From assembly GCF_017377505.1 (NCBI RefSeq), contig NZ_JAFREN010000012.1:62001-126000 (forward strand): a stretch of DNA of 64,000 nucleotides, written 5' to 3'. The notes under the pieces were generated by a model. It worked only from the letters and a program-made list of their open reading frames with translations, had not been told where the DNA came from and made no database searches. Positions 1 through 64,000 of the stretch are shown here, in pieces. Each line of letters begins with the position of its first letter. Position 1 is the stretch's first letter. This stretch comes from Enterococcus sp. DIV0212c. GTDB taxonomy: Bacteria > Bacillota > Bacilli > Lactobacillales > Enterococcaceae. The position numbers were made by a program, and so were the translations under genes.

Positions 1-216
1 CGTTTTTTTGATCGTCATTGACGCTTCCTGTAACGCATATTCTTTTACATCTTTCATCTTTGCCAGTTGATCGACCGCACTTATTTGCAGAAAATTATTT
101 CTAGCTCTTAGAAAAATCCCCATCATCACAAGACTTACAATCACGATTGCTCCCAGTGCGTAGAGTAAAGCATAGCCTGCTTCATCACTTTTCAGTTTTT
201 TACCATCTGCCTTCAC
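1..216 (-). CDS. GspK/PilX-like minor pseudopilin (partial, C-terminus outside window)
   Basis: Only the first 72 codons are present. A GTG start at 216 is preceded by an AAAGGAGAG Shine-Dalgarno site lying inside the end of the previous gene, so the two overlap by 17 bases. The N-terminus shows a short basic leader ending in DEAG, then Y-A-L-L-Y and a hydrophobic helix (about residues 15-35). This is a type III (prepilin) signal with Gly at -1 and no Glu at +5. Loss of +5 Glu is typical of GspK/PilX-type tip pseudopilins. The position after an I-like and a J-like gene fits. Function is inferred from this architecture and gene order only. Confidence 0.6.
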   Translation of the reverse strand, partial: MKADGKKLKSDEAGYALLYALGAIVIVSLVMMGIFLRARNNFLQISAVDQLAKMKDVKEYALQEASMTIKKT

Positions 217-928
217 CAGGAATCTCTCCTTTCGCTTTTAGCTCATCACGATAAGTAAATTCTGCTTTTCGACTATATAAAATAGCTGCAGCTTCTTTTT
301 CTTCAACGCCGTCTTTTCCAGATAAATTTATTTCACCATTTTTAACATAGCGGTTAAAATCGATTGTTCCTTTATAAAATAAAATCGTCACACTGGTCTG
401 GATCGTAAAAGTATCTCGATAATTTGGTGTCTTGAATTGTGTTTTCAAGGATTCATTTTTATTTTTTTGCTGAAAAATCTTGATTTTATACTCTTGATTT
501 TTTAAACGATAAAAACGTGCTTCTGAATTTTTCCCACTATCTTTAGTGGCATCCAATATATCAGTAAGCCCGATTTTATTTTTCCCTTGTTCTGTTAAGT
601 CAATTGGTTTTTGATTCGTTGCTTCCGAATCGAAAACACTAATGATTTGATCGGTCTGCCAAGGATTTCCTGAAGAAGCTGTTGTAGGAAACTTACCCAA
701 ATATCCAGCTTTTTCATAAAGGCCCTTTTTTTTCGATAATTGGTTTATTTGAGCTACGATATCATTTGCAGTTTGCTGGAATTCGACTTTTTGTCCTTGA
801 ATCGAAAATGCCTTACCGATACTGCCGATGATCGCTCCAAAAAACAGGATCACGATTGAAAAAATGGCTAAGGTCGCAATCATTTCTATTAATGTCAATC
901 CGTCTTCATCTTTCAGAATCCTGCTCAT
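200..928 (-). CDS. Type IV pilin-like (GspJ-like) minor pseudopilin, 242 aa
   Basis: The N-terminus has KDEDG followed by LTLIE and a hydrophobic stretch, the class III signal cut by a prepilin peptidase after Gly, with Glu at +5. The helix sequence (LIEMIATLAIF) resembles the GspJ/ComGF type. I start at the ATG at 928 because AAGGAG sits 6 bases upstream; an upstream TTG at 943 overlaps that site. The C-terminal domain is polar and not recognisable. It begins 22 bases after the I-like gene and overlaps the K-like gene, so the three are one transcription unit. No secretion ATPase or platform protein is visible in the window. Confidence 0.7.
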   Translation of the reverse strand: MSRILKDEDGLTLIEMIATLAIFSIVILFFGAIIGSIGKAFSIQGQKVEFQQTANDIVAQINQLSKKKGLYEKAGYLGKFPTTASSGNPWQTDQIISVFDSEATNQKPIDLTEQGKNKIGLTDILDATKDSGKNSEARFYRLKNQEYKIKIFQQKNKNESLKTQFKTPNYRDTFTIQTSVTILFYKGTIDFNRYVKNGEINLSGKDGVEEKEAAAILYSRKAEFTYRDELKAKGEIPGEGRW

Positions 929-950
929 ATCTTTCTCCTTCAACTCACTG

Positions 951-1637
951 CTAATAAGTGATTACCCAATTAAATAGTGTGTCTGTCATTAAATGTCCCG
1001 TTTTTTCATCATAAATTTCCAGTACTACTTCGACACCATCCTTACGAGGATCATAGTTCTTTGAAGTATTTTTAAAATTCACTTTACACAGCACAAGATA
1101 ATTATGCTGATTTACGTTTCCAATATATCTGCCTAAGTAGTTACTTTCTTCTTTCTCTAAAGTTCCTTCTTCTGCATCTTTCCACTTCTTAGGAAGTATG
1201 GTTGCTTTATTTGGATAGTTATACTCAATTTTCCGTTCCTGTTGCTTTTTCTCTGCCTCATTCGTCTTATCAACTCTGTCAGTCAAATCAATCTCTTGCT
1301 CACCATAAATAGGAAGATGTCCACTATTTGTCTGAATCCCCGAATTATCGAGAATTAGATAGTTTCTTCTTATCTTTTGACTGTCTGTCAGATTCTGATT
1401 ATCCCTAACGCTGAAAACATATTGATTCAATCCTGCTAGGTCTTGTGTTTGCCCACGATAGCCGATCCATTCACGAAGTTCATCACGAATATATTGTGCT
1501 TCTTTTTTCTTTTCGTTCAATTCAATCATTTGCTGATTTCGAACCAACATTGATGCTAGCAACATAAACGATGTTCCTAATATAACTACTGCTACTAAAA
1601 CTTCTATCAGGGTCAAGCCATCTTCATCTTTTACCAT
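951..1637 (-). CDS. Type IV pilin-like (GspI-like) minor pseudopilin, 228 aa
   Basis: It starts with VKDEDG then LTLIEVLVAVVILGTSFML, a prepilin peptidase site (Gly at -1, Glu at +5) and a hydrophobic assembly helix matching GspI/PulI-type pseudopilins. The remaining 190 residues are hydrophilic and unrecognised. ATG 1637 has AAGGAG 8 bases upstream. It is the first gene of a three-gene minus-strand unit (I-, J- and K-like) and is preceded by an AT-rich leader of almost 500 bases. It shares the DEDG leader motif with the next gene, so both are probably processed by the same peptidase (ComC/PilD family), which is not in the window. Confidence 0.7.
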   Translation of the reverse strand: MVKDEDGLTLIEVLVAVVILGTSFMLLASMLVRNQQMIELNEKKKEAQYIRDELREWIGYRGQTQDLAGLNQYVFSVRDNQNLTDSQKIRRNYLILDNSGIQTNSGHLPIYGEQEIDLTDRVDKTNEAEKKQQERKIEYNYPNKATILPKKWKDAEEGTLEKEESNYLGRYIGNVNQHNYLVLCKVNFKNTSKNYDPRKDGVEVVLEIYDEKTGHLMTDTLFNWVITY

Positions 1638-1955
1638 TAAAGTGACTCCTTCCTATAAAAATAACATATATAAACTATAATAATTTCATAAAACCCCTAC
1701 AACTATAGAACTATACAGCACTGTTACGAAATTAACAATCCGTAAAATAACCATGTCATATAATCGGAAAATAAACATAAAATATAAATTTACCATTATT
1801 TTTAAATATTAAAATATAAACTATTTTAATAAAAACAGGTTTAAAAAACGTTCTATAAAACAATAAAAACAAACGTATCAATTCTTTTAAATTGATTTAA
1901 AAACATCATGAGCAGAAAACAATAAAATAGTCACCAGTAAAACAGCCCTTACTAA

Positions 1956-1991
1956 TATTCATTTTTTTATAATAAAATAAAAAAATGAATA
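1956..1991. repeat. 15-bp perfect inverted repeat in the 1655-2065 intergenic region
   Basis: TATTCATTTTTTTAT at 1956-1970 is repeated exactly in reverse complement at 1977-1991 with a 6-base loop. It lies about 320 bases upstream of the pseudopilin operon, in a very AT-rich stretch with no coding sequence. It could be an operator or an mRNA leader hairpin. I see nothing else definable between 1655 and 2065. Confidence 0.6.
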
Positions 1992-2065
1992 CAACTTGTT
2001 TTTAAATCACTAAAAAAACTTTCTAGATTTTTTTTGCACTATCCACGAAATATTAAAAAATGATG

Positions 2066-2114
2066 AGAAAAAAGCAGTTACAACAAAACGTTCTCCGTCT
2101 TGTTGTAACTGCTT
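2066..2114 (-). terminator. Rho-independent terminator of dnaX-ybaB
   Basis: Arms 2073-2085 and 2101-2113 (AGCAGTTACAACA and its complement) form a 13-bp stem followed on the minus strand by a run of Ts. It sits just after the ybaB stop. Confidence 0.9.
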
Positions 2115-2140
2115 AAAATCTGCAACTATTTATTTGTTTC

Positions 2141-2455
2141 TTAAAATCCTGGCATACCCTTTGCGTATTTACCCATTGTTGCTTCTGTTTCTTTTTCTAC
2201 TTTAGTCAATGCATCATTTACAGCCATGATCACTAGATCTTGTAACATTTCTACATCTTCAGGATCAACTACATCTTCTTTGATTGCAATATCTTTCATC
2301 TTGCGATCACCAGTAAATGTTGCTGTAACTAGATCGTTGCTTGAAGCACCTACGAATTCTCTTACATTTAATTCTGCTTGTGCTTTTTCCATATCTTTTT
2401 GCATTTTTTGGACTTGTTTCATCATGCCCTGCATATTGCCCATGCCTCTCATCAT
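2141..2455 (-). CDS. ybaB: Nucleoid-associated protein YbaB/EbfC, 104 aa
   Basis: The length and the pattern of a Met/Gln-rich N-terminal helix ([20 protein letters not shown]) followed by a beta strand segment with TATFTGD and the C-terminal [18 protein letters not shown] are those of the YbaB/EbfC family, which binds DNA as a dimer. It begins 15 bases after dnaX, the classic dnaX-ybaB(-recR) arrangement, but recR does not follow here because a terminator does. ATG 2455 has AGGAGA 8 bases upstream. Confidence 0.95.
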
Positions 2456-2470
2456 AACTATCGTCTCCTC

Positions 2471-4219
2471 TTAATCATTTATTACTTCAACGAGCTCAGT
2501 GCCAAACATGGCGATTGCTTCGTCTACTACTTGGTTGTTTACTTCTTGTGTAGGTTCATTTTCTGCTAATAGATGATTGTCTTCATTAACTGATTGCTCA
2601 CCATTTGCTTGGTCACTTGGCGTTTCTTTATTTTGACTAATAAAAGATTGACGCAGTTTTGGCCAACTTTCTTTTGTTATACATACCATATCAGGTGCAT
2701 AGTTCACTAGGCGGCTTAAATTGTTATGAACAGCTAACTGCAACTCCTCATCATCCATTGCCCGACCACAGACAATTTCGTAATCAAATGCAATCACTAA
2801 TCCATTAGGTCCAGCCGCAACTGGTTCGCTCGCTTTCAGCATTGCTCTTTGAGTAACTGACATCATCTGTAATAAGTCATCCCAAACATTTTTCACATTC
2901 AACAAATGATCTTTTGTCGCTTCATTCAAGACTTTATATACAAGCTCGGTTGGAATACGCAGCGCATTTTTATTACTTGTTACACGAGTTGTTTTAACAG
3001 GTTCTGCTTCTTTAGCAACAATCCCATTTTTCTTCAATTCTGTTAATTCTTTTTGTAAATGTTCGATTTGCTGTTGTAAGACAGTGAGTTCTTCAGTTGC
3101 TACCGGTTGTGTATCTTCAGAAATTACTGTTGGTTTTTTTACAGATTTGGCTAACTTCACAGTGGCTACTTCTAAATAGATATTGGCATTATTGGTAAAA
3201 CGAATATCATTTTGTGTATCACTTAAAATTTGAATCATCTGATAAATTTTTTCCGCAACAGTTTGTTTGGCTAATTCTTTGAAGTTTTCTGTCAGATTTC
3301 CGACTTTTTCAGTCAATAAATTAGGCGCCTGTTGAAACATCAATAAATCACGACAATATAATAATAGATCTTCTAAAAATCTTCTCGCTTCTTTACCTGA
3401 ACTCAAGATATTTTCTAAGGTCTCTAAAGCTTGCTCTACATCTCCTGTGGTACAACTGGAAATATATTGATCCATCATTTCGTAAGTCAAACTGCCAGTA
3501 ACTTGCATCGCATCTTGCAAAGTAACTTTCTCATCACTGAATGAAATCGTCTGATCCAGAATACTCAAAGCATCCCGCATCCCACCTTCTGCTGCTCTAC
3601 CAATCACATATAAGGCTTGCTCTTCAAAATCGACATCGATTTCTTTTAAAATATAGCCCATATGATCAACGATATCTTGGGTACTGATTCGCTTAAAATC
3701 AAAACGCTGCGTTCTTGAAATGATCGTCAATGGAATCTTATGTGGTTCAGTCGTCGCCAATATAAAAATAACATTTTGGGGCGGTTCTTCTAAAGTTTTT
3801 AGTAACGCATTAAAGGCACCTGTCGACAACATATGTACTTCATCGATGATATAAACTTTATATTCAGCTTGCGTCGGTGCATATTTTGCTTTGTCACGGA
3901 TATCACGAATTTCTTCTACTCCATTATTACTAGCCGCATCGATCTCGATTACATCATTCAACCGACCTTCTGTAATTGCAATACAGGTTTCACACTCATT
4001 ACATGGTTCACCATCTACACTATGTTTACAGTTGATTGCTTTAGCAAAAATTTTCGCCGCACTTGTCTTCCCTGTTCCTCTTGGGCCGGTAAACAAATAG
4101 GCATGCGAGGTTTTCTTTTGTATGATCGCATTTTTTAATGTCTGCGTAATTGCTTTTTGTCCAACAACATCATCAAAACGCTGCGAACGCCAGACACGAT
4201 ACAAAGCTTGATAAGCCAT
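2471..4219 (-). CDS. dnaX: DNA polymerase III subunits gamma/tau, 582 aa
   Basis: Clamp-loader ATPase of the replisome. The AAA+ core carries Walker A GPRGTGKTS (about residues 45-53), a four-cysteine zinc module (C-x8-C-x2-C-x2-C, about 64-79), the Walker B motif IDEVHML and sensor/arginine-finger SRTQRF. Domain III follows, then a tau-specific C-terminal part that ends in an acidic segment. A minus-strand TATAAT (4254-4259) lies upstream with no obvious -35 box. GAGGGAGG precedes the ATG. It is followed by ybaB. Confidence 0.97.
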   Translation of the reverse strand: MAYQALYRVWRSQRFDDVVGQKAITQTLKNAIIQKKTSHAYLFTGPRGTGKTSAAKIFAKAINCKHSVDGEPCNECETCIAITEGRLNDVIEIDAASNNGVEEIRDIRDKAKYAPTQAEYKVYIIDEVHMLSTGAFNALLKTLEEPPQNVIFILATTEPHKIPLTIISRTQRFDFKRISTQDIVDHMGYILKEIDVDFEEQALYVIGRAAEGGMRDALSILDQTISFSDEKVTLQDAMQVTGSLTYEMMDQYISSCTTGDVEQALETLENILSSGKEARRFLEDLLLYCRDLLMFQQAPNLLTEKVGNLTENFKELAKQTVAEKIYQMIQILSDTQNDIRFTNNANIYLEVATVKLAKSVKKPTVISEDTQPVATEELTVLQQQIEHLQKELTELKKNGIVAKEAEPVKTTRVTSNKNALRIPTELVYKVLNEATKDHLLNVKNVWDDLLQMMSVTQRAMLKASEPVAAGPNGLVIAFDYEIVCGRAMDDEELQLAVHNNLSRLVNYAPDMVCITKESWPKLRQSFISQNKETPSDQANGEQSVNEDNHLLAENEPTQEVNNQVVDEAIAMFGTELVEVIND

Positions 4220-4320
4220 AATTTACCCCTCCCTCGAAATTTCACTATCTTCTATTATACGTGATTTTTATGGATAAGGCATTAAAAAAAGCTAACTCAT
4301 TAAAAAATTCTTTCAAAAAA

Positions 4321-4413
4321 GTGAGTGGGACATAACTCTTCGAGTCATATCCCACTCACGTAGAATCCGGATAAACAGTGGGAGCAGTAGCAATCCCTTC
4401 TGTCCCATCCTCT
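4321..4413. repeat. EFAR-like modular hairpin repeat, copy A
   Basis: A long hairpin (GTGAGTGGGA at 4321 with TCCCACTCAC at 4350-4359, inner TAACTC/GAGT stem) is followed by a second module ending in CTTCTGTCCCATCCTC. Closely related copies occur at 12671-12770 and 21851-22020 and degenerate ones at 26342, 31395 and 47417. It directly follows the YiaA-like gene and probably acts as its terminator. The EFAR comparison is from memory of E. faecalis repeats. Confidence 0.8.
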
Positions 4414-4424
4414 TCCTTTATTTA

Positions 4425-4703
4425 TTAAATATGTGTACTAGTTTCTTCTTTTTTTACTAATCCATCATTTGCACGGAACATTTGATTATAACGTTCTTCA
4501 TCCTCTTGATTGTCTCTGATCACTTTTGAAAGTGTAAATGATGAAGAAATCAATCCAACTGATCCCATCAAATAGTATCCTTTAACCATCAATGGTTCTT
4601 TTAAGGTGTATAAACCAATCAACATCAATGCCACAAAAAAGGCGAATGATCCCCAACTTAGAAAGACAAATGCAGGTGTGTTTCTGTATGCTTTCTTTTT
4701 CAT
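4425..4703 (-). CDS. YiaA/YiaB-type small membrane protein, 92 aa
   Basis: Two hydrophobic helices (about residues 10-31 and 40-58) separated by a short loop with KEPLMVKGYY, then a hydrophilic acidic tail. This is the layout of the YiaA/YiaB two-helix domain, an inner-membrane family of unknown function. A good Shine-Dalgarno site (AAAGGAGAG) precedes ATG 4703. It is monocistronic between an Mga-type regulator and an intergenic repeat. Family assignment is moderately sure; the physiological role is unknown. Confidence 0.75.
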   Translation of the reverse strand: MKKKAYRNTPAFVFLSWGSFAFFVALMLIGLYTLKEPLMVKGYYLMGSVGLISSSFTLSKVIRDNQEDEERYNQMFRANDGLVKKEETSTHI

Positions 4704-4781
4704 AATTCTCTCCTTTAAATATAATAATAACTTTTTAAGTATATCATTATCAATTATTAAATGACAATCCTTATTTTAATT

Positions 4782-4811
4782 TCAAAAAAATAGTTGGCTT
4801 AAAAAGCCAAT
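4782..4811 (-). terminator. Terminator of the Mga-family gene
   Basis: TTGGCTT (4794-4800) and AAGCCAA (4804-4810) form a short stem followed on the minus strand by seven Ts, 12 bases after the stop codon at 4823. Confidence 0.8.
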
Positions 4812-4822
4812 TCAATCACGAA

Positions 4823-6325
4823 TCAAGCATTTAAATAAGCGATGTCTTTAGGCAAGACCAGTCTTCGTTTATCAATGAATTTTCGCAAATCCGTTAAATT
4901 TTTGAATGAGGGAATATCTTCAACGATCATATTGATGTCTTTATTGATCATATCAACAGCATAATTTGATACATACAAATCATATTTTTGATTTTTTTGC
5001 GCAGAATGTTTAGATACTTGTTCATAAAAATGAGTCTCTTGAATAGAGAGATTCACTTTATTTCGAAAATTATCTTTTAAAACAGAACTAAGCAACTTAG
5101 CATGTTCTTTCCCTAAATCACTTAAAACCAAAACAGATACTTGGTGCCTCATTTCATCTGTAATTTTACCAAGGTCTTCCCAGCGAATGGCCATTTCATG
5201 AAGGATTCCGTCTAAATACATTGTTTTCCAAGGAAATTTCATTTTTGATTCAAGTACACCTAATGCTTTTGTCACAACTTCAGTAAAAACAAGAAAGTTT
5301 TGCTTAATCGCTCTGCTTGAATACAAGTATCGATCATAAACCATAAATTTTTTATATGGAAACATTTTGTGTTTTGCATAAATGTATTCAATCAACCGAA
5401 CAATGCTCACTCTGCTTTGTTCAGAAATCCTAATAGATAATGCATCTTTAATCGTATTTACTAATCCTTCAGCTTGATGAATAACATTTACTTTCTCTTG
5501 TTCATTATCCCAACCGAAATCCCACCAAAAAATAGAATAACAGAAATCTTCATACCAATTATCTGGAAGAGTTACATTTAATGGTTCTGCGATTGCTTCT
5601 ACATCTATTTTGTATTCTCTAACGTCAATCGCTGTTTTTACAAAACTATCGATTGGGTCTTTTCTAGATTGAATCAAAAAGCCTTGTCTTTCTCTAATAA
5701 CGGTTACTGCAATCGAATACGCCAGATGAACAATTTGACTATCGTTAAGCTCCAATGCAAAATCCTTATTAATCTTATTTGATAATCTAAATGTTTTCTC
5801 TCGATCTAAATGAAATGGCCAATCACGAATACCATAAACTTCTATAAAGTAACACGTAAAGAAATAGCGTATCTGTCGTTCATCTTTCCCATGAATAAAG
5901 TATGGCGAGCGACTCATTTGAATATTTCGGTCCTTCAAAGCAGAACTGATTAAGTTTGATAATCGATACAAACTAGAGTTACTTAAAAATAATTTTTTCT
6001 CCCAATATACAGCAGGTTGCATTGGTTCAAAAAAGATGGATTCTAATAAAGAAAATGCATTTGATTCTTGAATAATTTCTATATAAATTTCATGAATTGA
6101 TCGATGAGGTGAAGCTATCAACCGAATGCCATGTTTTCGGGATGTCTCTATCGATAGATAATCTGACCAGCGATCTTCTATATACTGACAATCCAGCATA
6201 ATTGTTTTTTTTGAACAATCAATACTTTCGGCTAAATATTCAGAAGTTATCCAACCGCTCGGTCCATTAAGTAAATTCAACAACAACACTCTTCGATGCA
6301 TAGATGGTGACAACAATCTTTCCAT
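4823..6325 (-). CDS. Mga-family transcriptional regulator, 500 aa
   Basis: The N-terminal 60 residues look like an HTH_Mga domain (HRRVLLLNLLNGPSGWITSEYLAESIDCSKKTIMLD..., a winged helix with the SKKTI recognition helix), followed by a second HTH-like segment around residues 110-150 and a long central region similar to PRD-like Mga domains. The last about 100 residues resemble the EIIB-like domain. Such proteins (Mga, AtxA, MafR) activate virulence or sugar genes. GAGGAG precedes ATG 6325. It is divergent from the Ig/sortase-like gene at 6566, which is its most obvious candidate target. A 10-bp inverted repeat lies just upstream. Confidence 0.85.
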   Translation of the reverse strand: MERLLSPSMHRRVLLLNLLNGPSGWITSEYLAESIDCSKKTIMLDCQYIEDRWSDYLSIETSRKHGIRLIASPHRSIHEIYIEIIQESNAFSLLESIFFEPMQPAVYWEKKLFLSNSSLYRLSNLISSALKDRNIQMSRSPYFIHGKDERQIRYFFTCYFIEVYGIRDWPFHLDREKTFRLSNKINKDFALELNDSQIVHLAYSIAVTVIRERQGFLIQSRKDPIDSFVKTAIDVREYKIDVEAIAEPLNVTLPDNWYEDFCYSIFWWDFGWDNEQEKVNVIHQAEGLVNTIKDALSIRISEQSRVSIVRLIEYIYAKHKMFPYKKFMVYDRYLYSSRAIKQNFLVFTEVVTKALGVLESKMKFPWKTMYLDGILHEMAIRWEDLGKITDEMRHQVSVLVLSDLGKEHAKLLSSVLKDNFRNKVNLSIQETHFYEQVSKHSAQKNQKYDLYVSNYAVDMINKDINMIVEDIPSFKNLTDLRKFIDKRRLVLPKDIAYLNA

Positions 6326-6356
6326 GATTTCTCCTCATTTCATTTTTTTATATTTA

Positions 6357-6396
6357 TTCTTCAAAATTTTCCATTAGTTAAGAAATTTTTGAAGAA
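6357..6396. promoter_or_regulatory. Inverted repeat upstream of the Mga-family gene (candidate operator)
   Basis: TTCTTCAAAA at 6357-6366 is matched by TTTTGAAGAA at 6387-6396. It lies 30-70 bases upstream of the regulator's start, in the divergent intergenic region, where an autoregulatory site would be expected. Confidence 0.4.
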
Positions 6397-6463
6397 ATCC
6401 CCATTTAACAATAATTATAGCATCTTCTTACCCTTTTTTGAACTAATCTAAAGCGCAACTCAA

Positions 6464-6492
6464 TTGGTTTATTTAAAAACAGCTCTTATTAT
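6464..6492 (+). promoter_or_regulatory. Sigma-A-type promoter of the Ig/sortase-like gene
   Basis: TTGGTT (6464-6469), a 17-base spacer and TATTAT (6487-6492), about 75 bases before the ATG at 6566. Confidence 0.6.
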
Positions 6493-6565
6493 AAAAGTAT
6501 AAAAACGCGGATTTAAAATTTATCGATAAATGGAAAATCTCACCACAATTTTGGAGGGATTCTAC

Positions 6566-7585
6566 ATGAAAAAAAACACAATCAAACAAACCATTATCAT
6601 CGGCATCATCAGCATTTTAGGTGTAGCTTTATTTATCGGCGGATACATTTTTACAGATGCAACCAGTCGAGCACACAGCTTAAATACTACGCCTAAAAAA
6701 GAAAATATCACCCTAGTAAAAAATATTCCGACAGACAAAGAACTAAGACAATTATCAACCGTTTCTAAAGATAAACAAAGTAAAAAGAAGGTTGCTTCGG
6801 TAAATGTTGCTAAAGATACCACAGCTCCTACAATTACCGCACCTGAGGAAACCGTTGAGCAAAACACACAAGTCAATATCTATGAAGAAGTCACTGCTAC
6901 AGATAATAAAGATGGAGATATTACGTCTAAACTATCTGCCGATGACGCCTTAGATACATCCGTTGTAGGCACACAAACTATCACTTTTTCTGCAACTGAT
7001 ACTAGTGGAAATACTGGTGCGACTGAAAGAACATTTCACGTTGTTCCAAAAAGTGAACCTGTTGTTGCACCGCAAGAAGAACAATTACCTGTAGAAAAAG
7101 AAACAACGCCGGTTGAGCCTGTTCAAGCAGCTCCGGTAAGTGCACCTGAAGTTCCAACTGAACCTGCATATGGCGCAATGACTATCACAATGAACGGACA
7201 AACCATTCCTTACCAAAATGGCGGACAAGGAAGTGGACAAAGTGTCATTGATTCAAATCCTGGCGGTGTCGCTTCTACATGGGGCGGAGCAGCTGTTCAA
7301 TCAGGAGACGATGGACAAAACACACATTTTATTGGTCATAATCCTGGCGTATTTTCAACTGTTTTTTCATTGGGCGCAGGAAGTCAAATCGTTGTAACAG
7401 ATGCGAATGGTACTCCTACCACTTACACCGTTCGGACAATGCTTCAGTTAGATGATTATGGAACAGAAGTAGGCACAGGAACGAACTATTGGGACCTTAC
7501 TGTAGGAACTGGCGGCGGAGAACGGATTACGCTACAAAGCTGTGTGAATGATGATATCAACTTATTTGTAATTGCATATAAATAA
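6566..7585 (+). CDS. Membrane-anchored Ig-like (DUF5011) protein with sortase-like C-terminal domain, 339 aa
   Basis: I start at ATG 6566 because TTGGAGGGA lies just upstream; the ATG at 6530 has no ribosome site. Residues about 7-27 are a membrane anchor. Then come a polar linker, an Ig-like DUF5011/HYR domain (about 80-160: DTTAPTITAPEETVEQN, YEEVTATDNKDGDIT, GTQTITFSATDTSGN), a Pro/Glu linker and a C-terminal about 140-residue domain with THFIGHN and TLQSC. The last two resemble the catalytic His and TLxTC Cys of sortases. The arginine normally found about 8 residues after the Cys is replaced (Cys then VNDDINLFVI). It may be an unusual sortase or a sortase-fold protein without transpeptidase activity. 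Monocistronic, with a shared terminator. Confidence 0.7.
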   Translation: MKKNTIKQTIIIGIISILGVALFIGGYIFTDATSRAHSLNTTPKKENITLVKNIPTDKELRQLSTVSKDKQSKKKVASVNVAKDTTAPTITAPEETVEQNTQVNIYEEVTATDNKDGDITSKLSADDALDTSVVGTQTITFSATDTSGNTGATERTFHVVPKSEPVVAPQEEQLPVEKETTPVEPVQAAPVSAPEVPTEPAYGAMTITMNGQTIPYQNGGQGSGQSVIDSNPGGVASTWGGAAVQSGDDGQNTHFIGHNPGVFSTVFSLGAGSQIVVTDANGTPTTYTVRTMLQLDDYGTEVGTGTNYWDLTVGTGGGERITLQSCVNDDINLFVIAYK

Positions 7586-7599
7586 TTAAACCTATAAAT

Positions 7600-8619
<1,020 letters not shown>

Positions 8620-10101
8620 CTATAAACTATCAATAAATCGTTTAAAGGCTGCTTGACCTTCTGTTGTTCGTTTGTAAACACCGGCATCTGCTAAAACACG
8701 AGCAAAGATTTGACCAACTTCCTTTTGAATAATATCTTTTACATTTTCTTCGTCTAATGAATAGGTTTCCTTCATCTGATCTGCCCAATTTTTATGGTAG
8801 TCTGCAAGATGGTTTTCTTTGCCTAAAACATAGTTTTCTACTTCTTTGAGTTCTTCACCCAAACGAGGCGGCAAGACAGCTAGTCCCATCACTTCTATCA
8901 AGCCGATATTTTCCTTTTTAATATGTTGAACCTCTTTATGAGGATGGAAAATACCATCTGGATATTCCTCAGAAACATGATTATCACGTAAAACCAAATC
9001 CAGTTCAAACAGCTGCCCTTTCCGGCGAGCGATGGGCGTTATTGTATGATGCGGCGTTCCATCTGCTGAAAATGCCCGAATTGACACACTCTCGTCAGAA
9101 TAATTCCGCCATTTATCTAAAATCATTGCGGCTGCCTCGACTAAATCTTTTGAATTTGGACTTTGGAGACGAATTACGGACATAGGCCATTTAACAATTC
9201 CAGCATTCATCAACGGATAATCGTTTAACTCAAAATATTGCTCAATTTCCGCTTTCTCCATTGGAAACACATGACGTCCTGCTTGATAATGGTCGTGCGT
9301 CAAAATAGAACCACCGACGATTGGCAAATCAGCATTTGAGCCGACAAAATAATGAGGCAATACTTCGGTTATTCTTATCAATCGATGAATAGTTTCTTTT
9401 GAAATCACCATCGGACGATGCTCTTCTGACAAAATAATCGAGTGCTCATTATAATATGCATACGGTGAATACTGAAATCCCCAGCTTTCTCCATCTAAAT
9501 TCATCCGAATTATGCGGTGATTGGTTCTTGCTGGATAATTCGTTCGACCTTTATATCCCTCGTTTTCCATGCATAAAAGACATTTAGGATAGTCCACGTG
9601 TGTTTCTTGTTGTTGAGCTACAATTTGTTTTGGATCTTTTTCTGGTCTTGATAAATTTATTGTGATCTCTAATTGTCCGTATTCAGTTTCAGCTGGAAAA
9701 ACAATATTTTTAGCAATCGCTCTTGTTTTGATATAATCATTTTCTTTGCTTAATTTATAAAAGTAATCTGTGGCATCAGCTGGATCTTTCTCATAATGCT
9801 GAGCAAAAAAAGCATTCACAACAGAAGGTGGCGGTGTTAAAAAATCCATCAATTGTGCTTCAATCATTTCTAACTCGGCAGATTCCTCACTTACAACACC
9901 GTTTTTTACAGCTTGAGCGACCAATTCGTCCAACAATTCTAAAGATGTTTTTTTCACTTCAGTTGGAGAAACAGATTCCAATGTCTCTTCACCGATCATC
10001 GCAAGTACTCGATTCTGTAAATAAAGTCGGTCCAACTCCATCCATCCACCAGCTTGTATTGCTAATGTAACAAAATCTGTAATCGTTTGACTAATTGCCA
10101 C
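8620..10101 (-). CDS. galT: UTP-hexose-1-phosphate uridylyltransferase, class II, 493 aa
   Basis: Leloir enzyme exchanging UDP between glucose-1-P and galactose-1-P. The length and the active-site region VGGSILTHDHYQAGRH (His-x-His-x-Gln type, about residues 265-280) mark the Gram-positive class II GalT. The C-terminal half shows ITPIARRKGQLFELDLVLRDN and FHPHKEVQHIKKENIGLIEVMG. The start is GTG at 10101 with AGGAGG 8 bases upstream. It lies 11 bases after galE. Confidence 0.97.
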   Translation of the reverse strand: MAISQTITDFVTLAIQAGGWMELDRLYLQNRVLAMIGEETLESVSPTEVKKTSLELLDELVAQAVKNGVVSEESAELEMIEAQLMDFLTPPPSVVNAFFAQHYEKDPADATDYFYKLSKENDYIKTRAIAKNIVFPAETEYGQLEITINLSRPEKDPKQIVAQQQETHVDYPKCLLCMENEGYKGRTNYPARTNHRIIRMNLDGESWGFQYSPYAYYNEHSIILSEEHRPMVISKETIHRLIRITEVLPHYFVGSNADLPIVGGSILTHDHYQAGRHVFPMEKAEIEQYFELNDYPLMNAGIVKWPMSVIRLQSPNSKDLVEAAAMILDKWRNYSDESVSIRAFSADGTPHHTITPIARRKGQLFELDLVLRDNHVSEEYPDGIFHPHKEVQHIKKENIGLIEVMGLAVLPPRLGEELKEVENYVLGKENHLADYHKNWADQMKETYSLDEENVKDIIQKEVGQIFARVLADAGVYKRTTEGQAAFKRFIDSL

Positions 10102-10112
10102 GATAGTTCCTC

Positions 10113-11102
10113 CTAATCTTCATATCCGTTCGGATGACTGCTATGCCAGTCCCAAGCAGTTTTAATAATCTGTTTAATGTCTGTGACTTTGGGTTGCCAG
10201 CCTAAAATAGTTTTCGCTTTTTCACTCGATGCAACAAGTTTACTTGGATCTCCTGCACGGCGTGGCAAAACTTTAGCTGGAATTTCTTTACCCGTCACTT
10301 CTCTGGCAGCTTCTAGCATTTCTTTTACTGAATAGCCTGTGTTGCTACCTAAATTGAAAATATCACTTCTGTTGCCTTTTTGTAAATAATCCAATGCTGC
10401 AATGTGGGCTGCAATTAAATCTTCAATGTAAACATAATCACGAATACATGTACCGTCTGGTGTGTCATAATCATCCCCATAAATACCTAAATAATCTCTT
10501 TGACCCAATGCGGCCTGTAAAATGATTGGGATCAGATGTGTTTCCGGATCATGATCTTCACCGATCGAAGCATCAAATTTTGCACCAGCTACATTGAAAT
10601 ATCTTAGCGCAACATAACGCATACCGTATGCATTGTCACACCATTTCATCATTTTTTCCATCATTAATTTGCTTTGCCCATAGGGATTTTCTGGATTTGT
10701 CGGCATTGTTTCAACAATTGGCATTTCCTTTGGTTCTCCATAAGTAGCAGCAGTCGAAGAAAAGACAATGTTTTTAACGCCAAATTCTTCCATCACTTCT
10801 AAAACAATTTGTGTACCATACACATTATTATTAAAATACATCAATGGTTTTTCTACAGATTCTCCCACCAATGAACTTGCAGCGAAATGAATCACACCAT
10901 CGATCGTTTCTTTTTTGAATACATCCTGCATAAATGTTTTGTCTCTAATATCACCTTGATAAAATACAGCATTTTCATGAACTGCTTGCCTATGACCTGT
11001 CTGAAGATTATCGACAACCACCACTTCGTATCCTTTATTAATTAATTGATCTACTGCGTGAGAACCAATGTAGCCTGCTCCACCTAAAACCAAAATTGAC
11101 AT
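10113..11102 (-). CDS. galE: UDP-glucose 4-epimerase, 329 aa
   Basis: Short-chain dehydrogenase-fold enzyme that regenerates UDP-glucose from UDP-galactose using bound NAD. The NAD-binding motif [10 protein letters not shown] is at residues 7-16, Ser in FSSTAATYG and the catalytic Tyr-x3-Lys in YGQSKLMME around 147-155. AGGAGG precedes ATG 11102. It is the second gene of the operon, 60 bases after galK. No galM (mutarotase) gene is present in this cluster. Confidence 0.97.
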
Positions 11103-11162
11103 ATTCTTACCTCCTAGTTGTATCTATCAAAAAATATACTCATTTTTTACATACTCTTTATT

Positions 11163-12323
11163 CTACAGCTTTCTAGCGCCATCATCAACATTTGCAATGT
11201 AAAAATCTGCCGGATAGCGGACTTTTTCTTCATAGGATCGCCCGACTTGATTGATAAAGCTGTCTAATTCAGTTTCTTTTACTAAAGCAATCGCACATCC
11301 ACCAAAACCAGCTCCTGTCATTCGAGCACCTAGCACACCAGGCTGCTTCTGTGCCGCCTCAACTAATGTATCCAACTCAACGCCCGTTACTTCATAATCT
11401 TCTTTTAATGACGCATGGGAAGCGTTCAATAATTGACCAAAGGTTTTTAGATCATTTTTAACTAGTGCCTTTTTTGCTTTGATTGTTCGTTGATTTTCAG
11501 TTACAGCATGTTTCGCTCGTTTAATTAAACATTCATCTGCAATGATTTCTTTGTTTTGTTCAAAACGCTCTTCTGTTAGTTCACCTAATGATTGGATCGG
11601 CAAGATTGTTTGAAGACGGCTCAGTGCTATTTCACATTCTGCTCGGCGTTCATTGTATTTTGAATCTGCCAGTTCTCTGCGTTTATTTGTATTCATGATC
11701 ACGATTACGTACTCATCAAAATCAGCTGGTACTAATTCATATTCCAATGTATTCGTATCCAATAAAATTGCATGATTTTTTTGCCCCATACCAATAGCAA
11801 ACTGATCCATAATACCAGAATTTACACCGATAAACTGATTTTCTACACGCTGACCAGTAAGTACTAAATCCAGCATCTTGATATTTAAATCAAATAGATC
11901 ATTTAAAATCACACCTGTCAAAAGCTCGATCGATGCAGAAGAAGAAAGACCTGCACCATTTGGTATCGTTCCATAAAAAAGAATGTCCATCCCTTGTTCT
12001 ATCGCATAGCCTGCTTCTCTCAAATAATGGATCATCCCTTTTGGATAATTGCACCAATCGTGGGCTTGGTTGTAGGTTAAATCTGTCAGAGACAGTTCAA
12101 TGATTCCTAATTCTGAAAAATTTTCTGAATAAAAGCGGAGCTTTTGATCTGCTCTTTTTCTAGCAGCGCCATATGTTCCAATCGTAATAGCTGCTGGAAA
12201 AACATGACCGCCATTATAATCTGTATGCTCGCCAATTAAATTAATTCTTCCAGGAGCAAAATACACTTTTTTTGACTCTATTCCAAATACAGTTAGAAAT
12301 AATTCTTCTACCTCATTTTCCAC
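11163..12323 (-). CDS. galK: Galactokinase, 386 aa
   Basis: GHMP kinase that phosphorylates galactose at C1. Signature [20 protein letters not shown] near residues 24-44, the ATP loop [12 protein letters not shown] and the C-terminal [16 protein letters not shown] are all present. Two in-frame GTG starts are possible (12332 and 12323). I prefer 12323 because AGAGGTGG lies 5 bases before it, whereas that ribosome site overlaps the other. It is first in the operon, behind a promoter with cre-like and inverted-repeat elements. Confidence 0.95.
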
Positions 12324-12344
12324 GTTTGCCACCTCTTTATTCGT

Positions 12345-12394
12345 TTTAGTAAATCTATTATAAAATATTTACTAAATATTTACAAACGGTTTCA
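12345..12394 (-). promoter_or_regulatory. gal operon promoter with cre-like site and inverted repeat
   Basis: On the minus strand, TTGTAA (12380-12385) and TATAAT (12357-12362) are spaced by 17 bases. TGAAACCGTTTGTA (12381-12394) matches 12 of 14 positions of the CcpA cre consensus and overlaps the -35 box. TTTAGTAAAT (12345-12354) and its complement (12367-12376) flank the -10 box, a plausible GalR site. Activity is not shown. Confidence 0.6.
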
Positions 12395-12419
12395 TAAATT
12401 AGTTACTCATTTCAATCTA

Positions 12420-12449
12420 TTGGATTTTTTTCTTACTTTAGTTCATAAT
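12420..12449 (+). promoter_or_regulatory. Probable promoter of the DUF3042 gene
   Basis: TTGGAT (12420-12425), 18-base spacer, CATAAT (12444-12449); divergent from the gal promoter. Confidence 0.45.
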
Positions 12450-12483
12450 AGAAGTGTGTAAATAACTGAGAGGAGAAACGTAT

Positions 12484-12651
12484 ATGAAAAAATTTATTTC
12501 AGGTATGCTTGTAGGAACAGCCGTTACTTGTGCTGCAGTTGTCGGATTCGCGGCTACTATCAAAAAAACAGTGCTTGACCCAATCGAAGAAAAAGAAGAT
12601 ATGATCGAGGAAAACCGTAAAAAAGCAATGCGTAAACGCATTTCCCGATAA
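12484..12651 (+). CDS. DUF3042 family small protein, 55 aa
   Basis: A single N-terminal membrane helix (FISGMLVGTAVTCAAVVGFAA) followed by KKTVLDPIEEKEDM and a basic C-terminus NRKKAMRKRISR, the pattern of the short Lactobacillales DUF3042 family of unknown function. AGGAGA lies 7 bases before ATG 12484. It is monocistronic and convergent with the FAD-binding protein gene; a repeat element separates them. Confidence 0.85.
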   Translation: MKKFISGMLVGTAVTCAAVVGFAATIKKTVLDPIEEKEDMIEENRKKAMRKRISR

Positions 12652-12670
12652 AATGTAGTATAGAAAAGAA

Positions 12671-12770
12671 GTTGGGACAGAAGCTTATTTCTCGGGATTG
12701 CTTCTGCTCCCAACGTTTATCCGGATTCCATGTGAGTGGGATATGACTCGAAGAGTTATGTCCCACTCAC
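12671..12770. repeat. EFAR-like modular hairpin repeat, copy C (inverted orientation)
   Basis: Reverse complement of copy A: the long GTGAGTGGGA hairpin occupies 12732-12770, then a second module with CTTCTGTCCCAAC. It carries a short remnant (GAGAAATAAG) of the longer insert seen in copy B. The element overlaps the last five codons of the neighbouring FAD-binding gene. Confidence 0.85.
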
Positions 12771-14618
12771 TTTTGTTGTTCTATTCTCTTCAAAAATACT
12801 TTCAGCAATCACATCTGCTTCTCTTAAATTCCAAGGATCTGTTCCGGGTCTTGCCGTTGCAGCTGTCAGCCAGTGAACACCTTCTGTTGGAATACCGTAA
12901 CAATATAATCCAGTAACAGGCTCTCCTAATTTGGAGTATATTTGATTTGTTTTTCGATCAACTGAAAGTGCGCCTGTTCGGTAAATTTCACCTGACGATA
13001 ATTCTAATACGTGTAAACTAGCTATTTGATCTCTTAAAAGCTGTTTCACTAAAGGATTCAAACTATACTGATTCGCCGTTTTGGGTAATCTAGCCTCAAT
13101 TAAAAAATGAGTTTTATATTTGTTCATAGGAAATCTTTTCGAGTACCCCACATAACTACCTGCTTCAGTCTCTATCTTCATTTCCGGACCAATCAACGTT
13201 AAGATTCCAGCTTTGATCAGCGCTTTTAATTCGGCTATTCTTTCTAAAGGAGGTCCTATCGATAAAAAGGAATTCAACGGCGTAAACCAATCCCACAACC
13301 ATTTTTTGCACTCTTCATCAGAAAATAATTCATGATCCAACATAAAACGAACCTCATCACGTAAATCTTTTAAGCTATCCAAAGCAGCCGCAAAAGGTCC
13401 TGATAGTGTCCCTTTCTTCGCCATTATCAGATCCCAGTTTAAATACTCGAGGATAAAGTCTTGAAACGATTCCTCTTCTTCTAATTGTTGATCTGGATGC
13501 TGAACAGTCGACCAATTCCAAAAATCCTTTTTGTTGATTCCATATTTTTCTAGAACAGATTCAGCCCCTTTGGTTCGGATAAATTCCTCACTGAATCTCG
13601 CTTGGTTTACTTTAGGATAATTGGCAGCTACCAATGCGGAATAATAAGCAAATTCCACTTCTTTTTTTAAAAGCTCAAAAAATTGCTCAGCAGAAAATTG
13701 TTCTTTCCGCTTAAATTTATTTAAACTTTTTTCTTTTAAAAAACGCGGCTGATACTCTTGTCCATAGCCTTTTTGATTTCTTCCTCTGGCATGATAAGGA
13801 ATCCCTCGACCAGATCCAGCAATGATTTGAGGTTCTCTTCCTGATGGATGATAAACTAATTCCCCATTTTGTTCTTCAAAAAAACCACCACGCTCACTGG
13901 TCAGTAAAGTAAGGTAATCATCAAAAACTAACCCCAAACCTCGAACCAAGACTGGTTTATTTTCTGTAATTGCTTCAAGATATGCGTCTGCTGCATTTTT
14001 AGGGGAAGAATAAAATAATCGATGCTCACTTGCATAAGTCGCCAACTCTTTCTCATTGCCGATCAATTCATTTTCCTGATGCCCCAACGCTAAAACAACA
14101 GTATCAACAGTGGTTTCCACTGCTTTTGTATAAACTAAAAACTTAGACTCTTGCATCTTCACCGCTCGGACTGTATCTTTGAAAAATTTGACCGATGTTT
14201 GTTCCGTCATTCTTGATTGAATATATTCATAGAACCACTTTTGATATAACCCGTAAAAAACGCGTGAACAGTGATCATTGGGACCTAGATTTTCACATTC
14301 TTCCAGTAACGCTACTCTGTTTTCAAAATTATGTTTTTTTATAAAACTCACAGCTTCTCTTTGCGCCCATTCATGTAAGTTTGGCCCTTTAGCTATAGGA
14401 CCTTTCGTACTTAACGTTTCATCTGTAAATAAAGTGACATGAGAGGCAACTGAATTCATCAATAAAGATAGAGGCTGGTCTTCCCGCCACACCTTTCCTC
14501 CTGGACCGTATGGATCAAACATTGTAATTTGAATGACCTGTTCTCCTCTTGACCATTCGACAATTCTTTCTAAAACGGAAAGTCCTCGTGGTCCACCACC
14601 AACAATTGCAATTTTCAT
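12756..14618 (-). CDS. FAD/NAD(P)-binding protein, 620 aa
   Basis: The N-terminal dinucleotide motif AIVGGGPRGLSVLERI (residues 3-18) and the YGPGGKVW segment match the FAD-NAD(P)-binding domain family (NAD_binding_9 type) of large Firmicutes flavoproteins. The substrate is unknown. I start at ATG 14618, 6 bases after AGGAGGG; a start at 14675 has no ribosome site. The last codons (KVSGT plus stop) are read from the repeat element, so the C-terminus was probably altered by repeat insertion. It lies 28 bases after the DUF488 gene, likely co-transcribed. Confidence 0.8.
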   Translation of the reverse strand: MKIAIVGGGPRGLSVLERIVEWSRGEQVIQITMFDPYGPGGKVWREDQPLSLLMNSVASHVTLFTDETLSTKGPIAKGPNLHEWAQREAVSFIKKHNFENRVALLEECENLGPNDHCSRVFYGLYQKWFYEYIQSRMTEQTSVKFFKDTVRAVKMQESKFLVYTKAVETTVDTVVLALGHQENELIGNEKELATYASEHRLFYSSPKNAADAYLEAITENKPVLVRGLGLVFDDYLTLLTSERGGFFEEQNGELVYHPSGREPQIIAGSGRGIPYHARGRNQKGYGQEYQPRFLKEKSLNKFKRKEQFSAEQFFELLKKEVEFAYYSALVAANYPKVNQARFSEEFIRTKGAESVLEKYGINKKDFWNWSTVQHPDQQLEEEESFQDFILEYLNWDLIMAKKGTLSGPFAAALDSLKDLRDEVRFMLDHELFSDEECKKWLWDWFTPLNSFLSIGPPLERIAELKALIKAGILTLIGPEMKIETEAGSYVGYSKRFPMNKYKTHFLIEARLPKTANQYSLNPLVKQLLRDQIASLHVLELSSGEIYRTGALSVDRKTNQIYSKLGEPVTGLYCYGIPTEGVHWLTAATARPGTDPWNLREADVIAESIFEENRTTKVSGT

Positions 14619-14646
14619 TCTTTCCCTCCTTTCAAACGATTTTATC

Positions 14647-15015
14647 TTATTTATTTGCCTTTTCATGATCTTCAATCAATTCTTTTAAGACAACTGCATT
14701 GTTATATTTTTCCTCTTTTGCACTATAAATCAGAGTGACCGCAGCATGTTCTTTCACTATTTCCAACAATTGTTGAAATGCTTCGTTGGTTTCACCAGAT
14801 TCCAGTTCAGCTATATATTTTTCTTTAAATTTTGGATACTTATCTGGTTCGTGATTAAACCATTGCCTTAGTTCTTTACTGGGCGCAACTTTTTTCAACC
14901 ACAAATCCAATTGTTCTTTTTCTTTTGACATTCCCCTAGGCCACAAGCGATCGACCAATACTCGGTAACCATCACTACTATCTATTTTTTCATAAGCACG
15001 TTTTATTTGAAGCAT
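14647..15015 (-). CDS. DUF488 family protein, 122 aa
   Basis: Typical DUF488 residues are visible: RVLVDRLWPRGMSKE (about 19-33), a W-L-K-x-VAPS segment, LRQWFNHEPDKYPKFKEKY and TLIYSAKEEKYNNAVVLKE. The family is small, cytosolic and of uncertain function. I start at ATG 15015, which has GAGGTGA 5 bases upstream; the GTG at 15024 overlaps that site. It precedes the FAD-binding gene in the same direction. Confidence 0.85.
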   Translation of the reverse strand: MLQIKRAYEKIDSSDGYRVLVDRLWPRGMSKEKEQLDLWLKKVAPSKELRQWFNHEPDKYPKFKEKYIAELESGETNEAFQQLLEIVKEHAAVTLIYSAKEEKYNNAVVLKELIEDHEKANK

Positions 15016-15089
15016 TTTTGTCACCTCATCTTTATTTTATCGTAATTAACCAAAAAAGAAACCATTTACGATTTTGATGCAGAAACAAA

Positions 15090-15142
15090 AAACACAGAGA
15101 AGTAAACGTCGTCCATCATTGGAACCATCGTTTGCTTCTCTG
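15090..15142 (-). terminator. Terminator of the folate ligase-rhomboid-glk-rhodanese operon
   Basis: CAGAGAAG and AAACG arms at 15095-15108 pair with 15129-15142; a T run follows on the minus strand, 12 bases after the rhodanese-like gene stop. Confidence 0.8.
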
Positions 15143-15153
15143 CGCTTTATTTA

Positions 15154-15552
15154 TTAAATATTTTTCTTCTTCGTTTTTCCGCTCCAGCCTTCATAGCCGC
15201 CTTTTAAAATATAAAGATCTTTATAGCCATTTTTACGTAATTGATTTGCTGTACGAATACTTAATGATTTTTTTTGATCGTAAAGATAGACAGGTTGATC
15301 TTTACGAATTGAATTCAATGTTGTTTTGATCGTTGTATACGGCATGTTGCGCGCACCAAGAATATGACCTGCATCAAATGAGTCTTTTTCACGGACATCA
15401 ATGATTTGAGCTTTTCTCATACCTTCTTTAAATTCTTCTTCTGTAATCGTTTTGGCTGAGCGTTTTGCCATGATTCTAAGATATAGCTCGTTGATCCCCA
15501 TTGCTAGTAAAATTGTTATTAAAATTCCATTGATAATCCATAAAACGTTCAT
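15154..15552 (-). CDS. Membrane-anchored rhodanese-like protein without catalytic Cys, 132 aa
   Basis: An N-terminal membrane helix (residues 4-22) is followed by one rhodanese fold (IIDVREKDSFDAGHILGARNMPY, about 50-72; LRKNGYKDLYILKGGYEGW near the end). The active-site loop that normally starts with Cys reads YDQKKSLSIRTA, with Asp92 at the Cys position. Sulfurtransferase activity is therefore unlikely. It is the last gene of a five-gene operon (cyclo-ligase, rhomboid, YqgQ, glucokinase, rhodanese-like). The role is unknown, perhaps binding or signalling. Confidence 0.9.
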   Translation of the reverse strand: MNVLWIINGILITILLAMGINELYLRIMAKRSAKTITEEEFKEGMRKAQIIDVREKDSFDAGHILGARNMPYTTIKTTLNSIRKDQPVYLYDQKKSLSIRTANQLRKNGYKDLYILKGGYEGWSGKTKKKNI

Positions 15553-15567
15553 TCCAAAATCCCTTTC

Positions 15568-16539
15568 TTACTCTTTCTCCATAAATTGTAATGCTAATGA
15601 TGCAGCACCAATAACGCCGGCTTCATTGCCTAACTCGGCAAGCTTGACTTGCGTGCTATTACGAACTTCTGGGAAAGTAAATTCTTCAAAATATGTTTGG
15701 ACACGGCTGCGCAAAAATTCACCCGCAGCAGAAACACCACCGCCAATAACCACACTAGACGGATTCAAGGTATTTCCTACATTACCGATTGCAAGACCTA
15801 AGAAATAACACACACGATCCACTACCATCAAAGCAAATGGATCATCTGTTTGAGCATAGTCAAAAACATCTTTACTTGAAACATCTTGACCATCATCGAT
15901 CGCTTGTTTTAACTGAGAATCACCCGCATATTCTTCTGACATATGACGAGCAACCCGAACAACACCTGTCGCACTAGAAACCGTTTCTAAACAACCACGT
16001 TTGCCGCAAGTACATTCAAACCCGCCAGGATCAACGGTTACGTGACCAATTTCGCCAGCACAACCATTCACGCCATGTAATAAATTACCTTCAGCGATAA
16101 TACCGCCGCCAACGCCTGTACCAAGTGTGATAAAAACAACATCTGGATTGTTTTCGCCAGCACCTTTCCAGCGTTCGCCTAAAGCCGCTACATTGGCATC
16201 ATTATCTAAAACAAACGGAATCCCTGTTGCTTCTTCGATTTGTGCTTTTACATTTTGCTTTTTCGTCCAGTTAAGATTATATGCCCCAACTACTGTTCCT
16301 TTTTTAATATCTACACTACCGGGAGTTCCCATGCCGATTCCGATAAAATCTTCATGTTTCATCTCATAAAGAGAAATGCGGTGATTGATTGATTCGATGA
16401 TATCTGGCACAATATGTCGCCCTTCATCCAAAATATTGGTTTCAATACTCCATTTTTGCTGAACATCTCCATCAGTTGTTAAAATCGCAAACTTAATCGT
16501 TGTTCCGCCTAAATCAATCCCAATCAATTTCTTATCCAT
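15568..16539 (-). CDS. glcK: Glucokinase, ROK family, 323 aa
   Basis: Phosphorylates cytosolic glucose. ATP-binding DLGGTTIKFAIL at residues 9-20, the ROK signature with GTGVGGGIIAEGNLLHG and GEIGH, and the zinc-binding CTCGKRGCLE (about 174-183) are present. Its start abuts the yqgQ stop (TAA then ATG), so translation is coupled. It provides glucose-6-phosphate from non-PTS sugars, including glucose released during galactoside use. Confidence 0.96.
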   Translation of the reverse strand: MDKKLIGIDLGGTTIKFAILTTDGDVQQKWSIETNILDEGRHIVPDIIESINHRISLYEMKHEDFIGIGMGTPGSVDIKKGTVVGAYNLNWTKKQNVKAQIEEATGIPFVLDNDANVAALGERWKGAGENNPDVVFITLGTGVGGGIIAEGNLLHGVNGCAGEIGHVTVDPGGFECTCGKRGCLETVSSATGVVRVARHMSEEYAGDSQLKQAIDDGQDVSSKDVFDYAQTDDPFALMVVDRVCYFLGLAIGNVGNTLNPSSVVIGGGVSAAGEFLRSRVQTYFEEFTFPEVRNSTQVKLAELGNEAGVIGAASLALQFMEKE

Positions 16540-16758
16540 TTACTCGGTTCCTTTCTCAGTCGCTCTGCTTTCTTCAATTCGATGTTCTCTTTGCAACACA
16601 CTTCTCGCATGGAGATACGTGTCTCTATCAATCAAGTGACCTTCATAAATATTTTTTAATTCAATCATCATCAGCTCGATATCATATATTCTAGCACCTA
16701 CATAAATGTAAATACCGAATTGTTTAAATAACTGTTGCACATCATATAACGTTTCCAT
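16540..16758 (-). CDS. yqgQ: YqgQ family (DUF910) protein, 72 aa
   Basis: A small protein with TLYDVQQLFKQFGIYIYVG and the pattern IELMMIELKNIYEG, typical of YqgQ. It lies between the rhomboid gene and glucokinase as in Bacillus (yqgP-yqgQ-glcK). I start at ATG 16758, 9 bases after AAGGAA. The function is unknown; conserved context suggests a link to glucokinase. Confidence 0.88.
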   Translation of the reverse strand: METLYDVQQLFKQFGIYIYVGARIYDIELMMIELKNIYEGHLIDRDTYLHARSVLQREHRIEESRATEKGTE

Positions 16759-16774
16759 TAAATGCACTTCCTTA

Positions 16775-17485
16775 TTATACAAGTAAACCGAATTTTTTAA
16801 AACCCAGGAGTAGACAAACCACTAATAGAAATACAAAAATGATCCCAGAAATAATTCGTTCATGGATATTAAACTCATCAGAACGATCTGGCACAGCTAA
16901 AGCAGACGCTACTAAAAGCCCGCCAATCAAGCCGCCAATATGTCCCATGATATCCACAGAACTGCTAAATAAATTAAAAATCAAGTTGATTCCGATAAAT
17001 GTCGCATAGCGCTGAACCATAAACGAGATTGCTGGATTGTTTCTAAAATGACGCCCTAAAATCACAAAGGCTCCAAATAAACCAAATAATGATGTACTCG
17101 CTCCTGCTGAAATACTAAGCGGTGAACCAAAAGTAAAACTAACAATATTCCCCGCAATTCCACTTAATAAATAAATAACAAGATAGCGCCAATGACCATA
17201 AATACTTTCAACTTGTGAACCAACATAATAAAGTGTCACCATATTCACTGCAAAATGCAACCAGCCAATATGTAAAAACATTGGGGTAAAGAAACGCCAA
17301 TATTCCTGTAGATTAAGAATTTCTCCACGAGACATCGCTCCCCAACGAATCAAGACCATACTATTTTCTGAACCGCCAGAAATCTCCATCCCTAGAAAAA
17401 CAATTGTCGTGATTCCAAGTAAAATATACGTGATCAAAGGCTGCTTCAATATTCTTTTGATTTTCATTTGTGTTTGATAATTCAT
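16775..17485 (-). CDS. Rhomboid family intramembrane serine protease, 236 aa
   Basis: Six to seven membrane helices. The catalytic serine motif GASTSLFGLFG (about residues 129-139) and the catalytic histidine in DIMGHIGGLIGG (about 182-193) form the rhomboid dyad; HIGWLHFAVNM gives the conserved L1 loop/TM2 HxxxN segment. It is shorter than B. subtilis GluP/YqgP because it lacks the cytosolic N-terminal domain and TPR tail. It lies 9 bases after the cyclo-ligase gene. Confidence 0.95.
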   Translation of the reverse strand: MNYQTQMKIKRILKQPLITYILLGITTIVFLGMEISGGSENSMVLIRWGAMSRGEILNLQEYWRFFTPMFLHIGWLHFAVNMVTLYYVGSQVESIYGHWRYLVIYLLSGIAGNIVSFTFGSPLSISAGASTSLFGLFGAFVILGRHFRNNPAISFMVQRYATFIGINLIFNLFSSSVDIMGHIGGLIGGLLVASALAVPDRSDEFNIHERIISGIIFVFLLVVCLLLGFKKFGLLV

Positions 17486-17494
17486 ATATTCCTC

Positions 17495-18040
17495 CTAGCT
17501 GATAAATAATCGTTTCACAGGTAAATCAAAGGATTCCACCTGCCAACTTTCCTGAATCTGTTCACTAAATACCAAACTACATGTTTCTCCTTGGTACTGT
17601 TGGAGGAAACGATCATAATAACCTCCGCCAAAACCAATACGAAACCCCTCATGCGTAAACACAATTCCGGGTACAACTAACAAATCGATTATTTCAGCCG
17701 AAACTTCTGGTGCAGCGACAGGTTCTTCTACGCCAAATGCTGTTTTTTCAAAAATCGTTTCTGGCTCAACTAAGTGAAACGTCAACTTTCTATCTTTCGT
17801 TGCTATTGGCATCAGCATTTGTTTTCCTTCTGAGCAACCTTTAGACAACAAAATATGGGTATTGAATTCAAAATCCAGCGGCTTGGTAATTGCAATTGTT
17901 TGCGCTTTTTCCCAACACGGATCATTGAACAAAGATTGACTGATTTCACGCTCTTTTTGCTCTTTTAGCGTTGGATGGTCATGCAGCCATTTTAAGTTCC
18001 TTAATCCCAATTTTCTTAAACGTGCTTTCTCCACATCCAA
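17495..18040 (-). CDS. 5-formyltetrahydrofolate cyclo-ligase, 181 aa
   Basis: ATP-dependent conversion of 5-formyl-THF to 5,10-methenyl-THF. The C-terminal RIGFGGGYYDRFL motif (about residues 138-150) is the family signature, with LLVVPGIVFTHEG just before it. The N-terminus has a basic R-x-x-L-R segment. It is the first gene of the operon with rhomboid, yqgQ, glcK and the rhodanese-like gene. I see no riboswitch in the 186-base upstream gap. Confidence 0.95.
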   Translation of the reverse strand: MDVEKARLRKLGLRNLKWLHDHPTLKEQKEREISQSLFNDPCWEKAQTIAITKPLDFEFNTHILLSKGCSEGKQMLMPIATKDRKLTFHLVEPETIFEKTAFGVEEPVAAPEVSAEIIDLLVVPGIVFTHEGFRIGFGGGYYDRFLQQYQGETCSLVFSEQIQESWQVESFDLPVKRLFIS

Positions 18041-18226
18041 CCCCTCCTAATTTAAAAATACAACAGGCTCCTTTTGTCTCAACAGAGTTTCTCTTTTTTC
18101 CGAGAAATGAACCCTTGCAGCTAGAAAGAAAATTTCACCACAATCTATCGTTTTATTTACTTTCTTTGCATCTTTTAACCTTACTCTGTAGTTTATAGAA
18201 AAATAGTCCAAATAGCAAACAGATTT

Positions 18227-19159
18227 CTAGTTTTCTATCGTAAAATCTAGTCTTTTTTGCAGCCAATTACTGATTGCTTTATATACCTCGTTTTTTTCAT
18301 CTTCTAACAAAATTTCATGACGTAACTCTGCAAACAAAACAAGGGATACATCCTTTATTCCAGCCTTGTCTAAATCTTTTGCGACCTTTCGAGGTCCTTT
18401 GCCGAAATCACCGACAGGATCTTGCTCACCACTAATAACTAAGATCGATAAATTTTGATCGATCTTCTCTGCCCAGCCAGTACGATTAGCTCCGTCAACT
18501 AAGCGAAATAGTGTATAGAAGCCATTATTTGTAAACGTGAAACCTGTTAACGGATCATTTTCATAGCGTCTAACATTGTCCTGACTTTTACTCAGCCAAT
18601 TAAATCTACCTGCTTCTGGAAATTGTTTGCTAAAATCACCGAATGCTAATTGATCCAGCCGTTCATTTGTTTTTTCCGGCGCAGTTAAGTTCAACGTATT
18701 CGTTAAAGAGAGCGCTACAGGTAGCAAGGTAGCTTTTTTCCCCGTTCCCATAAAAATGGCTCCACTTATTTCTGGTTTATAGAATTGCAAATAATTACGC
18801 AATGCAAAAGAACCCATACTATGCCCCAACATAAAATGAGGTAGCTTCGGATAATGTTCTGTTATCCATTCCTTGATCTGATGAATATCTTTCAATACAA
18901 AAGATACTGGGTCTCCTTTACCAAAATAGCCATGTTTTGTAGCATCTTTGGCAACAGATTCACCATGGCCCAAATGGTCATGACCAACAACGACATAGCC
19001 TAGACCATTCAAATATTCAGCAAAATCATGATAACGTTCGATATATTCCGCCATTCCATGAATAATCTGAACAACTCCAATAGCTTCTTGTTCAGGTTCC
19101 CAACAGATAAAATGGCTCATTGTTTTTTGATCCGATGACAAAAAAGTATTATGCAGCAT
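18227..19159 (-). CDS. Alpha/beta hydrolase, monoacylglycerol lipase-like (serine aminopeptidase S33 fold), 310 aa
   Basis: QIIHGMAEYIERYHDFAEYLNGLGYVV gives the oxyanion-hole HG motif, GHDHLGHGES the conserved loop and LGHSMGSFALR the nucleophile elbow. A GEQDPVGD acidic residue and a late His (AELRHEIL) complete the triad. The start is taken at ATG 19159, preceded by AGAGG; upstream in-frame codons lack a ribosome site. It is monocistronic and divergent from the P-loop gene at 19280. Lysophospholipase or monoglyceride lipase activity is inferred. Confidence 0.9.
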   Translation of the reverse strand: MLHNTFLSSDQKTMSHFICWEPEQEAIGVVQIIHGMAEYIERYHDFAEYLNGLGYVVVGHDHLGHGESVAKDATKHGYFGKGDPVSFVLKDIHQIKEWITEHYPKLPHFMLGHSMGSFALRNYLQFYKPEISGAIFMGTGKKATLLPVALSLTNTLNLTAPEKTNERLDQLAFGDFSKQFPEAGRFNWLSKSQDNVRRYENDPLTGFTFTNNGFYTLFRLVDGANRTGWAEKIDQNLSILVISGEQDPVGDFGKGPRKVAKDLDKAGIKDVSLVLFAELRHEILLEDEKNEVYKAISNWLQKRLDFTIEN

Positions 19160-19279
19160 ATTCGTACCTCTTCTCAATTGATAGTTTTTATTATAAAGTA
19201 TTCTTAGTAAATGAAATAGTGAAATGAGCGTTTTCTTTTTTATTTTTACAGCCTTAGAACGTACTGAAAGGAGAAACAA

Positions 19280-19819
19280 ATGAAAATCCAACTGATTGGA
19301 GCATCTGGTACTGGAAAAAGTACTTTAGGAAAATATATCGCCAAAAAAGAACAAATAAAATGGATCGATACAGATCACTACCTTTGGAAAGACGATACCT
19401 TTACAGAAAATCAACCAATTGCTCAGCGCTTAAAAATGTATCAAACTGATCGAGAAAAGTTTGAGCAATTTATCGTTTCCGGCTCTGTATTTTCTTGGAA
19501 TCCTAATGGTTTCGCTGATCGAGATTTATTAGTCTTTCTCACTTTAGATGAAACACACCGATTCCAACGATTGATCAAAAGAGAAATAACTCGAGCTGGA
19601 GAAGATTCCCTTTGGCTAGATGAAAACGGTAATCAGACAAATGATTTTTTAGATTGGTGTAAAACGTATTATACAGCGAAAGATCACTCAAAAATCGGAA
19701 CCTTTGCTGAACACAGTTACCAAATCCAACACTCTAATAGTCCTGTTTTAAAGATAAATAGTGATCAACCATTAGAAGATCTCTATCAAATAATCATGCA
19801 GACCCTTAAAAAATACTAA
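19280..19819 (+). CDS. P-loop kinase-like (adenylate kinase-related) protein, 179 aa
   Basis: Walker A GASGTGKST at residues 7-15 and a DTDHYLW segment (30-36) resemble the DNA topology modulator FlaR / AAA_17 kinase-like group. A DRDLLVFLTLDE strand and RLIKRE arginines are consistent with a lid. AAAGGAG lies 6 bases before the ATG. Substrate unknown. Confidence 0.75.
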   Translation: MKIQLIGASGTGKSTLGKYIAKKEQIKWIDTDHYLWKDDTFTENQPIAQRLKMYQTDREKFEQFIVSGSVFSWNPNGFADRDLLVFLTLDETHRFQRLIKREITRAGEDSLWLDENGNQTNDFLDWCKTYYTAKDHSKIGTFAEHSYQIQHSNSPVLKINSDQPLEDLYQIIMQTLKKY

Positions 19820-19870
19820 AAAAAGCCTTTTATAACTTGTTTTTAAACAGCGGTCGTAAAAGGCTTTTTT
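19820..19870. terminator. Bidirectional terminator
   Basis: AAAGCCTTTTA (19822-19832) pairs with TAAAAGGCTTT (19857-19867), with A and T tracts on both sides; it serves the convergent P-loop and Na/Pi cotransporter genes. Confidence 0.85.
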
Positions 19871-21604
19871 TTATTCTTGTGGTTGTAATGTAATAACAGG
19901 ATTTACTGAGTTTTCAACGGTGATTTCTTCTGTTCCATAGCGTTCCCCTAAAACATACTTCGCCATGTGAATCGCCCGATCGCTCATTCGTTCTAAATTA
20001 GAGGCGGTATCAATAAACAACACACCATCGGCAGCACGACCTTTGCCGCTATTCATGATCGAAATATATTTTTTACGAAGCAATTTGACCATTTGATCAA
20101 TTTGTTCTTCCCGATTCAACATATGTTCCGCCATTTTTTTATCATCATTTTCAAAAACGATCAAGGAATCCCGAATATTCTTCAACACTTTTTCAAATAG
20201 ATCTACGACATCTTCGTCATATAATATCAACGTGTCTCTATCAGAAACTTTGCCGGCTTTTTTCTCTTTGGCTTTTTGTTTTTTTTCAAGATGAATTGCT
20301 TCGTTCAGATTTTGAATAATGTTGCGGCAATGATCACCGATTCGCTCTAAGTCTTTTGTAAATTCCAACATCATCGTTTGTTCATGACTTTCTGAAATTG
20401 TTAACTCTGTAGCTGAAAGCTGGACTAAATACTCTGTCAAACGATTATCCATATCATTGATTGCCGTTTCATACTGATGAGCGTTTTCCTTATCAATAGT
20501 ATCTTGCTTTTCATAATAGGCTTTCGTTGCTTCAAAAGCTCCTAAGACATATTCACCCATTTGCAACAATTCGATCTTCGCCTGATTCAATGCTAATGTT
20601 GCTGAATTTTGAATGATCGATTCATTGAGATTGGATGGTTTAAAATCAATACTTTTGTCTTTTCCTGGAATGATTTTTCGTACAAGCAACTCGATTTTAT
20701 CAATAAACCAAAATTGAATCAGCAAGTTTGATACATTAAACAACCCATGCGCAACCGCAATCTGCATTGCTGGTTTTAAATGTAACACATCAGAAATACG
20801 CACCACGACCGCTGTAAATGGTGTTAGAAGCGTTGTAAAGATAATCGCACCTACTAGATTGAAAATCACGTGAGACGCTGCAGTCCGCTTAGCAGCAACG
20901 CTGACGCCTAAAGCTGCAATAACTGCTGTGATCGTCGTACCAATATTATCTCCAAACAAAATCGGCAATACTGATTCGATCGCTAAGCTTCCTTGACTAT
21001 ACAATTGTTGTAAAATACCGATCGTTGCGCTGGAACTTTGTAAAACCATCGTAAGTAATGTCCCGATTCCAACCCCTAAAACAGGATGATGAGATACATC
21101 AACCATCAAATCAGCGAATTGAGGTAAATCACTTAAAGGCGCCATACCATCACCCATTAATTTTAACCCGTAAAATAAACAACCGAAGCCAAATAAAATC
21201 TGTCCGACATTATTCACTCTTTCTCTTTTTGAAAAGAAAAGTAAAATCGAACCGATACCCATGATCGGTAATGAATACGAACTTAAATTAAATCCGATGA
21301 TAAAAGCTGTCACAGTAGTTCCTACATTGGCTCCCATAATAACACCGATTGCTTGGCGTAAAGACATAAACCCAACACTGACCAGTCCTACAGTCAGCAC
21401 AGTCGTACCTGAACTACTTTGAATAATGGCCGTAACGATCAATCCAGCTAAAACTGACCGTAGTGGTGTAGAAGTAAACGTATTTAAAATTTCCCGTAAT
21501 GAATCTCCAGCAGATTTCTGCAGACCATCTCCCATATACTTCATACCAAATAGGAAAATCCCTAATCCTCCGAGAAAAGGAAATAACATTTCTTGATAGG
21601 ACAC
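19871..21604 (-). CDS. Na/Pi cotransporter family protein with PhoU-like domain, 577 aa
   Basis: Eight to nine membrane helices in two inverted repeats, each with the QSSS motif (IIQSSSGTT near residue 60; VLQSSSATIG near 190), as in NptA/YjbB. Residues about 340-560 are a cytosolic PhoU-like helical bundle (ELTISESHEQTMMLEFTKDLERIGDHCRNI). It probably moves phosphate with Na+. Monocistronic. Its upstream region (21605-21830) is AT-rich with no clear feature beyond a weak TTGAAC/TATGTA promoter-like pair. Confidence 0.93.
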   Translation of the reverse strand: MSYQEMLFPFLGGLGIFLFGMKYMGDGLQKSAGDSLREILNTFTSTPLRSVLAGLIVTAIIQSSSGTTVLTVGLVSVGFMSLRQAIGVIMGANVGTTVTAFIIGFNLSSYSLPIMGIGSILLFFSKRERVNNVGQILFGFGCLFYGLKLMGDGMAPLSDLPQFADLMVDVSHHPVLGVGIGTLLTMVLQSSSATIGILQQLYSQGSLAIESVLPILFGDNIGTTITAVIAALGVSVAAKRTAASHVIFNLVGAIIFTTLLTPFTAVVVRISDVLHLKPAMQIAVAHGLFNVSNLLIQFWFIDKIELLVRKIIPGKDKSIDFKPSNLNESIIQNSATLALNQAKIELLQMGEYVLGAFEATKAYYEKQDTIDKENAHQYETAINDMDNRLTEYLVQLSATELTISESHEQTMMLEFTKDLERIGDHCRNIIQNLNEAIHLEKKQKAKEKKAGKVSDRDTLILYDEDVVDLFEKVLKNIRDSLIVFENDDKKMAEHMLNREEQIDQMVKLLRKKYISIMNSGKGRAADGVLFIDTASNLERMSDRAIHMAKYVLGERYGTEEITVENSVNPVITLQPQE

Positions 21605-21850
21605 ACTTTTTCCTCCTTTATTTGAAAAGCTAGATAGTACATATTATTTCCAATGAACTTGTTCAACTCAGACTAAAAATAGGAAAATCTAACTGAGAGT
21701 CTTTCCAAAAAATTTAGCTGACAATATTAAAAAATATAAAAACAACTTCTTTTTAAGAGTACAAAAAAACAAGCCTCTTGTAAATAAAATATTTAATTAT
21801 TTCACAATAAAGTTGTTATGACGTTAATCTTTAACCAACGAAAAAGAAAA

Positions 21851-22020
21851 GTGAGTGAAACATAACTCTTTGAGTCATATCCCACTCACTTGGAATCCAG
21901 ATAAACGGTGGGAGCAGAAGCAATCCCTTCGGAAATAAGCTGAAATTCACAAAAATTTGAAGAGCAATTTTCGTGAATTCCTTCTTATTTCTCGGGATTA
22001 AACACTTCTGTCCCATCCTC
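21851..22020. repeat. EFAR-like modular hairpin repeat, copy B (long form, about 170 bp)
   Basis: Starts with the GTGAGTGAAA...TCCCACTCAC hairpin, then GGAATCC and GGGAGCAGAAGCAATCCC, followed by a nested palindrome insert (GAAATAAG, AATTCAC / GTGAATT, CTTATTTC) and the end module CTTCTGTCCCATCCTC. It begins 16 bases after the glpF stop on the minus strand and probably terminates the glp operon. Confidence 0.85.
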
Positions 22021-22035
22021 CACTCTCATATATAA

Positions 22036-22755
22036 TTAAACCATCAGCATGTAAACACCTGACGCTATTGCCGCTCCGATCACAGGTCCTACGATAGGAA
22101 CCCAAGAATAACTCCAGTCTGAATCACCTTTCGTTGAAATCGGCAATAATTGATGCGCTAAACGAGGACCAAAATCACGAGCAGGATTGATTGCATATCC
22201 TGTAGGTCCGCCTAAAGACAAACCAATTGATAAAATCAATGCTCCCACAACTAGAGGATTTAATCCATCAGTAAAACTGTGTTGTGAAAATGAAAGTAAG
22301 CCTAATACTAAAACGAAAGTACCAATCACTTCAGTCACCATATTCGCAGGATAATTGCGAATTGCAGGACCAGTAGCAAACGTCCCTAAAATTGCGCCTT
22401 GGTCTTCTGTTACTTGCCAGTGAGGCAAATACGCTAGCCAAACTAAAACCGCTCCCACAACTGCTCCTAGCACTTGAGCGATAATAAAAGGTACAACCAT
22501 ACTCCATTCAAAACTTCCGGTCATCGCCATGGCAATCGTCACCGCTGGATTCAAGTGAGCAGGTCCCATATATCCTGCAACATAAACTGCAATCGTTACA
22601 GCCATCGCCCAACCAAAAGCAATCACGATCCAACCAGATGCCGCAGACTTACTTTTCTTTAAATTAACTCCTGCGCAGACGCCATCTCCTAAAAGAATCA
22701 AAATCATTGTGCCTAAAAACTCACTGAAAATCTGTGTCATATTTGAAGTATCCAT
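22036..22755 (-). CDS. glpF: Glycerol uptake facilitator (aquaglyceroporin), 239 aa
   Basis: MIP family with six membrane helices and both NPA boxes: HLNPAVTIAMA (about residue 68) and YAINPARDFGPR (about 190). The Asp after the second NPAR is typical of glycerol-conducting members. The ATG at 22755 follows the glpO stop by one base, so the genes are coupled. Last gene of glpK-glpO-glpF. Confidence 0.96.
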   Translation of the reverse strand: MDTSNMTQIFSEFLGTMILILLGDGVCAGVNLKKSKSAASGWIVIAFGWAMAVTIAVYVAGYMGPAHLNPAVTIAMAMTGSFEWSMVVPFIIAQVLGAVVGAVLVWLAYLPHWQVTEDQGAILGTFATGPAIRNYPANMVTEVIGTFVLVLGLLSFSQHSFTDGLNPLVVGALILSIGLSLGGPTGYAINPARDFGPRLAHQLLPISTKGDSDWSYSWVPIVGPVIGAAIASGVYMLMV

Positions 22756-22756
22756 T

Positions 22757-24592
22757 TTACTTCGTCCCTTCTTTTAACGTACTCAAATCAGATTCTGCTA
22801 TTAATCGGTTTAACTCATTTGTATAATATTCTTCTTGTTCTTTAGACCAACTATAATATCGACTCATTTCAGAAACCACACCTTGCTTGACTTCATCCAA
22901 CGTATCTCTCATGAAAAGTAAATGATTAGTTCTACGAACGAGATAATCTGCTGGTGTAAGTACCATTTCATTTTCTAAGGCATAATGTAGCGCCAAAGTT
23001 TCAGCTAAACTTAAATTTGTTACTGCTTCAGTTGTAGCAATTTTTTCAAAAAGTTCAATCACGTTTGATCCATATAAATGAGTAAGATATTCTGCTTCTT
23101 CTTGCGACAACCCTTTTTCAATACCAATTCTAGCAAGTTTATTCAGTTCATTTTCCACATTTGCCACATCGATATCGCCCCCTGAAACGGGGTATGTTTT
23201 TGAATCGATCAATTGGAAGTCACAATTAAATTCTTCTTTCAAAATACGTTGAATTTCTTTCAAAGCGCCTTCCGCCATTTTACGATAATCTGTGATTTTA
23301 CCACCAGATAAGGTCAATAAACCATCCTCTGAGCGCTCTAACAAACTACCACGTGAAACTGCTGAAGGATTTTCTTTACTTTCAGCTAGCGAATCTTCTA
23401 AGTGATTTAGGACATTTTCTACATCAAAACGTGTTGCTTCTTGATTTTTGTATTTATCAACAATATCGATCACTTGATCGAAACTTTCATCAGAGACTTT
23501 GCCATTATTACCACCGTTATAATCCGATCCACCATTTTCTGAAATCAACGGTCTAAGACCTGCCCAGCTTGCTTCGATGTCATCGATTGTTATGTGAGCT
23601 TTAGGATAATGACTATTCACGATTTCCAATAAGTAGTCGACATCTTCTTGTGTAACAGTAGGATGTTCATAGTCACCTTTATAATCCGTATCTGTCGTTC
23701 CAAAATACGTTTTTTTCTCTCTCGGAACTACGAATACCATTCGTCCATCATGTTTGCCTGTATCAAAATAAGTAGGTTGAGGTACATGTAATTTACTGCT
23801 ATCCACAACAAGATGAACCCCTTTTGTCGGACGCATTTGCGGCACTAAATTTTCTTTTGTATCTAAACCGCGAACTTTATCTGACCAAGGTCCAGTCGTG
23901 TTGATGACGATTTTTGCTTTGATTTCAAACTGTTCACCTGTCAGCAGATCTTCTGCTTTTACACCAATGATTTTACCCTCTTCATTTTGAATAAAGCCAA
24001 CCGCTTTGACCTTGCTGACCATCAGACCACCGTCAGATGCGGCACGTTTGATATTTTCAATCACGAGACGAGCATCATTGTTTCTAAAATCTAGATAAAC
24101 GCCACCACCTTGTAATCCTTCACTTTTTAGTTGAGGTTCTCTTTCCAATACTTCTTCTTTTGTTAGTGTATAATTTTCATATTTTGTACCAATCACATTC
24201 GCCAAACGGTCGTAAAGATCCATCGCTACTTTAACTGAAAACATATTAAATGTGGCTTTTGGTTCGTCATAAATCGGTAAAAGCATGGGATCTGGTTTGG
24301 GAATGTGAGGAGCAATTGCCTGAACAACTGCCCGCTCTTGAACTGTATCTGCCACAACTTCTACATCAAAATTTTTCAAATAACGAATTCCGCCATGAAC
24401 TAATTTAGTTGAACGAGATGACGTACCTTCTGCAAAATCCTGCATTTCGATCAGACCTGTTTTCATACCAGAAGCACTAGATTGTAAGGCAACACCAGCA
24501 CCTGTGATCCCGCCACCAATAATCAGCAAATCTAATTCTTCAGATTTCATTTTTTCAATTGATGCTTGCCTGTTTTTGATTGAAAATGTCAT
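22757..24592 (-). CDS. glpO: Alpha-glycerophosphate oxidase, 611 aa
   Basis: FAD-dependent oxidation of glycerol-3-phosphate to DHAP with O2 as acceptor, releasing H2O2. FAD motif LLIIGGGITGAGVALQ near the N-terminus, GTSSRSTKLVHGGIRYLK and the C-terminal FMRDTLDEV are close to enterococcal/streptococcal GlpO. The region around residues 350-410 with DYNGGNNGKVSDESFD is an insert characteristic of GlpO over GlpD. I start at ATG 24592 (MTFSIKNRQ, as in homologues I remember); GTG 24601 is also possible and is nearer AAGGAAG. Middle gene of glpK-glpO-glpF. Confidence 0.95.
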   Translation of the reverse strand: MTFSIKNRQASIEKMKSEELDLLIIGGGITGAGVALQSSASGMKTGLIEMQDFAEGTSSRSTKLVHGGIRYLKNFDVEVVADTVQERAVVQAIAPHIPKPDPMLLPIYDEPKATFNMFSVKVAMDLYDRLANVIGTKYENYTLTKEEVLEREPQLKSEGLQGGGVYLDFRNNDARLVIENIKRAASDGGLMVSKVKAVGFIQNEEGKIIGVKAEDLLTGEQFEIKAKIVINTTGPWSDKVRGLDTKENLVPQMRPTKGVHLVVDSSKLHVPQPTYFDTGKHDGRMVFVVPREKKTYFGTTDTDYKGDYEHPTVTQEDVDYLLEIVNSHYPKAHITIDDIEASWAGLRPLISENGGSDYNGGNNGKVSDESFDQVIDIVDKYKNQEATRFDVENVLNHLEDSLAESKENPSAVSRGSLLERSEDGLLTLSGGKITDYRKMAEGALKEIQRILKEEFNCDFQLIDSKTYPVSGGDIDVANVENELNKLARIGIEKGLSQEEAEYLTHLYGSNVIELFEKIATTEAVTNLSLAETLALHYALENEMVLTPADYLVRRTNHLLFMRDTLDEVKQGVVSEMSRYYSWSKEQEEYYTNELNRLIAESDLSTLKEGTK

Positions 24593-24609
24593 ACCACTCA
24601 CTTCTTCCT

Positions 24610-26130
<1,521 letters not shown>

Positions 26131-26175
26131 CTAATTTTAAAAGCGTAGTTGGCCTTCTTCCATTTTTATCTTGTT

Positions 26176-26197
26176 CTTGAGAGGTTAACCTATCAAG
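26176..26197. promoter_or_regulatory. 22-bp near-perfect palindrome upstream of glpK
   Basis: CTTGA-G-AGGTTAACCT-A-TCAAG is symmetric apart from one base pair. It lies about 60 bases before the glpK start, downstream of any likely promoter, so it could be a repressor operator or a 5' leader hairpin. Confidence 0.5.
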
Positions 26198-26210
26198 TTA
26201 GCCACTTTTT

Positions 26211-26224
26211 TGAAAACGCTTTAT
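26211..26224. promoter_or_regulatory. Candidate CcpA cre site upstream of glpK
   Basis: TGAAAACGCTTTAT matches 12 of 14 positions of the cre consensus TGWAANCGNTNWCA and lies about 95 bases before glpK, as expected for catabolite repression of glycerol use. Confidence 0.5.
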
Positions 26225-26341
26225 ATTTTATGTATTTATAATAATCGGAAATGGTTTCATAAAAACGTCATCTTTTTTTTTATTTCAAAAATAAATGAAA
26301 GTTTTTCAAGATACGCTTGCTAGATAAGTAAAAATGATATT

Positions 26342-26380
26342 GTGACTGAGACATAACTCTACGTGCCATATCCCAGCCAC
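26342..26380. repeat. EFAR-like repeat, copy D (first hairpin only)
   Basis: GTGACTGAGACATAACTC... to TATCCCAGCCAC resembles the first module of copy A with several substitutions in the outer stem; the second module is absent. It lies 13 bases after the stop of the Mga-type gene. Confidence 0.6.
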
Positions 26381-26392
26381 ATTTAACATAAC

Positions 26393-27865
26393 TCATCTTT
26401 TACCATGTAGTTCGCGAATTTTCATTCTGATTTGATTGATATCATAAGTCGATCCTAATTCGGATAACACATAAACCTCTTTTGCAGATCGATAATTATT
26501 TGGCTTCATGACATTTGTGATCATTAAGTCATATGTCCGTTTGGAATCATAAGGCTCAATCGTTAAACCATTCAAATTTTTCAAGCTCAAAACTAATACC
26601 TGCGTCATTACTTCCTTATACAGATGATCCATCTTCAAATCAATTCCGATACGTGTTTCTCCGACAATCTCAAAATCAATGATTGCCAGCACACTTAAAT
26701 ACTTCACCAATGACCATTCATGTAAGCTATTACCTTGTTCATACTTCGTATCAAAGCATTCTAAGCTTTTATCTAAAAGAACATGTGAGAAATCTGCTAA
26801 TTGATGACTAGAAAGATGCTGTTCTTTTTGCCATATATTTTCCCGATCAAACAACTCCAACTCTCCTTTAAAAAAATACAGCCGGCTATGAATCTGAGAA
26901 AAATAATAAAAAATCTTTTTCTCTAATTCCGGGAAAAATTTTTGCGGACGATAATACAAGATGACATGTTCCAACACAAATGTATCCGCCAAAGAAGTTG
27001 GGGTACGCCGCCCTCGAATCAAACTATACGCAGCAAAATCCGACTGGGCTAAAACCGACATACTCGTTAAAAAAATAAAATGCAGTAAACTTTCTTCTTC
27101 ATCGATTTCAAGAGGATAACGACTAAAAAAACGGATCACAAATGCGCGCAATGTTTTGAAAAAAGGATCTTGTTCGTAGCTTTTACTTTTGCTATATAAT
27201 TCTTTAAATACTTTTGACTGAACCAAGATTCTTTTTTTACTGATTGTCAGCCACAAGCTAATTTTCAATTTGCTATATTCTTCAAATGAAAGAGACAACG
27301 CCTTTTCCAAAGCTTCGATGATTCTAGAATTTTGAACAGTCAGTGTTTTTTCTCGATGAACCTCATAAGGGGTTAAAAACCAATAAATTTGAAAATAAAA
27401 ATAACGAATCTGCAGTTCTTCCCCTTTTAATTGTCCATTACGGATTCTAAGCTCAAACTCTTGCAGCAACTGATTTAATTCTTTGATTTTTCTGAATAAC
27501 GAAGACTCACTGATCATAAATTTGGTCGTTAATTGAGCAATCGTAAATTCTTGATAATGAAATAAATGATCAATCAGCTGAAACTTGATCGAAGCCCGAA
27601 CATAATCATCTAAAACCTTACTGACAGAAAACTGATCTGACATGTGGAGCGCCACCCATTGTCCATCATAAAATAACGAACAATCTTTTTCATAGGGTTT
27701 CAAATAATAGCCTAGCTCTTTTAAATCACTTTCAAAAGAAGCCTTTGAGACACCTAAATAATCCAATAGCTCTGTATCAGCTATACGCCCGCCAGCTAAA
27801 ATTACTTTTCTCAAAATACCAATTTCTCTTGCTTCTTTTTTATCAAGTAATTCTTCAATCTTCAT
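26393..27865 (-). CDS. Mga-type helix-turn-helix regulator, 490 aa
   Basis: The N-terminal HTH (LRKVILAGGRIADTELLDYLGVSKASFESDLKELG) and a second HTH near residue 115 (FTIAQLTTKFMISESSLFRKIKELNQLL) match the Mga HTH pair, followed by a long helical region. I start at ATG 27865, with GGAG 8 bases upstream; this start overlaps the stop of the flavoprotein gene by 11 bases, so translation is coupled. Its regulon is unknown; the coupling suggests control of the flavoprotein or of the adjacent glycerol genes. Confidence 0.8.
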   Translation of the reverse strand: MKIEELLDKKEAREIGILRKVILAGGRIADTELLDYLGVSKASFESDLKELGYYLKPYEKDCSLFYDGQWVALHMSDQFSVSKVLDDYVRASIKFQLIDHLFHYQEFTIAQLTTKFMISESSLFRKIKELNQLLQEFELRIRNGQLKGEELQIRYFYFQIYWFLTPYEVHREKTLTVQNSRIIEALEKALSLSFEEYSKLKISLWLTISKKRILVQSKVFKELYSKSKSYEQDPFFKTLRAFVIRFFSRYPLEIDEEESLLHFIFLTSMSVLAQSDFAAYSLIRGRRTPTSLADTFVLEHVILYYRPQKFFPELEKKIFYYFSQIHSRLYFFKGELELFDRENIWQKEQHLSSHQLADFSHVLLDKSLECFDTKYEQGNSLHEWSLVKYLSVLAIIDFEIVGETRIGIDLKMDHLYKEVMTQVLVLSLKNLNGLTIEPYDSKRTYDLMITNVMKPNNYRSAKEVYVLSELGSTYDINQIRMKIRELHGKR

Positions 27866-29189
27866 CTGCTTCACTCCATAAACCAGCTAAAGCCAACTGG
27901 TTCGTTATATCTAGAACGTTAGAAAAATAAGGATGATACAAAAAATCTTTTTGGTAAAACTCTTCCAATGTTTGCCCCATTTGAATACCAAGAGCAAGTG
28001 TGTTGATTTTTTCTAAGATATTAGCTTTTGAAACTAATTGAGCACCTAGAATTTTATGGCTGTCTACTTCATAAATAATTTTCCCGGTGATTTTTTCATT
28101 CCCTAAAAATGAGGAACTGTATTGTTCAACCTGTGAGGCGGCAATTGGCTGCTCATGAAATAACCCTTCTGCTTCGGTCAAACCTGTACTTGCTATATAA
28201 TAATCGACAAGTTTTGTCCCAATCGTGCGAATCGACCCAACAAATGGCGTTGTGGATTCTACAAGATTTTGAGCAACAACCAAGCCCGTTCTTACTGCAT
28301 TGTTCACTAATGGGATATAAAATGATTCATTCGACAAACTATACGGTACTTGAATACAATCACCAATTGCAAACACATCTGCTTGAGAGGTTTCTAAGTA
28401 TTCATTCACAATAACAGTCTGATCTGTATGTGTTTTGATAGCTTCATCTAAATAACCCAAATCAGGCCGTACATTCATCGCAAAAATAGCAGAGTCACAT
28501 AATAAGTGAGATTTTTTCGTCTCAATTATCAGCCCGTCTTCTGTATCGTTTATTTTTTCTACAGTCTCATCAAAATGAAAAACGACTCCTTTGGCTCCTA
28601 GTTCTTCTTGGACTGGCTGAATCATTTCTTGATCAAAATACTTAAATAATAAGTAATCCATCCGCTCAAACAAATGCACTTCTTTTCCTTTTTTCACCAA
28701 TGTATCGGCTGCTTCTGCTCCGATCTGACCACCGCCGATCAAGGCTACTTTATCACTTGTTTCCAATTGCTCGATTGCTTGTATAACGCCAGGTAAAAAT
28801 TTATATTTTAAAACCTTTTCCGAATCACTGCCCAGAATTTTCTGTGACCATTGACTTGAACCAGTCGCTAAAATCAGTTTATCAAACGACATAAGAGATT
28901 CTGTCTCTTGTGTCTCACATTTGATGGTATGCTGCTTTGAATCCATACTGACTACTTTTGTATTTAATAATAAGTGAATGTCTTTGTCTGCCAATTGTTT
29001 TTCTGAAATAAATTGAGCTTCTTCGACAGGTTCAATCACTTCATTAAAATAAAGATTGATCCCACCTGGTAAATAACCAACTGTTTGTTGTTTTTCAATT
29101 AAATAAATTTCAGCTTTAGGGTGTTTTTTCCTAGTCGCTAACGCAGCAGATACTCCGGCAAAAGAAGCGCCAATAATCACAACTTTCAA
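27855..29189 (-). CDS. Nox/CoA-disulfide-reductase-like FAD-NAD(P) oxidoreductase with Gly42, 444 aa
   Basis: FAD motif VVIIGASFAGVSAAL (3-17), NAD motif VALIGGGQIGAEAADTLV (about 165-182), VFAIGDC near 290 and a dimerisation domain place it in the Nox/Npr/CoADR family. The residue that is redox-active Cys42 in those enzymes reads Gly42 (YLPGGINLY instead of FLSCGIALY). Water-forming oxidase or peroxidase chemistry that needs the Cys is unlikely; H2O2 formation or another acceptor is possible. It forms a two-gene operon with the Mga-type regulator, upstream of glpKOF. Confidence 0.85.
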   Translation of the reverse strand: MKVVIIGASFAGVSAALATRKKHPKAEIYLIEKQQTVGYLPGGINLYFNEVIEPVEEAQFISEKQLADKDIHLLLNTKVVSMDSKQHTIKCETQETESLMSFDKLILATGSSQWSQKILGSDSEKVLKYKFLPGVIQAIEQLETSDKVALIGGGQIGAEAADTLVKKGKEVHLFERMDYLLFKYFDQEMIQPVQEELGAKGVVFHFDETVEKINDTEDGLIIETKKSHLLCDSAIFAMNVRPDLGYLDEAIKTHTDQTVIVNEYLETSQADVFAIGDCIQVPYSLSNESFYIPLVNNAVRTGLVVAQNLVESTTPFVGSIRTIGTKLVDYYIASTGLTEAEGLFHEQPIAASQVEQYSSSFLGNEKITGKIIYEVDSHKILGAQLVSKANILEKINTLALGIQMGQTLEEFYQKDFLYHPYFSNVLDITNQLALAGLWSEADED

Positions 29190-29288
29190 AGTCCATCCTT
29201 CTTTCTAATGAATAAAACGTTTTCCTAAAGAATATCATATGCTTAATCACAACGCATAGAGATACGCTGATTTTATTAGTTATTTTAA

Positions 29289-29337
29289 TAAAAAAACGAT
29301 CTGCTTACTCAACAGATAATTGAGTAGACAGACCGTT
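29289..29337 (-). terminator. Terminator of the LCP gene
   Basis: Arms 29295-29312 and 29320-29337 form an 18-position stem with two mismatches (TTACTCAA/TTGAGTA core), followed by Ts on the minus strand, 17 bases after the stop. Confidence 0.8.
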
Positions 29338-29353
29338 TATATTTAATTACATA

Positions 29354-30268
29354 TTAATTTCCCTTAAGAAAAGCTTGGATTGCTTCAGCATTCTGCTGCT
29401 CATCTAGCTCAATAACACTACCAGACTCCGTGTAATCATTGAAGTTCCATGAACCTTCTACCGGAACTGAAAGTGATTCTAATGATTTTACTTTTCCAGA
29501 TAAGAAATCTTTAGCTAAATCGATCAAGAGGTTAGTCGGGACATTGGTATCGATTTTACCAACTAGTTTTCCTGCAACTTGTGGCAATTCCCATACTGGA
29601 ATCAAATCTTTTGACTGATCGATCAATGCATCCATGACTTGTTGCTGACGTCTTATACGACCAAAATCTCCTTCTTCATCCATTCTAAAACGTGCATATT
29701 GTAATAAGCTATTTCCATGCAACGTCTGCTTGCCTTTAAATATATCGACACCATCTAGATTAATATCTTTTTCAGCTTCGATCGTGACTCCTTTTGGATA
29801 TAGCTCGTCAATAATATCGCTGAACTCTTTAAAATCCATCACCACATAATAATTGATTGGTAAATTAAAATTACTCTTCAGTACATCTTTTGTCATTTGT
29901 GCACCACCGTAAGCGTATGCTGCATTTATTTTATCTAGTCCGCCATCAGGAAATGTTACATAACTGTCTCTCATGATCGAAATCAATTTAGGCTGTTTCG
30001 TTTTTCCATCATAGTGCGCGACCATAAGCGTATCTGAACGACCTTGATCCTCGTCGTCATCTCTCGAATCATTTCCGACTACCATCACAGTCAGTTCTTT
30101 ATCGCTTGTTTGCTCATCACCAGTAAAATTTTGGTTTTTATCAGAAAGTTTTGCTTCACTTTTTTCTTTCGCTGTTTGAAATGAGATCGCGGCATAACAG
30201 CCTGCACTAACGACCACTAAGAGAATAGATAATAACGTAATAATTCCTATTTTTACAGATTTTTTCAT
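29354..30268 (-). CDS. LytR-CpsA-Psr family cell-wall polymer ligase, 304 aa
   Basis: LCP proteins transfer teichoic-acid or capsule-type polymers from lipid carriers to peptidoglycan or glycoprotein and use Mg2+. A membrane helix (about 6-27) is followed by the LCP domain: VMVVGNDSRDDDEDQGRSDTLMVAH, PKLISIMRDSYVTFP, DKINAAYAYGG and the arginine-rich FGRIRRQQQV. The start is ATG 30268 with AAAGGAA upstream; an in-frame codon at 30331 would lie in the riboswitch terminator. The gene stands alone behind an M-box riboswitch and a strong promoter, so low Mg2+ should induce it. Which polymer it transfers is unknown. Confidence 0.92.
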   Translation of the reverse strand: MKKSVKIGIITLLSILLVVVSAGCYAAISFQTAKEKSEAKLSDKNQNFTGDEQTSDKELTVMVVGNDSRDDDEDQGRSDTLMVAHYDGKTKQPKLISIMRDSYVTFPDGGLDKINAAYAYGGAQMTKDVLKSNFNLPINYYVVMDFKEFSDIIDELYPKGVTIEAEKDINLDGVDIFKGKQTLHGNSLLQYARFRMDEEGDFGRIRRQQQVMDALIDQSKDLIPVWELPQVAGKLVGKIDTNVPTNLLIDLAKDFLSGKVKSLESLSVPVEGSWNFNDYTESGSVIELDEQQNAEAIQAFLKGN

Positions 30269-30308
30269 TGTTGATTCCTTTCTACAACTCGAATGTTTTG
30301 CGGTGTAC

Positions 30309-30560
30309 AAAAAAACCTCCACCAAGAACACTCAGCGAAGGGATTAGATTACAGGGGTTAAAACTCACGACGACCGCCAGTTATTTACAACTTACCTAGA
30401 TCTTCTCTTCGTTGAGTTTTAGCACTATATAACGTAAAAAGCATTGCTTTTAGCTGCTTTGAAAATCGCCTTAATTCGACGACTTTTGTCCTACCCGTGC
30501 CTGTCTTTCGACATTTCTGAGCAGCAGCCTATGTTTATATAGGAGCCTCACCTAACAAGT
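30309..30560 (-). promoter_or_regulatory. M-box (Mg2+, ykoK-type) riboswitch with intrinsic terminator
   Basis: On the minus strand the conserved M-box segments occur in order: TTAGGTGAGGCTCCTATAT, CTGCTGCTCAGAAATGTCG, AAAGAC, GCAGCTAAAAGC and GTGCTAAAACTC. P1 is formed by CTTGTT (30559-30554) with AACGAAG (30413-30407). CCTTCGCT (30341-30334) and GGTGGAGG (30323-30316) followed by seven Ts make the terminator. CTTCGCTGAGT (30340-30330) can instead pair 10 of 11 with ACTCAACGAAG (30417-30407) as antiterminator. Mg2+ binding should hold P1 and terminate. The controlled gene is the LCP gene, 40 bases downstream. Confidence 0.93.
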
Positions 30561-30576
30561 ATTTAATTCATTTTAC

Positions 30577-30605
30577 ACTATAAGCGTATCGCCTCACAAA
30601 GTCAA
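30577..30605 (-). promoter_or_regulatory. Sigma-A promoter of the M-box-LCP transcript
   Basis: TTGACT (30605-30600), 17 bases, TATAGT (30582-30577), placing the transcription start near 30570, just before the M-box. The region 30606-30860 shows nothing else recognisable. Confidence 0.85.
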
Positions 30606-30879
30606 ATTAAAATTGGATAAATTCCCGCTAAAAACAATTAACTAGAAAATAAAAACTGCTGATTAGTCATACACTTACACAGCCCATTCAGCTAATTACA
30701 ATGATAAAATCACAAACAATCTTTATGGTTTCTTAAACATTTTTGCTTTTTTATTGATACTTTAATTAGATATCTGCTCACAACCAACGTGATCTTTTGC
30801 CTATATCTCATGATTTAGATAGACATTTTCAGTAATATCTGTTTCAATGTTTAGAAGAACATACCTTTGGAGGTTATAA

Positions 30880-31377
30880 ATGGATAATTTTTTAGAGAAA
30901 CAGCAAGAATTCTTTTTTAATTTTTTAACCGATAGCATTGATAACTTTTTATTAGATCACTCGGATGAAACATTTTATGCGTTTGCATTGGACTGCAATA
31001 TCCATGAAGAAGGTGAGATAAATCTCTGCTTTAATACGACAGAACTTTGGCAAGAAACCACCGATTACTATACAGCTAAAGGTTATAACAATCAACAAAT
31101 CGAACAAATGAAGTACAATGCCGGCGACTGGGACGAAGATCAACGTTTTACTTCTCTTCATTTATTTGATGATTGGGTGGAAGATGATGAAGATATTGAA
31201 ACTGTTCTTGAATGGCTTTGTCAGCAAATACTGCTCTTACTAGAAAGTGAGACTTTTCAGCGCATTCCTAAAACAGACGATTTCAAACTGTTAGTTTATG
31301 ATCATGATGAAGATCCGTCCGACTCACACGATCGATTTGAAAAAATATCAGTTATTGACTATTTTCAAATCGACTAA
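30880..31377 (+). CDS. DUF4303-like acidic protein, 165 aa
   Basis: A soluble acidic protein with FYAFALDCNIHEEGEINLCFNT, a Tyr-rich middle (TTDYYTAKGYNNQQ) and NAGDWDEDQRFTSL, resembling DUF4303 proteins, which are often orphan or immunity-like. TGGAGG lies 7 bases before the ATG. No toxin partner is visible: the neighbours are an LCP gene (divergent) and a small unknown gene (convergent). Family assignment is tentative. Confidence 0.6.
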   Translation: MDNFLEKQQEFFFNFLTDSIDNFLLDHSDETFYAFALDCNIHEEGEINLCFNTTELWQETTDYYTAKGYNNQQIEQMKYNAGDWDEDQRFTSLHLFDDWVEDDEDIETVLEWLCQQILLLLESETFQRIPKTDDFKLLVYDHDEDPSDSHDRFEKISVIDYFQID

Positions 31378-31394
31378 CAAACAAGAGAATCAAA

Positions 31395-31493
31395 AATATG
31401 ACGCGGACCTAACTCTGTGAGTCATCTTCCCCGTCATATTAGAAATTCGATAGCTAGTAAAAGCAAAAACAACTCATTTTGCTCTGTCCTCTA
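31395..31493. repeat. EFAR-like repeat, copy E (diverged outer stem)
   Basis: The inner TAACTC...GAGTCAT segment is shared with copy A, but the outer stem is unrelated: AATATGACG (31395-31403) pairs with CGTCATATT (31432-31440). A second weak hairpin (GCAAAA/TTTTGC) and GTCCTC end the element. It sits between two convergent genes. Confidence 0.55.
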
Positions 31494-31506
31494 CAGCACT
31501 TATCTA

Positions 31507-31899
31507 CTATAATTTAAAGTCTAATTCTTCGATGTTGAAAAGTGTGGTCAAAATTTTATTCACTTTTTCAAATAAAGCTTTTTTGTCGATCATTTGGTCC
31601 GTCGTTTCAATCGTTGTGTTTTCACTGAAATACGTTAAATGATCATATTCTTCTTTAAGTGTAACTTGGTGATCTCCTTTTTTATAAAGAATAAAATCAT
31701 CTAAAACATCTGTTTCGTATTCTCTTTTGTACCCATTTTTTAAAACAATCGTTGTAATCAAAGAGTTGACTGATAACTCATCTAAAGGCATTGTTTGTTC
31801 ATCGATCATCAAAGTATAATTTTCATCTTCAATAATTCCACAAGCATTGCAACCTCCATCCAATAAATTGACCGTTTTGGTGAGTATCGCTTTTTTCAT
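31507..31899 (-). CDS. Hypothetical protein, 130 aa
   Basis: No signal peptide or membrane segment. A Cys-x2-Cys pair occurs at residues 17-20 (GGCNACG) near the N-terminus; the rest is acidic and mixed alpha/beta in appearance. AAGGA lies before ATG 31899. The gene is monocistronic between a repeat and a WxL locus. I do not recognise the family. Confidence 0.6.
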   Translation of the reverse strand: MKKAILTKTVNLLDGGCNACGIIEDENYTLMIDEQTMPLDELSVNSLITTIVLKNGYKREYETDVLDDFILYKKGDHQVTLKEEYDHLTYFSENTTIETTDQMIDKKALFEKVNKILTTLFNIEELDFKL

Positions 31900-32016
31900 T
31901 TTTACAGATCCTTTCCTTAGCTTCCATTATTTCTTTACATATTATAGCAAAGAATGACACCTAATGAAGCCTTGAATAGGTTAAAAAATGGTTAGCGTAT
32001 AAATAACTTGATCAAT

Positions 32017-32062
32017 AAAAACAGCTTATTTTTTGGTTAAATCCAGAAAATAGGCTGTTTTT
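32017..32062 (-). terminator. Terminator of WxL locus 1
   Basis: AAAACAGC-TTATTTT (from 32017) pairs with AAAATA-GGCTGTTTT (to 32061); a T run follows on the minus strand just after the DUF916 gene stop at 32068. Confidence 0.75.
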
Positions 32063-32067
32063 ATTAA

Positions 32068-33114
32068 TTAATTCTGTTTTTTCTTACGCCACAAAATATA
32101 TCCTTGAATAAGGACGAGTAAAGCTAATAAAACAATCACTAAAATCAACCACATAGGAACTTTACTTACAACCTTAGTTTCTTTATTTTCTTCATTGATT
32201 ACCTTCGCTTGTTCCCTAGTAATCTCAAATTCATTTTCAAATGCCCATTTTTTCCCCTCTTGATTGATCAGCGTTTTACTAATATATTTTCCGGGTTGTA
32301 ACTGTCTTTTGATTGGCACTGGAAAATCCATCACAGAATCTGGCGCCATTTCCAACGCTTCTTTTTCCAACTTGATCAAAGGAGTCTCTTCCCCTTTTTT
32401 TCGAATTTCAAATTTTAGGTTCATTTTCTTTGAAATTGCTGCATTTTTATTGCGAATCGCATGAATCACTGATATTTTTTTTCCTTGTTTGGATTTCGCT
32501 ACTTTTACTGAATCCATTTCATAATCAGGTAAAACCGATGTATCTGTCTCGTTCAAGACAACACCGACAACATAATGAAATCGCTGATTGATGGTCACAT
32601 CTTTATTTTTAGTTTCACTTTCAGGTAAATTTTTGGTAAAACGCAGTCCACCTACAATAACACCATCATATTTTTCCTTTGGCATTTTCAAATGAAAACG
32701 AGCAATTTTCGTTTCATATGGTTGCAAAGAAATATTCGTCTCAAGTACCTTGATCAACGATTCAAAAGGATACTTCAAGCTTTTATCTTTAACCCCTCTT
32801 AAAGTGTAATCGATCATTCCCTCTTCCGTAGTCGTTGCGTTCAACGCATTGACTGAAATAGAAATTGGCTCATCTTCTGGATTGACTAACTTAACTTGCA
32901 ACTCTTGTTCTGCTTCTGGCAATATTCGCAAATCAAAATATGATTTGTTGAGATCAACTTGATTCTGCGGAATAACTGCTTGTACATAAAAACTGTTTGT
33001 TTCTTCACTCTTTTCTTGCGCCAAAACAACTTTTGTATTCAATAAACTAAATAAAAATATAATTGCAATAGGAAAAAATGTATAACGAATGTTTAACCGA
33101 AAGCACCCTCTCAT
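32068..33114 (-). CDS. DUF916/DUF3324 cell-surface protein, WxL locus 1, 348 aa
   Basis: Signal peptide (to about residue 33), an N-terminal DUF916 domain (YFDLRILPEAEQELQVKLVN, about 60-180), a DUF3324 domain (about 190-305, GVVLNETDTSVLPDYEM) and a C-terminal membrane helix with a basic tail (WLILVIVLLALLVLIQGYILW, RKKKQN). These two domains are described as peptidoglycan- and host-binding partners of WxL proteins. It is the last gene of the locus. GGAG lies 8 bases before ATG 33114. A paralogue is at 49701. Confidence 0.92.
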   Translation of the reverse strand: MRGCFRLNIRYTFFPIAIIFLFSLLNTKVVLAQEKSEETNSFYVQAVIPQNQVDLNKSYFDLRILPEAEQELQVKLVNPEDEPISISVNALNATTTEEGMIDYTLRGVKDKSLKYPFESLIKVLETNISLQPYETKIARFHLKMPKEKYDGVIVGGLRFTKNLPESETKNKDVTINQRFHYVVGVVLNETDTSVLPDYEMDSVKVAKSKQGKKISVIHAIRNKNAAISKKMNLKFEIRKKGEETPLIKLEKEALEMAPDSVMDFPVPIKRQLQPGKYISKTLINQEGKKWAFENEFEITREQAKVINEENKETKVVSKVPMWLILVIVLLALLVLIQGYILWRKKKQN

Positions 33115-33140
33115 TTAATTCACTCCTTTCATTTAATCAG

Positions 33141-33184
33141 AAAAAAAGAGTGGAATAAAATACTGCTCATCCCACTCTTTTTAG
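33141..33184 (-). terminator. Stem-loop between WxL and DUF916 genes, locus 1
   Basis: AAAGAGTGGAAT (33145-33156) pairs with ATCCCACTCTTT (33169-33180) with a T run on the minus strand. It looks like a terminator inside the locus, so the DUF916 gene may depend on read-through. Confidence 0.75.
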
Positions 33185-33198
33185 ATCACGCTTTAATT

Positions 33199-33801
33199 CT
33201 ATGGCGCATCAGCCAATGTCCAGTCGATCGTAGAGGTATGTTTACCAAGTGTTGCCATTGCTGCTGGCACTTCTAGTGTCACGCCTGTGTTTTCAGCATC
33301 TGGCCAAGTGAATGTCCATGTTCCAGCACCTGCTCCTGCTGCAGCAGTTGCAAATGGTGTCGCAGTTGCAGCTCCGCTCGTTAATTTGACTGTATTAACT
33401 GGTGTTGGTGCATCTGCATCACTATTTGTGCCTGCTTGTGTATTTTTAAAATTCAAGCTGGCATTCGGTAAAGAAGCCGCAGCGGAACTGTTTTTAAAAC
33501 CATTTAATTTTCCACTAAGTTTCCAGCCGGCATTTGTTCCGCGAGCATCAGAAACAACCACATTGATCGTATCAGGATTTGTCGGAATATAAGAAGCATC
33601 ATTTACTGAGATTGTTTGTGACGCATAGCTGATTGTAGAAACAGCTTCTAAAGTTAAAGCTCCTGGTGTAAATGTAACATCCAAATCAGTTGCTTTATTA
33701 ATATCAGCAGCTGATGCAGATTGACCTAAAAATAATGTACCAAAAACAATCGATAAGAGTAAAACTTTGGAACCAGTGTTAACGAACGTTGTATTTTTCA
33801 T
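33199..33801 (-). CDS. WxL-domain surface protein, locus 1, 200 aa
   Basis: A signal peptide ending at QSASA-AD (about residue 32) and almost nothing but a WxL domain: the two motifs are in GWKL (about residue 93) and IDWTLADAP at the C-terminus. WxL domains bind peptidoglycan non-covalently and recruit partner proteins. AAAGG precedes ATG 33801. It lies 34 bases after the large repeat protein gene and before a terminator-like hairpin. Confidence 0.95.
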   Translation of the reverse strand: MKNTTFVNTGSKVLLLSIVFGTLFLGQSASAADINKATDLDVTFTPGALTLEAVSTISYASQTISVNDASYIPTNPDTINVVVSDARGTNAGWKLSGKLNGFKNSSAAASLPNASLNFKNTQAGTNSDADAPTPVNTVKLTSGAATATPFATAAAGAGAGTWTFTWPDAENTGVTLEVPAAMATLGKHTSTIDWTLADAP

Positions 33802-33835
33802 TTTCTACACCCTTTCTTTATTAAAAAATCCTATT

Positions 33836-36334
33836 TTATTTGGCACCGACAGAAACAATGGTTCTACCACTTGCCGCTGACTCAGTACCAAGTGTTGCCG
33901 CTGTATTAAAGGTAATCGACGTACCAGCTGCTAATTGACGACCAGAAATATCTAGTGAAAACGTGCCGTCTGCATTAACGGGTGTTTCTTCATAAACATT
34001 TCCAGGGAACCTCACTCTCACTTTAAATTGAGTCCCTTCTGGAGGATTAACAATCTTAACAGTTCCTTTGATTGCTGTATCACCAACAAAAATTGGTGCT
34101 ACAACTGGTGTAGGCACAACATAACCTTCTAAAGATGGGATCTTACCGACTGCAAAAACTACGCTATCACTTTCTTTCCCTTTTAAAGATTGAGCATGTT
34201 CTGCAACGGTTACTAATCTCAGTGGATTACCTTCTTTCAAGTTTTTATCTGCTACAGGAATCGAAAAAGTACCATCATTTTCAATCGCTACTTTTCTCAC
34301 AGAACCATCAGAAAATTGGACTTGCATAAATAATTTAGTCCCTGTAGGAACATTTGTTAACGCAATTGAACCTGTGATCACTTTACTTCCTTCATTAACA
34401 GTTTTGAATTGCGGTTTTGGAACTTGATAGTTTTTCAACGGATCCACGATAACTTGTTTGATTTCTGGTTCACTGACATTTGTTCGTTTACCATCACTCG
34501 CTTCAACAGTTACTTTCAATGAGTCGTTCCCTTGAGGTTGATACTTACCAAATGGAATCGTAAAGCTGCCATCTTCATTGATTGAAGCAGTTAAATTAGT
34601 GCCATCAGGTAATGCCACTTTGGCAGTAAAAGTCACACCATTTGGAATAGGCTGAGTTAGATCAACACTTCCACTAAGACTAAGTGCACCTTCTAAAACA
34701 TCACCAATCACTGGTTTTGCAACCACATAATGTAAAAATGGATCAGCTAAGACTTGTTTGATTTCCGGTTCACTGACTTTGGTTTGTTTTCCATTACTTG
34801 CTTCAATCACTACTTTTAATTGATCATTACTTTGTGGTTGATAGTTACCAAATGGAATCGTAAAACTACCATCACTATTTACTGTACCAGTCAGATTAGT
34901 TCCATCTGGCAACTCGACTTTCGCTTTAAAAACCACGCCTTCTGGTACTGGTTGAATGATTGGTACATTTCCTTTGAGACTTGTCATACCTTCTATAACA
35001 TCCTCAACAACTGGTTTTGCAACTGGGTATTTCACAAATGGATCCGCTATTACTTGTTTAATTTCTGGTTCACTAGTTTTGCTATATTGACCTACACTTG
35101 CTTCAATTACAATTTTTAGCTGATCATTTCCTTGAGCTTCGTAGTCGCCAAACGGAATTGCAAATGTTCCATCTTCATTCACCGTTCCAGATAAAATCGT
35201 TCCATTAGGCAATTCAAGTTTCGCTTTAAAACTCACACCTTGTGGAACCGGCTGTGTAATCACTACACTTCCATTAAGACTCGTTACACCTTCTAAAACA
35301 TCTTCAACAACTGGTTTTGCAACTGGGTACTCAGCTAACGGATCTTCCTCCACCTTATCAAAATAAAGATTGATGGCATCACCATTTGCATGAATCGTAT
35401 TCAATAATTCTAAATCGATGACGGGTTTATTCACTGCCATCGCAGTAACTTTCGCTTTTTCAGCCGTTACATCAGATACTTTAGTAGAAAAATCGAAATC
35501 AACATCTCCAAGTACATTGGCTTGTAACGCCTGTGTTAATACATCAGATGTGCCATTAGCTATTTTCCCTACAAGATCAAGTAACCCATTAACAGCTGGT
35601 TTTAGTAAATTCAGCACAGGATTCAATATTGCCAAAAGTCCAGTAAATTTTAATCCGTCTACTGCTTCTTTTAATGGATTAAATAAATTAGCATACGTTG
35701 AACGAACATATTGTCCTAACCCATCCGTAAAATCGACCATGACATATTTTCCATCTGGTGACAATTCGCCTTCAACTGAAGCATGATAGCTGCCTAAATC
35801 TTGAAGAGAATTAAGCCCTTCAAACGCTTTTTCCAATGAGTCTAGTTGTAAGCCTAAAGGTTTTGCCAACCCAAGTAATTTAGTCACTAAACCGCCTACA
35901 TTTAAAATCAAATCCTTGACCACAGGAACATCCCCAGGAACAATAGGAAGAAGTTTGGCATTCGCATTGATTACAATTGGTCCATCGATCTTACCCCGTA
36001 ATTCTTCTGGAATCGCAAAAACAATAACCTTTGGCGATATTAAACCAACATCAGCAACGGCTGTTCCTTTAAACGAAAGGTCTAAATCATATGTAGAATC
36101 TTCATTTTTTTCCAACTTGACACCATCGTTGATGATTGTTCCATTGTTGGAAGATAATTGTGTTCCTTTTAAAATACTGACGTCTGCTAAATCCGCAGCA
36201 TTTGCCGACTCAGCAGCACTCACTTCATACTCACTATTGTCCCTAAAAAATAACAGTGAATTCGGAATGACTGCGGCAGATAGTAAAGCTGTAGTCCCCA
36301 CTAACGTAATTATAGAACGATAACGCTTTTTCAT
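33836..36334 (-). CDS. Large secreted repeat protein of WxL locus 1, 832 aa
   Basis: A signal peptide (about 1-40, AAVIPNSLLFF...VSAAES) is followed by an about 290-residue N-terminal domain of adhesin-like character and, from about residue 332, five about 100-residue Ig-like repeats. The first three share PVAKPVV.DV.EG, LPDGT.LTG and SEPEIKQV motifs and are similar at DNA level. There is no LPxTG motif, WxL domain or C-terminal membrane helix, so retention must be through partners, presumably the WxL or DUF916 products. AAAGGAGG precedes the ATG. First gene of the locus. Confidence 0.85.
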   Translation of the reverse strand: MKKRYRSIITLVGTTALLSAAVIPNSLLFFRDNSEYEVSAAESANAADLADVSILKGTQLSSNNGTIINDGVKLEKNEDSTYDLDLSFKGTAVADVGLISPKVIVFAIPEELRGKIDGPIVINANAKLLPIVPGDVPVVKDLILNVGGLVTKLLGLAKPLGLQLDSLEKAFEGLNSLQDLGSYHASVEGELSPDGKYVMVDFTDGLGQYVRSTYANLFNPLKEAVDGLKFTGLLAILNPVLNLLKPAVNGLLDLVGKIANGTSDVLTQALQANVLGDVDFDFSTKVSDVTAEKAKVTAMAVNKPVIDLELLNTIHANGDAINLYFDKVEEDPLAEYPVAKPVVEDVLEGVTSLNGSVVITQPVPQGVSFKAKLELPNGTILSGTVNEDGTFAIPFGDYEAQGNDQLKIVIEASVGQYSKTSEPEIKQVIADPFVKYPVAKPVVEDVIEGMTSLKGNVPIIQPVPEGVVFKAKVELPDGTNLTGTVNSDGSFTIPFGNYQPQSNDQLKVVIEASNGKQTKVSEPEIKQVLADPFLHYVVAKPVIGDVLEGALSLSGSVDLTQPIPNGVTFTAKVALPDGTNLTASINEDGSFTIPFGKYQPQGNDSLKVTVEASDGKRTNVSEPEIKQVIVDPLKNYQVPKPQFKTVNEGSKVITGSIALTNVPTGTKLFMQVQFSDGSVRKVAIENDGTFSIPVADKNLKEGNPLRLVTVAEHAQSLKGKESDSVVFAVGKIPSLEGYVVPTPVVAPIFVGDTAIKGTVKIVNPPEGTQFKVRVRFPGNVYEETPVNADGTFSLDISGRQLAAGTSITFNTAATLGTESAASGRTIVSVGAK

Positions 36335-36360
36335 AATTGCCTCCTTTTGATATAGATAAA

Positions 36361-36414
36361 CATGTAATACATGATTGCATTGTAAAGAATACTATCTATA
36401 TAATTTTATTTCAA
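36361..36414 (-). promoter_or_regulatory. Promoter and palindrome upstream of WxL locus 1
   Basis: On the minus strand TTGAAA (36414-36409), 17 bases, TATTCT (36391-36386). Between it and the gene, CATGTAATACATG (36361-36373) is a 13-base palindrome and possible operator. The rest of the gap to 36779 is AT-rich with no other feature I can support. Confidence 0.5.
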
Positions 36415-36779
36415 ATAATTAGATTGTAATTCTTGTTTAAAAAGATATTTAAATGGTTAAAATTACACGACTTTTTTATTTACTAAAAACCTCTCGTAAA
36501 ATACTTGTTTTTTATTTCCAAAATCAAGAATCATTCTTGTGGTTTTCATTTAGAAATCACTGTATTTTTTTCAAATAGTCAAACGAGAAACAATAAATTC
36601 AAAATTATTTATAGAAGGGAAATATCGCTTTTTAAGAAAATAAAATAACGATGATTTTTTATATAAAAATATCTTTATTTTAATTTATTACAGAGAAGCA
36701 AAATACCCTACTTAGCTTGAATATCCCTTCCTATGTTAGAATAAGGATACGGTAGCTTACTAATAAAGGAGGTCACATT

Positions 36780-37319
36780 ATGGACTATCAAGAAATACTT
36801 ACATTCTGGTTTGAAGAATGTGAACCTAGTCAGTGGTTCAAAAAAGATTTTACTTTTGATGCTCTTATTAAAGAGAAATTTTCAACGATCCATACCCAAG
36901 TAGCCCAAGGAGAAAAATCAATTTGGCGGAAAACCATTGAAGGACGTTTAGCTGAAATTATTGTATTAGATCAATTTTCTCGGAACTTATTTAGAGATGA
37001 TCCACAATCTTTTGCGTATGACGGTATGGCTTTGGTGTTAACACAAGAAGCGATGGCTACAGGAGAATTGGACCGATTAACTACTCAGGAACGGGCATTT
37101 TTATTTATGCCATTGATGCATTCTGAATCTTTAGTTATTCATGAAGAAGCATTAAAACGCTTTGCTGAAAAAGGAATGGAACACAATCTTGAGTTTGAAA
37201 ATAAACACCGCGATATTTTAGTTCGCTTTGGCCGCTATCCACATCGCAATGAGATATTAGGCAGATCCTCAACAGAAGAAGAAATTACCTTTTTAAAAGA
37301 ACCTGGATCTTCATTTTAA
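36780..37319 (+). CDS. DUF924 family protein, 179 aa
   Basis: The family pattern is clear: ILTFWFEECEPSQWFKKD at the N-terminus, then GRLAEIIVLDQFSRNLFRDDPQSFAYD and LFMPLMHSESLVIHEEAL, ending with FGRYPHRNEILGR and E-E-x-x-FL. DUF924 proteins are small helical (TPR-like) cytosolic proteins of unknown function. AAAGGAGG precedes the ATG. Monocistronic. Confidence 0.92.
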   Translation: MDYQEILTFWFEECEPSQWFKKDFTFDALIKEKFSTIHTQVAQGEKSIWRKTIEGRLAEIIVLDQFSRNLFRDDPQSFAYDGMALVLTQEAMATGELDRLTTQERAFLFMPLMHSESLVIHEEALKRFAEKGMEHNLEFENKHRDILVRFGRYPHRNEILGRSSTEEEITFLKEPGSSF

Positions 37320-37332
37320 TAATAAAAAAAGC

Positions 37333-37379
37333 GAGCCTGAAAGAAAACTAAAAATCAGTTTTGGTTTTGTTTCAGGCTC
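37333..37379 (-). terminator. Composite terminator-like hairpin downstream of the DUF924 gene
   Basis: GAGCCTGAAA (37333-37342) pairs with TTTCAGGCTC (37370-37379); inside is an AAAACT/AGTTTT-type core. The U-tract is on the minus strand, although the gene just before it is on the plus strand. The gap 37380-37700 holds nothing else recognisable. Confidence 0.6.
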
Positions 37380-37702
37380 TAAATCAAAAGAAATGACGAA
37401 AAAAAATATAGATACTTTTCACATTTTAGTTAAATTTATTTAAATCCGGAGATTCAATTTTAAAGTTATTTTATTCATTTCATTCATCGAACAACGAACT
37501 AAACACAGAATAAATCGAGCTTAAAATATCAAATGTAATCTTACTAATTGATAATCAATCATCTTACATATACAAACAAATACTTCATAAAGCAATCCTC
37601 ATTCTTAAACTCAGTCAATTCAGTAAATTTCTTCTTGCTATTCATTCATTGTTATTAAAAAAACTCCACAAAGAAATCACACCAATCCAAGTAAAAAAAG
37701 GC

Positions 37703-37731
37703 TTGACTAGAATATAAATAAAACATATTAT
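37703..37731 (+). promoter_or_regulatory. Sigma-A promoter of the coiled-coil protein gene
   Basis: TTGACT (37703-37708), 17-base spacer, TATTAT (37726-37731), about 44 bases before the start codon. Confidence 0.8.
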
Positions 37732-37774
37732 TTAAAAGAATTTAAAATATTATGAATAGAAAGAAGATAAATTT

Positions 37775-38455
37775 TTGAAAACTATAGTTAAGAATAAACC
37801 GTTACTAACAATTGTAAGTATTTTATTGATCAGTACATTTACACTCTTTAGTTTAAAATCTGCTGCGGATAAAATCGTATTATGGGGCGGTGAAGAAAAC
37901 GTTGAAAAAATCAATAACAACCTAGATCAATTAGATACTATGCTAAGTTCAAAAGAAAAAAAGATTACTGATTTAGAAACTCAACTTAGCCAAAGAAATG
38001 GTCAAGCAACACAAACTGAAGCTGAGTTAGCAAACCTAAAAACTCAAGTGACAAATTTAACTAATGATAAAAATCAAATCCAAGGAACGATCACATCTCT
38101 ACAATCACAGTTAACAAGTAAAAATGGAGAAATCCAACAAAAAATCGCTGAACTACAGCAAAAAGATAGCCAAATTCAGCAAAAAATAGAAGAAGGAAAA
38201 CAAAAAGAAGCCGCTAAGCAACTAGAAGTTGATGCAAAAAACAAAGAAATCGTAACATTGAACCAAAAAATCAGTGATATAACCAATGAAAAAAATACAC
38301 TTCAAGCTCAATACAACGATTCTCAGCGCAAACTAGCCGACGCAACAAATCAAATTAGCAGCCTACAAGACTACGTTAAAAAACTAGAAAAAGCAAAAGA
38401 TGATACTGCTTCCTTAACTGCTAAATCCGATAAAATCATTAATCAACACAAATAA
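37775..38455 (+). CDS. Membrane-anchored or secreted coiled-coil protein, 226 aa
   Basis: An N-terminal hydrophobic helix (residues 9-29) is followed by about 190 residues of almost pure heptad-like sequence rich in Gln, Lys, Glu, Asn and Thr (EKINNNLDQLDTMLSSKEK, LQQKDSQIQQKIEEGKQK), predicted to be a long coiled coil outside the cell. The start is TTG with a weak AGAAAGAAG site. No catalytic domain or wall-anchoring motif. Monocistronic. Function unknown; a structural or envelope-spanning role is possible. Confidence 0.75.
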   Translation: MKTIVKNKPLLTIVSILLISTFTLFSLKSAADKIVLWGGEENVEKINNNLDQLDTMLSSKEKKITDLETQLSQRNGQATQTEAELANLKTQVTNLTNDKNQIQGTITSLQSQLTSKNGEIQQKIAELQQKDSQIQQKIEEGKQKEAAKQLEVDAKNKEIVTLNQKISDITNEKNTLQAQYNDSQRKLADATNQISSLQDYVKKLEKAKDDTASLTAKSDKIINQHK

Positions 38456-38465
38456 TCCATAAAAA

Positions 38466-38510
38466 ATAGAGCCCTGAAAAATCTAAAAAACAGTTTTGTC
38501 AGGACTCTAT
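38466..38510 (-). terminator. Terminator of the esterase gene
   Basis: ATAGAGCCCTGA (38466-38477) pairs with TCAGGACTCTAT (38499-38510) with one mismatch; Ts follow on the minus strand. The inner loop resembles that of the 37333 hairpin. Confidence 0.75.
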
Positions 38511-38521
38511 ATTTAATAAGA

Positions 38522-39283
38522 TTATCTAACTAATTCTTTCTCAAAAAAATCTGACACACTATCCATCATTTCTCCTTTGACTAAGTGTCCTTCACCCTCG
38601 CCTGTCATAAACTGGCTATTCTCAGCATAAGGCTCATCCTTGATCATTTGATAAAAATCAGCCATATCTTCATAAGGAATTTTAGGGTCTTGCGTTCCAT
38701 GCCAAAATAAAACCGGACGCTTCGCTAACTTTTCAGGGACTTTAGAAAGATCATAATTTTCTACCCAACTAAGCAATAACGGTAAATCATTCGGCACAAA
38801 AAAGTCCATTTCGGCCGATCGTTCCATCACTCGTTCGATATATCGTAATGGTTTTGGTGTTCCCATCATACAAGCCGCAACTTTAATTTCTGGATGCTGA
38901 GTTAATAACGCACATGTCGTGATCCCTCCCATCGAAACACCACCAACGCCAATTTTTCCATCCTCGATCAACTCTTGTTTCTCAAAATGACGCACTAACT
39001 GTGCAAACTCGATAACATTGTATTGAATACTCGACCAAAATGTCACTGAAGGAATCGGTGATATCGGTCCTGTTTTTCGCTCACCATGATTCATCGCATC
39101 AGGCAAAATCACACGCATCCCTTTTTTAGCTAATTTTCTAGCTTGAGTCAATGATAATTCCTTCGCTGACTGCCAGCCATGATAATAAATGATTAATGGT
39201 AATGCCTTATTTTTATTCTCTTCTGAAACAACTTCCAAGACTGGAATTTTTTTGATATATCTATGCCGAATACTGATTTTCAT
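38522..39283 (-). CDS. Alpha/beta hydrolase (prolyl oligopeptidase/YitV-like esterase), 253 aa
   Basis: IIYYHGWQSAKE gives the oxyanion hole, GKIGVGGVSMGGITTCALL the nucleophile elbow with Ser in G-V-S-M-G-G, and FWHGTQDPKIPYEDM plus GEGHLVKGEMM the Asp and His of the triad. The overall layout matches Firmicutes esterases of the YitV/YjfP type. AAGGAGAG precedes ATG 39283. Monocistronic. Substrate unknown. Confidence 0.88.
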   Translation of the reverse strand: MKISIRHRYIKKIPVLEVVSEENKNKALPLIIYYHGWQSAKELSLTQARKLAKKGMRVILPDAMNHGERKTGPISPIPSVTFWSSIQYNVIEFAQLVRHFEKQELIEDGKIGVGGVSMGGITTCALLTQHPEIKVAACMMGTPKPLRYIERVMERSAEMDFFVPNDLPLLLSWVENYDLSKVPEKLAKRPVLFWHGTQDPKIPYEDMADFYQMIKDEPYAENSQFMTGEGEGHLVKGEMMDSVSDFFEKELVR

Positions 39284-39469
39284 ATCATTCTCTCCTTAAA
39301 AAGGTACCTTATTCACCTAATTATACACCTTATACATCATGATACTACTATCTTTTCACTCACAGTCATTTCTCAAAGAATCCAGATATATTCTCACGCT
39401 TCTCCTATTTTGGCTCTCCTTAACAAAATAAACTCACTAAACAAGTCAGACTTTGATGTTTAGAAAAAG

Positions 39470-40381
39470 CTATTTATATTTCAATCTTCTTCTTCTCCTC
39501 TTTATGACAACTCTTAATCGAAGTAAGGTAAGAATAACAATGATAACTCCTAAAGTTCGAATGAAAATTCTCGTGAGCAATCCGAGAAATCCCTCTTTAC
39601 TTTTGGTTACTTTGTACGTATTATTTATTGTATTTAATGCATCCATTGTGATGTTGTAGCTTGTTTTTCCTTCGTTCAAAATATCGCAAGCATCTGCGTA
39701 ATTTCCAAACCCATCACTAGCTCTAAGATACATCTTTCCTTCGATAGCTGTTCGATTTAGCTCAATAATAAATGAACCCTTTTGATTGGCTGTAACTTCT
39801 TGGTAATGATATTCATCATTATCGGTATAAAAAAGTTCGATTTGATATGTATTTTTTGATGCTGGCATTTTAATTTCACCAGAAACCTGATTATTTTTTT
39901 TATCAAAATTGACCTCTGAAAAAAAGATTGTCGGCTGATTACTACTAACTAAATATGGGACATTTTTGTAATGATAAATAACACCCTCTTCTGAAGTAAA
40001 ACATAAATCAGTTGAATAGATACCGACTTTATCTGTTTTCACAGGATTATTTTCATAATACATATCTCTAATCTTGATTTTCTCCCGATAATAAATCGTT
40101 TCAATAAAGCCACTATAAACAGTTGTCGGACCGTTCAAAACAAACTGTGAAAAACTTTGATATGGACTGTTAGCAAAAGGAAATACTAGATAAATTTCAC
40201 CTTTCTTCTTCTCGCTATTTGTTGTTTTTCCATTTAAAATCTGTTTACGAGAATACCGACTTGTTAAATCAGTAGAAGAATCAAAACTTGATTCTGTCGA
40301 AGACTCCCCAACTTCCTCTCCATTACAGATACTAGGTAAAAATAAAATGAATAGACTAATAACCAACATGATCTTTTTCAT
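39470..40381 (-). CDS. Unknown surface-anchored membrane protein, 303 aa
   Basis: A signal peptide (to about residue 18, ending ICNGEE) and a Ser/Thr-rich linker precede an extracellular beta-rich region (FSQFVLNGPTTVYSGFIET, FFSEVNFDKKNNQVSGEIKMP, NRTAIEGKMYLRASDGFGN). Near the C-terminus is a hydrophobic helix (about 268-288) with a strongly basic tail (VIKRRRRRLKYK). The topology resembles DUF916-type proteins, but the domains are not recognisable. GAAGGAG precedes ATG 40381. Monocistronic. No family assigned. Confidence 0.65.
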   Translation of the reverse strand: MKKIMLVISLFILFLPSICNGEEVGESSTESSFDSSTDLTSRYSRKQILNGKTTNSEKKKGEIYLVFPFANSPYQSFSQFVLNGPTTVYSGFIETIYYREKIKIRDMYYENNPVKTDKVGIYSTDLCFTSEEGVIYHYKNVPYLVSSNQPTIFFSEVNFDKKNNQVSGEIKMPASKNTYQIELFYTDNDEYHYQEVTANQKGSFIIELNRTAIEGKMYLRASDGFGNYADACDILNEGKTSYNITMDALNTINNTYKVTKSKEGFLGLLTRIFIRTLGVIIVILTLLRLRVVIKRRRRRLKYK

Positions 40382-40555
40382 GAAAAACTCCTTCAACAAT
40401 CTTGTGAAGAATCAATAACAAAATAATACCTAACAGATATTTTAATGAAATGTTCTTTAATACTGGATGTTTAAAATAACTAAAGTTACTCTCTATAAAT
40501 TATAAAGAAAACCTCGCATAAAGCCAAGTTTATTTTCAATTTTTCTTTTTACAAA

Positions 40556-40600
40556 TAAAAAAAACGCTAAACTCTTATTCAATAAAAGTCTAGCGCTATA
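40556..40600 (-). terminator. rpmG terminator
   Basis: ACGCTAAACTCTTATT and AATAAAAGTCTAGCG form an imperfect hairpin with a T run on the minus strand just after rpmG. Confidence 0.7.
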
Positions 40601-40610
40601 ATTCAAAACC

Positions 40611-40760
40611 TTATTTTGTTTCACGGTGTAAAGTAACTTTTCTTTCACGTGGGCAATATTTTTGCTTTTCCAAACGATCAGGATTGTTACGTTTATTTTT
40701 GCTTGTTAGGTAGTTACGTTCTTTACAAGAAGTACATTCTAAAGTAATGTTTACGCGCAT
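40611..40760 (-). CDS. rpmG: 50S ribosomal protein L33, 49 aa
   Basis: [17 protein letters not shown] at the N-terminus with a C-x2-C pair, then a basic middle ([16 protein letters not shown]) and HRETK at the end: a complete L33 of the type with CxxC at the first zinc site. GGAGGG lies 7 bases before the ATG at 40760. It follows the class B PBP gene by about 100 bases. Confidence 0.97.
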
Positions 40761-40858
40761 GTGTTTTCCCTCCTATATCTAATTTCGAATTTCTAAGATA
40801 TTTCTTAGCCTCAAATATCATATCATGTTTGTGCATGAATTTCTACCCTTTTTATGAA

Positions 40859-40886
40859 ATTTGTAAAGGAAAACTACTTTACAAAT
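40859..40886 (-). terminator. Hairpin after the PBP gene
   Basis: ATTTGTAAAG (40859-40868) pairs perfectly with CTTTACAAAT (40877-40886), directly after the PBP stop at 40888; the U-tract is weak. Confidence 0.5.
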
Positions 40887-40887
40887 C

Positions 40888-43008
40888 TTATTGTTGCTTA
40901 TAATCAGCATAAGCATTGACGATTGCTGTAACCATTGATTGGTTCGGTCTAGTACTTTCACTCGTTAAATGAGGTAAGACCACACTCACCGCAATTTCTG
41001 GATCATCTACTGGTGCATACGCAACAACGTTACTATTAACCGTAACATTATTTCCTACATTGGTCTCAGCAGTACCCGTTTTGGCAGCAATATCAAGCTT
41101 AGCGCCTTGCATATAACGACCAGTAGTAAATATTCCATTTCCATGTACAACGTCATAAAAACCTTGTTGAATGATTTTCATTTGTTCTGATGAAATATCT
41201 ACTTTGTTGAGTTCTTTAGGTTTTATTTCTTCCTTTAGGTCACCGATTGTTCCATCTGATTTGTTATCATAGATTCCTTCAACCAAGCGTGGTGCAACAC
41301 GAGTTCCACCGTTTGCTACAGTTGAAACATATTGGGCCAACTGCATTGCTGTATAAGTGTCATACTGACCAAAAGACAAATCAAGTAAGTGTCCTGGCAT
41401 AGGTGCATATTTAGGATCATCGAACGCTGTATTAGATATTCCTGTTGTCTCTCCTGGTAAATCAATGCCAGTAGATACGCCCATTCCATATTCACCGAAT
41501 GTCTTACGTAAAACATCAAACAATGTTGAATCCCCAGTTTGATACGGTAATATCATATTATATTGATAGTCTGTTTTCATCATCTTCAAAACTAATTTCA
41601 TCATATACGCATTTGATGAATATTCTAACGCTTGTTCCGCACTAAGTTGAATTTGATTACCAAGAACCTTGTTAAATACAGAAGATTTCTGCTCACTTCC
41701 ATAGATTTGTAGCGGCTCGTCAATCAATACATCATTTCCTGAAATCACGCCTTGCTCGTACCCTGCTGAAATAGTCGCTCCTTTTACTACTGATCCTGGC
41801 TCAAAAGCTTTATTGATCGTAGCTAGTGGATTAGACGTCAACTCATTAGTCGCCTTATCACGATCCAACGCCACCATTGCCATAACAGCGCCTGTTTTAG
41901 GATTCATTACAACAACATATGCGCCATCAGAATGAGCCGCATTTCCTGTAGCCAACAGTTGTTGATACTGCTCTTTAACAACCTCTTCGATTTTATTTTG
42001 AAAATCCAAATCGATCGTCATTTTTAGGTTTTCACCTTTTTTACCTTCTGAAATTGGTGTCTGTGTAACAATTTTTCCATTACTATCTAGAGTTACTTCT
42101 GATTCTGACTTACGCCCTTGCAGGATATCCTCGTATTGTTTTTCTAAATAGCTAGTCCCAACACGGTCGTTTGGTTCGTAGCCTTTTGCTAAATACTCAT
42201 CTGCTTCTTCTGCAGGCAAACCTGCTTTTTCAGAAGATACTTGTCCTAGAATACTTTTCAATTCATTCCCACGAGGATAATCTCGATCCCAGTCCATACC
42301 TGTAGATACACCAGCGATTTCTGATGTGTGCTCGCCAATTATTGCAATTTCATCTTGGGTCACACCTTCATTTTTGATAAAAGCCGTGTTCAATTCTTGT
42401 ACAGCATTCATCCGCTTAAAGATCGTTGCAGCCTTTAGCGTCTGCTCATCAAAATTGATTTCTTCTGGCGTTACTTTATCCACTGTCAGTACATACAAGG
42501 TTCCTTGATCTGTGATCTTATTACCTTTTTCATCTAACTGATCTTTATCTGTTAAACGCTTTTGGGCTGCTTTTAAATTTTCAGGATCTGCTAACCAATA
42601 ATCTTTTTTGTCTCGCTCTGTTAATTCATCTGCAGGTACATCGATCAGCTCATTTACTTTACGTGCAATCGGTAAAAGATCTTTTGTTTGAACCTTTTTC
42701 CCACGTGTATACGTAATAGCTAAATTCGCTTTATTTCCAACTAATAGATTTCCTTTAGCATCATAAATTTGTCCCCTTGGCGCACTGCTTTTGATTTTCA
42801 ACGTCGAGTTTGCATCAGCTTTTTGTGCATACTGCTGTCCTTCAGCAATTTGTAAATAGCCCAATCGAACGATCAACGCTACAAACAAGCCAAAAATCAC
42901 AAAGAACAATAAATTTAACCGAAACGGTATATGGGATTTTTTATTCTTATGCGTGATTGGTTCTTCATTATCTTTTTTTAATTTATCTAGAAAACTCATT
43001 CTTTTCAT
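40888..43008 (-). CDS. Class B penicillin-binding protein (PBP2/PbpA type), 706 aa
   Basis: Peptidoglycan transpeptidase of the elongation or septal machinery. One membrane helix (about 28-50), a dimerisation domain starting GYLQIAEGQQY and PRGQIYDAKGNLL, then the transpeptidase with the three motifs SVVK (in PGSVVKGAT), SSN (EYSSNAYMM) and KTGT (AAKTGTAET). It resembles enterococcal PbpA/PBP2B. Two ATG codons three apart are possible; I keep 43008. It lies just before rpmG. Chromosomal context gives no hint of acquired resistance. Confidence 0.94.
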   Translation of the reverse strand: MKRMSFLDKLKKDNEEPITHKNKKSHIPFRLNLLFFVIFGLFVALIVRLGYLQIAEGQQYAQKADANSTLKIKSSAPRGQIYDAKGNLLVGNKANLAITYTRGKKVQTKDLLPIARKVNELIDVPADELTERDKKDYWLADPENLKAAQKRLTDKDQLDEKGNKITDQGTLYVLTVDKVTPEEINFDEQTLKAATIFKRMNAVQELNTAFIKNEGVTQDEIAIIGEHTSEIAGVSTGMDWDRDYPRGNELKSILGQVSSEKAGLPAEEADEYLAKGYEPNDRVGTSYLEKQYEDILQGRKSESEVTLDSNGKIVTQTPISEGKKGENLKMTIDLDFQNKIEEVVKEQYQQLLATGNAAHSDGAYVVVMNPKTGAVMAMVALDRDKATNELTSNPLATINKAFEPGSVVKGATISAGYEQGVISGNDVLIDEPLQIYGSEQKSSVFNKVLGNQIQLSAEQALEYSSNAYMMKLVLKMMKTDYQYNMILPYQTGDSTLFDVLRKTFGEYGMGVSTGIDLPGETTGISNTAFDDPKYAPMPGHLLDLSFGQYDTYTAMQLAQYVSTVANGGTRVAPRLVEGIYDNKSDGTIGDLKEEIKPKELNKVDISSEQMKIIQQGFYDVVHGNGIFTTGRYMQGAKLDIAAKTGTAETNVGNNVTVNSNVVAYAPVDDPEIAVSVVLPHLTSESTRPNQSMVTAIVNAYADYKQQ

Positions 43009-43122
43009 TTATCCTAGTCCTTCCATATGAGAAAAGTCTTGCTCCTCTATTGTAACGAAAAAATGCAAAAAAAAATAGAGGGAATCCTCGTACTAAGAAA
43101 ATATTTAATTTTTAATGAATAA

Positions 43123-43154
43123 AAATGGACAAAGCGAGATTGCCTTGTCCATTT
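43123..43154 (-). terminator. thrS terminator
   Basis: AAATGGACAA (43123-43132) pairs with TTGTCCATTT (43145-43154), directly after the thrS stop, with Ts on the minus strand. Confidence 0.85.
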
Positions 43155-43160
43155 CTTTAA

Positions 43161-45101
43161 TTATCTTCTGCTATAATTTGCTACATCAGCGACCATACTA
43201 TCGACAAAGATATTTAAATCGATGACTTCTGTTTCCTTGCTGCCATAACGGCGGATATTAACAGTTGCATCATCCATCTCTTTATCGCCGACAACGATTT
43301 GATATGGAATTTTTTGTGTTTGAGATGCGCGGATCTTATAACCCATTTTTTCATTACGATCATCTACTTCGATACGTAATCCTTGCTCTTGTAGACGTTT
43401 TTTCACTTCATATGCATAATCTGAATGTGCATCAACAGATACAGGAATAATAGTTGCTTGAATTGGTGCCAACCAAGTCGGGAAAGCGCCTTTGTAAACT
43501 TCAGTCAAGTAAGCTACAAAACGTTCCATTGTCGATACGATCCCTCTGTGGATAACTAACGGACGATGTGTATTTTCGCCATCTTCACCAACATAAGTCA
43601 AATCAAAACGTTCTGGTAATAGTGCATCGATTTGGATTGTAGATAATGTTTCTTCCATACCCAATGCAGTTTTTACTTGAACATCAAGTTTCGGACCATA
43701 AAAGGCCGCTTCACCTTCTGCTTCAAAATAATCAATACCTGCTTCGTCAGCTGCTTCTTTGATCATTGTTTCAGATCTTTCCCACATTGCATCATCGTCA
43801 AAATATTTTTCTTTGTTGTTTGGATCTCTTAAACTTAAACGGAAACGATAATCTGTCACATCAAAATCAGCGTAAACTTCTACCATTAATTTCAATGTAC
43901 GTAGAAATTCTTCTTTGATTTGATCTGGACGAACAAATGTATGACCATCATTTAATGTCATTTCACGCACACGTTGTAATCCTGATAAAGCCCCAGATTT
44001 TTCATAACGGTGCATCATCCCAAGTTCAGCGATTCTAATTGGTAGTTCACGGTAACTGTGGATATCATTTTTATAAACCATCATATGATGTGGACAGTTC
44101 ATTGGACGAAGGACTAACATTTCGCCATCTCCCATATCCATTGGTGGGAACATATCCTCATGATAGTGATCCCAGTGACCAGATCTCTTATAAAACTCAA
44201 CGTTGGCCATGATCGGTGTATACACATGTTGATAACCTAAGCTGATTTCTTTATCTGTGATATAACGCTCGATTGTACGTCGAATTGTCGCACCTTTAGG
44301 TAACCAGAAAGGCAAGCCTGAACCCACATCTGGGTTAAGCATAAATAAATCAAGCTCTTTCCCTAATTTACGATGGTCACGCTCTTTGGCTTCTTCACGC
44401 ATTTTGATAAATTCTTTTAAATCTTTCTTGTCAAAGAAAGCTGTACCGTAGATTCGTTGCATCATTTGGTTATTAGAGTTTCCTCTCCAATAAGCCCCAG
44501 CTACTGATAATAATTGGAATACTTGGATACGTCCAGTTGATGGTACGTGAACGCCACGGCATAAATCAACGAAATCGCCTTGGTCATAAACAGTAATCAC
44601 TTCATCTTCTGGAAGCTCTGAAATCAATTCAACTTTGTAAGGATCATCTGCAAATAATTCCAATGCTTCACTCTTAGAAACTACTTTACGAACAATTGGA
44701 TTATTTTCTTTTACGATTTTCATCATTTCAGCTTCAATTGCTGGTAAATCTTCTGCTGTTACGGGGTTTTCACCATTATCTGTATCGTAGTAAAAACCAG
44801 AATCAATGGCTGGACCTACACCGAACTTGATTTTTGGGAATAAACGACGTAAGGCATTAGCCATTAAGTGAGCGGACGAATGACGTAAAATACCTAGTGC
44901 ATCCTCATGATCTGGTGTTACGATTTCAATGCTTCCATCTTCTTCGATTGGACGAGTTAAATCTATTAATGTACCATTGAATTTCCCTGCTAAGGCTTTT
45001 TTAGCTAAACTGTTACTGATGCTTTTAGCGATGTCTAACGTTGATGAGCCAGCCTCAAATTCTTTGACTGCGCCATCTGGAAAAGTAATTTTGATTGACA
45101 T
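43161..45101 (-). CDS. thrS: Threonyl-tRNA synthetase, 646 aa
   Basis: TGS domain (residues about 1-60: [18 protein letters not shown]), editing domain with [11 protein letters not shown], class II core with [29 protein letters not shown] and the ATP motif [16 protein letters not shown], and the anticodon-binding domain ending LNIFVDSM. The start is ATG 45101 with AAAGGAGG 8 bases before; an upstream in-frame codon at 45188 would lie in the T-box terminator region. Regulated by the T-box leader upstream. Confidence 0.98.
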
Positions 45102-45185
45102 TTTTGTTTCCTCCTTTAGTAAATTATGATTGAAGAGATCGCTTTGTTCACTTTGTTTGAGTCGGCTTTTTAATTTTACAAAAAA

Positions 45186-45425
45186 CAAAAAGTCCTAGCA
45201 CCTGATAGTAATATCAGATACTAGGACGAATATTTCGTGGTTCCACCTATTTTTAAACACAGCAAACAGCCATGTTCCTCAAGCGTGTTAACGGTACGGC
45301 CGCCTTTGTTTCAACAAAGGTTGGAAAAAGTGGTCATTCCTTGTGCGGGTCTGGAAAATTTTCAGCCAAGATTTTCCTCTCTAAAAGACTGCTTGCAAGT
45401 TCAGTTGTCTTTCTCATCAATCATT
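45186..45425 (-). promoter_or_regulatory. T-box leader of thrS
   Basis: On the minus strand the invariant T-box AGGTGGAACCACG is at 45248-45236, followed by a terminator with stem GTCCTAG/CTAGGAC (45192-45227) and Ts. An ACC triplet at 45334-45332 in GAATGACCAC is the likely specifier for threonine. Uncharged tRNA-Thr would pair with the T-box and allow read-through. Confidence 0.93.
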
Positions 45426-45480
45426 TATGTGTTAATTTAAACACTTCTTCAAATAAAAAGCAAGCATTTCTTAAAAATGA

Positions 45481-45660
45481 TTACTTTTTCCATTGTCCAC
45501 CTTGCGCATAGCGGTCTTTTTTCATTTCATTTACGATAACATGAATATTTTCTTGCGGCGCTCCTGTATTTCTAGATACAACTTCTGTGATTTCTTTGAC
45601 CATGTTTGTTAATTGTTCTTCACTTCGTCCTTCGATTAATTCTACGTGAATAAACGGCAT
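45481..45660 (-). CDS. 4-oxalocrotonate tautomerase family protein, 59 aa
   Basis: After Met the catalytic Pro1 leads [15 protein letters not shown], followed by [19 protein letters not shown] with the second-strand arginine-free end and YAQGGQW. The length is typical of DmpI/YusQ-like small tautomerases that form hexamers. AGAGGG lies 7 bases before ATG 45660. It is monocistronic upstream of the thrS leader. The in vivo substrate is unknown. Confidence 0.92.
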
Positions 45661-45835
45661 AAGCTTTCCCTCTTTTCATTTTTTCATTTCACCATTATTT
45701 TACCACCAATTACGTATTAAAGAACATTTTATTCTTTAGCACTCAAAATAAACATTGATGCATCTTAATTCATAAATACTTTTTCTCCATGATAAAAAGT
45801 TCTATTAATTACCTTTCCGCATTTTTCATCTAAAA

Positions 45836-45862
45836 AAAGAAGCCCAAATGGACTTCTTTTAA
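45836..45862 (-). terminator. Terminator of the L,D-transpeptidase gene
   Basis: AAGAAGCCC and GGACTTCTT form a hairpin followed by Ts on the minus strand, 7 bases after the stop at 45869. Confidence 0.8.
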
Positions 45863-45868
45863 TTATTT

Positions 45869-47341
45869 TTAAGCTGGTTCCCCATAATCAACAGGTTTAT
45901 CAAATTCTCCGGGTGCACTGTCATAGATATGTCCATAAACAATTACCGGCATTCCTGCATATGCTCCATTAAAGATTTGAGCAACAGCAGCTCCTGGTGT
46001 ATTGATACAGCCATTACTTCCGAAGTTCGTTTTATAAGCTTCTTTGTTCCCAAAGTATTCTGCTTTATAATCTGCATCGTGAATACCAATTTGTGTCACT
46101 ACACCGCCAAAGCTCTTCAACGGCATCCAGTATTTTACTGGTACACTGTATTTTGAACCGTCCAACATTTCGCCTTCTAGTTTTGTATCTGTATCTTTAT
46201 ACAAAATCGTATGGAAACCTGGAACTGTGGCTGTTCCTTTGTTATAACGACCTGTGATAACATCCGTTTCAACAACTTTTACACCATCTTTAAAGAAATA
46301 CATTTTTTGATCATTTAAGTCAATTTCTACATAATCTTTATTTACGGTTGATGATTGCGTTACATCCCCATCAATTGGTACTGTTATCGCTTCGGTATCT
46401 TTATCACTATTGATTGCTTGAACAAGTAAGTCTCTCGTTTGCGGCATATTGATATCCCAACCGTAGCTACCGTTGTTTTTATACTTAGTTGTTACACCAT
46501 GAACATTTTTAAAGATGATTGGTTTAAAGATTGAACCATATTTTTGATTGGTTTGTTCCACCCAAGCATAAACTTTATTCGGATCAACATTTCCCGCTGT
46601 ATCCATAAATGATTGTAATTCTTCTTTTGTCAGTGCTAGCTTTTCACCATTGATATCCAATGTAATGGCTTTATTTTCTTTTTTCGATAACACAGCTATT
46701 TTTTCTTGCAGGCCTTTATCTTCTTTGGTCACTGCTGGCTTTTGATAAAATTCTTTTACATCATAAACATAATTGCCTTTGTTTGCTTCAACATCTTTTA
46801 ATACTTGATTCATCAATACTTCTTTATCGACCGTTGTCCCAAGTTGCTCTGGTACGATTTGATATGAACCATCGACTTTTTCGATTTTAGCATCTTGACT
46901 AGGTGTTCCTTCTTCAAAAGTGAGTGCATTTAATTTATTTTTTAATTCTGTTTTGTAGTCTTCATTGATTGGTAAGCTGATCGAATGATCTCCAATGTTT
47001 TGCTTTAAATATTCTTCTGTGATTTCATACTTCTCAGGTAATTCGATTTTTTCTTCTTTGTCATTCACTTTGATAATGACAGATTCTGCTTTATTCAGCT
47101 CTTCCAGTTTCTTTTTCGCATCTTTAGCGTTTAATAAACTGATATCAACACCATTTGCCTTCGCTGTGATAAAGAAGTGTGATTGAAAATAGACAAGCCC
47201 GCCAGTAAATACTAATGCTAAACAAATCAGCAAACCAACTACTGGGACTAGCCATTTCTTCTTTTTCTTATTAGAGTGATTATTATTTTGTGGCGCCCTT
47301 GCATTTTTTGCTGAGCGGCTAACTGATTCTTCATTTTCCAT
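45869..47341 (-). CDS. L,D-transpeptidase (YkuD domain) with PG-binding-4 region, 490 aa
   Basis: A cytosolic basic N-terminus with many Asn and Lys, a membrane helix (about 30-52), then an about 300-residue region with repeated putative peptidoglycan-binding domains, and a C-terminal YkuD catalytic domain. The active site is IGIHDADY...SNGCINTP with Cys in S-N-G-C. It is homologous in layout to Ldt-fm of E. faecium. It makes 3-3 cross-links, which can bypass beta-lactam-inhibited PBPs. Monocistronic. Confidence 0.94.
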   Translation of the reverse strand: MENEESVSRSAKNARAPQNNNHSNKKKKKWLVPVVGLLICLALVFTGGLVYFQSHFFITAKANGVDISLLNAKDAKKKLEELNKAESVIIKVNDKEEKIELPEKYEITEEYLKQNIGDHSISLPINEDYKTELKNKLNALTFEEGTPSQDAKIEKVDGSYQIVPEQLGTTVDKEVLMNQVLKDVEANKGNYVYDVKEFYQKPAVTKEDKGLQEKIAVLSKKENKAITLDINGEKLALTKEELQSFMDTAGNVDPNKVYAWVEQTNQKYGSIFKPIIFKNVHGVTTKYKNNGSYGWDINMPQTRDLLVQAINSDKDTEAITVPIDGDVTQSSTVNKDYVEIDLNDQKMYFFKDGVKVVETDVITGRYNKGTATVPGFHTILYKDTDTKLEGEMLDGSKYSVPVKYWMPLKSFGGVVTQIGIHDADYKAEYFGNKEAYKTNFGSNGCINTPGAAVAQIFNGAYAGMPVIVYGHIYDSAPGEFDKPVDYGEPA

Positions 47342-47416
47342 TGCGCTATCTTCCTTTTTTATGATTTATATGTTTACTTTGATTTAATGCTTTTCCCTGT
47401 TTTAAAAATAAAATAA

Positions 47417-47487
47417 AGAGGATGGAACAAAAGTTACTTCTGATTCCACCACTTACCTAGATTACATGTGATTGAGACATGATTGTC
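47417..47487. repeat. EFAR-like repeat, copy F (degenerate, inverted)
   Basis: GAGGATGGAACAAAAG...TTCTGATTCCACCACTTACC...ATGTGATTGAGACATGATTG parallels copy C but is heavily mutated. The remaining gap, 47490-47800, is AT-rich and shows no gene or regulatory element I can support. Confidence 0.5.
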
Positions 47488-47808
47488 TGAATATTCTTAT
47501 ATTCATTCTTATCAGTAACTTTAATTTAAAGCTAGTTTAGTTAACTTTCCCTCAATCTTCAATTAATTTGCTTACATATGAGAAAAAATTCATGTTTTTT
47601 ATGTATAAATGCTGGATTTTAACTTTTTCTACTAAACAGGAAATAACAGCCATCAAAATTTGATACAGTGCACCTATCATTCTACCACACATCGTGGCGA
47701 GGAAAAAAGACTATTCGCCAATATCTTTGACAAAATTCTAATTTATTTACAATAAACTTTAAACTCTAGGTTGAAGATCACCCTTTTTATCTAAAAGATG
47801 GATTTTTT

Positions 47809-48660
47809 TTAATAAGCAACGCTGAAATCTTTCGCATATTTCATGACTTTTTCTGCTGTTTTTTGATCGTAAACTAAGTTATTCTTTTCCGAAAATAGCT
47901 GAGCATAATGATCAAATTGCTTTTGTAATGAAAGCAATGCTGACCAAGCTGCAGAAATACTTGAGACATCCATTGTTTTTAAGATTGCTTCATATTGTTC
48001 TTTGACCAAGTAATTAGATAAATACTTGTAGTTTTTGCCCACACTAAAATGATAGCCTTGCTCTGACCCGACATGCCAAGAGAGTAAGCGTAATAATTCT
48101 TTTTGACAATTTTCATTTAAATGATCTGCTGCATAAAACAATTCATTACGGCACAATCCTTTGACAACATATGTACTGACCCACCAAAATTCATTGCAGC
48201 AATCTGAAAATTCTGCCTGTCCAGGACGTTTGACCCAATAATCTTGATCAGTCGCTTCTGTTAACTTCGGTAATATTTGTACTTTATCCAATAAAATCTC
48301 CGCTAAACGATCCCCTTCATTCCAATTATCCGCTTGCTCTTTTGGACAAAGAGTCAAATCTATCCGATTGCCATCTTCAAACAACATTAAATAAGTGAAT
48401 TTCCCATTTCTTTCTGGCGGAAACAAAACCATATTTTCTGGAGTCTGCATTATTAATCGCGGTCCAAATCTATCGATCCATGACGAGTCTTGAACTAATG
48501 CTTCTACTGATTCAACAATATAAACGATGTCATAATCTTGAAATAAGTCTTTGGGCGCGTTCTTATTGGTTCGTGAACCGGTTATGCCCACAGCCAGAAC
48601 ATTAGAGTCATTTTTGGCTACATCTAAAATCAATTGGAACATTTCTTCTTCCGTTCTCAT
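47809..48660 (-). CDS. ANT(6)-like aminoglycoside 6-adenylyltransferase family protein, 283 aa
   Basis: The nucleotidyltransferase motif GSRTNKNAPKDLFQDYDIVYIV (Gly-Ser...Asp-x-Asp) and the ANT(6) core FPPERNGKFTYLMLFEDGNRIDLTL and FSDCCNEFWWVSTYVVKGL are present, as in AadE/AadK. Length is typical. The start is ATG 48660 with GGAGGA 5 bases upstream. It is a chromosomal gene without mobile elements nearby, so resistance is not implied; it could be an intrinsic aadK-type gene. Divergent from the SanA-like gene. Confidence 0.88.
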   Translation of the reverse strand: MRTEEEMFQLILDVAKNDSNVLAVGITGSRTNKNAPKDLFQDYDIVYIVESVEALVQDSSWIDRFGPRLIMQTPENMVLFPPERNGKFTYLMLFEDGNRIDLTLCPKEQADNWNEGDRLAEILLDKVQILPKLTEATDQDYWVKRPGQAEFSDCCNEFWWVSTYVVKGLCRNELFYAADHLNENCQKELLRLLSWHVGSEQGYHFSVGKNYKYLSNYLVKEQYEAILKTMDVSSISAAWSALLSLQKQFDHYAQLFSEKNNLVYDQKTAEKVMKYAKDFSVAY

Positions 48661-48817
48661 AAGTTCCTCCATTTTTCTCTTTTACATAAAGTATAAAACA
48701 AGTCAGACAATTATGTTATACTTTCCCTTAAAAACGTTAAAAAACTTTAAAAAAAGTAACTACACACACTATTCCGCTTTTTTATCTATTACACTAGATA
48801 AGAAAGGTTGTGGTGTT

Positions 48818-49399
48818 ATGAAATGGGTGAAACGAATTATGTTGATTATTATAAGTTTAGGCATTATGTATACTGGGCTGATATTTTTCTTGATTTTAAG
48901 CGGAACAAAAGACCAAGCGACAACAACGCCTGATACTGTACTTATTTTAGGTGCACAGGTAAAGGGTTCTTCAAAAGAAAATGCCTATCCAAGTACTGTT
49001 TTAAAAGAACGATTGGATGCAGCTATTCCTTATTTAAAAGAACATCCTAATGCAACAGCTATCGTTTGCGGTGGACAAGGCTCTGATGAACCTGATAGTG
49101 AAGCCAATGTAATGGCTGAATATTTAAGAGTAAACGGGATTTCGCAAAAGCAGATATTAACTGAAGATACATCTACACGTACCAAAGAAAATATTCAAAA
49201 TGCACAAAAGAAACAAACGCTGGGCAATACCGTTATTATTACCAGTGATTTTCACATGTACCGCTCTAAATTACTAGCAAAACGTTTAGGAATTTCTAAA
49301 ATAAGCGGACTTCCTTCGGTTTCTAAATCTTCTGCTAAATTCAAAACCTATGTTAGAGAAATCTGTGCTCTAGGATACGGGCTGCTTTTTGATCATTAA
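48818..49399 (+). CDS. SanA/YdcF-like DUF218 membrane protein, 193 aa
   Basis: A single N-terminal membrane helix and a DUF218 (SanA/ElyC/YdcF) domain: DTVLILGAQVKG, NATAIVCGGQGSDEPDSEANVMAEYL, EDTSTRTKENIQNA and VIITSDFHMYRSKLLAKRLG. Family members act in envelope integrity and in some cases vancomycin tolerance; the biochemical activity is unknown. AGAAAGG precedes ATG 48818. Monocistronic and divergent from the ANT(6)-like gene. Confidence 0.9.
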   Translation: MKWVKRIMLIIISLGIMYTGLIFFLILSGTKDQATTTPDTVLILGAQVKGSSKENAYPSTVLKERLDAAIPYLKEHPNATAIVCGGQGSDEPDSEANVMAEYLRVNGISQKQILTEDTSTRTKENIQNAQKKQTLGNTVIITSDFHMYRSKLLAKRLGISKISGLPSVSKSSAKFKTYVREICALGYGLLFDH

Positions 49400-49493
49400 T
49401 TTTGAAAATTTATTTATGTAAGGACTATTTGTTAGGTAATTTTTCTCAGATCGTTTTCCAAGTACGATTCCTCTTCTTTTGACACTACTTCTG

Positions 49494-49529
49494 AGAAAAA
49501 AAAGTACCCGTCCTTTGGGGAAGGACGGG
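49494..49529 (-). terminator. GC-rich hairpin, terminator of WxL locus 2
   Basis: CCCGTCCTT (49507-49515) pairs with AAGGACGGG (49521-49529) around TTGGGG-type loop; on the minus strand it is followed by TACTTTTTTTT. It is about 170 bases after the DUF916 gene stop. Confidence 0.65.
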
Positions 49530-49542
49530 AAAGGAGTTAAAA

Positions 49543-49587
49543 ATGAAAAAGTGTTTTGTTAGGGTTGTTGTTGGTATATTTATATAA
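49543..49587 (+). CDS. Possible micro-ORF, 14 aa
   Basis: The sequence AAAGGAGTTAAAA then ATG immediately follows the GC-rich hairpin and opens a short frame MKKCFVRVVVGIFI ending at 49587. The ribosome site is strong and the peptide is basic then hydrophobic, like a small membrane or toxin-type peptide. There is no evidence of expression; it may be chance. Confidence 0.2.
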   Translation: MKKCFVRVVVGIFI

Positions 49588-49700
49588 TACTAGGCAACTA
49601 TGAAGAAAATGTGATGTTTTTTCTTATTTTTATTAAATAAAAACTGAAAAACTTTTTCTTTATATTAACCTGTAGCATCAAACTATAAAGTCACCTATCA

Positions 49701-50777
49701 CTAAGATTTATCTAAGTTCTTTTTTAGTTCATCATATTTTTCCTGTTGCATTTTTTGTTCATTTTTTATTTTTTGATTAAAATAGTAAATAATCCCTAAA
49801 ATCACCGCTAGAACTCCTGCGCCTATTCCAACAACAACAATCCATGGAAACTGATTTTTTTGATCTGGAGGTAAATTGATTGCCGTGGCATTATATTTTT
49901 TGGCCTCTTTTTCCTTTATTTCAAATGTTCTCTCCCATGTCCAATCTTTATACCCATCATTTGCTTTGATTTTTACCGTATAATTTCCTGCGACAAAAGG
50001 CTGCTCCTTCAAATCGATTTTGTAATTAAAATTCGTATTTGGCGCCATAGTTAAGGATTCTTGATGATTTTCATAGCGCGGCTTTTCTTCCTCTTCATAA
50101 TAAAGTTTGGCATCCACTTGTAGTTTTTTGATCATTGCGGCTTTTTTATTTTGAATATTCATAATAACTGCATTATTGCCGTTTATTTGTGTCGCTTTAA
50201 CTTCGTTTAGCGCTAATTCTGGCTTAATTTCCTTGTCTGTCTCGCTCAGTAAAACACCCACAACATAAGAAAAACGATTACCGACTGCCAAAGCGCCCTC
50301 ACTTTTTGCTTCTTTCGCTTCTTTTTGTTCAAAATAGAGACCACCTAAAACATATCCATCAAAAGAATCTTTTGGAATATTTATAACGCATTCAACGATT
50401 TTATTTGATTTTTTTGGCAGAATGATCTCTTTAGGAATCGAGGCAATTTCACTAAATGTAAAAGTTGCTGACGAATCCTTTTTTGTATCGTTATAAGAAT
50501 AATCAACAACTCCATTATCATTTGTGATCGCGGCATTTGCTGAAGCATAAACAGTAATATCCTCGTCTGTATCATTTGTTAGCTCTACGCTAAGTGTCTG
50601 AGTCTCGCCTGGCACCACTCTTAAATCAAAATAACTGATTTCCTTACTGCGTTGGTTCTCTGGTAAAATTGCTTTAACACTAAAATCGATTTCACTCGCA
50701 TGGCCGACTGATCCGATAATGAATGAGAACAATAAAAAAATAATAGCAAATAAAAACATCGAAAATTTCCGATTCAT
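49701..50777 (-). CDS. DUF916/DUF3324 cell-surface protein, WxL locus 2, 358 aa
   Basis: Signal peptide (about 1-27, ending GHASE), DUF916 domain starting with YFDLRVVPGETQTLSVELTN, DUF3324 domain (GVLLSETDKEIKPELALNEV onward) and a C-terminal membrane helix followed by a coiled, basic cytosolic tail. I start at ATG 50777, 7 bases after AAAGGAG; in-frame codons upstream lack a site. It is a paralogue of the 32068 gene and the last gene of locus 2. Confidence 0.92.
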   Translation of the reverse strand: MNRKFSMFLFAIIFLLFSFIIGSVGHASEIDFSVKAILPENQRSKEISYFDLRVVPGETQTLSVELTNDTDEDITVYASANAAITNDNGVVDYSYNDTKKDSSATFTFSEIASIPKEIILPKKSNKIVECVINIPKDSFDGYVLGGLYFEQKEAKEAKSEGALAVGNRFSYVVGVLLSETDKEIKPELALNEVKATQINGNNAVIMNIQNKKAAMIKKLQVDAKLYYEEEEKPRYENHQESLTMAPNTNFNYKIDLKEQPFVAGNYTVKIKANDGYKDWTWERTFEIKEKEAKKYNATAINLPPDQKNQFPWIVVVGIGAGVLAVILGIIYYFNQKIKNEQKMQQEKYDELKKNLDKS

Positions 50778-50811
50778 AGTTAAAACTCCTTTATAACACC
50801 TTATAATTACA

Positions 50812-50850
50812 CTGAAAAGAACACTATTCATAAAAACAGGTTCTTTTCAG
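50812..50850 (-). other. Stem-loop between WxL and DUF916 genes, locus 2
   Basis: CTGAAAAGAAC (50812-50822) pairs perfectly with GTTCTTTTCAG (50840-50850) with a 17-base loop and no U-tract. It occupies the same position as the hairpin at 33141 in locus 1. Confidence 0.6.
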
Positions 50851-50904
50851 CATATTAACTATATAATCACGTTTCTCAAATCCTAAAATCAGATAACTTA
50901 TCAA

Positions 50905-51642
50905 TTACAGTGGACTATCATTCAATGTCCAAGTCAGTGTCGTCTTATATTGATCATTTGCCACTTTTGATGTTGCGTTAGGTACGGTCAATTTGACCCC
51001 TTGTGCGGCTCCGGCTCCTGATCCAAATGCTAGTGTCCAAGTGCCCATCCCTGTAGAAAGTGCTGCCGTTGCAACTGGAGAAGAAGCTGCACCTGTGGGA
51101 TCTAGTGCTACAGGTACCGTTATCGGTGCTAGTGCGATCAATTCCGTAGAGTTCGGTGTTGCAGCGACTAAACTCATTTGAGCATTCGTTAATACCGCCG
51201 GTGTGCTATCAGCTGTTTGAAATTGACCATTTTGCTTAACGGTTAGTTTCCAGCCAAGATTTAACCCACGTTTATCCGTTACTTGAGCATAGTTAGGAAC
51301 ACTGATCAAAGTAGAAAGTGAATTTTCAACTTGATCCAACTGAGCATAATAAGTTGCATCTGCCGTTTGAATCACTTTAGTCCCAAAATGAAAATTAGAT
51401 ACATAATCCAAACTCAATGGTCCACCTGTTCCTGGTTGATGCGGGTCACCTGGGTTAGGAGTGACGGGCGAAGTAGGATCTGTTGGATTAACGGGTGGTG
51501 TTATGGTTGTATCTTGAGAGAAACTAATATCTGCATTTGACGTTAAAGACCCCACATTAACTGCTTCTCCAACTGCTCCTCCAACAAAACCAAACGAAAT
51601 AAGTACAGCAACTGTAGAGAAAGAACCTATGATCTTTTTCAT
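50905..51642 (-). CDS. WxL-domain surface protein, locus 2, 245 aa
   Basis: Signal peptide (about 1-26), a Pro/Thr-rich linker (DTTITPPVNPTDPTSP), then a WxL domain with motifs in LGWKLTV and TTLTWTLNDSPL at the C-terminus. It is predicted to coat the cell wall non-covalently. GGAAG precedes ATG 51642. It lies 63 bases after the large protein gene. Confidence 0.95.
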   Translation of the reverse strand: MKKIIGSFSTVAVLISFGFVGGAVGEAVNVGSLTSNADISFSQDTTITPPVNPTDPTSPVTPNPGDPHQPGTGGPLSLDYVSNFHFGTKVIQTADATYYAQLDQVENSLSTLISVPNYAQVTDKRGLNLGWKLTVKQNGQFQTADSTPAVLTNAQMSLVAATPNSTELIALAPITVPVALDPTGAASSPVATAALSTGMGTWTLAFGSGAGAAQGVKLTVPNATSKVANDQYKTTLTWTLNDSPL

Positions 51643-51705
51643 TTTTACTTCCTTCTTTCCATTTTTATTTTAACTTCTTATTTTTTATAAGAAGCAAAAG
51701 CCAGA

Positions 51706-53886
51706 TTATAAAGGAGCGTCTGATAATATCCATTGTAATTGTGCGGTATATGATTCATTTACATTGATATTTATACTAGGAGTAAGGTTTAAAAAAACAC
51801 CATTTTGCTGATTCCATGAAATAACGACATTATTATTATCAGGAGACGTGTATGCATACGCTTCTGAAGCAATGACGGTTATTGGCGTATCTTGACCATT
51901 TTTTCGATAAACAAACGCTTGATTGATAGTTTTATTTGTCGTTGTGGATTTCATCGGCTGGTTTTCTCTGACAAGTAAGTGCCATTGACTTTTTGCTACG
52001 CGACCATCAGCCACGATCAAAGAAGTATCTACTATACTTGGACTATACGTCGTTGTTTTGGTTGGCACAGGTATATTTTTAAAGGAAATTTGTTGCGGCG
52101 ATTGAACAAAACGTAATGTGCCATCTCCTACTGAGATCGAGTTTGCATTATTTTTTGGTGTAATCGCTATGCCACCACCGTCAGCTCCACCAACAACACT
52201 AGAAAAAGGCAACGATTGTCCGGTCATATTTTGAGCTACAATCCCTGTATACTGCAGTTTAAAACTTGTATTTGGCTGTGTAAAATTATTTACGGGTAGA
52301 GAATTCTGATAATACCAATACTGCATGTTTAAATTAGAGTCTGTTAAAAGCTGTGTTCCTAAGACTGGTGTTTGTACACCTGTGTTTGAAGTTCTGGTCA
52401 GCGTCACTGGGCTTAATTGTGTTATTCCATTTGGAACATACGCTTTTAACATCTGCTGACTCCACGTTGCTGGCTGATTGGTCAACGTTGTTGTTAATGT
52501 ATAACGAATTGTTTGACCCGTAACCACAGAAGGAGCCGCTTCCCAATTTCCTTGCGCATTTAATCTTTCAACCGTCTGTACAACTGAAATAGTTGGCGTT
52601 AAATAGGGAATCGTTTGATTGTAACTTGTGCTCGTCACTAAAACCAAACCAGTTCTGTTACTTAATCCTTGAACAGATAAACTGACCGTTTCTCCACCAT
52701 TAAACATCGGCAAATTTGAAAACTGAAAACTGCCATTTGCATTTAGTGGCGTGGTATATACTGCTCCTCCATTTATTTGCAGTGCGACTTGATAAGTACC
52801 TGCATTCGTTTGTACTGCTGTCCCTGAAAGTTGAGTAGCACCTGGCGTTGCTGCAATGGATGTCACTGGTTGGATTGGCCAACTCACAGCTTGTATGGCA
52901 GAAGATGGACTTTGAATGTAATTACTTGTTGTCTTTGATTGGGCAATAATAAGTGCTGAAACACTATCACCATATTGTAAAGCTGAAGCTAAAACTGTGC
53001 TGAAATTTCCAGATGTATCAACTGGTATACTGTTAATTATTATTGGCGCAGAAGTTCCATCAGAACGTGTAATAGTTAATTGAACGGCATAGATATATGC
53101 ACTATTTTGAGTTTGTTGGATCTTACCGCTCACAGTCGATTGTAAATTTAGAAGTGGGCTATTCAAGATAGGCGCTGTGACAATAGGAACCCCTGTCCCT
53201 ATTGACATTGAGGGTAACGCAATAACACCTGACTGTGAAACATTACCTAAAACTAAATTTATAATATTCAATCCATCCGTTGATGAACCAAAGACCCCTT
53301 TGATAGGATAGTTTACACCATTACTTGCGGGAGGAATCGTGATGCCGTTTTGGTACAAAGCTGCTACGTCAAAACTGAAACTAACTGCCCAGCGGCTACC
53401 TAATAAACTGACAGTGTTAGTAGGAAATGTTACATAGACTGAATTGTAAGTACTACTATACGCCAAAGAAAATCCATGTGTAGTATCGTGAATATCATAC
53501 GATCTACTTCCAACGAGTGCAGCTGGAAGCGTAGCTGTTCCTGTTAGTAGTGATAAAAAACTCTGTTGTTTTGCAGTACTGCCATTGATTTGATTTGCTA
53601 TTTCAGCGGGTAATTGAAGCATGATTATAGGTTGTCCACCTAACGATAAATCTAATGTAGGTGTATAAGTATATGTCATTGTGATAATCGATTGTCCAGT
53701 ACTACCAGTTGCGTAAGTTCCGCTAAGGGCACCTGACCCTACAGTAACCAAACGTTCTTGGATATCATTCACCATCTCAGGTTGCTCATTCACCATTTCA
53801 TCTTCTGCGAAAGCTTGATACACATTGATCTGTAGAATACTCAATATCAATCCTACAAAAAATAGAAATAACCATTTACGTTTCAC
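51706..53886 (-). CDS. Large WxL protein with Ig-like repeats, locus 2, 726 aa
   Basis: Signal peptide (KWLFLFFVGLILSILQINVYQAFA), an N-terminal domain of about 210 residues, two Ig-like repeats (about 225-410, PILNSPLLNLQSTVSGK and SIAATPGATQLSGT with DTSGNFSTVL / NANGSFQFSNL turns), a DUF11-like or adhesin-type domain (about 420-570) and a C-terminal WxL domain with QWHLLV and LQWILSDAPL. The start is a GTG at 53886, 7 bases after GGAGG; the ATG at 53901 overlaps that site. Unlike its counterpart in locus 1 it carries its own WxL domain. Confidence 0.88.
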   Translation of the reverse strand: MKRKWLFLFFVGLILSILQINVYQAFAEDEMVNEQPEMVNDIQERLVTVGSGALSGTYATGSTGQSIITMTYTYTPTLDLSLGGQPIIMLQLPAEIANQINGSTAKQQSFLSLLTGTATLPAALVGSRSYDIHDTTHGFSLAYSSTYNSVYVTFPTNTVSLLGSRWAVSFSFDVAALYQNGITIPPASNGVNYPIKGVFGSSTDGLNIINLVLGNVSQSGVIALPSMSIGTGVPIVTAPILNSPLLNLQSTVSGKIQQTQNSAYIYAVQLTITRSDGTSAPIIINSIPVDTSGNFSTVLASALQYGDSVSALIIAQSKTTSNYIQSPSSAIQAVSWPIQPVTSIAATPGATQLSGTAVQTNAGTYQVALQINGGAVYTTPLNANGSFQFSNLPMFNGGETVSLSVQGLSNRTGLVLVTSTSYNQTIPYLTPTISVVQTVERLNAQGNWEAAPSVVTGQTIRYTLTTTLTNQPATWSQQMLKAYVPNGITQLSPVTLTRTSNTGVQTPVLGTQLLTDSNLNMQYWYYQNSLPVNNFTQPNTSFKLQYTGIVAQNMTGQSLPFSSVVGGADGGGIAITPKNNANSISVGDGTLRFVQSPQQISFKNIPVPTKTTTYSPSIVDTSLIVADGRVAKSQWHLLVRENQPMKSTTTNKTINQAFVYRKNGQDTPITVIASEAYAYTSPDNNNVVISWNQQNGVFLNLTPSININVNESYTAQLQWILSDAPL

Positions 53887-54089
53887 ACTGATGCCTCCCA
53901 TCGACTAGCAATCGTTTAGTAAATTTATTTTTAACATTTTCAGGTAATAAAAAAATATAATTTCAAAAGTATTATATGTTAAAAAAAACAAAATTTTATT
54001 TCATTACATTGATTTTATACTGCGGCTAAAATAAAGTAAAATATTTGCGATGTTTTAAGTAAAAACACTATTTTAAAAAAGCTAAAGAT

Positions 54090-54132
54090 AAAAATAAAAG
54101 CTAGCCTCATCTATCCCTTGATAAGACTAGCT
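54090..54132 (-). terminator. Terminator-like hairpin, minus strand, without an adjacent gene
   Basis: AGCTAG (54099-54104) and CTAGCT (54127-54132) close a hairpin whose arms extend with mismatches; the minus-strand side continues TTTTATTTTTATC. The upstream minus-strand gene (yebC) already has its own terminator. Confidence 0.45.
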
Positions 54133-54224
54133 ACAATTATTCTACTGATAGAATGATATAATCTATCGCTATGTTTGAACACAATTAGTTACTAAAAGAC
54201 AATTATTAAAACCTAAACTACTTC

Positions 54225-54268
54225 AAATTCTCAAATTTTTCGATAAAATGCTAAATATTTGAGAATTT
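54225..54268. repeat. 12-bp perfect inverted repeat in the WxL2-yebC gap
   Basis: AAATTCTCAAAT (54225-54236) and ATTTGAGAATTT (54257-54268) with a 20-base spacer. It lies just before a minus/plus -10-like ATTATACT segment (54283-54290). Confidence 0.55.
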
Positions 54269-54319
54269 AAACAAAAAATGCTATTATACTATTGTTCTTA
54301 GTTTTTTCATATTGTGTTT

Positions 54320-54359
54320 CCCTTCATATAGTGTGTGTATGAAGGGTTTATTTTTTTTT
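54320..54359 (+). terminator. Strong plus-strand terminator with no plus-strand gene before it
   Basis: CCCTTCATA (54320-54328) pairs with TATGAAGGG (54338-54346), followed by TTTATTTTTTTTT. The closest plus-strand gene ends near 49.4 kb, so this may end a small RNA starting around 54300, for which TATACT at 54285-54290 could be the -10 box. Confidence 0.6.
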
Positions 54360-54371
54360 AATAGAGAAAAT

Positions 54372-54403
54372 CAAAAAAGAACCCTTAATAAAATAAGGAT
54401 TCT
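54372..54403 (-). terminator. yebC terminator
   Basis: AGAACCCTTA (54378-54387) pairs with TAAGGATTCT (54394-54403) with one mismatch; Ts on the minus strand; directly after the yebC stop. Confidence 0.75.
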
Positions 54404-54410
54404 CTCTTTC

Positions 54411-55130
54411 TTACTCACCTAAATCAACGTTATGATAAACCTTTTGAACATCATCAAGATCTTCTAAAACATCAATCATGCGTTCGAATTGTTCTAAATC
54501 TTCTCCAGTTAATTCTACATCATTTTGTGCAATCATTTCTAATTCTGCTACTGAAAATTCTTCGATCCCTTTTTCTTTTAGCACTTCTTGCACCGCATGT
54601 AAATCTTCTGGCTCTGTATAAACAATGATTTGGCCTTCTTCTTCGGTAACATCACGAACATCAATGTCTTTTTCCATCAAATATTCAAGAATTTCATCAG
54701 CATCATCGCCTGCAAACCCAATCACGCCTGTATGATCGAACATATAAGCTACAGCTCCGCTGACACCCATATTTCCACCATTTTTACCAAATGCCGCACG
54801 AACATCTGAAGCTGTACGGTTTACGTTATTTGTCAAAGCATCAACGATGACCATTGAACCATTTGGCCCAAATCCTTCATAACGTAATTCAGAATACTGC
54901 TCATCGCCAGATCCTTTAGCTTTTTCGATTGCTCGATCGATGATATGTTTTGGAACATTATATGTTTTTGCGCGCTCGATAACAAATCTTAATTTTTGAT
55001 TTGCTTGAGGGTCAGGATCACCCGATTTCGCTGCTACGTAAATTTCAATTCCGAATTTTGCATAAACTCGACTGTTATTTGCGTCTTTGGCAGCTTTTTT
55101 CTCTTTAATATTTGCCCACTTACGACCCAT
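54411..55130 (-). CDS. yebC: YebC/PmpR family (YeeN-type) protein, 239 aa
   Basis: Starts [21 protein letters not shown] and continues [50 protein letters not shown] and [17 protein letters not shown], diagnostic for the YebC family. These were annotated as transcription regulators; recent work assigns a role in translation of polyproline stretches. Monocistronic, about 90 bases after tmcAL on the same strand. Confidence 0.95.
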
Positions 55131-55223
55131 ATTCTCACTTCGCTTTCATTCATTATTATTTTTGATTATAGCGCCTTTCTTATTATACTTGGCAAACGGA
55201 CTTTTGTTAAGTGTTTTTTGCTT

Positions 55224-56393
55224 TTAAGAGATACGAATTGGGAAACGACCAAAACTTTGTTCTAAAATATGGTTATTTCCTAACTGATAAAGCTGATTAC
55301 TGCGAATATCCAATGCTAACTGGGCAGTCAAATTCTTAGAAACTTTTGTGATCAGCGGCAATTCTAGCTTCTTTTTCTCTTCTCGCAAAAAACGTTGTCC
55401 TTGTTCAGTGAAGCCCAGAACTTGTATATGACTATGATTCCAAGAGTTTTCTATTTCCTGTTGTTTCACATTATTTAAAATGTAAGTCGCCAATCGTTGC
55501 AGACGCGTCCATGTGTAACGTTTTGTTTTAGCCTGTTCCATAAAAGCTTGAAAAGAGTCAGAAACCTTAGCCGCTTCTTGCAGACGATATTCAACGCCTT
55601 CTTTCATTTGATAAATCGCTTGTAATTCAGTGATCGAACTGCTGATCAACTTATATTTTAATAAGGGCCAATAATTTTCCCAAGAAACGGTAGGTGAATT
55701 CGCTAAATCGATTGCTACTTGCTCAGGCAGTACTTGTTTGATTTGCTCTAATTCATCTGAAAAAACGGCTCTTCTGATTGCCGTTGCACTAGCAAATTCT
55801 TGATAGATCTTAGTATCATGATAACCAGCTTGTTCTCGTCTTAATGGGTATAAAGTCATCGGCTTTTCATACGCGGCATTTTCTTTTGCATAGCTTAAAC
55901 CTAAAATATGATTTGGTGAAGAAAAATCTAACCCATTATTTGGATAAAGCTTGCGAAAAACTTCTGTCATTTGCTGTGGATAACTCATTCCGTTGTTTTT
56001 GATTGTCTGATAAGCTTGATTGATTTCTATCTGATGATTGTTCACAAAGTCCCCAAAGCGTCCATAATCCATCTCTGTTTGATTGTCAGTACCAAAACAT
56101 AAAGCCTCACAATGCAGAGCTTGAAGTAGTTTTACTCCACCAGCAGCAAAGTAATCGGCTGATTGTACAGCATATGCAAACGGTAATTCTATGACTAAAT
56201 CAACACCATGATTCAACGCTTCATTTGCTCGTGTCCATTTGTCGATAATCGCAGGCTCACCTCGTTGCAAGAAATTTCCACTCATCACAGCAATCACAAC
56301 TTCTGCACCACTCATTTCCCGTGCCTTCTTTGCATGGTATTGGTGCCCATTATGAAAAGGATTGTATTCAACAATAATGCCGCAACTTTTCAT
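55224..56393 (-). CDS. tmcAL: tRNA(Met) cytidine acetate ligase, 389 aa
   Basis: Nucleotidyltransferase-fold enzyme that makes ac4C34 in elongator tRNA-Met. The N-terminal HxGH motif sits in [37 protein letters not shown] follows, and [14 protein letters not shown] and ISSSITELQ are conserved. AAGGAGAA precedes ATG 56393. It lies downstream of the yqeG-yqeM operon after a terminator. Confidence 0.95.
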
Positions 56394-56468
56394 TTCTATT
56401 CTCCTTCATCCAGATCATTTCTATTAGAATCCCATCATACCATGTTTATTTTATTACGGAAACAAAAG

Positions 56469-56516
56469 AAAAATGAGCGGCTTAAACTTTAAAAAAGTTT
56501 TGCTCCACTCATTTTT
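56469..56516 (-). terminator. Terminator of the yqeG-yqeM operon
   Basis: AAAATGAGCGG (56470 on) and CCACTCATTTTT (56505-56516) form the outer stem, with an AAACTTT/AAAGTTT-like inner core; T-rich on the minus strand. Confidence 0.75.
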
Positions 56517-56519
56517 AGA

Positions 56520-57257
56520 TTACTTTTTACAAACAAAAAACCAGCGTCTGCTCTCTTCTGTTGGTGCATCATCTGTGAAATCCGCATAAACTTCAACATT
56601 CATAAACCCAGCACTTTCCAACATCATCAGATAATTTTCCATTGTATAGGTTCGTTCTTGATGTAGCTCATCTTGCCGAACAAACACTTCGTCATTTTCA
56701 TGTTCTTTTACAAAAAATGTAAGGAAATGTTCAATACTATGTTCTTTTTCACCGGGATAACTATCCCATAAAAAAGCAAATTCTTCGGTTTGATAATGAT
56801 AGCTGTATTCAGGAAATACTTTATCTACTTGGTAGGTCGAATGAACATCAAAAATAAAGACACCCTTATCTTCTAAGGCTTGATAAACGTCATCAAATAC
56901 TTGTTGAACTTCCTGACGATTTTCCATGTAACACAATGAATCAGAAAAACAAGTAATCGCATGGTATTGACCCATTTCAGATAAATCCATCATATTACCT
57001 TGGACAAACTGAACATGAACCTCTTCTTCTGCCGCACGTTTACTAGCCATCATCAACATTTCTTCTGACAAATCTAAGGCCGTAACAGTGAAGCCTGCTT
57101 TAGCAAAATTCACAGCTAATGCTCCGGTCCCACAAGCCATTTCTAAAACATCCATTTTACCTTCTGGTAAATGACGTTTTGAAAACTCTAGCCATTGATC
57201 ATACAAACTATCATCCATTACTTCATCGTAAACAAATGCAAATGTTTCGTATGCCAT
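56520..57257 (-). CDS. yqeM: SAM-dependent methyltransferase YqeM, 245 aa
   Basis: Class I Rossmann methyltransferase with motif I VLEMACGTGALAVNFAKAG (about residues 40-58) and FTVTALDLSEEMLMMA. The substrate is unknown. I start at ATG 57257, whose TAATATG junction couples it to the rsfS stop; an earlier in-frame codon would overlap rsfS. The conserved rsfS-yqeM order matches Bacillus. Confidence 0.92.
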   Translation of the reverse strand: MAYETFAFVYDEVMDDSLYDQWLEFSKRHLPEGKMDVLEMACGTGALAVNFAKAGFTVTALDLSEEMLMMASKRAAEEEVHVQFVQGNMMDLSEMGQYHAITCFSDSLCYMENRQEVQQVFDDVYQALEDKGVFIFDVHSTYQVDKVFPEYSYHYQTEEFAFLWDSYPGEKEHSIEHFLTFFVKEHENDEVFVRQDELHQERTYTMENYLMMLESAGFMNVEVYADFTDDAPTEESRRWFFVCKK

Positions 57258-57258
57258 A

Positions 57259-57612
57259 TTACTCGACCCAAGCGTGAAGATCAACCATTGGTGCATCTGA
57301 CCAAAGTTTTTCTAAATTGTAAAAACCACGTTCTGCTGATTGGAATACATGAACGATGATATCACCTAAATCGATTAAGACCCATTTACCGCCATCTTTT
57401 CCTTCGATACGTTTTACTTCTACGTTTGCTTCTTCTTCTTTTTCGATAATTTCTTCCACAATGGCATTGATTTGACGTTCACTTGTTGCTTGGCAAATCA
57501 TAAAGTAATCTGCTAAAAGTGAAATCTCATGCACATCTAAAGCGACAATTTCCTCTGCTCGTTTTGAATCAGCTGCTTTTACAGCAATTTCTAAAATCTG
57601 TTGACTATCTAT
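57259..57612 (-). CDS. rsfS: Ribosomal silencing factor RsfS with a non-canonical start codon, 117 aa
   Basis: Binds ribosomal protein L14 and blocks subunit joining in stationary phase. The core (DVHEISLLADYFMICQATSE, GGKWVLIDLGDIIVHVF, ERGFYNLEKLW) is complete. Homologues begin about 27 residues before the GTG at 57534; the required N-terminal part (DSQQILEIAVKAADSKRAEE) is encoded in frame up to 57612, where an ATA stands 8 bases after GGGAGG (ATC is the codon before). There is no ATG, GTG or TTG between the in-frame stop at 57628-57630 and 57534. I therefore propose ATA (or ATC) initiation. Confidence 0.85.
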   Translation of the reverse strand: MDSQQILEIAVKAADSKRAEEIVALDVHEISLLADYFMICQATSERQINAIVEEIIEKEEEANVEVKRIEGKDGGKWVLIDLGDIIVHVFQSAERGFYNLEKLWSDAPMVDLHAWVE

Positions 57613-57659
57613 GATGGTTTCCTCCCATTAATTGATCTAATTTTTTTCTCGTTTTTGAA

Positions 57660-58250
57660 TCAGCTTTTATTACTGACCCATTGATTGTATGTTTCGATGG
57701 TCTTTGGATAAATTTTTTGTTCTTGTTCAATAAGATGCAGCAATGTATGTTTTGTTTCATAAGCAACTGCTTCATCCAAATCAACTAAAGCCAATTCCCG
57801 TGCTTCTTTTACCCCTGGAAAATTTCGGCCTGGCTCGATATAATCAGCAACATAAATGATTTTATCTAGCAAACTCATTTTTGCAGCACCTGTTGTATGG
57901 AGACGAATCGCTTCTAAAATCTCTTCGTCATCTATACCTAGTTCCCTTTGAACCATGCTAGCACCAACAAGTCCGTGCCAAATCGCATTGCCATAATTTA
58001 ATAAATCCTGATCATAACCATCCCGTTGGATAATCAATTCAAACTCTTCATCAGGACGTTCTTTAGCATAATCATGAGTCAATGCTGCAATACTTGCCTT
58101 TGCTTCTGAAGCCCCGTATTTAGCCGCTAAAGCTACAGCCATTTCTTCCACACCTAAAACATGTTGAAATCGCCGTTCACTCATATGCATCTGGACTTCT
58201 TGCATTAATTCTTCTCGTTTAAACGATGTATATTTTCCGCTAAAATCCAT
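57660..58250 (-). CDS. yqeK: HD-domain nucleotide phosphohydrolase YqeK, 196 aa
   Basis: HD-superfamily Ap4A hydrolase (symmetrical). His residues in RFQHVLGVEEMAVALAAKYG, the HD pair in ALTHDYAKERP and HGLVGASMVQRELG / RLHTTGAAKMS are the metal ligands. It overlaps the nadD end by 11 bases and precedes rsfS by about 47 bases. The nadD-yqeK-rsfS order is conserved in Firmicutes. Confidence 0.94.
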   Translation of the reverse strand: MDFSGKYTSFKREELMQEVQMHMSERRFQHVLGVEEMAVALAAKYGASEAKASIAALTHDYAKERPDEEFELIIQRDGYDQDLLNYGNAIWHGLVGASMVQRELGIDDEEILEAIRLHTTGAAKMSLLDKIIYVADYIEPGRNFPGVKEARELALVDLDEAVAYETKHTLLHLIEQEQKIYPKTIETYNQWVSNKS

Positions 58251-58884
58251 CTACATACAGCTCCTTTTCTTCTATATAGTGTATCACACTATCAGGTAGT
58301 AAGTAGCGTGTAGAACAACCATTTTTGATTTTTTCTCTGATTAGAGTTGAACTAATATCCATTTGAGGGACATCCACCCACATGATTGGATAAGGCGTAA
58401 TCGTACCATAGTGAGGACGGCGAATACCGACAAAATTGATCAAAGTCAACAACTCATCGATTTTATGCCACTTTGGTAAATATTCTACCATGTCTCCACC
58501 AATGATAAAATAGTAATCTGTATCTGGATTATTTTGAGTTAAAGCTTTCATCGTATCATAAGTGTAACTTTTTCCCTTACGGAACAATTCGATGGGCTCA
58601 ACAGCTAAGTTATGATTATCAGCAATCGCAAGTTCTAGCATTGCCAATCGGTGTTTACTATCGATCGTCTTTTTTTCATCTACATGAGGCGGTAAATAAG
58701 TAGGCATCAAATAGACTTTGTCTAACCCAAGCTGTTGTTGCACTTGGTCAGCCATCACTAAATGTGCCAAATGAACAGGATTAAAATTTCCGCCTAATAT
58801 TCCTACCTGTTTACGCTTTTGAAAAAGCTCTGCTTCTTCCACAATTACTTCTGCTTTTAATGCTGCATTCGTATTTGTCCCCAT
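58240..58884 (-). CDS. nadD: Nicotinate-nucleotide adenylyltransferase, 214 aa
   Basis: Converts NaMN and ATP to NaAD in NAD synthesis. GILGGNFNPVHLAHLVMADQ (about 28-47) holds the HxxH motif, YYFIIGGDMVEYLPKW and the C-terminal ISSTLIREKI motif bind the nucleotide. The about 25-residue N-terminal extension before the Rossmann strand is longer than in Bacillus but common in enterococci. GGAGG precedes ATG 58884. Confidence 0.96.
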   Translation of the reverse strand: MGTNTNAALKAEVIVEEAELFQKRKQVGILGGNFNPVHLAHLVMADQVQQQLGLDKVYLMPTYLPPHVDEKKTIDSKHRLAMLELAIADNHNLAVEPIELFRKGKSYTYDTMKALTQNNPDTDYYFIIGGDMVEYLPKWHKIDELLTLINFVGIRRPHYGTITPYPIMWVDVPQMDISSTLIREKIKNGCSTRYLLPDSVIHYIEEKELYVDGF

Positions 58885-58903
58885 TTTTTCTTACCTCCAA
58901 GTT

Positions 58904-59215
58904 TTAAATTGCTTTAACTTCTTTAGAGATTTTTTGATATTTTTCGTTAGATGATGGTTTAAATAAAACTAATACACGGCCGATGATTTGAACGATATCG
59001 CAATGAATATCTGCTTTTAACGCTTCTGCTACATCTTCAGCGATTTCATCAGTATTTTGTAGTAATGTGACTTTGATCAATTCACGTTTTTCCAATGCTT
59101 CATTAATCTGTACCACCATCGCAGAATTCAAGCCGCCTTTACCAATTTGAAAAATCGGTTGTAAATGGTGCGCTTGACTACGTAAAAAACGCTTTTGTTT
59201 TCCTCTTAAATCCAC
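58904..59215 (-). CDS. yhbY: Ribosome assembly RNA-binding protein YhbY, 103 aa
   Basis: CRS1-YhbY domain: LRGKQKRFLRSQAHHLQPIFQIGKGGLN with the GKGG loop at about residue 27, then LIKVTLLQN and IVQIIGRVLVLFKPS. It binds pre-50S or pre-30S particles. It lies between yqeH and nadD. Confidence 0.95.
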   Translation of the reverse strand: MDLRGKQKRFLRSQAHHLQPIFQIGKGGLNSAMVVQINEALEKRELIKVTLLQNTDEIAEDVAEALKADIHCDIVQIIGRVLVLFKPSSNEKYQKISKEVKAI

Positions 59216-59246
59216 TAAATTTCCTTCTCTCTGTTCTAACTTATGA

Positions 59247-60362
59247 TTAAATCAACGCTTTTCTTCTTAACACATCGACGCCTTTAGGTGCCCAGCCCGC
59301 GACTACACATGGTTCTGTTACTGTAATCCAGCCAAGTCCCGCAAATACGATATCTGTTTTTTCTTTGATCGAAAATTCAAAACGAACCAACTGTGGAAAT
59401 TCTGCTACTTCATCTGGACGCGGCGGTTGTAATAATCCACCAACATGTTTTTCATAAAAGGCATCTGCTGTAGCTGATTTAGTACGGTGAATGGATAAAT
59501 CATTTGATACATAAGCAATAAATGAACTACGTTCCCCTTGAACAAAATCAAAGCGAGCTAAACCACCTAAAAATAGCGTCTGTTCAGCATTCAACTGATA
59601 TACTTTTGGTTTGATTTCTTTTTGTGGCGCAATGATTTTTAAATCTTTTTTACCTAAGTAATGCGCCATTTGATGACGATGAATGATTCCTGGTGTGTCG
59701 ATCAAGAAATGTCCGTCATCCAAAGGAATTTCAATTTTATCTAAAGTTGTTCCTGGAAATTGCGACGTTGTGATTACATCTTGAACGCCAGCAGTCTGCT
59801 TAATGATTTGATTGATCAACGTTGATTTCCCAACATTTGTCACACCCACCACGTAAACATCCTTACCATCACGATATTTTTCAATCGTTTCAAGCAAGTT
59901 TTCCATTTCTCCTGATTTCTTAGCACTTGTCAACAAAACATCAACAGGACGTAAGCCTTCTTCATGAGCACGCTCTCTCATCCATTGGATCATTTTAGGT
60001 TTCTTTAATGATTTTGGTAAGATATCGACTTTGTTTCCTACCATCAATACTGGATTATCTCCAATAAAACGATGTAGTCCCGGAATCAACGAACCATTAA
60101 AATCAAAAATATCAACCACGTTCACGATCAACGCATCTTCTTTGCCTAATTCATTTAATAGGCGTAAAAAATCATCGTCTGTCAAATGAACGTCTTGAAT
60201 ATCATTATAATGTCTTAGACGAAAACAGCGTTGGCAATAAACTTCCCCTGTCTCCATCCCTTTCTCAAAAGCAGCCTTTGGCGTATAGCCTAATTCATCT
60301 GGCTGATCTGTTTGAATGATTGCACCGCAACCGATGCAATGAATTGCTTCTTGCTCGCTCAT
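59247..60362 (-). CDS. yqeH: Ribosome biogenesis GTPase YqeH, 371 aa
   Basis: Circularly permuted GTPase needed for 30S assembly. An N-terminal Cys4 zinc finger (CIGCGA... CQRCF) precedes G4 GNKVDILP, then G5-like LTSAKK, G1 GVTNVGKST and G3 DTPGI, in the permuted order. The ATG at 60362 overlaps the yqeG stop (ATGA). It is the second gene of the operon. Confidence 0.96.
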   Translation of the reverse strand: MSEQEAIHCIGCGAIIQTDQPDELGYTPKAAFEKGMETGEVYCQRCFRLRHYNDIQDVHLTDDDFLRLLNELGKEDALIVNVVDIFDFNGSLIPGLHRFIGDNPVLMVGNKVDILPKSLKKPKMIQWMRERAHEEGLRPVDVLLTSAKKSGEMENLLETIEKYRDGKDVYVVGVTNVGKSTLINQIIKQTAGVQDVITTSQFPGTTLDKIEIPLDDGHFLIDTPGIIHRHQMAHYLGKKDLKIIAPQKEIKPKVYQLNAEQTLFLGGLARFDFVQGERSSFIAYVSNDLSIHRTKSATADAFYEKHVGGLLQPPRPDEVAEFPQLVRFEFSIKEKTDIVFAGLGWITVTEPCVVAGWAPKGVDVLRRKALI

Positions 60363-60886
60363 TCTAGTCCGCCTTTCCATATCATATCTGGATGTTTCTT
60401 CGCTAAATGTTTCATGATTTTACGTTCAAAAAAACGATTGATCCTAGTATTCCAACCATCCGTGTCAACAATTGGACGAACTAAAATATTTCTGATCCCA
60501 GCAGCATTAGCCCCACGAATATCGGTCATGACCTGGTCTCCTACCATTACCAATTCTTCTGGTTTCATATGTAGTTTTTTTTCAGCTTCTCTAAATCCTC
60601 TCGTTGATGGTTTTAACGCTCTAGATACATATTCTAAATCAAATTTCTCTACTGCGCGTTTTATACGACTAGATTTATTATTTGAAACGACCACAACTGG
60701 AATCCCGGCATTTTTCATTTCCAGAATCCATGTCAGTAATTCTTCGGTCCCATCTGGATTATCCCAAGCAATCAGCGTATTGTCCAAATCGGTCAATACA
60801 GCTTTGATTCCTAATTTTTTTAACTGGTTCGGTGTGATTTTATAAATCGCATCAACCATCCAAGTTGGTTTATATTTTGAAAACAT
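60359..60886 (-). CDS. yqeG: YqeG family HAD-type phosphatase, 175 aa
   Basis: HAD motif I KAVLTDLDNTLIAWD (DxDxT), motif II VVVSNN and motif III with K in RALKPSTRGF and motif IV VMVGDQVMTDIRGAN. This III-A HAD phosphatase is always linked to yqeH. First gene of the yqeG-yqeH-yhbY-nadD-yqeK-rsfS-yqeM operon. AAGGAG precedes ATG 60886, right after a leader hairpin. Confidence 0.94.
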   Translation of the reverse strand: MFSKYKPTWMVDAIYKITPNQLKKLGIKAVLTDLDNTLIAWDNPDGTEELLTWILEMKNAGIPVVVVSNNKSSRIKRAVEKFDLEYVSRALKPSTRGFREAEKKLHMKPEELVMVGDQVMTDIRGANAAGIRNILVRPIVDTDGWNTRINRFFERKIMKHLAKKHPDMIWKGGLE

Positions 60887-60907
60887 ATAATCTCCTTAAT
60901 AGTAAAA

Positions 60908-60956
60908 GAGGAGCAACTTACTAGCTCCTCATTCTGTCATTCGTTTCTTGATTATA
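60908..60956 (-). promoter_or_regulatory. Promoter -10 box and leader hairpin of the yqeG operon
   Basis: On the minus strand TATAAT (60956-60951) is followed about 20 bases later by GAGGAGC (60930-60924) pairing with GCTCCTC (60914-60908) and TTTTAC, then the yqeG ribosome site. The hairpin resembles a short attenuator. No clear -35 box is seen. Confidence 0.45.
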
Positions 60957-61056
60957 CGCTATTTTTCATAAAATTTCATCTATTTATTTCTTTAAAGCAA
61001 AAACAAGCTTCTATAAACGAAAACTAACTTCTCCATTAATGAATTACATCATAAAA

Positions 61057-61097
61057 AAGAGGGAAGTAAAACTAAAAACTAGTTTTATTTCCCTCTT
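61057..61097 (-). terminator. Terminator of the small secreted protein gene
   Basis: AAGAGGGAA (61057-61065) pairs with TTCCCTCTT (61089-61097), with an inner AAAACT/AGTTTT core and Ts on the minus strand. The 61100-61200 stretch holds nothing recognisable. Confidence 0.8.
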
Positions 61098-61203
61098 AAC
61101 ATGCATGTAAGTAGCCAAACTCACTGCTTTATAATATTTAAAATGTCAATTCTAGTTCATTAAACCATCCACATAAAAGGTAAGCTATTTATTTTAATAA
61201 ATT

Positions 61204-61644
61204 TTACTTAATAAAGAAATAGTCTACTGCAATGTTAGGATTGTTTTTATCTGCAAAAAATAAGATTAGGGAGCTGCTTTTCAATACTTTTTCAGCTTTT
61301 ATAAAATACATGTTGTCAATCCCACCAATTTTTTCCAACTCTACATTTTTCACATTATAAACTCCTGTACCTTTATGATCCACTTCAGCAATTTTTAAAT
61401 CATATTTTGGGTCTAGTTTACTAACAGAAGCTAAAATAAATAAGCTTCCACTATTTTCTTTTACTACTCTCGTATAATTTACATCAGATTGAGTAAATAA
61501 AGAGTGGTTCGTTGTCGGAAATACTACCTCATTTTTAATTGCTTGACTGCTTTGTACAGCAGAAGCCTCAGTTGGTGTTACATGTAGCAGACTACCAAAA
61601 ATCAATAGTCCTGCCAAGCTACTTAAAAGTGCCAATTTTTTCAT
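61204..61644 (-). CDS. Small secreted protein, 146 aa, unknown family
   Basis: A clear signal peptide (KKLALLSSLAGLLIFGSLLHV, cleavage near TEASA) followed by about 115 residues of a likely single beta-rich domain ending in VDYFFIK. There is no wall anchor, Cys pair or recognisable motif. GGAGG precedes ATG 61644. Monocistronic with its own terminator. I do not recognise a function. Confidence 0.7.
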   Translation of the reverse strand: MKKLALLSSLAGLLIFGSLLHVTPTEASAVQSSQAIKNEVVFPTTNHSLFTQSDVNYTRVVKENSGSLFILASVSKLDPKYDLKIAEVDHKGTGVYNVKNVELEKIGGIDNMYFIKAEKVLKSSSLILFFADKNNPNIAVDYFFIK

Positions 61645-61869
61645 CTTTTTTCCTCCATTATTTTTAATTTAAACTTGAATATCTTTCAAGTTCAAAAGCT
61701 ACTATACCAGAAAAATAACATCATAAAATGATTAGAAGCCATTTATCATATAGATTTAACAGATTAGAAATGTATGAAATATATTAAAAAAAGATTAAAT
61801 AAACAAGATAAAATAATTATCTTAAATCTAAAAGAATACTCAACAAAATATAACTATTTGTTATAAATG

Positions 61870-61897
61870 CAAAAAAAGAGCATTGCTAAAATGCTCT
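61870..61897 (-). terminator. Terminator of the acc operon
   Basis: AGAGCAT (61877-61883) pairs with ATGCTCT (61891-61897); the hairpin contains the accA stop codon and is followed by Ts on the minus strand. Confidence 0.85.
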
Positions 61898-62683
61898 AAA
61901 ACGATTATACCGATTGCTCAATAATGTTTCTTGATCTAATTCTGATAACTCTGTTAATTTTTGTATAAGGGATTTTTGAATCAATCGACTTTTTTGTCCT
62001 TGATCTAAAGGTTCGCTATTTACTTCTTCTGGAATGATTTTATCAATGACACTTAACTCTTTTAGCTCTTTTGGCGTAATTTTCATTAATTCTGCGGCTT
62101 CTTTGGCACGACTACCGTCTTTCCATAAAATTGAAGCAAATCCTTCAGGAGATAAGATTGCATAAATCGTATGTTCAAGCATCCAAACTTCATCTGCCAC
62201 AGCAAGTGCCAACGCACCACCACTTCCGCCTTCTCCGATGATAATTGCAATGATTGGTACACTTAAGTCAGACATTTCTAACAAATTTCTAGCAATTGCT
62301 TCTCCTTCACCGCGTTCTTCTGCTTCTATGCCGCAATAAGCACCAGCTGTATTAATAAACGTAACGACAGGGCGACCAAATTTTTCTGCTTGTTTCATCA
62401 AACGTAATGCTTTACGATAACCTTCTGGATGTGGTGCGCCAAAATTACGGTCAATATTTTCAGGTAGATTACGTCCTTTTTGAATACCGACAACCGTTAC
62501 AGGTTTTTCTTCTAACGTTGCAACACCACCGACAACTGCTAAATCGTCTCCGAAGTAACGGTCGCCATGAAATTCTATAAAATCATTAAATATAACATCA
62601 ATATATTCTAACGTTGTATAACGATCCTGAGCTCTAGCTAGGGTGACAATATCATTGGCTGTTTTTTCCATATCTATTTCCAC
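61886..62683 (-). CDS. accA: Acetyl-CoA carboxylase carboxyltransferase subunit alpha, 265 aa
   Basis: Carboxyltransferase alpha for malonyl-CoA formation. [46 protein letters not shown] and [17 protein letters not shown] are the family blocks. It overlaps accD by 10 bases. It lacks the long N-terminal extension of Proteobacterial AccA. Last gene of the operon. Confidence 0.96.
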
Positions 62684-63540
62684 CCTTTCATCGTGTGAAT
62701 CTGAACCAATTGGCTGAGCGTTTCTCTCAGTTGATTTCTAGGAACAATTTTATCCACAAATCCATGCTCTAATAAAAATTCTGCTTTTTGGAAATTTTCC
62801 GGTAACTCTTGGCGAATCGTTTGTTCAATTACACGTCGGCCAGCAAAACCGATCAAACTTTGTGGTTCTGCTAAAATAATATCGCCTTCCATCGCAAAAC
62901 TAGCCGTAACTCCGCCTGTAGTAGGATCTGTCAAAACCGTCACATAAAATAAACCAGCATTACTGTGACGTTTCACAGCACTTGAGATTTTTGCCATCTG
63001 CATTAATGAAAGTATCCCTTCTTGCATCCTAGCTCCACCTGAAGCTGTAAATACAATGACAGGTAATCGTTGTTCAGTTGCCCGTTCAAACAAACGAGTG
63101 ATCTTTTCACCGACAATTGTCCCCATACTTCCCATAATAAAGTTAGCATCCATCACACCAATACAAATTTCTTGCCCATCAATCTTAGCTTTTCCTGTTA
63201 AAACCGCTTCGTGCAATTCTGTTTTTTCCTGCATTTTAGCGATTTTATCCAAATAATTTGGAAAATCTAATGGATCTTTTGTGACTAACTCTGTATCCCA
63301 TTCTTCAAAACTCTTTTCATCCACAGTCAACGCAAGACGTTCCCAAGCACCAATTCTAAAGCTATAACTACAATAAGGGCAGACTTTTTCTGCCCCCATA
63401 TCTTTTGTATACAGCGTGCGTTTACAGCAAGGACATTTTGCCCACATGTTATCAGGAACAGCAGGTTTTTTGACAGAAGATTGATCATCTGCGCGATTCG
63501 GATTGATTCGAATGTAGTTTTTCTTTTTAAATAAAGCCAT
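62674..63540 (-). CDS. accD: Acetyl-CoA carboxylase carboxyltransferase subunit beta, 288 aa
   Basis: An N-terminal zinc finger of Cys4 type ([12 protein letters not shown]... CPYCSYSFR, about 34-61) and the crotonase-like core with [22 protein letters not shown] and [15 protein letters not shown]. It lies 14 bases after accC. Confidence 0.97.
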
Positions 63541-63554
63541 ACACCTGCTCCTTT

Positions 63555-64000
63555 TTAATTATCGCTATCTGGTTCCCAATTTGGTAAAAATGTTTCTTGT
63601 AAAAAACTTGTATCATATTCTCCAGCGAGCACGTTCTCATGAGTAATCAAATCTAACTGAAACTCTGAATTTGTAATAATGCCTTCGGTCACAATCTCAT
63701 TTAACGCCCGTTGCATCTTCATCAAAGCATCCATGCGATCGTCTCCATGAACAATCACCTTTGCAATCATTGAATCATAGTAAGGCGGAATTGTATAACC
63801 TGAATACATCGCACTATCTACACGTAGTCCCATACCTCCGCTTGGAAGTAGTAAGTTTTTAATTTTCCCTGGTGAAGGAGCAAAATTAAATGCAGGATTT
63901 TCTGCATTGATTCGACATTCAATTGCATGTCCTGTAATAGTGACATCCTCTTGTGTATAAGCTAGTTTTTCGCCTGAGGCAATCTTCAGCTGCGCTTTGA
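63555..64000 (-). CDS. accC: Biotin carboxylase subunit of acetyl-CoA carboxylase (partial, N-terminus outside window)
   Basis: The frame stays open to the window edge and gives the C-terminal about 148 residues: [51 protein letters not shown] and the C-terminal [10 protein letters not shown]. This is the C-terminal domain of AccC, upstream of accD-accA as in other lactic acid bacteria. Confidence 0.95.

Follow-up and report, generated by a model that had tools for sequence, protein, structure and literature searches.

The LytR-CpsA-Psr (LCP) gene described here lies within a window of 64,000 nucleotides (the whole stretch of Enterococcus sp. DIV0212c DNA that was analysed), where it stands behind a complete M-box, the Mg2+ riboswitch aptamer of Rfam family RF00380. 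Judging from the sequences of this leader and its relatives, the M-box would act as a Mg2+-off transcription attenuator on the LCP gene, and the LCP gene would be one arm of an Enterococcaceae wall regulon responding to Mg2+ starvation, a reading to which we assign a probability of roughly 80%. The members of such a regulon would be FtsW-like and RodA-like SEDS proteins, a PAP2 phosphatase and LCP ligases; in this genus the enzymes would be extra copies beside the housekeeping ones, and the type of switch would be common to them and to Mg2+ transporters. The regulon might then serve to sustain wall assembly and polymer attachment, and to alter the composition of the wall, when Mg2+ limits the housekeeping enzymes. 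The features on which the reading is built are collected in Table 1.

Table 1. Features of the M-box leader, the LCP gene and its downstream flank, in window coordinates
Feature	Position	Strand	Basis
Sigma-70-type promoter TTGACT-17-TATAGT	30577..30605	-	10/12 consensus matches
M-box (Mg2+) riboswitch aptamer, RF00380	30398..30566	-	Rfam covariance-model match
P1 5' strand CTTGTT	30554..30559	-	Pairing across 17 leaders
Antiterminator strand ACTCAACGAAG, containing P1 3' strand AACGAAG (30413-30407)	30407..30417	-	Pairing, alignment
Intrinsic terminator, 11-pair stem (30341-30316) and U run	30309..30341	-	Scan and alignment
Ribosome-binding site GAAAGG	30277..30282	-	Read from sequence
LCP (LytR-CpsA-Psr) gene, 304 aa	29354..30268	-	ORF from ATG at 30268 to stop at 29354; PF03816
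Probable intrinsic terminator closing the LCP transcript	29290..29335	-	Hairpin of about -20 kcal/mol and seven T
Pyridine-nucleotide disulphide oxidoreductase gene, next after LCP	29189-27855		Profile match

The RNA of the window is a plain member of RF00380. The covariance model matched the leader at 141.7 bits (E 5.4e-32), the gathering threshold being 44, and positions 1-169 of the 169 in the model were aligned without truncation, so that the M-box core claimed in a preliminary description of this DNA can be extended to a complete aptamer, P1 included. This was the sole match in the 64 kb window, with no second Rfam family reaching its gathering threshold. The strong promoter claimed in the same description was located upstream of the aptamer, and the expression platform and the gene follow downstream on the same strand. 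Conservation was assessed in an alignment of 17 leaders, comprising that of the window and 16 orthologues from the genus, and TTGAC[A/T]-17-TATAGT was present in all 17. By number alone, neither the promoter-like sites found by scanning (16 versus 16.2 expected) nor the terminator-like sites found by the consensus scan (1 versus 1.9 expected) are above chance, and the weight of both therefore rests on position and conservation. Chance or artefact as the source of the M-box itself is ruled out by the RF00380 match together with the 17 conserved leaders. One further leader, at locus L054 of genome G012, falls outside the alignment; on visual inspection it shows the P1/antiterminator tail of the others and a terminator, and its LCP groups with the clade of the window protein.

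The expression platform can be followed pair by pair through the 17 leaders. P1 forms all 6 of its pairs in 16 leaders and 5 of 6 in the other one, and its 3' strand lies within ACTCAACGAAG, the arrangement needed for the competition between P1 and antiterminator that had been described earlier. In the window leader, ACTCAACGAAG pairs with CTTCGCTGAGT at 10 of 11 positions, the very count given before. When 10 of these pairs were scored across the alignment, the A/C mismatch being left out, 14 leaders formed all 10, two formed 9 and one formed 8. The length of this helix is weak evidence when taken alone, as 201 of 5000 shuffled sequences also reach 10 of 11 pairs, and a search for covariation in the window-family alignment found none for the antiterminator because it is nearly invariant. 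The terminator stem, which is the sole terminator-like site of the consensus scan between 28500 and 33000, keeps 11 of 11 pairs in 14 leaders and 10 of 11 in three; its covariation is slight, as a single pair has changes on both strands, 98.9 per cent of alignment cells are paired and 31 of 500 shuffles do equally well. The 5' arm of this stem (30340-30330) is also the antiterminator's partner, and with one strand common to both, the two structures are mutually exclusive, as had been proposed. Folding of the window leader gave -68.9 kcal/mol for the terminator state versus -64.8 kcal/mol for the antiterminator state, the free minimum being the terminator, and a penalty of about 4 kcal/mol for the antiterminator suits a kinetically controlled switch.

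In the established mechanism of M-boxes, P1 is stabilised at high Mg2+ and transcription terminates, while at low Mg2+ there is read-through. Applied to the window leader, this would mean that at high Mg2+ a compacted aptamer keeps AACGAAG within P1, which would leave CTTCGCTGAGT free to form the terminator and would turn the LCP gene off. At low Mg2+, P1 would open and ACTCAACGAAG would pair with CTTCGCTGAGT, so that the terminator would be blocked and LCP mRNA made. The proposed sign of control, with expression off when Mg2+ is high, is drawn by analogy from this mechanism and from the occurrence of the same platform before Mg2+ transporter genes of the genus.

The gene behind the leader encodes a clear LCP protein, with a PF03816 match of 153.9 bits (E 4.5e-45) against a gathering score of 24.6. 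Among proteins of solved structure, the nearest in sequence is S. aureus MsrR (6uex, E 3.4e-53), and by eye the N-terminus of the window protein is short and hydrophobic. Against the TagU equivalog NF006897 the window protein scored 151.8 bits, below the NCBIfam cut-off of 441, and the protein is therefore named to the family level (LCP) only. Among 64 aligned LCP proteins out of 77 (the other 13 being left out as too short), 9 of 13 inspected positions are invariant, and the window protein carries the commonest residue at all 13; we take the conserved Arg and Asp positions to be residues of the catalytic pocket. The usual, though not defining, target of an M-box is a Mg2+ transporter, and at the window locus the target is the LCP gene instead. 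That the LCP gene sits directly behind the leader with no transporter between them, as the preliminary description had it, agrees with the gene content found here. Moreover, the LCP gene is most likely the lone gene of the M-box transcript. The hairpin placed after its stop codon, at about 29335-29290, was obtained by folding and was not listed by the consensus terminator scan; together with its seven T it makes a Mg2+ transporter on the same transcript, an unannotated one included, unlikely, and the next gene encodes an oxidoreductase.

The window locus is one of several of its kind in this genome, which holds five M-boxes, two before P-type ATPases and three before LCP genes. The latter three precede the window gene, an operon of LCP, FtsW-like and RodA-like genes, and a gene for a 526-aa PAP2-LCP fusion, respectively, so that three of the five LCP genes and two of the four SEDS genes of the genome are behind M-boxes. 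The pairing of switch and LCP gene put forward in the preliminary description is upheld by these data, but its restriction to anionic polymers is not: that reading is too narrow because the PAP2-LCP fusion and the LCP-FtsW-RodA operon are also behind M-boxes. The two SEDS proteins of the operon have their best scores to the ftsW and rodA models, respectively, at values below the NCBIfam cut-offs (they are members of PF01098), and they are 40 per cent (FtsW) and 52 per cent (RodA) identical to the housekeeping paralogues. For the ATPases, one relative of each class was compared with TIGR01524 (Mg2+ P-type ATPase), giving 1200 and 1088 bits at a cut-off of 611. The remaining two LCP genes of the genome, at L094 and L095, had no M-box in the stretches scanned, and their products fall in other clades of the LCP tree than the window protein.

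A survey of the genus shows how widely this arrangement recurs; E. faecalis was not recognised in any of the genomes searched. Across 22 genomes, 95 M-boxes were assigned to classes by means of profiles made from the surveyed loci, and 49 of them, spread over 21 genomes, precede wall genes (32 LCP, 11 PAP2-LCP fusion, 3 PAP2 and 3 SEDS). The others comprise 29 before P-type ATPases, 14 before MgtC, 1 before MgtE, 1 before the acetyltransferase of an MgtC-type operon and 1 unclassed. Counted from the side of the genes, a same-strand M-box stands upstream of 43 of 98 LCP genes, at a distance of up to 2 kb, and of 34 of 78 SEDS genes, at up to 4 kb. In each of the 17 genomes that have four SEDS genes, exactly two of these are behind an M-box, and none of the SEDS genes are so placed in the five genomes with two. 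Within this genus, which is where the extra-copy status of the M-box SEDS genes was checked, the additional pair was found only with an M-box in front.

The synteny of M-box and LCP, for which the preliminary description had looked to other enterococcal genomes, is also evident at loci chosen by similarity to the window LCP. An M-box was present at all nine named loci with an LCP of 85-92 per cent identity to it (L099-L107, from E. ureilyticus, E. plantarum, E. moraviensis, E. caccae, E. ureasiticus, E. crotali, E. quebecensis, E. termitis and Enterococcus sp. 5H), and at all five operon LCP loci of 62-64 per cent identity (L108-L112), giving 14 of 14 for loci that may overlap the genomes of the 22-genome survey. 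More distant enterococcal LCP loci (L113-L120) had no M-box in the scanned stretches, and with L094 and L095 the count is 0 of 10, which rules out a general control of LCP genes by M-boxes. The stretches scanned at two far relatives, L121 and L122, likewise held none. Three of the eight distant loci were placed in the LCP tree (L113, L116 and L120), where they group with L095 and apart from the window LCP.

Outside Enterococcus, 74 of the 156 M-boxes in other genera of the Enterococcaceae were examined, mainly the better-scoring ones, and 37 of these, in 31 of 43 genomes, stand before wall genes, so that the wall share there is at least 37 of 156. SEDS genes follow 29 of them: 14 loci read SEDS-SEDS-PAP2-LCP (with PAP2 and LCP fused in 9 and separate in 5), 4 read SEDS-SEDS-LCP, 3 read SEDS-LCP, PAP2 comes last in 3, SEDS stands alone in 1 and the remaining 4 are truncated at the locus end. 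An M-box accompanies this gene set in spite of varying gene order, the arrangements being SEDS-SEDS-PAP2-LCP, SEDS-SEDS followed by the PAP2-LCP fusion, LCP-SEDS-SEDS, and LCP alone. In other families of the Lactobacillales, wall genes were found at 2 of 49 examined M-boxes (LCP and SEDS at L237, SEDS at L252), with 4 unclassed. Among Bacillota outside the Lactobacillales, none of 29 examined M-boxes had a match to a wall profile in up to 1.5 kb of DNA; 17 precede MgtE, 2 precede P-type ATPases and 10 were without any profile match. Fisher's test on the wall shares of 86/169 versus 2/78 gives p 5e-16, a value that is descriptive only because the loci are related by descent and were selected by score. 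Much of the association between M-boxes and wall genes is indeed shared ancestry, and the counts are not independent. In a tree of 79 SEDS proteins, the FtsW-like M-box proteins group with housekeeping FtsW, and the RodA-like ones form one clade, with support 0.997, close to housekeeping RodA; support is weak at some deep nodes of the tree (0.33, 0.58).

Considering this spread of targets, the leaders of the different wall classes were compared. In the 130 nt that follow the M-box, 85 of 88 wall leaders have a hairpin of -7 kcal/mol or lower with a U tract, versus 72 of 264 shuffled sequences; by class it occurs in 37/38 LCP, 33/33 SEDS, 12/14 fusion and 3/3 PAP2 leaders; a stricter terminator scan that allowed no bulges found 61 of the 88. 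An antiterminator match of 9 of 10 pairs is present in 66 of the 88, and the antiterminator is clearly above shuffled sequences in 21/38 LCP, 1/33 SEDS, 1/14 fusion and 0/3 PAP2 leaders. Promoter-like sites precede 35/38 LCP, 13/14 fusion, 3/3 PAP2 and 17/33 SEDS leaders. When tails were swapped between classes, the leader's own pairing was better in only 14/38 LCP, 5/33 SEDS, 5/14 fusion and 2/3 PAP2 leaders, a negative outcome for the wall leaders from a test that is blunted by a platform common to many leaders; the same test favoured the leader's own pairing in 66/84 P-type ATPase and 19/21 MgtC leaders. Within the genus, one P-type ATPase class and MgtC are preceded by the same tail-to-arm arrangement. 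From these features, transcription attenuation as predicted here has good support in the LCP leaders and is likely in the SEDS, fusion and PAP2 leaders.

What such a switch would be for can be considered from the genes that it accompanies. The purpose suggested in the preliminary description was the capture of Mg2+, whereby low Mg2+ would raise LCP and the wall would then carry more anionic polymer, holding Mg2+ near the membrane. LCP proteins attach anionic polymers, and the presence of M-boxes before three of the five LCP genes is in keeping with this purpose, as is classic chemostat work in which Bacillus reportedly made more wall teichoic acid under Mg2+ limitation. Nevertheless, capture leaves the sharing of M-boxes by the FtsW-like/RodA-like pair and the PAP2 phosphatase unexplained, and we consider it rather unlikely. 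Those same genes are accounted for if the switch is compensatory, such that wall enzymes needing Mg2+ would falter and extra copies, some of them less dependent on Mg2+, would be made. The M-box genes are paralogous to the housekeeping FtsW, RodA and LCP genes, as compensation would have it. In addition, the genome encodes one BacA-type phosphatase and three PAP2 proteins, and the PAP2-LCP fusion is the sole one of these with an M-box in front; PAP2 enzymes are not known to need a metal, whereas BacA does. Further support comes from the R-x-D-T motif, whose Asp is presumably a Mg2+ ligand, as we take it to be in solved LCPs. It is replaced by Asn in all 17 aligned LCPs of the PAP2-LCP lineage (12 fused, 5 unfused) and kept in the 47 other aligned LCPs, including 5 without an M-box. 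Genus fusions cut by locus ends were left out of this alignment (12 of its 13 dropped rows), and the full-length fusion of the window genome itself (L097) has Asn at this position. The window LCP, on the other hand, keeps both acidic residues, which speaks against compensation, and this is offered here as a possible purpose, held tentatively. Somewhat more speculative is its extension to the family as a whole, according to which the Enterococcaceae would possess a wall machinery for Mg2+ starvation, silenced by M-boxes, that consists of FtsW-RodA, LCP and a PAP2 undecaprenyl-diphosphatase and whose members were selected or modified for a reduced need for Mg2+. The use of PAP2 in place of BacA, and the change from Asp to Asn at the presumed Mg2+ ligand in one LCP lineage, would be the means by which that need was lowered.

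It is also conceivable that the M-box was carried along in gene duplication or rearrangement and has no selected role in wall control. The window LCP clade is sister to the clade holding the operon LCPs of most species (support 0.917), and at the 62-64 per cent identity given above, measured across species, a single duplication could have copied leader and gene together. Such passive carriage is improbable, however, given a switch that is nearly fully conserved in 17 leaders, the U-tract hairpins of almost all wall leaders, and the retention of the M-box in genomes where the operon LCP is gone (G003, G006 and G014) or shortened (G001). Even less probable is a switch that responds to some other divalent ion, such as Mn2+, or to general stress (acid or osmotic) and not to the supply of Mg2+. 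This would fit the statement, in excerpts of a review, that M-box RNAs respond to an undefined metal population and not to one ligand (PMC9111926), but two M-boxes of the same genome precede P-type ATPases whose relatives score as Mg2+ ATPases. For the starvation regulon itself, the RNA anatomy and gene content, with their conservation and recurrence, are shown, and a Mg2+ response, the direction of that response and its use to the cell are inferred.

In the open-licence literature (subscription journals and supplements lying outside this scope), no report was found that links an M-box with LytR/LCP, FtsW or RodA. A comparative study of RNA regulons lists Mg2+ transporters among the functions, and the terms rodA, lytR and Enterococc are absent from its main text (PMC3766115). 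M-box, riboswitch and peptidoglycan do co-occur, in other contexts, in excerpts of three further papers (PMC9111926, PMC8844918, PMC12824596). The main interpretation, an M-box that controls an LCP gene, is well supported, and the novelty of the present case resides in its target set, namely a recurrent putative wall regulon centred on the Enterococcaceae. With half of the M-boxes in the genus preceding wall genes (49/95), the prediction of M-box targets should reach beyond transporters. Mg2+ and wall synthesis are linked in Gram-positive bacteria, and we know of no defined genetic route that leads from a sensed level of Mg2+ to wall-building genes. If the proposed reading is correct, an M-box regulon of Mg2+ transporters together with additional SEDS, PAP2 and LCP proteins would provide this route, and through it the long-standing view of wall polymers as serving the Mg2+ supply could be tested directly.

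Each component of the window locus has a familiar counterpart. The mgtE-type M-box of B. subtilis (ykoK leader, RF00380) has the same full-length aptamer and the same layout of P1, antiterminator and intrinsic terminator, and differs from the leaders described here in that the targets of the latter are wall-assembly genes. LCP ligases of the MsrR (LcpA)/TagU type share PF03816 and the conserved Arg and Asp positions with the window protein, whose gene, unlike theirs, sits behind a Mg2+ riboswitch. The FtsW and RodA SEDS polymerases share PF01098 with the M-box pair, which is additional to, and found beside, the housekeeping FtsW and RodA. A broader parallel is provided by the replacement paralogues of ribosomal proteins under Zur, where extra copies are controlled by metal starvation. 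In the system proposed here the control would be exerted by a riboswitch and not a repressor, the metal would be Mg2+ and not Zn2+, the process would be wall assembly and not the ribosome, and the exchange of paralogues is only presumed; if the reading is true, the M-box wall regulon of the Enterococcaceae would be the Mg2+/cell-wall counterpart of the Zur-controlled ribosomal paralogues.

The set of wall genes behind an M-box (the Mg2+ riboswitch RF00380) varies among genomes. At L045, L052, L053 and L055, loci of the LCP-SEDS-SEDS operon, the M-box and the SEDS genes have been retained despite loss or shortening of the LCP gene, which encodes a LytR-CpsA-Psr ligase and is absent in G006, G003 and G014 and shortened in G001. 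At two other loci, L012 and L018 (genomes G011 and G007, respectively), the M-box precedes a gene for a PAP2 phosphatase without an LCP part. The leader itself can also differ, as at L054 (genome G012), where it has diverged and precedes an LCP that falls in the clade of the window protein. By eye, this leader, which stands outside the alignment of 17, has a P1/antiterminator tail like that of window-type leaders and a terminator of 9 pairs.

The LCP proteins of the PAP2-LCP lineage are marked by a substitution at the R-x-D-T site. Asn replaces the Asp in all 17 aligned members from other loci, and likewise in the window genome's own PAP2-LCP fusion; the Asp is kept in the other 47 LCPs of the alignment.

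In the window, the WxL-type cluster encodes a WxL-interacting protein and, judged by eye only, a small WxL-like protein and a large surface protein. On the other side of the M-box LCP gene, an AcpB/EbpR/MafR-family regulator gene is flanked by glpK and the oxidoreductase gene.

Features in the window and at surveyed loci (L, locus; G, genome)
Feature	Location	Strand	Remark
WxL-type cluster	window 32068-36334	-	adjoins M-box LCP gene
AcpB/EbpR/MafR-family regulator	window 26393-27874	-	306.5 bits vs cut-off 130
PAP2-LCP fusion	L097:1234-2811	-	window genome
Tandem repeat	L005:1093-1429		window genome
T-box leader	L200:3381-3625	+	downstream of housekeeping RodA
Tandem M-boxes	L231, G241 contig 16: 177527-177699 and 177862-178040		spacing ~160 nt
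Divergent M-boxes	L172 and L185, G023 contig 32: 433178 and 433952	- and +	<1 kb apart

Some other M-boxes precede Mg2+ genes. At L005, a 129-bp repeat of 2.6 copies lies inside the leader, between the M-box and a P-type ATPase gene; a frame in the L090 leader resembles that of the L005 leader. The order M-box, MgtC, GNAT acetyltransferase occurs at L029, L036, L038 and others, followed in several by a P-type ATPase. The genes downstream of six M-boxes (L140, L189, L238, L244, L251 and L253) had no match to the Mg2+ or wall profiles used; at L140, a GntR-like regulator and sugar-transport genes were recognized by eye downstream of the M-box.

M-boxes also occur in pairs. The tandem pair precedes a single P-type ATPase gene (product of 921 aa). 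With the divergent pair, a PAP2-LCP fusion lies behind one M-box and a SEDS gene behind the other, and the wall gene set is thus divided between two divergent units.
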